Shown here: one piece after another, positions 1 to 21,234 of the stretch
Position numbering within the stretch: position 1 is the first letter of the stretch
Layout: each line of letters begins with the position of its first letter
Notes under the pieces: model-generated
What the model was told of the DNA's origin: nothing
Seen by the model: only the letters and a program-made list of their open reading frames with translations
The model's database searches: none
Program-made: the position numbers and the translations under genes
Virus record (IMG/VR): IMGVR_UViG_3300036719_004242
Span: 1 to 21,234 of that record
From: a virus
Reading direction: 5' to 3' (one strand)
DNA: 21,234 nt

Positions 1-1836
1 TAATGATTCTTCTTTATTTTTTGGGTCGTGGAAGTTTTTGAGAATATCGTAATTAACTATGACAAAATCTTCATTTGATGAGAAGTTCTTACCCTCACAT
101 ATATAAATTGATTTGTCAGTGTAGTTTTCGATTTCTCTCGCCCAATTTAATTTTAATGATGCGGGGCAAATAATCAAAACTTTTTTTGCTCCCGTTTCTA
201 ATGCCGCGATAATGGTTGAGGTTGTGTTATGGGTAACAATGCAATGTTCTGTGACATATAATTTATCGGGGGAATCTACTGAAATACAAACACTCTCTTC
301 AAATCCAACCTTTTCAATATTTTTAATATACCTACCTGTTGGATATTTTTTTTGTTCAACATATCTTTCAGATTTTCTTTTTAATCTAAATGGATTCATA
401 CCATTTGGTAATTTAATATTAACCCTATAAGCTAACTTACCTTTTTTTTTAATCCCATTATGTGTATAAGTTGCAATACTAGTTTTAACTCTTGCAATAC
501 CTCCTAATGTTTGGACAATTTCAACTACATCATCACAAAGTTGTTTTGAAATAGTACAAAATTCAGTCCCTAAAAAATTATCTTTTCCGTTGAACATACA
601 ATGCCCATCAGTATCCATTAATCCTTGTAGTATAGATAATCTATTTTCAACTGAAGAATATTTGTATATTTCTGGAATAAATTTATTAATTGCTTTTTTA
701 TCCGTCAATTTTAAATCATCCAAAATACTACCTATTTTTATTTTACCACCCTTTAAACTTTTTTTTGTTTTAATTGACGTTAAATTATATTTTGAAAACA
801 ATTCGTCATAGTCGTAATCTGACACTGTAAAAAAAATACTTTTACTTTTATCAAAATAACCATCACCGAGACTTAATCCTAAAAAATAAGGATCTATAGG
901 TAATACATTATTTAATTTAAATTGTATTGGTTTAACTATTGGGATTTGCCATTTATTATTACCATTTGGTGATTTATAATAAGTTTCAATTTCATATTTT
1001 TTATCTTTATTGTAGTCAATACCTTTAACATTAATTTTACCACCTTCAAACATCTGTTTGGTCGATAATACTAAAGATTTTTTTCGTCTATCATTTTTCC
1101 TATTATTACCGTAATTTGGTGACGATACAGACCATAAATGTGATCCGTCTGTTTTTATTTTAACACCGTCATTAAAGGTAATTTCATAAATTTCCTGTTC
1201 AGGTTGGGGATAAACTCCTGTGATTTTATATGATAATCCATCGCTACCTATTATTTCATCACCGACTAAAGAATCTCCAATTTTTTTAGTTCCATAGGGC
1301 GTATAAATAATTGTTGACTTCGGCATCCCTTTTCCGAGACCCATATCATCCGCTAAAATAAATCTTTTACTTCCGGCAAGTCTTTCTATTGCAATCTTTT
1401 GATGTTCTAACGGAGGACGATGTGAATATTTTGAATAATCAATCTTAACATCCTTAATTGAGTGTGTTTTAATTAGTGCGCCTTTCGGTAAATAAAAATC
1501 ATGATTAGTTTCCCCCGAAAAGAATTTTCCCCAAATATGGTAAGCTTTTTCCTTCTCAACCAAAAGTTTTTCAACCCAAACTTGATTTGGTATTTCTGTG
1601 TATAATTTATCATTAGCGATTTTCTTGGCAAAATAAGGATCCAACTCGACCCATTTTTTTGCTATTTTTGGGACTAAATTATTGTATAATGTTATATATT
1701 CAGATTGACTTCTTGTTGGATAAAACTTTTTGTTAGTTCCCTTAAGATGTTTTAATTTAAGAATATAGTTATTTGATCCCTGATAATCATCAAGGATATC
1801 CATTGCCCTTTGTTCAATTGTTTTTTTTGTATCCAA
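1..1836 (-). CDS. SNF2/SF2-type DNA helicase precursor interrupted by an intein (partial, runs off left edge)
   Basis: Open from a TTG at 1836 (first in-frame ATG at 1803) to base 1 without a stop, so only the N-terminal part is present. The first 169 residues (N-extein) include a Q-motif-like stretch HRPPLEHQKIAIERL followed by LADDMGLGK, the start of Walker A. An intein then intervenes (226-1329), and the frame resumes with TTSTIIAALETGAKKVLIICPASLK, covering the end of motif I and motif Ia. Removing the intein gives GLGKTTS, a normal SNF2/SF2 motif I. The DEAH box and the second RecA lobe lie outside the window. I prefer the TTG because the residues between it and the ATG continue a helix-like sequence (IEQRAMDILDDYQ), but the ATG is possible. 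The likely role is ATP-dependent DNA or branch remodelling in replication or recombination, as for T4 UvsW; that is inference. Divergent from the neck operon across 50 bp. Confidence 0.85.
   Translation of the reverse strand, partial: MDTKKTIEQRAMDILDDYQGSNNYILKLKHLKGTNKKFYPTRSQSEYITLYNNLVPKIAKKWVELDPYFAKKIANDKLYTEIPNQVWVEKLLVEKEKAYHIWGKFFSGETNHDFYLPKGALIKTHSIKDVKIDYSKYSHRPPLEHQKIAIERLAGSKRFILADDMGLGKGMPKSTIIYTPYGTKKIGDSLVGDEIIGSDGLSYKITGVYPQPEQEIYEITFNDGVKIKTDGSHLWSVSSPNYGNNRKNDRRKKSLVLSTKQMFEGGKINVKGIDYNKDKKYEIETYYKSPNGNNKWQIPIVKPIQFKLNNVLPIDPYFLGLSLGDGYFDKSKSIFFTVSDYDYDELFSKYNLTSIKTKKSLKGGKIKIGSILDDLKLTDKKAINKFIPEIYKYSSVENRLSILQGLMDTDGHCMFNGKDNFLGTEFCTISKQLCDDVVEIVQTLGGIARVKTSIATYTHNGIKKKGKLAYRVNIKLPNGMNPFRLKRKSERYVEQKKYPTGRYIKNIEKVGFEESVCISVDSPDKLYVTEHCIVTHNTTSTIIAALETGAKKVLIICPASLKLNWAREIENYTDKSIYICEGKNFSSNEDFVIVNYDILKNFHDPKNKEESL
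226..1329 (-). mobile_element. Class 3-type intein with LAGLIDADG homing endonuclease, inserted in helicase Walker A
   Basis: This is a 368-residue in-frame insertion between Lys and Thr of GLGK|TTS. It begins with a non-nucleophilic Gly (GMPKSTIIYTPYGTKKIGD, block A-like) and ends VTHN followed by Thr. Block B reads TDGSHLW with His64 and Trp66. Block F reads SVCISVD with Cys348. Block G is His367-Asn368, and the +1 extein residue is Thr. Trp at B:12, Cys at F:4 and Thr at +1 form the WCT signature known for class 3 inteins, which start splicing with the block F Cys instead of a residue 1 Cys/Ser. Between the splicing halves are two LAGLIDADG motifs, FLGLSLGDGY (residues 149-158, Asp156) and ILQGLMDTDG (233-242, Asp241). 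Both acidic residues are kept, so the endonuclease looks intact. The Walker A insertion point matches the known preference of inteins for invariant active sites. Confidence 0.9.
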
Positions 1837-1874
1837 CGTTTTAAGTTGTTATATAGAAAAATAGTAAAAAACTT

Positions 1875-1882
1875 ATATTTAT
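1875..1882 (+). promoter_or_regulatory. ATATTTAT element 4 nt before the neck-operon start
   Basis: ATATTTAT ends 4 nt before the ATG at 1887. The same octamer stands exactly 4 nt before the starts at 10040 and 11516. No Shine-Dalgarno is visible. It could be a promoter -10 element giving a nearly leaderless mRNA or a translation signal. Read on the minus strand it becomes ATAAATAT, which could instead serve the divergent helicase. The function is inferred from position only. Confidence 0.35.
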
Positions 1883-1886
1883 CAAT

Positions 1887-2405
1887 ATGTCAAATAATAA
1901 ATTGGTACCGATAACAAGGCTTGGTAAATTTTTTTCCGAAGAAGATTTTTTTTTAGATTTATCATGTGGTGAAGAATGGTTACATGGTGACATGAATTTC
2001 ACATTGGTTTTATATAGAATTGATAGAAAAAAAACCTCAACAGATGATGTGTATGGTGAAGCCTTGAAAGATGGTGTTAAATTTTTGGCGCCAGTTGAAT
2101 TTAAAGGTTATGTTCAAATTATGGCGCCAGAAAATAAATTTTTGGGTAATTCTAAAATTGATCAATTTGAACCCGGTAATCTTAAAGTTAGTGTATTTCA
2201 AAAACATCTTGATGAACTTGAAATTGATATTCAATATGGTGATTATATTGGTTATCAAGAAACCGAAAATAGGGTTAGGTATTATGTGGTTAATAATGAC
2301 GGTAGAGTTGTATCAGATAATAAACATAATTACGCTGGTGTTAAACCTTATTATAGAACTATAATGGCTTCAGCGGTAGTTAATAATGAATTTAGAGGTT
2401 TGTAA
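1887..2405 (+). CDS. Probable gp14-like neck (head-tail junction) protein
   Basis: 172 residues, no signal peptide or membrane segment, mostly beta-rich composition. The centre (VYGEALKDGVKF, then EFKGYVQIM, then LKVSVFQKHLDELEIDIQYGDYIGY and VRYYVVNND) resembles in order and spacing the T4 gp14 neck protein: FGED-type turn, aromatic strand, LxVxxxxF strand, then a P/YGDxI turn and a final strand. The similarity is faint and from memory of the family, so the call is tentative. In T4-type phages gp13/gp14 close the filled head and dock the tail, which fits a position upstream of the gp15-like and sheath genes. The TAA overlaps the next ATG (TAATG), implying translational coupling. Another small head-completion or connector protein is possible. 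Confidence 0.4.
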   Translation: MSNNKLVPITRLGKFFSEEDFFLDLSCGEEWLHGDMNFTLVLYRIDRKKTSTDDVYGEALKDGVKFLAPVEFKGYVQIMAPENKFLGNSKIDQFEPGNLKVSVFQKHLDELEIDIQYGDYIGYQETENRVRYYVVNNDGRVVSDNKHNYAGVKPYYRTIMASAVVNNEFRGL

Positions 2406-2677
2406 TGAAAATACAGATATTACGAAGAATATATGAAATGAATGATCTTGTTGATTACACTATTCATCATTTGAATAATGAAATTAAAAGTGGTGGATCA
2501 GGTAATAAACCCAACAATTTTGGGGTATATGAAAATTTGGTAACCCAAAGAGTTAGTGATATGTTTCAACGTAGATACCCGAATATAGAATATAAAAAAC
2601 TTGATTTTTTAATCATTATGTCAAGTGTGTATAACGATAAACTAAAAATAGGTTTTAAAAACTCGAGAAAGAAATAA
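2405..2677 (+). CDS. Small hypothetical protein in the neck operon
   Basis: 90 residues, basic, no motif I recognise. The N-terminal half is predicted helical (LRRIYEMNDLVDYTIHHLNNEI), followed by a short Gly/Ser/Asn linker and a C-terminal half with YPNIEYKKLDFLIIMSSVY. It shares the TAATG stop-start overlap with both the gene before and the gene after, so it is probably translated by reinitiation at levels tied to the neck protein. No function is assigned. Its place between neck and terminator genes suggests a small head- or neck-associated protein, or a rapidly evolving accessory gene. Confidence 0.7.
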   Translation: MKIQILRRIYEMNDLVDYTIHHLNNEIKSGGSGNKPNNFGVYENLVTQRVSDMFQRRYPNIEYKKLDFLIIMSSVYNDKLKIGFKNSRKK

Positions 2678-3072
2678 TGGAAATATTAATTACAGAAAAT
2701 AAAATATTTGAAATAATATACAAGTATATTGATATGACACTTAACCCAAGTAATATTAATTTTATTTATGGTATGGGTGAAGATGAAGATGGTTATTTAA
2801 GTGCTGATATAGAAGATAAAAATCTATTAATTTTTTATAAAGGAAATTGGTATGGCGAAGAAGATAGTGACATTATTTTTTTTTACTATAAACCTGATTA
2901 TTATGGTGATAGTCCATCAAGTAAACCTCATAGAGATAAATCCCCAATTTTAGAGGTTATTGGTGACTACGCAAAACATTTAGATCATGTGTTTAGTGAT
3001 TATTGGGAAGAACCGATGAAAAAATGGTTTCAATATAATTTTAAGTTGCCAGTTAAAACAATTTCAACATAA
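2677..3072 (+). CDS. Small acidic hypothetical protein
   Basis: 131 residues, strongly acidic and aromatic (GMGEDEDGYLSADIED, NWYGEEDSDIIFFYYKPDYYGD), with a Trp-rich C-terminal segment (DYWEEPMKKWFQYNF). The family is not recognised. The start MEILITENKIFEI resembles the start of the next-but-related gene at 3080 (MKIIINENQYKKI): both have Ile-x-Glu-Asn at residues 5-8. That recurrent leader is treated as a finding. The gene starts within the TAA of the preceding gene (TAATG) and ends 7 bp before the next, so it belongs to the same operon. Confidence 0.7.
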   Translation: MEILITENKIFEIIYKYIDMTLNPSNINFIYGMGEDEDGYLSADIEDKNLLIFYKGNWYGEEDSDIIFFYYKPDYYGDSPSSKPHRDKSPILEVIGDYAKHLDHVFSDYWEEPMKKWFQYNFKLPVKTIST

Positions 3073-3079
3073 TATAATT

Positions 3080-3613
3080 ATGAAAATTATAATTAACGAA
3101 AATCAATACAAAAAAATATTAGAAACTGTCACAAATAAAGAAATAATTTGTGACAAATGTGGTTGGTCATGGGATTTATCTGATGGTGGAAATGACCCAT
3201 TCACTTGTCATAAATGTGGACATGATAATCAAGACAAAAAACATATTGGTGATAGAGTTATGGTTTATTATAATTTACATAAGCACACATTTTCTGTGAC
3301 TTATAATGGTGTAGTAATCACTCACGCTGATTATGTTAAATTAACCGATGTTGAATTTAGAGTTAGACAGGGGGGTAGAAAAAAAGTATTAAAAGAAAAA
3401 AGAAAAAATGTTCATTCATTTGTAATCGGAACATTAGAAGATTACTGTGAATTCCCTTGTAAAAACATACCGAACGAACCAAATAAAAATATTGTTACAT
3501 ATAATCCTTATATATATAGTACTTATGTGATGAAGGACACTGAAGAACCTATCTACCAAGCAAATAAAGTAGTTATGATTAATTCAAAAAATAAAATTTT
3601 CATAGTTAACTAA
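3080..3613 (+). CDS. Zinc-ribbon protein of unknown function
   Basis: 177 residues. A zinc-ribbon-like module is obvious: Cys24-x2-Cys27 (CDKCGWSWDLSDGG) and Cys43-x2-Cys46 (FTCHKCGHDN). This CDKCGWSW...CHKCGHDN form recurs in phage proteins of otherwise diverse type, where it seems to be a portable small domain. The rest (residues 55-177) has beta-strand-like segments (RVMVYYNLHKHTFSVTYNGVVI, VDFRVRQGG-like), a Lys/Arg-rich patch near residue 100 and two more Cys (EDYCEFPCKNIP). It may bind nucleic acid or be a structural accessory of the neck. The leader MKIIINENQYKKIL is shared in pattern with the gene at 2677. One base separates its stop from the next ATG. Confidence 0.7.
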   Translation: MKIIINENQYKKILETVTNKEIICDKCGWSWDLSDGGNDPFTCHKCGHDNQDKKHIGDRVMVYYNLHKHTFSVTYNGVVITHADYVKLTDVEFRVRQGGRKKVLKEKRKNVHSFVIGTLEDYCEFPCKNIPNEPNKNIVTYNPYIYSTYVMKDTEEPIYQANKVVMINSKNKIFIVN

Positions 3614-3614
3614 T

Positions 3615-4652
3615 ATGCCTCTACCTAAAAAAATAAAAAAATATTTACCATTAACTCAACCAGAAACTTTATTATCTAGACGTTATGAGTTATTGGATAA
3701 AATCAACAAAGATGGAACTTATTTACCTAAATCAATTCTTCATGCCGATTTAGACGGAGGTTTTTTAGAATTTGTTAAAGAAACTTTAAACATTAGTATT
3801 GATGGAGTGAGTGTACCAACGGTTAATGTTATTATGACAACTCAAAATTGGGCACAATTTACTGAAACTTGGGATTTTCAAAATATCGATAAAAATGTTG
3901 AACCCCCATTTATTACAGTTATCAGAACACCGGAAGTTAAATTTGGGACAAATCCAGCAACATTATATAATATACCAAATAGACGACTTTATTTTTATGC
4001 TCAAGTCCCTACTTGGGATGGTAATAGAAAAGGTATGGATATATATAAAATACCTCAGCCAGTTCCTGTTGATATAACTTATCAAGTTAAGATAATTTGT
4101 AATAGAATGCGGGAATTAAACGAATTTAATAAAAAAGTTATTGAAACTTTTGCTTCTAGACAAGCTTATCAAGTCATAAAAGGACATTATATACCCATTA
4201 TTATGAACAACATAAGTGATGAATCTGTTATGGATCTTGAAAAAAGAAGATTTTATATACAAAATTATGAATTTACTTTATTAGGTTTTCTTATTGATGA
4301 AAATCAATTTGAGGTAATGCCCGCCATAAATAGAGTTTTTACTATGGTTGAATTTGGTAAAGATGAAAAAAAAAGAAATAAAAAATCTGATTCAAATCCA
4401 AAAAGTTTATCTAAAGAATTAGTTTTTCAAACAGGAACAACCATAGTTGAAACAACTTTTAATTACTCTTGTAATATTTTAATAGGTAATACAGAAAATG
4501 TTCAATCTTATGATGTTTATATTAATGACGATCTTTATGGTATAACTTTATCCGAAATATATATTAATTCAGGCGATGTTTTAAAATTAGATATTGTTAA
4601 AATAGATAATAATATACTTTCAACAATTTCATTAAACATATTACTTATTTAA
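3615..4652 (+). CDS. Probable gp15-like tail terminator / sheath-stabilising protein
   Basis: 345 residues. The core (about 60-240) has the pattern of T4 gp15-type tail completion proteins: an early PFITVIRTPEVKFGTNPATLYN strand region, then VDITYQVKIICNRMRELNEFNKKVIETF (strand plus helix), then an HYIPIIM strand, and finally DLEKRRFYIQNYEFTLLGFLID, corresponding to the DxxxRRxxxxxxFxxxG segment in gp15. Such proteins cap the last tube and sheath rings and bind the neck. A Lys/Ser-rich linker (about 250-265) leads to a separate small beta domain (about 275-345), possibly an Ig-like add-on. Its location immediately upstream of the sheath gene supports the call. Family membership is from remembered pattern, not from a search. 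Confidence 0.55.
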   Translation: MPLPKKIKKYLPLTQPETLLSRRYELLDKINKDGTYLPKSILHADLDGGFLEFVKETLNISIDGVSVPTVNVIMTTQNWAQFTETWDFQNIDKNVEPPFITVIRTPEVKFGTNPATLYNIPNRRLYFYAQVPTWDGNRKGMDIYKIPQPVPVDITYQVKIICNRMRELNEFNKKVIETFASRQAYQVIKGHYIPIIMNNISDESVMDLEKRRFYIQNYEFTLLGFLIDENQFEVMPAINRVFTMVEFGKDEKKRNKKSDSNPKSLSKELVFQTGTTIVETTFNYSCNILIGNTENVQSYDVYINDDLYGITLSEIYINSGDVLKLDIVKIDNNILSTISLNILLI

Positions 4653-4685
4653 TTTTTGATTAACTAACACTTTGTTTTTTTTTAT

Positions 4686-4697
4686 GATATTTATATA
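4686..4697 (+). promoter_or_regulatory. GATATTTATATA element upstream of tail sheath
   Basis: The exact 12-mer GATATTTATATA occurs here and twice more, at 10862 and 10923 before the tube gene. It lies in the 103-bp gap before the sheath ATG (4756). It is plausibly a late-promoter element of this phage. Its reverse complement contains TATAAATA, the T4 late-promoter core, so orientation cannot be settled by eye; plus-strand use is favoured because no minus gene lies upstream. Confidence 0.4.
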
Positions 4698-4723
4698 AAA
4701 AACTTATATTATAGGTTTTTTAT
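4695..4723 (+). repeat. 13-bp inverted repeat (hairpin) in the sheath leader
   Basis: ATAAAAAACTTAT (4695-4707) pairs with ATAGGTTTTTTAT (4711-4723), leaving the 3-nt loop ATT and one G-U pair. It starts at the end of the GATATTTATATA element. It could be a 5'-end stabilising stem on sheath mRNA or a weak terminator for the neck operon (its 3' arm is U-rich). The following 32 bases are an almost pure A-rich leader up to the ATG. Confidence 0.5.
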
Positions 4724-4755
4724 TAAAAAAATAAAATAAAAAAAAAGAAAAAATA

Positions 4756-7700
4756 ATGGCAACTTCAACTAATAGTAAAGTGTTTGTGTCTCCAGGTGTG
4801 TATACATCCGAAGTAGATTTGAGTTTTGTGTCTCAAAGTGTCGGTGTTACAACCTTGGGTATTGTCGGTGAGACATTAAAAGGTCCTGCTTTTGAACCGA
4901 TTTTTATCAGAAATTATGATGAATTTTCACTTTATTTTGGTGGTACATCCCCCGAAAAATTTATAAACACACAAATTCCAAAATACGAAGCGGCGTATAT
5001 TGCAAAATCTTATTTGCAACAATCAAATCAATTGTTTGTTACCCGAATTTTAGGTTTATCAGGATATGACGCAGGACCTTCATGGTCAATTAAAACTATT
5101 GCAAATGTTGATCAATCAACAGTTGGATTTGAATGTACTAGTTCAACTACACTAAGTTGTATAACACAATGTGTACAATATAATGTAGTTCCTTATAGTT
5201 TTGATTTTACAGGATGTACAAATAATATAGAATCAATAAGTTATGTAACTCCTTTACCAAATATATTAAGTGAAGATATTAATGATTTATATGAACAATT
5301 TAATGGTAGTGTTTCTAACATAGGGGCGGATTTAAATAGTCAAATATTTTCTGTTTTAAATTCACCATCAAGTTCAGCATTCTCAATCAATTATTTTGGT
5401 GTTATAAGTGGAGATACTTATGAAACTTTATCAGGTTATACTGATGATACAAACGTATTTAACGTTAGTAATGTTAATTCAAATAATGTGGATTATACTG
5501 ATCCATTAAACGACGCTTGGTATTATGCTACATTTGACCACATTGGAAATAATTCTTATAGTGGTTATTCTTTTTATAGTACGGTACCGTCATTAACATT
5601 AACATCATCTCAATCAAATTGTGCATCGTTTTATAGTTATGAAGTAAGTTCATCAACTATAAGTACGGTGGTAGGAAACATAAATTATTTAACTAACACA
5701 ATAAATATTTGTTTACCATCCACCGCAACTACAGCGGATACTTCAGCGATGACTATCACGTATAGTGCATGTACAACAGGAGTAACATCAGATGCTGTTT
5801 TACAATCAGCAATAACTGAAAATTATGATTTTAGTGCTTTAACTAAATCATATGTTTTAACTTCTGAAGATGGTACTGTAACAACTAATTGGACAGTAAA
5901 TGTTTATGTAAATGACCCTTGTGGTGTTTGTGTGTCAGGAAATACTGGTACAATAGATACAGGGACTATCACTAATTGTTTTTCAGGTACTATTTCAGGT
6001 AATATTTATGTTTTTTCCGCCAATTCATTTAGTGATTACGATAATTTAGTTGTTGCAACATTAAGATCTAGAGGTTTAACAACATATTCTAGTGATAATG
6101 AACCCACATATGAAGTAACAGGATCTACTAATGTTTTTGGTAGCTTTATTGGTGATGATGTAACTTTGGATTGTTTAGGAAATTATTCAGCGGCAACAAA
6201 AAATCCTTTTAGTACATTTGGTATTAATGTAACTAATATACGAGGAGAAAATTTATTTTTTGAAACCTCATTTTTAAGAACAGATACTAACTTTATTACT
6301 AAGGTTTTTGGTCAATCGAATTTTTCTAAACCAAGAACAACAGTACCTTTATTTGTTGAGGAAGAATTTACCACTTTATTAAATTATGCATACAGAAAAG
6401 GTTATATTAGAGGGTTGGATTGTCAATTAACCGCTCTACCTAACGCAAGACAAGGTGTTGATCCTACTTCTATAGCATTTTATCTTGAAAAATACCAATC
6501 CCCAATCTCACCTTGGTTGGTTTCTGAAGTTAGAGGTAACAAAGTTTATAATTTGTTTAGATTCATGACAATTGCTGATGGTAATGCGGCAAATACGGAA
6601 TTAAAAATTTCAGTCGCTAATATATCATTTAATAATGGTTCATTTGATTTATTAATTAGAGATTATTTTGATACTGATTCCGCACCTGTTGTACTTGAAA
6701 AATTCACAAATTGTAACATGGATCCTAACGATAACAATTTTGTTGCAAAAAAGATAGGTACAATAGACGGAGAATATCAACTCAACTCAAAGTATGTAAT
6801 GATTGAGATTAATGAAGATGCTCCTGTAGATGCTTTACCTTGTGGATTCTTGGGTTATAACTTTAGAGAATATGGTGATGCAACACCTCCATTCCCAATT
6901 TATAAAACAAAATATAACTTCCCTGGTGAAGTAATTTGGAATCCTCCTTTTGGGTTATCAACAGGTGGTGACGATCAAATATTAAGTAACGGTGATAACG
7001 TTCGTAAAACTTACTTAGGAATGTCTAATTCAGATGATGCCGGTTATGACGTAGATTTCTTTGGGTATAAAGGTAAACAATTACCAACTCAAGTTTGTAC
7101 AGCAATAGAAGGTAATAATTGGGCTTATAGAACTAAAGGTTTCCATATGGATATTATGGCGTCAGCAATTACCATACCTGATATATTTGTTACTTCAGGA
7201 GAATCCGCTTTCTATGTTGGTTCTGCAACATTCCAATCTGAACCTGAAACAGAAACAAGTCCTTATTACAGATTATTCTCTCGTAAATTTACTCTTTTTG
7301 TACAAGGCGGTTTTGATGGTTGGGACATATATAGAGAATATAGAACCAATGGTGATAGATTTGCTTTAGGTAGAAATGGTTATTTAAGAGGGGCTTGTAG
7401 TTCTACAAATTATCCAACAGCCACAGGTTGGGGAGCGTTTAAACAAATTACAGTTGGTGATAATTCTGTAGATTGGGCAAACACCGACTATTACGCTTAC
7501 AAATTAGGTATTAACACATTTTCAAATCCTGAAGCAGTAAACATAAATTTATTTGTTACACCTGGTGTTGATTATGTTAATAACTCAGATGTAGTTGAAC
7601 ACGCAATTGATGTTATTGAAAATGACAGAGCGGATTCACTTTACATTTGTACAACACCTGATTTTCAAATGTTTACACCTTCATCAACAAATCCACAAGA

Positions 7701-8373
7701 TTTAATTTATCCACAAGAAGCTGTAGATAATTTAGATCAAACAGGAATTGATTCAAATTATACGGCTACTTACTATCCTTGGGTATTAACAAGAGATTCG
7801 GTTAATAACACTCAAGTTTATATTCCTCCAACAGCAGAGGTAACTAGAAATTTAGCTTTAACAGATAACATTGCTTTTCCTTGGTTTGCCGCGGCGGGTT
7901 ATACAAGAGGTATTGTTAATTCAATTAAAGCCCGTAAAAAATTAACTCAAGAAGATAGAGATGTACTTTATAAAGGTAGAATTAATCCAATAGCCACTTT
8001 TTCAGATGTTGGTACCGTAATTTGGGGTAATAAAACTTTACAAGTAAGGGAATCTGCTCTAGACCGTATAAATGTAAGACGTTTATTGTTACAGGCTAGA
8101 AAATTAATATCCGCGGTTTCAATAAGATTATTGTTTGAACAAAATGATGCGGTTGTTAGACAACAATTCTTAGACACTGTTAACCCTATATTAGACGCAA
8201 TTAGAAGAGATAGAGGTTTATACGATTTCCGTGTAACTGTATCTTCAGATCCGGCTGATTTGGATAGAAACCAATTAACGGGTAAGATATATATTAAACC
8301 TACTAAGAGTTTAGAATTTATCGATATAACATTCTATATCACACCAACAGGTGCTTCATTTGAAAACATTTAA
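4756..8373 (+). CDS. Tail sheath protein (gp18-like), unusually long
   Basis: 1205 residues, about twice T4 gp18 (659). The N-terminus has the classic sheath signature VFVSPGVYTSEVDLSFV followed by VGVTTLGIVGETLKGPAFEP and a LYFGG turn. The C-terminus has the conserved polymerisation domain (AAGYTRGIV, ARKLISAVSIRLLFEQND, then RDRGLYDFRVTVSSD and KIYIKPTKSLEFIDITFYI). Sheath subunits stack around the tube and contract to drive it into the host. Between about residues 125 and 500 lies a Thr/Ser/Asn-rich, Cys-containing insertion (ECTSS, SCITQCVQ, DPCGVCVSGNTG) that looks like one or more beta-sandwich decoration domains. The ATG is preceded by an A-rich leader and no Shine-Dalgarno. The gene ends 20 bp before a strong terminator. 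Confidence 0.95.
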   Translation: MATSTNSKVFVSPGVYTSEVDLSFVSQSVGVTTLGIVGETLKGPAFEPIFIRNYDEFSLYFGGTSPEKFINTQIPKYEAAYIAKSYLQQSNQLFVTRILGLSGYDAGPSWSIKTIANVDQSTVGFECTSSTTLSCITQCVQYNVVPYSFDFTGCTNNIESISYVTPLPNILSEDINDLYEQFNGSVSNIGADLNSQIFSVLNSPSSSAFSINYFGVISGDTYETLSGYTDDTNVFNVSNVNSNNVDYTDPLNDAWYYATFDHIGNNSYSGYSFYSTVPSLTLTSSQSNCASFYSYEVSSSTISTVVGNINYLTNTINICLPSTATTADTSAMTITYSACTTGVTSDAVLQSAITENYDFSALTKSYVLTSEDGTVTTNWTVNVYVNDPCGVCVSGNTGTIDTGTITNCFSGTISGNIYVFSANSFSDYDNLVVATLRSRGLTTYSSDNEPTYEVTGSTNVFGSFIGDDVTLDCLGNYSAATKNPFSTFGINVTNIRGENLFFETSFLRTDTNFITKVFGQSNFSKPRTTVPLFVEEEFTTLLNYAYRKGYIRGLDCQLTALPNARQGVDPTSIAFYLEKYQSPISPWLVSEVRGNKVYNLFRFMTIADGNAANTELKISVANISFNNGSFDLLIRDYFDTDSAPVVLEKFTNCNMDPNDNNFVAKKIGTIDGEYQLNSKYVMIEINEDAPVDALPCGFLGYNFREYGDATPPFPIYKTKYNFPGEVIWNPPFGLSTGGDDQILSNGDNVRKTYLGMSNSDDAGYDVDFFGYKGKQLPTQVCTAIEGNNWAYRTKGFHMDIMASAITIPDIFVTSGESAFYVGSATFQSEPETETSPYYRLFSRKFTLFVQGGFDGWDIYREYRTNGDRFALGRNGYLRGACSSTNYPTATGWGAFKQITVGDNSVDWANTDYYAYKLGINTFSNPEAVNINLFVTPGVDYVNNSDVVEHAIDVIENDRADSLYICTTPDFQMFTPSSTNPQDLIYPQEAVDNLDQTGIDSNYTATYYPWVLTRDSVNNTQVYIPPTAEVTRNLALTDNIAFPWFAAAGYTRGIVNSIKARKKLTQEDRDVLYKGRINPIATFSDVGTVIWGNKTLQVRESALDRINVRRLLLQARKLISAVSIRLLFEQNDAVVRQQFLDTVNPILDAIRRDRGLYDFRVTVSSDPADLDRNQLTGKIYIKPTKSLEFIDITFYITPTGASFENI

Positions 8374-8392
8374 TTAAAAATTAAATATGATT

Positions 8393-8422
8393 AAAAACCC
8401 CTTCTATAATGGAGGGGTTTTT
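8393..8422. terminator. Bidirectional intrinsic terminator between sheath and homing endonuclease
   Basis: AAAAACCCCT (8393-8402) and AGGGGTTTTT (8413-8422) form a perfect 10-bp stem, extended by a T-G and a C-G pair to a 6-nt loop. The A-tract and T-tract flanks make it work in both directions. It lies 20 bp after the sheath stop and 2 bp from the stop of the convergent minus-strand gene, so it should end both transcripts. Confidence 0.9.
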
Positions 8423-8424
8423 CA

Positions 8425-9945
8425 TTATAGAACCATTTCAAATTTTATTGAACCGCAATCCCAAATCCTATCATAGTTTTTTTCTTGCATTATTTCCCAT
8501 TCAGTTTTTTCTTTTGAGTAACCCTCTTTAACCAAAACATTTTTTCTGAATGTGTATCTATGATATCTATTAATAAACTTTTTCTTATCAACATACCAAT
8601 AATTAGGTGGTGTTATATCAATCTTATTAAAACCTATTTTTGAATACACCATTTTTTCGGGGTTAATACCAGACCATCTAATATCAGAATATGTAATTAT
8701 TTTTGTTGGATTTTGTGATTTTATAAAATGATTAAGTAATTTAGAGAAACCCCCAATTACGTTTGTGTTTATTTTATTACAAAATCTTATTAATTCATAC
8801 TCACTATTCAAGTTTTCTTTTTTACTAATAAATTTCCTTTTATTTCCAAATGTAATTAAACTAACCAATTCATTTTTGTAGAACAAACCGAATCTATATT
8901 TATCAATCGACATACCTTGTATATGATTTTTTTCCAAAAATTCGGAAGAAGTTTTTTTATCAATTTCTTTTATTTCACACAAACGAGCGTATATTCTATC
9001 ATTTAAATTCAATAGATTTGATAATCTTGATAGTGTTATCTCTTTTTTTAGGATTAATTCATCTTCAAAAATCTGTATTAATTTTATACCTTGTTTTTCA
9101 GACTCTATTGTTTTATTTAAATGATAATTTTTGTTTTTTTCACCCATTATTTCACTGTGAAAATAATTTCCGTTTACCTCAATACCTAAATTAAAATCAG
9201 GTATAAATATATCTATCTCACCACAGTTAGTTAAGTTTCTTTTATTGTCAATATGTTTTATACCATTATCATCCAAAAAATCTTTAATAATTAATTCTAA
9301 TTTGGGGTTTTTAACAATAGGAAAACATTTTCTACAAATAGGTATTTTACCTGAACCTAATAATGTACTGGTAAAAATACTATTACAATCTAAACATTGA
9401 AATGAATATGATAAAGAAGTATTCCCACTCTTATTGATAGAATAATCGTCCAATAACTTTATATTATTCTTTTCCAATTTTGGAATCAAATTTTTCAGAT
9501 GTCTGTTTCTTACAGTATTTTTTAATTTATTTATAAAATCAGGCACATACATTGGATGTTCAACACCATATTTAGACAAAAAACTTTGTTTGTTTTTAAC
9601 TTTAAATTCGTCTAATTTGTACAAACTGTCAACACCATATTTTTCTAATAAAGACTCTTTAGTTTTTTTAATTCTATATTCTTTATTTTCTTTTTTGTTT
9701 TGCCATATCTCTCGACATTCTTTTGAACATAGTTTTTTTTCGTGTTTTTTTCTTTCCACAAATTCATTTCCACATTGAACACAGTATCTTTTTTCTCTTA
9801 CTGTATTATCTTTTTCTCTACCAAGTAGATCATTTTTTCTTGCAAAATCAAAATAACATTTTCTACCACAAAATTTTTTGTTTCTTTGTTTATATGGTGC
9901 CTTAAATTTTTCGCAACAATTTTGGCAATTAAGTTCAATTTCCAT
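8425..9945 (-). CDS. Freestanding homing endonuclease, Vsr-like (EDxHD-type) with zinc knuckles
   Basis: 506 residues. N-terminal zinc-binding pairs are Cys7/Cys10-Cys26/Cys30 and Cys55/Cys58-Cys73/Cys77. Residues about 93-150 hold two NUMOD-like DNA-contact repeats (ESLLEKYGVDSLYKLDEFK; QSFLSKYGVEHPMYVPDFI). A third zinc pair follows (Cys184/187, Cys204/207). The nuclease core at about 214-296 shows KLELIIKDFL, EIDIFIPDFNLGIEVNGNYF, His263, YHLNK and LIQIFEDE, matching PD-(D/E)xK/Vsr-like homing endonucleases of the I-Bth0305I type. The last 200 residues (ARLCEIKEID, NHIQG, ELVSLITFG, GGFSKLLNHF, YSDIRW, PNYWYV) look like a GNAT-fold-type domain often attached to such phage nucleases. It lies between sheath and HAD genes on the opposite strand and probably spreads its own locus by cutting phages that lack it. 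Paralogue at 11516-13096. Confidence 0.85.
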   Translation of the reverse strand: MEIELNCQNCCEKFKAPYKQRNKKFCGRKCYFDFARKNDLLGREKDNTVREKRYCVQCGNEFVERKKHEKKLCSKECREIWQNKKENKEYRIKKTKESLLEKYGVDSLYKLDEFKVKNKQSFLSKYGVEHPMYVPDFINKLKNTVRNRHLKNLIPKLEKNNIKLLDDYSINKSGNTSLSYSFQCLDCNSIFTSTLLGSGKIPICRKCFPIVKNPKLELIIKDFLDDNGIKHIDNKRNLTNCGEIDIFIPDFNLGIEVNGNYFHSEIMGEKNKNYHLNKTIESEKQGIKLIQIFEDELILKKEITLSRLSNLLNLNDRIYARLCEIKEIDKKTSSEFLEKNHIQGMSIDKYRFGLFYKNELVSLITFGNKRKFISKKENLNSEYELIRFCNKINTNVIGGFSKLLNHFIKSQNPTKIITYSDIRWSGINPEKMVYSKIGFNKIDITPPNYWYVDKKKFINRYHRYTFRKNVLVKEGYSKEKTEWEIMQEKNYDRIWDCGSIKFEMVL

Positions 9946-9954
9946 AAAATTATT

Positions 9955-9971
9955 TTTGTTAGACTAACAAA
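9955..9971. repeat. 17-bp palindrome just upstream of the minus-strand homing endonuclease
   Basis: TTTGTTAGACTAACAAA is a perfect inverted repeat (7-bp arms, GAC centre) that ends 9 bp before the ATG at 9945. It could be an operator or, in the mRNA, a small hairpin in the leader. Upstream of it on the minus strand lies an ATATTTAT copy (9992-9985) that may be the promoter. The divergent GTG at 10040 shares the same 94-bp region. Confidence 0.45.
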
Positions 9972-10027
9972 CAGTTATCTACACATAAATATATATTAAA
10001 AATTAAAAAACTAAATTAATTTTAATA

Positions 10028-10035
10028 ATATTTAT
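10028..10035 (+). promoter_or_regulatory. ATATTTAT element 4 nt before the HAD gene start
   Basis: Second of three ATATTTAT copies placed exactly 4 nt before a plus-strand start codon (others at 1875 and 11504). It supports the GTG at 10040 as the true start, since the overlapping ATG at 10038 runs straight into TGA. Promoter or translation signal; not resolvable by eye. Confidence 0.35.
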
Positions 10036-10039
10036 TAAT

Positions 10040-10858
10040 GTGAAAATTAAAGAAGGAATTACAGATTTAGGAAGTCCAGATATGAAGTATTATGCGTTTG
10101 ATTGGGATGATAATATTTTAAAAATGCCAACAAAAATAATTCTTAAGGATGATAATGAAAAAGAGGTTGAAATGTCTACAGAAGATTTTGCAGAATACAG
10201 ATCTAAAATAGGGGTTAAACCATTTAAATATAATGGTCATAATATTGTTGGTTATGATAATGACGCTTTTAAATATTTTAGAGTAACAGGTGATAAACAA
10301 TTTATGAAAGATTCTATGATTGCAGAACCTGGACCTGCTTGGAATGATTTTGTTGAAGCAATAAATGGGGGGTCAATATTTTCAATTATTACTGCAAGAG
10401 GTCACACACCTTCGGTTATAAAAAAAACCGTTTATAATTTTATAAAATCAAATCACAATGGAATAAACTCAAAAGAGTTAATCAAAAATTTAAAAAAATA
10501 TAGAGACATATCTGATATGGAAGAAATATCTGAAGAAGAAATGATAAAAGAATACCTAAATATGTGTAAATTTTATCCTGTTAGTTATGGAGTTGGTTCA
10601 GAATCAAACCCAGAACAAGAAAAAATAAAGGCATTAAAAGAATTTATAGATATTGTAAAAGATGTGTCGAGTTTTATACAAAAAAAAGCTTTTTTAAAAA
10701 ATCTTATATCAAATAACTTTGTTCTTCCACAAGTTGGGTTTTCTGACGATGACCCAAAAAATATATCTAAAATAAAATCACACTTTAAAAATAAACCAGA
10801 TGCTGAAGATATGTTAAAAATATATTCAACAACGGGAGGAATAAAAAAACTAGAATAA
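10040..10858 (+). CDS. HAD-superfamily phosphatase-like protein
   Basis: 272 residues from a GTG. HAD motifs are visible in order: motif I YAFDWDDNIL (nucleophile Asp21, acid/base Asp23), motif II FSIITARGHT (Thr118), a Lys-rich helix around residues 196-200 that could supply the motif III Lys, and motif IV VGFSDDDPKN (acidic 236-238). An insert of about 80 residues follows motif I, acting as a cap (it contains MSTEDFAEYR and KPFKYNGHNIVGYD). The substrate cannot be told from sequence; nucleotide or polynucleotide 3'-phosphatase, or a small metabolite, are options. It sits between sheath and tube genes, unusual company for an enzyme, so it may be a cargo gene or have a role in assembly. The fold is clear, the role unknown. 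Confidence 0.75.
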   Translation: MKIKEGITDLGSPDMKYYAFDWDDNILKMPTKIILKDDNEKEVEMSTEDFAEYRSKIGVKPFKYNGHNIVGYDNDAFKYFRVTGDKQFMKDSMIAEPGPAWNDFVEAINGGSIFSIITARGHTPSVIKKTVYNFIKSNHNGINSKELIKNLKKYRDISDMEEISEEEMIKEYLNMCKFYPVSYGVGSESNPEQEKIKALKEFIDIVKDVSSFIQKKAFLKNLISNNFVLPQVGFSDDDPKNISKIKSHFKNKPDAEDMLKIYSTTGGIKKLE

Positions 10859-10861
10859 CTA

Positions 10862-10934
10862 GATATTTATATATGTATAAGTAGAAATAAAAAAATTAAA
10901 GTAAATAGAAAAAAATTTTATTGATATTTATATA
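10862..10934 (+). promoter_or_regulatory. Two GATATTTATATATG elements upstream of the tail tube gene
   Basis: Two identical 14-mers GATATTTATATATG start at 10862 and 10923, 61 bp apart, in the 116-bp gap before the tube ATG (10975). They share their first 12 bases with the copy at 4686 before the sheath gene. Tandem late promoters for the highly expressed tube protein are the simplest reading. The stretch after the second copy is an A-rich leader without a Shine-Dalgarno. Confidence 0.45.
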
Positions 10935-10974
10935 TGAAAAAAAAATAAAAAAATAACAAAAAAAATAATACATT

Positions 10975-11463
10975 ATGGCTGATTTACTAATGAAAATGCC
11001 CATACCTTATGAACCCAAAAGACAAAATAGGTTCATTCTTAGGTTTCCTTCATCTTTAGGAATAAACGAGTGGTTTGTTGAATCAAGTGCTAGACCACAC
11101 ATAACAATTAATCCAGTCGAAATTCAATTCCTTAACACATCTACTTATGTTGCTGGTAGATTTACTTGGTCTACAATTAATGTTAAATTTAGAGACCCTA
11201 TAGGACCTTCAGCGTCACAAGCTCTTATGGAATGGGTTCGTCTATGTGCCGAATCTGTAACAGGTCGTATGGGTTATGCTGCGGGATATAAGAAAAATGT
11301 GGATATGGAGATGTTAGATCCAACAGGTGTTGTTGTTGAAAAATGGATTTTAGAAGGAACATTCCTATCTGATGTCAATTTTGACAGTTTAGCTTATAAT
11401 TCCGACGCGTTAGCAACTATTTCTAGTACACTTAGAATGGATCGTTGTATATTAGTTTATTAA
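10975..11463 (+). CDS. Tail tube protein (gp19-like)
   Basis: 162 residues, the same size as T4 gp19 (163). Typical features: PYEPKRQNRFILRFP near the N-terminus, a central TWSTINVKFRDPIGPSASQALMEWV segment, and the closing DPTGVVVEKWILEGTFLSDVNFDSLAY with AISSTLRMDRCIL-like strand pattern. Tube subunits form the stacked hexamer channel inside the sheath through which DNA passes. In T4 gp18 and gp19 are adjacent; here the HAD gene and a homing endonuclease separate them. Preceded by two promoter-like repeats and an A-rich leader, as expected for a very abundant late protein. Confidence 0.93.
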   Translation: MADLLMKMPIPYEPKRQNRFILRFPSSLGINEWFVESSARPHITINPVEIQFLNTSTYVAGRFTWSTINVKFRDPIGPSASQALMEWVRLCAESVTGRMGYAAGYKKNVDMEMLDPTGVVVEKWILEGTFLSDVNFDSLAYNSDALATISSTLRMDRCILVY

Positions 11464-11495
11464 TTTTTTTTACATATCCTTTACAACCAAAATAT

Positions 11496-11523
11496 AAATC
11501 CATATATTTATGTATATGGATTT
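11496..11523 (+). promoter_or_regulatory. Hairpin covering the homing endonuclease start, with an ATATTTAT element inside
   Basis: AAATCCATATA (11496-11506) pairs perfectly over 11 bp with TATATGGATTT (11513-11523) around the 6-nt loop TTTATG. The right arm contains the ATG at 11516. ATATTTAT (11504-11511) spans the end of the left arm and the loop. A U-rich run follows the stem. Read-through RNA from the tube gene would fold and hide the start, and might terminate; RNA started from the internal element would lack the left arm and be free. Confidence 0.6.
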
Positions 11524-13096
11524 TTATTTTTTTAGAGATCAAAATAAGTCGGGGTACAAAACAAATGAAAAATGGTTATTAAAAAACCATCCTGATGTTT
11601 ATAATTCAATAATTAATTATTGTGGTGATATTGAATTTGAAACAAATTTCAAAGAAAAAATATGGTTTTTTTTTAATAAAACTAAAGAAAGACCTAGATG
11701 TTTAACTTGCCAAAATAGTATTAAATTTAGAAATAGGTTGGATAAACCTTATGGTGATTTTTGTTCATTAGACTGTTTTAACAAAAACAAAAATGAAATG
11801 ATTGATCGTCAGAAAAAAACTTTCAATAAAAAATATAGTATTGATTTCTATCCTCAACACATCGACTTCATTAAAAAACAAAAAAATACTAAAAAAGAAA
11901 GATACGGCGATGAGAACTATAATAATTTTGAAAAATCAAAAATAACAAGAAAAGAAAAATATGGGTCTGAAAACTATAACAATCAAGAAAAGTTAAAAAA
12001 AACAATTTTTAGTTTATATGGGTCAGATAATATCTCCAAAACTAACTGGTATAAAAAACAAATATTAAAAAATATTCAAGATAAATACCCAAACGTTAAT
12101 ATAAAATCTGCGGATAAGACTGTATTAAAAATACATTGTCCTAAATGTAATAGTGATTATGAGATAACCAAACAATTATTATATGAAAGATATAAAAGAG
12201 ATTATGAGACTTGTGTTTTGTGTAATCCAATAGGTCAAAGTTCACAAAGTGGGTATGAAAAAGAAATGGTGGAGTTCTTAAACTCTTTAGATGTACAAAC
12301 TGTACAATCATATCGACAAATGAACAGTAAATACGAAGTAGATGTTTATTTACCCGAATATAATATTGGATTAGAATTTAATGGTGTATATTGGCATAAT
12401 GAATTATTTAAAGACAACAACTACCATTTAAATAAACATGATATTTGTAAAGAAAATAATATTGATTTACTTCAAATATTTGAGGATGAATGGTTATATA
12501 AAAAAGATATTGTTAAATCAATAATAAAAAATAGAATTAATAAATCTGAAAATGTTTTGTATGCGAGGAAATGTGTAATAAAAACCGTTGATACTCAAAC
12601 ATCCAAAAAATTTTTAGACGATAATCATATTCAAGGAAATGTTTATACCAAAGTAAAGTTGGGATTATATTATAATAATGAATTGGTGTCTTTAATGACT
12701 TTTTCTAAGGGTAGAGTTATTATGGGAGGTGATAATAATGAATGGGAGTTAACTAGATTTACAAATAAAATAAACTACTCTGTAGTTGGGGGAGCGTCTA
12801 AATTATTTAATTTTTTTATTAAAAATTTTAAACCACTCAAAGTAGTATCTTATTCCGATATTAGATTATTCGGAGGTAATTTATATAATAAATTAGGGTT
12901 TAAAAAAATATCACAATCAAAACCTAATTATTGGTATGTGATAAACGATAAGAGATACTACAGATTTAATTATCGAAAGGGAATCTTAATCAAACAAGGG
13001 TATGATAAAAATAAAACAGAAAAAGAAATAATGTTTGACAGAGGAATCTATAGAATATATGATTGTGGAAATATAAGGTGGGAGTATATTCTGTGA
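11516..13096 (+). CDS. Second freestanding homing endonuclease, Vsr-like with tandem DNA-contact repeats
   Basis: 526 residues from the ATG at 11516. An ATG two codons upstream (11510) is less likely because it lies inside the ATATTTAT element, whose spacing matches the other starts. It has an N-terminal zinc pair (CLTCQ...FCSLDCF), then three or four repeats of about 20-23 residues (KKERYGDENYNNFEKSK, RKEKYGSENYNNQEKLKK, IFSLYGSDNISK) of the NUMOD type, then a second zinc pair (CPKCNSDY...CVLC). The nuclease core follows (EVDVYLPEYNIGLEFNGVYW, NNYHLNK, LLQIFEDEW). The C-terminal part parallels the gene at 8425-9945 (NHIQG, ELVSLMTF, GGASKLFNFF, YSDIR, PNYWYV, IYDCGNIRWE). It lies between tube and tape-measure genes and ends with TGA, unlike the TAA of its neighbours. 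Confidence 0.85.
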   Translation: MDFYFFRDQNKSGYKTNEKWLLKNHPDVYNSIINYCGDIEFETNFKEKIWFFFNKTKERPRCLTCQNSIKFRNRLDKPYGDFCSLDCFNKNKNEMIDRQKKTFNKKYSIDFYPQHIDFIKKQKNTKKERYGDENYNNFEKSKITRKEKYGSENYNNQEKLKKTIFSLYGSDNISKTNWYKKQILKNIQDKYPNVNIKSADKTVLKIHCPKCNSDYEITKQLLYERYKRDYETCVLCNPIGQSSQSGYEKEMVEFLNSLDVQTVQSYRQMNSKYEVDVYLPEYNIGLEFNGVYWHNELFKDNNYHLNKHDICKENNIDLLQIFEDEWLYKKDIVKSIIKNRINKSENVLYARKCVIKTVDTQTSKKFLDDNHIQGNVYTKVKLGLYYNNELVSLMTFSKGRVIMGGDNNEWELTRFTNKINYSVVGGASKLFNFFIKNFKPLKVVSYSDIRLFGGNLYNKLGFKKISQSKPNYWYVINDKRYYRFNYRKGILIKQGYDKNKTEKEIMFDRGIYRIYDCGNIRWEYIL

Positions 13097-13097
13097 G

Positions 13098-15101
13098 TTA
13101 GGAATACGAACCGTAATTAGGAGAATAATTATGAGGTGAAGATTTTGAATCGTGTCCCGAAACCAAATTAGATCCCATTTTTTCAACTCCTAAAAGAATT
13201 TCTCTCATAACAGCACTATCATTTAGTGCTAATTTTAAAGTGTTTGTATCAATATTTGGATTAGTAGAATTTATATTAAAATCAACCGCTAATGACATTT
13301 TAATTTCTTTTGGAGAATTATCTGTCATGTTTTTACTATACCCTTCAAATAAAGATTTAAAAGAATTTAAATCAGGTTGGTTCATATTTCCATCTAAATT
13401 AGTTCCGGCAACAGTTACATTTCCACCAACCTCTCTAATAGAATCTTCAGGTAATGTTTGAATCAAAACATCTTTTCCAGGTATTTTTTTTGTTTCACCG
13501 GAAGAATTATTATTATCTGGTGATTCACCACCCTCAAGATTTTTAATGGCATCAGAAATTTTTTTAAACGCTTCACCAAATGTTTTATTTTCTTCAGTAA
13601 ATTTTTTAAATGATTCTGTTAATGAATCAAACGCTTTCTTTCCCTTGTCTCCAATATTCTCTTCAAGAGAAGTACCCATTTCATTAAGAGAAACTATTAA
13701 CCCTTCAAACGATCCCCCCTCACCAATCATTACATCGAATGTTTTTCCCAAAGTCTCAAATAATTTACCACTACCAGTATTAAGATCATTAATTAACTCA
13801 TCAAATGGAAACACGTCTTTAGTCATTTTTCCAATAGTTTCCGGAGGTATTTCCATAGTTTTAACCGCAGTTCTACCAATTTCAGTTGGGGCTAAAGCAT
13901 AACCTGCTCTATGCTGTATTTCTAAAAGAGCCGACAATTGTTTTTCACTAACTGTTAATTGTTCTTTTGCAATATCTTCTAAATTTTTAGGTTGACTTGC
14001 ATCACCCAATAATTTAATATCATCTTCCGTTAATTCTGCAGTGGATTTTGTTACAGTTTCATAACCACCCTCAGCGGTTTTTGTCCTAAAAGTTACTTCA
14101 TAACCACTACCGTCTTTATTTAATGTTGCCATATTGGCAATTAAATTTTTATCTTCTTCAGAAATTGCGTCTTTAGGGAAACTAATTTCTCTCATTTTTT
14201 TGTCTAAATCTGAACTAGCTATAGCCATTTTTGTTATTTCGTCATAATTCATACCCAGAGCCTTTGAAATTTCCATTAATTGTCTACGAGCACCTGGCAT
14301 GATTTCAAATTGACCTTTAGCATTTAATTGAACAAATTGTTCAGACATTTTAATTAATTGATTTTGTAATTCAGCCGGATCGTTTTGTGCCAAATCCATT
14401 AGACGTAATGGGTCTAAAAGATCTGATTGAGCCACTCCTAAACGTTGCATTGACGCGGCCATTTCTATCGCATTTTCGGGATCAAAAAGTTTATCAGCTA
14501 AAGTTAATGTTTGATTCATATTAAATCTTAAATTAACAGCTTGAGCCGCCATTTTAGCTAAACCATCAACACCACCTTGAAAAGTAAATTGATTCATTTT
14601 TCCAATATTATCAACAACCTGTTCACTAACTCTTTGTGCGTTCACACCTATTTTTCTTGAAACATCTAATGTAATTTGCATTGCATCAGTTGCGCCTTTC
14701 ATATTAAAACCAGCATTTGCAAAATTTTGAGATACTTCTTTTGTTGAAACACCCAATACTTTTGTAATAGCAAACATTTTTTTAGCGTACTCTTCATTTA
14801 AAGTGGTGTTTGTTTGCATAGAATCCATGAAATCTAATTGAATTTTTGCCGCATCCTCCAATCCGCCAGCCATTCCTATTATTTCACCTCTTGTTAATAT
14901 TATAGATTTTTTTATATCATCAAATCTTTCAGATGAAACACCAATACTTTTAGCCAAATCTTTTGTGGCGTTGTCAGCTCGTAGTATTGGTGTTATTATA
15001 TCTACGTTAGATTTTAAAGCTTCAAAAGCTTGGGTTAAAAAATTTAAACTAGCTAAGGTATTAATTTGTTCATCAACCTTTGCTTTAAGTTCATCAGACA
15101 T
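13098..15101 (-). CDS. Tail tape-measure protein
   Basis: 667 residues, largely helical. Residues about 95-290 have the tape-measure core pattern seen in tailed phages: VLGVSTKEVSQNFANAGFNMKG, SRKIGVNAQRVSEQVVDN, MNQTLTLADKLFDPENAIEMA and MQRLGVAQSDLLDPLRLMDLAQ. A Gly/Ala helical stretch and an Asn/Ser/Gly-rich linker (DNNNSSGETKK, about 535) follow, then a C-terminal globular part. Extended helix at 1.5 A per residue would span about 100 nm, near T4 tail length (gp29 is 590 residues). The protein sits inside the tube and sets its length. It lies on the opposite strand to sheath and tube and ends 1 bp from the end of the convergent homing endonuclease. A minus-strand ATATTTATATA lies at 15129-15119, 18 bp before its ATG. 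Confidence 0.8.
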   Translation of the reverse strand: MSDELKAKVDEQINTLASLNFLTQAFEALKSNVDIITPILRADNATKDLAKSIGVSSERFDDIKKSIILTRGEIIGMAGGLEDAAKIQLDFMDSMQTNTTLNEEYAKKMFAITKVLGVSTKEVSQNFANAGFNMKGATDAMQITLDVSRKIGVNAQRVSEQVVDNIGKMNQFTFQGGVDGLAKMAAQAVNLRFNMNQTLTLADKLFDPENAIEMAASMQRLGVAQSDLLDPLRLMDLAQNDPAELQNQLIKMSEQFVQLNAKGQFEIMPGARRQLMEISKALGMNYDEITKMAIASSDLDKKMREISFPKDAISEEDKNLIANMATLNKDGSGYEVTFRTKTAEGGYETVTKSTAELTEDDIKLLGDASQPKNLEDIAKEQLTVSEKQLSALLEIQHRAGYALAPTEIGRTAVKTMEIPPETIGKMTKDVFPFDELINDLNTGSGKLFETLGKTFDVMIGEGGSFEGLIVSLNEMGTSLEENIGDKGKKAFDSLTESFKKFTEENKTFGEAFKKISDAIKNLEGGESPDNNNSSGETKKIPGKDVLIQTLPEDSIREVGGNVTVAGTNLDGNMNQPDLNSFKSLFEGYSKNMTDNSPKEIKMSLAVDFNINSTNPNIDTNTLKLALNDSAVMREILLGVEKMGSNLVSGHDSKSSPHNYSPNYGSYS

Positions 15102-15118
15102 AAATAAAAATTTTTATA

Positions 15119-15129
15119 TATATAAATAT
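15119..15129 (-). promoter_or_regulatory. ATATTTATATA element upstream of the tape-measure gene
   Basis: On the minus strand the sequence reads ATATTTATATA, 11 of 12 bases of the element before the sheath and tube genes, 18 bp from the ATG at 15101. It follows directly on the stop (15131) of the candidate frameshift extension. A 14-bp AT palindrome (ATAAAAATTTTTAT, 15104-15117) lies between it and the start. Candidate promoter. Confidence 0.35.
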
Positions 15130-15130
15130 A

Positions 15131-15283
15131 TTAACCTGATTTTTCTTTAGGTGTGTTGTCTTCTATAATTCTATTAATAAGATACTTTCTAATATATGTT
15201 GGCATTATCATAAAATCAGAATATGAAGTTCTGATAAATTTTGATAAAATATAGTATTCTTCTATTAGATATTGTTTGTAATT
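15131..15283 (-). CDS. Candidate +1 frameshift extension of the tail-assembly chaperone (ATG-less 50-codon frame)
   Basis: After the TAA of the 253-residue gene (15284-15282) the +1 frame stays open for 50 codons to a TAA at 15131. The protein is well-formed: NYKQYLIEEYYILSKFIRTS, then YSDFMIMPTYIRKYLINRII, then EDNTPKEKSG. It has no ATG, GTG or TTG for its first 24 codons, though an internal ATG (15211) could give 26 residues. The mRNA at the junction is UUC UUU UAA U, where tRNA-Phe can slip from UUU to UUU one base on. The (M)PxYxRKxxI stretch resembles short second-part chaperone proteins of T4-type tails. This may be the analogue of lambda G/GT or P2 E/E'. A separate small protein started at 15211 or 15205 is the alternative. 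Confidence 0.5.
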   Translation of the reverse strand, partial: NYKQYLIEEYYILSKFIRTSYSDFMIMPTYIRKYLINRIIEDNTPKEKSG

Positions 15284-15304
15284 AAAAGAAAGGCCGAAAA
15301 AATT
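15282..15304 (-). promoter_or_regulatory. Possible +1 frameshift window
   Basis: The +1 frame is blocked by a TAG at 15307-15305, so any shift must occur between 15304 and the 0-frame TAA at 15284-15282. Two slippery sites lie in this 23-base window: UUU followed by the rare Arg codon CGG (UUU UUU CGG; slip UUU to UUC), and UUU before UAA (UUC UUU UAA). The second resembles the RF2 type of stop-dependent +1 shift. Confidence 0.4.
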
Positions 15305-16043
15305 CTACCCCGAAGGTAATATCAACAATTACCTTTTCTCCTGATGGGGAAACAACTTCTTTTTTTAAATCCAAAGATGGAACGTTTTCTTTTAAAAAAT
15401 TTTTAATGTATTTAGAGTCCATTATTGGTAATGTATCTATTGTAGTTGCAATATGTCCTAAATCGGTATTACCATTAATTTCTTTGATTTGTTTAGATAA
15501 TTTCCAAGTTATAAAAGGAGCATTTAAACCTGTAGGATAACTATTTAATTGATTATTAAGTTCAACCGTTTCACCAAATGTTAATGGTTTTAATTTTACT
15601 GAAAATCCAGATTTAGGTAATTTAGTTGTAAACAAACCATTTTCATCAGGTAAAACTTTTCCTTTTTTTATATTTAATTCGTCTAATATAATTGTAACAT
15701 TGAATGGTTTACCTGTTTTTGGGTCATTTAAATTTAAATTATATTCTGGGCCAAAAGAAGTATTTCTTAAAAAGATTAATATTGCTTCTATATCCGTATC
15801 TAATAGATCTTCACACTTTAAATCATGTTCATATAATTTATTTTTAATTAAAGATTGTAATATAGATTCATTTGAATCTCTACTATTAATATTTGTTAAA
15901 ATATTTTCATCTTTTGCTGTTAGATAACCAACTTTAACAGATTTTTTTTTGTTTTTATAAAAAATACCACCTGTTGGTAATGACACCACATCATGAGGTA
16001 AATTGAAATTTAATGCGCCTGCTTCGTAAGATTGTTGATCCAT
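15282..16043 (-). CDS. gp26-like baseplate hub assembly / tail-assembly chaperone protein
   Basis: 253 residues from an ATG with an A-rich leader. The N-terminal third has LPTGGIFYKNKKKSVKVGYLTAKDENILTN, the typical start of T4 gp26-related baseplate/chaperone proteins (Pfam T4_baseplate-like), followed by LIKNKLYEHDLKCEDLLDTDIEAILIFLRNTSFG and a beta-rich centre (FNVTIILDELNI, FSVKLKPLTFGETVELNNQL). These proteins assist hub or tape-measure assembly and are thought to correspond to the chaperones that coat the tape measure in other phages. It lies just upstream of the tape measure on the same strand, the standard place for such a chaperone. Its 3' end carries a possible +1 frameshift to a 50-codon extension. 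Family call is from pattern memory. Confidence 0.6.
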   Translation of the reverse strand: MDQQSYEAGALNFNLPHDVVSLPTGGIFYKNKKKSVKVGYLTAKDENILTNINSRDSNESILQSLIKNKLYEHDLKCEDLLDTDIEAILIFLRNTSFGPEYNLNLNDPKTGKPFNVTIILDELNIKKGKVLPDENGLFTTKLPKSGFSVKLKPLTFGETVELNNQLNSYPTGLNAPFITWKLSKQIKEINGNTDLGHIATTIDTLPIMDSKYIKNFLKENVPSLDLKKEVVSPSGEKVIVDITFGVEFFRPFF

Positions 16044-16130
16044 TTTTTTATTTAAAAAATAAATAAGTAAAAATAAAAATCAACACAACTAATTTAAAAA
16101 TAAATTGTGGGTTAAAACTTTTAAAATATT

Positions 16131-16175
16131 GGGTATTTATATTTTATAACCCAAACCATTTTTAGTGTTTGGGTT
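16131..16175 (+). promoter_or_regulatory. GGGTATTTATA element and 9-bp hairpin before the giant baseplate gene
   Basis: TATTTATA (16134-16141) is followed at once by AACCCAAAC (16148-16156) and its partner GTTTGGGTT (16167-16175), a perfect 9-bp stem with a 10-nt loop. Then comes a short A-rich leader to the ATG at 16192. The order element, hairpin, A-rich leader matches that before the sheath gene. GGGT recurs three times in the region (16109, 16131, 16171). The rest of the 148-bp divergent gap (16044-16130) is plain AT-rich DNA. Confidence 0.4.
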
Positions 16176-16191
16176 GTTCACTAAAAAAAAT

Positions 16192-19100
16192 ATGTCAGAT
16201 AGTTTTTTATCATTTTCTAATAGTCAAACATTTAGGCAGGCTTTACTTGCTAAAAATTTACCACCATATACCATAGAAGGGGTATATACTCCACCAAGTT
16301 CTAATATTAATCAAGAAACCGAATTAACGGTTTCTAATGTTATTGACTCACCAAATGAGTATATTACAGAAAATCCATTTGGTAATCAACTCTACCCACT
16401 TAATGAATATGGACCTGAAGGTGGTTATAATTTAGAAATAACCTATAATAACTCCGCCCAAAATAATCAATCAAACAAAGGTGAATACGACCCAAATGAT
16501 ACGGTTTTAGATTTAGTAAATGAATTTTTTATTGATGCCGCATATATTGAAAACATATATGGACCAATAGGTGGTTTTAATAATTTGGTTTCTATAACGG
16601 ATATACAAAATAATAATAAAATTTATGAACCTTATTGGGATCCACCAACTTTTGTACCATCAATTTATGGTGCTTATAATATTTTACAGTCTACAGATCC
16701 TTCTGGGTCTAGCGGAAGATTATCTGAAGATTCGTTTATAGTACAATTAGGATCACAAGTACTTAGAGATTTATTACTAACTAATCAAGCTTTTTGGACA
16801 CAACAAAATTTACAGAATAGAGACTCGATAAATTTTAATATAACTATTGATGGTATAAATGATACCTACTTAAGTAGATTAGAGGGGACATACGTACCAT
16901 ATTCACCCATACCGGGAGATTATTTTTTAGATGGTGTTACAAATAGAACTACAGATACTTTAGGGGAGGCCGTAAATTTAATTGCTGGTAGAAGTACTTT
17001 GTTAGGCGGTGCTTTAAATGGTGGTTTAACTAGAACAATTAATCCTTCACAAATATTTTTACAAAATACAAATGAAGGACAAAAAGGATTATTATTTTCT
17101 AATATTTCTTATAACATATATAGGCCGGCATATGGTGACACTCTTTTAGGTGGAATTGCAACTAATCTAATAACAACAGGATTAAATAGTTTAATTGATA
17201 ACTTTGGATTACAATTACCCGGAGCTTATTATGTTGGGTCTTCGTTATCTGAACCATCTTTTCAAGAATCTCCAATAAATGCTGTACCCATAGATGTTTT
17301 TGGTAGAGATACACAAGCTTTAGTTTTAGGACCTGATGTTTTAGGTAAGGATTATGAAAAAAATGAACAACAAATAAATTTCGGGTTAAAAGGAAAATCA
17401 ACCTCAGATAGTGGAACTTTGAACGGTGATTTTGTTTGGGTTTCACCAAAATATAAAGATAACGCCGGATATAAAGCAAAACCTGGCGGTGGTGTAGGAT
17501 CTTTAGATCCAGAGTTTAGACAAATTAGTAGTAACTATCAAAGAGATGAATCCACCAACATAGACTTTAGACCTGGATCTATTTTAGATGACACTCAAAG
17601 ACTGATTAATTCGGCGGATGGTTTACAAGGAGAACAGAGGTTAAGACATGTTGGTAATGCAATGAATCAAGTGTCTAAAGTGTTCAATGATGGATACAAA
17701 GAATTAACAAAAGGTTCTAAAGTTGTATCATATGTAAATAACGCAACTGGAGCCGAATCAGGTATTGAATACTGTCGAGTATTTGCCAAAGATACTCCAT
17801 ATTACATTTATTCTGATTTACAAAAATCTGATGGTATAACTACAACAGGTAGAAGATTTACAAATTCAGTACTAGATAAAACTTACAATTTAAATATATC
17901 TCCCACAAAAAATCCGGGGTCAAGTAATATTCAAAAAAATGAAAAAGGTGAGTATGTAGCAAAAAAATATATGTTTTCAATTGAAAATTTAGCGTGGAGA
18001 ACATCAAGCAGACCTGGTTACACTTATGATGAATTACCTGATTGTGAAAAAGGACCAAACGGTGGTAGAGTGATGTGGTTTCCACCATATGATTTAACAT
18101 TTAGTGATTCAAGCACACCACAATTTAGTGAAACAAATTTTTTAGGTAGACCTGAACCAATCTATACTTATAAACATACAAGTAGAACAGGAAGTATATC
18201 ATGGAAAATAGTTGTGGATCATCCATCTATTTTGAATTTACTTGTTGATAAACAATTAAAAGGTAGTGATGAAAGAATTAATTCGGTTTTAGAATCTTTT
18301 TTTGCTGGATGTGCTAAGTACGATATTTACGAATTAGCTAAAAAATTTAATAAAGTACCACTTAATGAGTTATTAAGAATTCAACAAGTTTTAAATCAAC
18401 CAAGATTAACAAAAGAACAAGTTGATGGGGTTATTAAAGAAATACCGGCAGATAATACCACACAGGAATCAAATATCACAACCGTTACCACAACAAAAAC
18501 TGAAGATGATCCAAAGGCCGCTCAATTTGCTGATAAGTATTTAAGTTTTGGTTTTTATTTTGACAATGATATACCAGGACCTAGTACAGGATCGATAAGT
18601 AATCAGGATTATGAAAGTACATATAATTCATATATATCCCAAAAACAAACTTATACAACTATTGCAAGTCAAACTTTTAATGAAAATTCTTTAGATTATA
18701 ATGTTTCAGAATTTTTTGATCAAGCGGTTATTGGTAATTTTGAAGTGTTAACACAAGGAGAAACTAATTTTTTTACTGATGCATATGAAATACTAAATGC
18801 GGGTGGTACAATTAACATTAAGTTAAAAGGTGCGGCATCCGCATCAGCCTCGCCTGAGTATAATCAAAAATTATCTGAAAGAAGGGTTGATTCTGTTGTT
18901 AAATTTATAAAAAATTTTAAAGTTGGGGACATAAATCTTAACACATTTATTGAAAATCAAAAATTAGTAGTAGAATTAGAATCTAGTGGAGAAGATACGG
19001 AGGTAACTCCAAAAAATAAAGAATCATTAACTATGGCTAAAATATTTTGTGATATAGATGTTAAAGACAAAAATGATAAAGTAACATCCAACTCACAAAA

Positions 19101-21078
19101 ATATTCTGTAAGTGCTATGGCGTGTAGAAGAGTGGCGATAAGTAGTATTGATGCTAAACTACAAACAACAACAACAATAACTGAAACTAAAGACGTACCT
19201 AGTGAAGTAAAAAAACAAGTAACCGAACAAATAAGAACCGCTCCAACAGTAGAACCTACTTCACCTGATTTTACTGGAATAAGTAAAAAAATATTAAGAT
19301 TATTATTATCTGAATGTGATTATTTTGATATGTTAAAGGAAGAAAATCCTATGATATACACATCTTTAAAAGAAAAAATAAAATTTTTTAATCCGGCATT
19401 TCATTCTATAACTCCTGAAGGTTTAAATGCTCGATTAACATTCTTAAATCAATGTGGAAGACCAGGAGAAACAATACCTGTTATTAGTGATGGTAAACCA
19501 AGAGTTAATGACGCAATTAATACATCTTTTGGAGCTCCTCCTGTATTGGTGTTAAGAATAGGGGATTTTTATCACTCTAAAATTATTCCAGATGGGATCC
19601 AATTTAGTTATGATCCGTTGATATACGACATGAATCCAGAAGGTATTGGTTTACAACCAATGATTGCTAAAGTTACAATGAATTTTAAATTTATTGGAGG
19701 ACATGGATTGGCTAAACCAATAGAGGAATTACAAAACGCTTTATCATTCAACTATTATGCAAACACAGAAATTTATGATGAAAGAGCAACACCTACCGAA
19801 GATACATCAAAAATAGATAAGGAATTTTTTGATCTTTTGAGCGCTGGAGAATATCCTGCAAAACCGGTAAATCAACAAGAAAATAATGGGGGGACAACAA
19901 TTGGTGTTGTTGTTACAAACATACCAGTTACAGATGGTCAAGAAGGTGAAATTACCTATCAAAAAGTTATGGATGATTTGGTTAATCAAACACTTGATTA
20001 TTTCAAGACTTTAATCGCTCAATTAGAAAGTATAAATAATAATGATTTAAATGGTAATTATTATTTATTACAAATAGTAAATTATATTAATGATGATGAA
20101 ACTAGTCGAATTTATAGGAGATGGGGCCCAAATGATATTTTTAATATATATGGAAAACCAACAAAATATGGAGAATATATAAAAAATATTTTTGATACTG
20201 CTGTGGAAGATGATATTAGTAATAATGAAAACCCAATAATTTATTTTTTAGTTGATAATGAATTTGATGAAGATGTTATTGAAAATGTAAGACAAAATTT
20301 AAAAAATTATTTAAAAGATTTTTATACCATTTATAGTGATAATGTGGTTAATACTATAAATTTATTAGTTGATTCAGAAAAAAATTTGGTACAAACAATA
20401 AGAAAAATAATGTTAGTAAATGGAAATACTGTGTTAAATACGCCAACAGATGGTTTTTTGTTGTCCGGTAATAAACCAAGAGTTTATAATATAGAAGGGA
20501 CATCTATAATAAATAATATTGATTATGAAAGTACTTCAAGTGAACTATCTGGCGATTTTCAAGAATTAGAAAATGTTTTAAACAATTTTAATAACAAAAT
20601 ATTAGATTCATTTGGAATTATTGATGAAAAGTTATTTAATCAAAACGATAATAATTTTTCAAGTTTTTATTATCCAAATAATTTGAAAGAAGGATTAAAA
20701 ACTGACGGATATCAAAGATTTTATGTTATAATGTCTAGAGTTCTTACTAATAAAACAAAAAAAGAAGAATTTAAAAATAAAATAATAACACAAACAGTAA
20801 TTCAAAGAGACAAGTCTAAAAAAATAAGTAAAAAAATTGATAACATTTTAAATGATTTAGAAAAACAATATAATAACATAAATTCTAAATATGAAAAAAT
20901 ATTTACAGATCTTTTGAGATCTCCAGATTATATTGAGTACACTGATGGTATAGAAACGGTTTTATACAAAAAAGGTAAACCTAGAAAATTTGAATATACT
21001 ACAGTACCAGGAAATAATAATACTCAACAAGAGGATGAAATAAAAAAATTGTATTTAGATATACCAAAATTTAATTAA
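16192..21078 (+). CDS. Giant baseplate / tail-tube-initiation protein with OmpA-like domain
   Basis: 1628 residues from the ATG at 16192. An in-frame GTG at 16165 would add nine residues but lies inside a hairpin. The N-terminal 500 residues are Asn/Gly/Pro/Tyr-rich (NPFGNQLYPLNEYGPEGGYN). Around 626 a conserved block reads GRVMWFPPYDLTF and, further on, FLGRPEPIYTYKHTSRTGS and WKIVVDHPSIL, a beta-structured domain found in large phage baseplate proteins. After a Thr/Lys linker an OmpA/MotB-like domain (about 840-960) shows INIKLKGAASASASPEYNQ and SERRVDSVVKF, a likely peptidoglycan binder. Near 1124-1200, RIGDFYHSKIIPDG, FSYDPLIYDMNPEG and FIGGHGLAKPIEELQNALSF form a second tail-tube-like block. 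The last 300 residues are helical and charged. A role at the start of tube polymerisation (like gp48/gp54) with cell-wall binding is inferred. Confidence 0.7.
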   Translation: MSDSFLSFSNSQTFRQALLAKNLPPYTIEGVYTPPSSNINQETELTVSNVIDSPNEYITENPFGNQLYPLNEYGPEGGYNLEITYNNSAQNNQSNKGEYDPNDTVLDLVNEFFIDAAYIENIYGPIGGFNNLVSITDIQNNNKIYEPYWDPPTFVPSIYGAYNILQSTDPSGSSGRLSEDSFIVQLGSQVLRDLLLTNQAFWTQQNLQNRDSINFNITIDGINDTYLSRLEGTYVPYSPIPGDYFLDGVTNRTTDTLGEAVNLIAGRSTLLGGALNGGLTRTINPSQIFLQNTNEGQKGLLFSNISYNIYRPAYGDTLLGGIATNLITTGLNSLIDNFGLQLPGAYYVGSSLSEPSFQESPINAVPIDVFGRDTQALVLGPDVLGKDYEKNEQQINFGLKGKSTSDSGTLNGDFVWVSPKYKDNAGYKAKPGGGVGSLDPEFRQISSNYQRDESTNIDFRPGSILDDTQRLINSADGLQGEQRLRHVGNAMNQVSKVFNDGYKELTKGSKVVSYVNNATGAESGIEYCRVFAKDTPYYIYSDLQKSDGITTTGRRFTNSVLDKTYNLNISPTKNPGSSNIQKNEKGEYVAKKYMFSIENLAWRTSSRPGYTYDELPDCEKGPNGGRVMWFPPYDLTFSDSSTPQFSETNFLGRPEPIYTYKHTSRTGSISWKIVVDHPSILNLLVDKQLKGSDERINSVLESFFAGCAKYDIYELAKKFNKVPLNELLRIQQVLNQPRLTKEQVDGVIKEIPADNTTQESNITTVTTTKTEDDPKAAQFADKYLSFGFYFDNDIPGPSTGSISNQDYESTYNSYISQKQTYTTIASQTFNENSLDYNVSEFFDQAVIGNFEVLTQGETNFFTDAYEILNAGGTINIKLKGAASASASPEYNQKLSERRVDSVVKFIKNFKVGDINLNTFIENQKLVVELESSGEDTEVTPKNKESLTMAKIFCDIDVKDKNDKVTSNSQKYSVSAMACRRVAISSIDAKLQTTTTITETKDVPSEVKKQVTEQIRTAPTVEPTSPDFTGISKKILRLLLSECDYFDMLKEENPMIYTSLKEKIKFFNPAFHSITPEGLNARLTFLNQCGRPGETIPVISDGKPRVNDAINTSFGAPPVLVLRIGDFYHSKIIPDGIQFSYDPLIYDMNPEGIGLQPMIAKVTMNFKFIGGHGLAKPIEELQNALSFNYYANTEIYDERATPTEDTSKIDKEFFDLLSAGEYPAKPVNQQENNGGTTIGVVVTNIPVTDGQEGEITYQKVMDDLVNQTLDYFKTLIAQLESINNNDLNGNYYLLQIVNYINDDETSRIYRRWGPNDIFNIYGKPTKYGEYIKNIFDTAVEDDISNNENPIIYFLVDNEFDEDVIENVRQNLKNYLKDFYTIYSDNVVNTINLLVDSEKNLVQTIRKIMLVNGNTVLNTPTDGFLLSGNKPRVYNIEGTSIINNIDYESTSSELSGDFQELENVLNNFNNKILDSFGIIDEKLFNQNDNNFSSFYYPNNLKEGLKTDGYQRFYVIMSRVLTNKTKKEEFKNKIITQTVIQRDKSKKISKKIDNILNDLEKQYNNINSKYEKIFTDLLRSPDYIEYTDGIETVLYKKGKPRKFEYTTVPGNNNTQQEDEIKKLYLDIPKFN

Positions 21079-21079
21079 A

Positions 21080-21234
21080 ATGTCTAGACAAATATATAAC
21101 AGATATAATACTTTTTTAATAAATGGTAACCAAACTATAGTACCATATATAAATATACCTTCAAAAACAACAGATAAACGACATATATATAAAGTTTCTC
21201 AATCGAGATTAGATAAAATTTCACAACAATATTA
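21080..21234 (+). CDS. Next baseplate gene, possibly gp53-like wedge protein (partial)
   Basis: The ATG begins one base after the stop of the giant baseplate gene, and the frame is open to the window edge (51 codons). The visible sequence contains NGNQTIVPYINIPSKTTDKR and YKVSQSRLDKISQQY. The Ile-Pro-x-Lys-x-(S)Thr-Asp-Lys turn and the SRLDKISQxY helix resemble the N-terminus of gp53/LysM-like baseplate wedge proteins in T4-type phages. The diagnostic downstream part is missing, so only a tentative call is possible. Its tight spacing implies co-translation with the gene before it. Confidence 0.5.
   Translation, partial: MSRQIYNRYNTFLINGNQTIVPYINIPSKTTDKRHIYKVSQSRLDKISQQY

Follow-up and report, generated by a model that had tools for sequence, protein, structure and literature searches.

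A predicted class 3 intein bearing a LAGLIDADG homing endonuclease interrupts the Walker A loop of a phage SNF2-family helicase and has mosaic same-site relatives

Our data point, with a probability of roughly 0.93, to a class 3 intein that holds a nested LAGLIDADG homing endonuclease and interrupts the Walker A loop of a phage SNF2-family helicase at GK^T (^, insertion point). This assignment draws on sequence and on a predicted fold, and it concerns a stretch of DNA (here, the window) that is the entire 21,234-base virus record IMGVR_UViG_3300036719_004242. The window intein is of a known class, in a known kind of host and at a known kind of site; what seems to be new lies at the level of its family, namely a free residue 1, Cys1 forms with a full Trp-Cys-Thr (WCT) signature, a link between Gly1 and Asp at block B position 7 (B:7), and mosaic halves. 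No report of such an allelic series was found among open-licence papers. The relevant features are as follows.

1330..1836, minus strand: N-extein of the SNF2 helicase, 169 aa from a TTG start, ending in ...ADDMGLGK (reading frame, and a Pfam SNF2-rel_dom match split by the insert)
226..1329, minus strand: predicted class 3 intein, 368 aa, with nested LAGLIDADG homing endonuclease (sequence, alignments and predicted fold)
1327..1329, minus strand: Gly1, block A:1, without a side-chain nucleophile (Phe, Ala, Gly, Cys or Met in same-site relatives)
1132..1149, minus strand: block B core D61-G-S-H64-L-W66, with Asp B:7, His B:10 and Trp B:12, the W of WCT (sequence and relatives)
853..888, minus strand: LAGLIDADG motif 1 (YFLGLSLGDGYF, Asp156; Asp156 in 48 of 48 alleles)
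604..639, minus strand: LAGLIDADG motif 2 (LSILQGLMDTDG, Asp241; Asp239 and Asp241 in 48 of 48 alleles; Pfam LAGLIDADG_3)
286..288, minus strand: Cys348, block F:4, the C of WCT, predicted first nucleophile and branch point (conservation, and alignment with the Mch DnaB1 Cys)
232..234, minus strand: Thr366, block G:5, the T of WCT (198 of 198 distinct relatives)
226..231, minus strand: His367-Asn368, with the terminal Asn for predicted cyclisation (sequence and conservation)
223..225, minus strand: Thr+1, first C-extein residue, predicted second nucleophile (sequence; invariant in alleles)
1..225, minus strand: start of the C-extein, TTSTIIAALET..., with the remainder in contigs L002-L003 (reading frame and related contigs)

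The host gene occupies the minus-strand frame 1836..1 (612 aa), which, as the original prediction had noted, leaves the window without a stop. The same gene is present in three other IMG/VR contigs (L002-L004) at 99.9% DNA identity across 5.3 kb, which rules out an assembly artefact. With the missing 3' end supplied from L002, the protein has about 950 aa from the TTG start, or about 582 aa without the intein, the expected spliced length. Pfam finds both SNF2-rel_dom (6e-30, split by the insert) and Helicase_C (3e-18) in this full-length protein, and the window neighbours include the T4-type tail genes for a sheath, a gp19-like tube and T4_baseplate, so that the proposed SNF2-type phage helicase in a T4-type tail locus was borne out.

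The helicase frame reads ...RFILADDMGLGK, then GMPKST...(368 aa)...IVTHN, then TTSTIIAALET.... In 80 intein-free helicase relatives (L082-L161, 67-86% identical), RFILADDMGLGK is joined without a gap to TTSTIIAALET or close variants, and the empty sites read GLGK^TT(S/A) or close variants; these ungapped sites fix both boundaries of the intein. A comparison of the occupied L024 with the empty L147, whose exteins are 99% identical at the protein level, revealed a clean insertion after the Lys codon of GGGAAA/GGAAAA and before ACAAC(A/C). Gly is thereby the first and Asn the last residue of the insert, and Thr stands at +1, so that the span first proposed (368 residues between GLGK and TTS, at 226-1329) is exact. 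A boundary one residue later (GLGKG^M) was ruled out, since the empty sites lack the extra Gly; the comparison with empty sites also upholds the earlier statement that residue 1 is no nucleophile, as the other boundaries likewise offer none.

Class 3 inteins are defined by the WCT signature, i.e., Trp at B:12, Cys at F:4, and Thr at G:5 (PMC3196547; PMC7891396; PMC5050341). The window intein has Gly1 (rather than Cys, Ser, or Thr), Trp66 at B:12, Cys348 at F:4, and Thr366 at G:5, along with His64 at B:10, a His367-Asn368 end, and Thr+1. The original prediction had placed His64, Trp66, Cys348, the terminal His-Asn, and Thr+1 correctly, and its class assignment is supported by these residues and by the predicted fold. 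It was mistaken in taking Thr+1 for the T of WCT: this T is Thr366, the Thr of Thr-His-Asn, whereas Thr+1 is the second nucleophile (the reading of Thr+1 as the WCT threonine was rejected on PMC3196547, PMC5050341, and PMC7891396). Since both threonines are present, the class call stands regardless.

By sequence, the class 3 Mch DnaB1 intein (6rix, 2e-7) comes closest among solved structures, and the His-Trp pair, Cys F:4, and THN align with it; the best PDB sequence matches are class 3, but the gp41-1 intein and its WCT variant are close behind. An AlphaFold model of the intein, built from a 42-row alignment (pLDDT 80), adopts a predicted HINT fold that superposes on 6bs8 and 6rix (Z 17, 1.4-2.0 Å). 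More specifically, model residues 21 to 388 (intein residues 1 to 368) align end to end with residues 1 to 139 of the class 3 Msm DnaB intein 6bs8, over 123 residues at 1.4 Å and Z 17.3. The whole model aligns with PI-SceI and other LAGLIDADG-bearing inteins at a Z of about 20-23. The endonuclease looks intact: both LAGLIDADG motifs carry their acidic residues, and LAGLIDADG_3 is recovered in the window protein with a score just over the Pfam cut-off. By sequence and predicted fold, the window intein belongs to class 3.

A scan of viral contigs returned 80 best-match loci (L002-L081) whose inteins are 51-100% identical to that of the window, and the same helicase hosts them wherever the flank is readable. 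Complete sequences numbered 71 including the window's, 48 of them distinct, and these 48 alleles were selected by overall similarity. Cys348, THN, and Thr+1 are invariant among them, as are the endonuclease acids Asp156 and Asp241 (48 of 48), and Cys348 is also kept in 8 phage relatives. Residue 1, on the other hand, is Phe in 15 alleles, Ala in 13, Gly in 11, Cys in 8, and Met in 1. A position that accepts Phe, Ala, Gly, Cys, or Met is not a required nucleophile, and this lends comparative support to attack by Cys348. We extended the analysis to 198 distinct relatives from viruses and bacteria, which were accepted only with Cys F:4 and a terminal HN (213 of 216 passed), and therefore the conservation of those two features in this set is partly by construction. 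Thr366 was not a selection criterion and is found in all 198, while residue 1 is Ala in 126, Gly in 21, Phe in 17, Cys in 12, Ser in 12, Met in 3, Val in 3, Leu in 2, and Asp in 2. A 378-residue group (L067, L071, L073, L076, L079, and L194) has Phe in place of Trp at B:12, and hence FCT rather than WCT.

These patterns bear on whether the intein might instead resemble class 2, in which Thr+1 would attack the N-terminal junction directly and Cys348 would be a bystander. Such chemistry would suit the co-occurrence of Gly1 and Thr+1, but the intein carries Trp B:12, Cys F:4, and Thr G:5, Cys348 and Thr366 are invariant while residue 1 varies, the closest solved relatives are class 3, and KlbA genes were the only place where class 2 inteins had been found (PMC3196547); we consider it extremely improbable.

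The Cys1 forms raise a different question. All 12 in the wide set lie in phage SNF2 genes, and a complete Trp-Cys-Thr accompanies Cys1 in L008, L009, L013, L017, L019, L021, L022, L024, L187, L190, L192, and L193. Searches that define class 3 by the absence of Cys1 would miss such forms. The presence of 12 distinct Cys1 alleles within phage SNF2 genes of one family could mean that Cys1 alleles are ancestral class 1 inteins and that the Gly1, Phe1, and Ala1 alleles, the window's included, are their damaged descendants. However, Cys1 changes at least 5 times and is placed among Ala1 and Phe1 rows, most members of the wide class 3-type set have Ala1, and the Cys1 alleles themselves keep the Trp/Cys/Thr signature, which makes class 1 chemistry exceedingly unlikely here.

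With class 3 as the preferred reading, we infer that the window intein splices and cleaves DNA. Cys348 (F:4), aided by His64 (B:10) and Thr366 (G:5), would attack the Lys-Gly1 peptide bond directly, yielding a branched thioester; the N-extein would then pass to Thr+1, Asn368 would cyclise with the assistance of His367 and release the intein, and the ester would rearrange to a peptide bond, restoring GLGKTTST. As the intein interrupts Walker A, the helicase should bind ATP properly only once spliced. The endonuclease would cut intein-free helicase alleles, whose repair would copy the intein in.

In the class 3 AceL NrdHF intein, changing Ala1 to Gly abolished splicing (PMC7891396), and by analogy Gly1 might impair the window intein unless compensated. 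This result, together with a decayed class 3 intein already known (PMC3196547), gives some room for a decayed or splice-defective intein that has kept its endonuclease, comparable to Arsp-FB24 Arth_1007. Yet every catalytic position is intact, the frame is open and the helicase is intact around the intein in related contigs, an unspliced protein with an interrupted Walker A should lose ATP binding, and Gly1 alleles are widespread (21 distinct), nearly all with Asp B:7. We therefore regard decay as very unlikely and retain a functional class 3 intein as the preferred reading.

The association of Gly1 with block B was quantified across the 198 distinct relatives. Asp occurs at B:7 in 20 of 21 Gly1 alleles versus 45 of 177 with another residue 1, and Glu at B:9 in none of the 21 versus 137 of the 177 others. 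On a 65-row tree built without residue 1 or the block B columns concerned, at least 10 changes of Gly1 are needed, and across 8 independent, supported comparisons Asp went with Gly in nearly every pairing (average 7.8 of 8, p 0.008). Relatives that do not belong to the phage SNF2 family show the link too, in weaker form (5 of 6 versus 44 of 131, Fisher p 0.02). The crystal structure of AceL NrdHF puts the B:7 residue close enough for a hydrogen bond to the residue 1 carbonyl and the N-scissile bond (PMC7891396), and by analogy Asp B:7 may be what makes Gly1 workable. The link also bears on a published puzzle, as the Ala1-to-Gly change was fatal to AceL NrdHF splicing, yet Gly1 is common in nature.

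The alleles are mosaics at the DNA level, in which differing N-terminal segments are joined to near-identical C-terminal halves. The exteins of L186 (Gly1) and L185 (Leu1) share 97-99% DNA identity, and their intein DNA is mostly 95-100% identical over codons 81-140 and 261-380, but identity drops to 62-82% in codons 1-80 and to 53-85% between codons of about 141 and 260. The same pattern was found for L028 (Gly) and L046 (Phe), and for the window (Gly) and L007 (Phe). Among 14 Gly1 alleles, the nearest row is also Gly1 for 11 over residues 9-55 versus 2 over residues 69-144. An AU test rejects the grouping of Gly1 alleles in one clade over the C-terminal part (p 0.0003), whereas such a clade is not rejected over the N-terminal part (p 0.096). 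The mosaic pairs indicate that the stretch from residue 1 to about residue 68 moves as a unit, so that the Gly1-Asp(B:7) link is partly descent of that segment; repeated independent co-mutation was accordingly not accepted as its sole cause, the segment having moved as a block at least in part. In the three pairs (L185/L186, L028/L046, and window/L007), DNA identity is as low as 44-60% in parts of codons ~141-260, between the LAGLIDADG motifs, and up to 100% elsewhere; this segment is an exchanged or fast-evolving part of the endonuclease despite the same target site.

Collectively, these observations could describe a one-site mosaic series in which Gly, Phe, Ala, Leu, Met, or Cys at residue 1 is set on a conserved Cys348/Thr366 half, and in which Gly1 is tolerated only with Asp B:7 and without Glu B:9, in the region that holds the strained N-scissile bond; we offer this tentatively, at somewhat less than an even chance. 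Mosaic alleles of this kind are natural half-swaps that present one Cys348-bearing C-terminal half with differing residues 1. There is dispute over the origin of class 3 from class 1: an attempt to graft WCT onto gp41-1, a class 1 intein, did not succeed, and its authors argue that direct conversion is implausible (PMC7664689). Same-site alleles in near-identical hosts, with a varied residue 1 (Cys included) and block B on a common C-terminal half, make that origin testable by natural half swaps. Such related natural variants, which could test how class 3 splicing works, matter more than the window intein, which by itself adds one more class 3 intein to those in nucleotide-binding loops.

With regard to mobility, a tree of exteins from 50 occupied and 71 empty alleles (best matches of two scans, so that their ratio carries no meaning) required at least 14 changes of occupancy, versus a mean of 39 and a lowest value of 31 for shuffled labels. 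This patchy scatter fits homing. The inteins of the next clade out (L199, L202, L206, L209, and L212) lie in a terminase-large-subunit-type protein, at an EGK^TTTS site. This site resembles the helicase GLGK^TTS, which is what one would expect from a jump between similar homing targets.

Both the supposed rarity of class 3 and the suggestion that its host gene may be new were refuted. By 2020, 1,701 class 3 inteins were present in nr, with LAGLIDADG motifs in 82.5%, and SNF2 was rejected as a new class 3 host on examples from Deinococcus, Hymenobacter, and a Brevundimonas phage. The Snf2 intein of Deinococcus radiodurans, one of the founding class 3 examples and an experimentally established one (PMC3196547), is like the window's a class 3 intein in an SNF2-family helicase, and experiments have detected a branched intermediate at its block F (Brace et al. 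2010, cited in PMC3196547); it differs in its bacterial host. Chromosomal SNF2 inteins of Hymenobacter (L252, L253, and L256) share the GLGK^T site and the class 3 signature at 35-37% identity, and L253, like the window gene, carries SNF2-rel_dom, Helicase_C, and LAGLIDADG_3; they differ in having Ala1 and Cys at B:7, and their helicase is much longer (L253 ORF, 1343 aa), with an SNF2_assoc region. The sequenced Brevundimonas phage vB_BpoS-Papperlapapp (L164) also has a class 3 signature at the GLGK^T site of an SNF2 helicase, but with Met1, 348 aa, and 37% identity, in a gene annotated only as 'helicase'.

The DnaB class 3 inteins of Mycobacterium chimaera and M. smegmatis (6rix and 6bs8) resemble the window's in fold, His-Trp block B, Cys F:4, and THN, whereas they are mini-inteins without an endonuclease. 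Closest are the uncultured-phage inteins (L002-L081 and part of L170-L198), in the same gene at the same site and 51-100% identical, which differ between alleles in residue 1, block B, and the middle endonuclease segment. Chromosomal genes of Eremiobacterota and a 484-kb uncultured phage likewise have class 3-type inteins at the GK^T of an SNF2 helicase, and inteins in a HepA-related helicase of mycobacteriophages had been tabulated in 2016 (PMC5050341).

Several further observations concern the window itself. The precursor matches 'terminase' and 'primase' PHROG profiles mostly over its intein part, and these matches probably reflect inteins within those profiles. Two free-standing genes match PHROG 3339 (homing endonuclease), at 8425-9945 (minus strand, 3e-110) and 11510-13096 (plus strand, 5e-112); they flank a stretch with the gp19-like tail tube gene, and counting the intein there are three endonuclease elements in the 21-kb window. 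The plus-strand gene at 3080-3613 strongly matches the Mycobacterium phage L5 gp82 family (Pfam PF25735, 1e-30), and the N-terminal part of its protein has paired CxxC motifs (CDKCGW...CHKCGH). The tail sheath gene (4756-8373, plus strand) encodes 1205 aa, with the Pfam sheath matches confined to about the last 280 residues.

What the first reader, a model, noticed from the sequence alone, without database searches (positions are those of the whole stretch)
15131..15304. Candidate +1 programmed frameshift making a longer tail-assembly chaperone upstream of the tape measure
The gp26-like gene ends UUC UUU UAA U. The +1 frame is then open for 50 well-formed codons, with no usable start in the first 24, and ends just before the tape-measure gene. 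A shift is confined to a 23-base window that contains two slippery sites (UUU CGG with a rare codon, and UUU UAA). Frameshifted chaperone pairs upstream of tape measures are conserved in lambda, P2 and Mu-like tails, mostly by -1 or -2 shifts. A +1 shift in a T4-type tail would be unusual.
Basis: partly seen in the sequence, partly recalled or inferred. Interest (0 to 1): 0.8.

Follow-up and report, generated by a model that had tools for sequence, protein, structure and literature searches.

The report
+1 frameshift makes phage tail chaperone
In this T4-related phage and more than a hundred relatives, ribosomes are apparently programmed to slip one base forward at the end of a tail-assembly chaperone gene, beside a conserved RNA hairpin, to make a longer second version of the protein; this phage group was thought not to use frameshifting here, so it matters for how tails are built and how ribosomes can be made to slip forward.

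Summary
The finding holds up, and relatives sharpen it. The minus-strand gene 15282-16043 is a T4 gp26/gp51-family tail-assembly chaperone. Its +1 frame (to 15131) is open and conserved in all 101 distinct close relatives examined and in a second clade of 59, and it folds as a confident three-helix domain. Fusing the two frames gives a protein that aligns end to end with the long chaperone forms of cyanophages and with T4 gp51. The slip site is UUU_CGG (15299-15294), not UUU_UAA. The P-site UUU never varies (101/101), and the A-site codon is CGN in 100/101 although AGA dominates elsewhere in these genes. This is the motif used by influenza PA-X. Two relatives read UUC UUU CGC, and most of clade 2 reads UUU CUU UGG; these rule out a -2 slip and slippage on a U run. 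New here is a covarying RNA hairpin just 5' of the slip site (15349-15308). Engineered upstream hairpins favour +1 shifting; I found no natural case in the papers searched. Cyanophages carry the same extension in the -1 frame, and T4 has two separate genes. A 2022 paper (title only seen) argues T4-like phages do not use frameshifting. All evidence is comparative; no peptide or reporter data exist.

The parts
15282..16043 (-). Short tail-assembly chaperone (TAC-N; T4 gp26 family), 253 aa, zero frame; stop UAA at 15284-15282
   Evidence: Pfam PF12322 T4_baseplate E 1.1e-10; PHROG 150 baseplate hub E 3.7e-15; AlphaFold2 pLDDT 87; fold matches to SP-15 and T4-like hub assembly proteins
15308..15349 (-). 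Conserved RNA hairpin 5' of the slip site: outer stem CCCC 15349-15346 with GGGG 15311-15308; inner stem AAGGUAAU 15335-15328 with AUUACCUU 15320-15313; 3' end 8 bases before the P-site UUU
   Evidence: Alifold on relatives: no such signal at seven of the eight other C-terminal windows of the gene tested and only a 2-pair trace at the eighth; covariation 0.293 against 0.168 shuffled, 0/500; fold_alignment; coordinates
15305..15307 (-). Last +1-frame stop (UAG) before the slip site: 5' limit of the shift window
   Evidence: translation; distance
15294..15302 (-). Slip site UUU UUU CGG: E-site UUU 15302-15300, P-site UUU 15299-15297 (slips to UUC), A-site CGG 15296-15294
   Evidence: P-site UUU 101/101 with 0 parsimony steps; A-site CGN 100/101
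15131..15295 (-). +1-frame extension (T domain), 54 codons GLSFNYKQ...PKEKSG plus stop at 15133-15131; fused product (TAC-NC) 303 aa
   Evidence: conserved in all close relatives examined; AlphaFold2 pLDDT 90.4, three helices; fused translation P0001
13098..15101 (-). Probable tape-measure protein (667 aa), next gene downstream
   Evidence: position only: the long gene after the chaperone is annotated as tape measure in Flavobacterium phage immuto; no family match of its own

Best explanation
This is a tail-assembly-chaperone gene with two products. Most ribosomes stop at 15284-15282 and make the short form (TAC-N, gp26-like). [quoted passage not shown] A hairpin that refolds just behind the ribosome, ending 4-5 bases before the UUU UUU, probably pushes it forward and sets the rate. 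The two forms are inferred to coat the tape measure and recruit tail tube, as lambda gpG and gpGT do. Shown by comparison: dual coding, the site, the direction, the hairpin and the homology to gp26/gp51. Inferred: ribosomal slippage itself, stimulation by the hairpin, the ratio, and the role in assembly.
For: Conserved +1 frame in 101 and 59 distinct loci. Codons at the site: UUU 101/101 in the P site against 679:214 UUU:UUC elsewhere; CGN 100/101 against AGA 748, AGG 85, CGT 67, CGA 49, CGG 2, CGC 1 elsewhere. Parsimony: P-site UUU 0 steps against 12-21 for other conserved Phe columns. L316 and L347 read UUC UUU CGC, and clade 2 reads UUU CUU UGG, UUU CUA UGG or UUU UUU UGG, which leaves +1 on UUU followed by C or U as the common mechanism. 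Hairpin: helix 1 99.1% paired in 94 sequences, compensatory changes, 0/500 shuffles; a short hairpin in the same place in clade 2. Fused proteins of clades 1 and 2 align over 280 columns, E 5e-28, and align with cyanophage -1-fused proteins plus gp51 over 262 columns, E 4e-13. Gene order sheath, tail tube, chaperone, long protein in relatives. UUU_C with A-site CGN is the experimentally mapped +1 site of influenza PA-X (PMC3498833). Upstream hairpins stimulate +1 shifting on 70S ribosomes (PMC6321510).
Against: No peptide, reporter or profiling data. CGG and CGC at the site also follow from the +1 coding need for a small residue (GNC = Gly, Ala, Val), so their rarity may be incidental. L061 has CUC, not CGN. 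The hairpin ends 7-8 bases before the P-site UUU, further than the 3 bases of the RF2 Shine-Dalgarno (from general knowledge), so the stimulation is unproven. The outer stem varies in few pairs and few sequences. The T domain alone matches gp51 weakly (probability 3.8; 88.6 when pooled with cyanophages). The tape-measure label rests on position.
Confidence: 0.87

Rival explanations
1. The +1 frame is a separate small gene translated by its own start or by re-initiation after the chaperone stop.
For: Many relatives have an ATG or TTG somewhere in the frame. Many cyanophages and KVP40 have an ATG right after the chaperone stop in their -1 frame, and T4 encodes a stand-alone long protein.
Against: 30 of 101 relatives have no ATG/GTG/TTG in the first 28 codons and 12 have no ATG at all, while conservation starts at the first +1 codon and the dual-coded codons CCU UUC are nearly fixed. 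It does not explain the invariant UUU CGN or the hairpin.
Confidence: 0.05
2. A -2 ribosomal slip, or RNA-polymerase slippage, on the U6 run reaches the same frame.
For: U6 is present in 99 of 101 close relatives; a -2 slip from the second UUU would re-pair within U6. Phage Mu uses -2 (PMC3498833).
Against: L316 and L347 read UUC UUU CGC, GXN1 reads UUC UUU CGU, and many clade-2 members read UUU CUU UGG, with no run longer than three U and no -2 re-pairing. Six U is short for polymerase slippage.
Confidence: 0.06
3. The shift is +1 but is driven by the stop codon (UUU_UAA or UUC_URA), as in RF2, giving a product without dual-coded residues.
Against: The stop is further on in 11 of 101 relatives and in clade 2; UUC to UCU is a poor re-pairing; UUU UUU, CGN, CCU and UUC upstream would be unconstrained.
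Confidence: 0.04
4. The shift is real but the hairpin serves something else, such as mRNA stability, translational coupling or termination control of the chaperone gene.
For: The helix ends 7-8 bases before the P-site codon; SP-15 and GXN1 have no obvious equivalent hairpin. The conserved AGGAG in its internal loop is unexplained.
Against: It sits at a fixed distance from the slip site in all 94 clade-1 sequences, and a different, shorter hairpin occupies the same place in clade 2. Among the C-terminal windows tested only this one has a real consensus structure; a neighbouring window shows a 2-pair trace.
Confidence: 0.3

Closest known systems
Lambda gpG/gpGT and other frameshifted tail-assembly chaperones
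   Same: Gene between tail tube and tape measure; a short form and a rarer long form with a C-terminal extension in another frame
   Different: Those mostly shift -1 (Mu -2); here +1 with an upstream hairpin; the protein family is T4 gp26/gp51. Atkins 2016 states this shifting is conserved 'except T4' and suggests +1 for haloarchaeal HSTV-2 (PMC5009743)
T4 gp26 and gp51 (hub assembly chaperones)
   Same: Same families PF12322 and PHROG 150; gp51 is a longer paralogue whose C-terminal extension resembles the cyanophage T domain (E 1.4e-12)
   Different: T4 makes the two forms from two separate genes; here one gene and a shift
Cyanophage (Kyanoviridae), HTVC008M and KVP40 gp26 with -1 T domain
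   Same: Homologous chaperone followed by a homologous extension out of frame
   Different: Extension is in the -1 frame after a U_UUU_UUC heptamer or similar U run, in most sequences read with an ATG near the stop
Influenza A PA-X +1 frameshift (UCC_UUU_CGU) and similar RNA-virus sites
   Same: UUU_C P-site slippage with A-site CGN; no downstream stimulator evident
   Different: Eukaryotic RNA virus; no upstream hairpin reported; E-site codon there is UCC, here UUU or UUC
Bacterial RF2 (prfB) +1 frameshift
   Same: +1 direction; an element just upstream of the slip site; slow A site
   Different: RF2 uses CUU_UGA and an internal Shine-Dalgarno; here no stop codon and an RNA hairpin instead

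Membership tests
Tail-assembly chaperone pair (G/GT type) | Gene lies between tail tube and tape measure | tested here: met
   L018: sheath, 292-aa ORF, tail tube, chaperone, then a 600-aa protein; immuto: the next long gene is annotated tape measure. The tape measure of the window itself is assigned by position only
Tail-assembly chaperone pair (G/GT type) | Second product with a conserved C-terminal extension in another frame | tested here: met
   +1 frame under purifying selection in 101 loci; conserved in clade 2
Tail-assembly chaperone pair (G/GT type) | Both products made in a fixed ratio and bound to the tape measure | not testable with these tools
   needs protein and assembly data
T4 gp26/gp51 family (PF12322, PHROG 150) | Sequence match above the curated cut-off | tested here: met
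   42 bits against a cut-off of 24.5; PHROG 150 E 3.7e-15
T4 gp26/gp51 family (PF12322, PHROG 150) | Long form homologous to gp51 including its C-terminal extension | tested here: met
   hhalign E 4e-13 over 262 columns through the T domain with cyanophages plus gp51; T domain against gp51 alone is weak
T4 gp26/gp51 family (PF12322, PHROG 150) | Match to a solved chaperone structure (not strictly defining) | tested here: inconclusive
   no PDB match by sequence or by fold; no solved T4 gp26 or gp51 turned up, so this does not count against membership
PA-X-like UUU_CGN +1 frameshift site | UUU_C in the P site with CGN in the A site | tested here: met
   UUU 101/101, CGN 100/101
PA-X-like UUU_CGN +1 frameshift site | Trans-frame peptide fits +1 and not -2 | not testable with these tools
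   comparative evidence only (L316, L347 and clade 2)
[quoted passage not shown]
   A-site codon is CGN; the stop is several codons later
RF2-like +1 frameshift | Internal Shine-Dalgarno about 3 bases before the P-site codon | tested here: not met
   GGGG covaries with CCCC: GGU or GGA variants carry compensating changes, so it is a stem arm
-1 heptamer frameshift (X_XXY_YYZ) | In-phase heptamer with the extension in the -1 frame | tested here: not met
   the extension is in the +1 frame and the -1 frame is full of stops

The most novel reading that the evidence does not exclude
A natural +1 programmed-frameshift cassette in a DNA phage: UUU_CGN stimulated by a hairpin that refolds 5' of the ribosome. 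Within one chaperone family nature has then used three ways to make the same long protein: +1 shift (this group), -1 shift (cyanophages) and separate genes (T4).
Probability: 0.65. Interest if true: 0.85.

Novelty: new variant of a known kind. Interest (0 to 1): 0.78.

Why it matters
Frameshifted chaperone pairs are widely conserved in long-tailed phages, with T4 named as the exception (PMC5009743). A 2022 paper, known here by title only, proposes a mechanism other than frameshifting for T4-like phages. This group has the T4-type chaperone and appears to frameshift, in the less common +1 direction. It offers a compact natural system (hairpin, UUU, CGN) to test whether a structure behind the ribosome can drive a forward shift, so far shown only with engineered hairpins in the papers found. 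It also explains small orphan ORFs annotated between chaperone and tape measure in related phages.

Tried and rejected
DNA search of phage records with the window: no match. PDB search by sequence and by fold gave nothing. First hhalign runs against gp51 with a shallow profile failed and worked only with a deeper, pooled profile. The GGGG before the slip site was first read as a Shine-Dalgarno; covariation with CCCC showed a stem. No strong structure was found downstream of the slip site (mean z -0.7, mononucleotide shuffles). Rfam gave only sub-threshold matches. No tRNA gene lies in the window. Vladimirov 2022 was not in the library.

Full report
What is in the window. The window is a 21,234-base virus record. 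On the minus strand, gene 15282-16043 encodes 253 residues ending ...GVEFFRPFF, and the next gene (13098-15101) encodes 667 residues. The mRNA reads GGGGUAGAA UUU UUU CGG CCU UUC UUU UAA U. The +1 frame is closed by UAG at 15307-15305 and then open to UAA at 15133-15131.

What the gene is. The zero-frame protein matches Pfam T4_baseplate (E 1.1e-10, above the curated cut-off) and PHROG 150 baseplate hub (E 3.7e-15). T4 gp26 and gp51 both belong to these families, and gp51 covers PHROG 150 to its end, about 45 positions beyond gp26. A review lists both as hub assembly chaperones (PMC3004832). In relatives the gene lies directly after a tail-tube gene (with, in some, an extra gene such as a homing endonuclease between) and before a long gene in the tape-measure position; the same order holds in Flavobacterium phage immuto, where the long gene is annotated tape measure. 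This is the canonical place of tail-assembly chaperones. The AlphaFold2 model of the short form (pLDDT 87) matches predicted T4-like hub assembly proteins and SP-15, but no solved structure.

The +1 frame is a real coding sequence. Eighty IMG/VR relatives gave 41 distinct extensions; a profile search added 58 more and two with a variant site, 101 in all. All continue in the +1 frame for about 46-54 codons. Close pairs have pS 0.65 and pN 0.11, and third positions vary most. A second clade around phage immuto gave 59 distinct extensions, also +1. More distant phages (Microcystis Mel-JY01, Streptococcus GXN1, Bacillus SP-15, Rhodothermus RM378, LR756508) and five genome contigs, including a Prochlorococcus single cell and Flavobacteriales bins, also carry it in +1. 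LR756511 does not: its extension is in the -1 frame with its own ATG. The extension alone is predicted as three helices at pLDDT 90.

Where and how the shift occurs. In 101 sequences the P-site codon is UUU in all, with no change on the tree, while other conserved Phe columns change 12-21 times. The A-site codon is CGG 43, CGU 29, CGC 26, CGA 2, CUC 1; elsewhere in the same genes Arg is AGA 748, AGG 85, CGU 67, CGA 49, CGG 2, CGC 1. The codon changes 23 times on the tree yet never becomes AGR, which would remove the C needed for UUU to re-pair as UUC. The third base also sets the first +1 residue, so the rarity of CGG and CGC may be partly incidental. Two relatives read UUC UUU CGC (L316, L347), GXN1 reads UUC UUU CGU, and many clade-2 members read UUU CUU UGG; none allows a -2 slip or slippage on a U run. 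The zero-frame stop lies one or two codons further on in 11 of 101, and further on in clade 2 too, so it is not the trigger. The motif UUU_C with A-site CGN is that of influenza PA-X, shown by mass spectrometry to be +1, with an efficiency near 1% (PMC3498833).

A hairpin 5' of the site. Codon use showed two further fixed patches, GCC CCN UCA GGA GAA and GGG. They pair. RNAalifold finds a hairpin in this window; of eight other windows of the gene tested (30-240 bases upstream) seven gave nothing and the nearest a 2-pair trace. On 94 sequences the outer stem is 99.1% paired, with compensatory changes (GCACC/GGUGU in L018 and L028, GUCC/GGAC in L033 and L040); the inner stem is 81% paired with many double changes. 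Covariation is 0.293 against 0.168 for shuffles (0 of 500 reach it) and at most 0.128 for slid versions. Those shuffles do not keep relatedness, so the number is not a probability. Clade 2 has a different, five-pair hairpin in the same position (90% paired, weaker covariation), and LR756508 a seven-pair one. SP-15 and GXN1 show no obvious equivalent. Engineered hairpins just upstream of a slip site stimulate +1 shifting on bacterial ribosomes and in yeast (PMC6321510); I found no natural case, but only open-licence papers were searched. The helix here ends 7-8 bases before the P-site codon, and whether it acts at that distance is untested.

Kinship of the long forms. Fused proteins of clades 1 and 2 align over 280 columns straight through the junction (E 5e-28). 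Together they align with cyanophage fused proteins plus gp51 over 262 columns (E 4e-13). The extension alone aligns with the pooled cyanophage and gp51 extensions (probability 88.6, E 2.6e-6), and the cyanophage extension with gp51 (E 1.4e-12); the extension against gp51 alone is weak. In cyanophages, Pelagibacter phage HTVC008M and Vibrio phage KVP40 the extension is in the -1 frame after UUUUUUC or a similar run. T4 has separate genes. So one protein pair appears to be produced in three ways. The order in which these arose was not tested.

Prior knowledge. Frameshifted chaperones are described as conserved except in T4, with a likely +1 case in haloarchaeal HSTV-2 (PMC5009743). Vladimirov, Gautam and Davidson 2022 identified the T4-like chaperone genes and, by its title, suggests a mechanism other than frameshifting (cited in PMC10885494 and PMC12846349); I could not read it, so whether it covers this group is unknown.

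Limits. Everything is comparative. Ribosomal slippage, its rate, stimulation by the hairpin and the role in tail assembly are inferences. The host of the window's phage is unknown.

Noticed in passing
window 11510-13096 (+): Homing endonuclease (PHROG 3339, E 5e-112) beside the tail genes; a similar gene sits between tail tube and chaperone in L012 (family match) and probably, by ORF size and place, in L027 and L033.
   Followed up: partly
window 15336-15345 (-), internal loop of the hairpin: The loop keeps AUCAGGAGAA (Gly GGA 97/101), a Shine-Dalgarno-like AGGAG about 42 bases before the slip site, without a known role.
   Followed up: partly
L184, L185, L182, L196-L275: Cyanophage gp26 genes end in U_UUU_UUC with the homologous extension in the -1 frame; PHROG 634 'baseplate hub assembly catalyst' looks like this extension annotated as its own gene.
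   Followed up: partly
L082:3240-3476, L088:3201-3377, L085:3336-3446, L089:3312-3431: Small hypothetical genes annotated in Mel-JY01, RM378, immuto and SP-15 overlap the +1 extension and are probably fragments of the long chaperone.
   Followed up: no
L090 (LR756511): In this jumbo-phage relative the extension is in the -1 frame with an ATG overlapping the chaperone stop, suggesting re-initiation or a -1 shift.
   Followed up: no
window 16165-21078 (+): 1,637-codon gene divergent from the chaperone, with a weak OmpA-like stretch (E 0.0013, below the cut-off).
   Followed up: no
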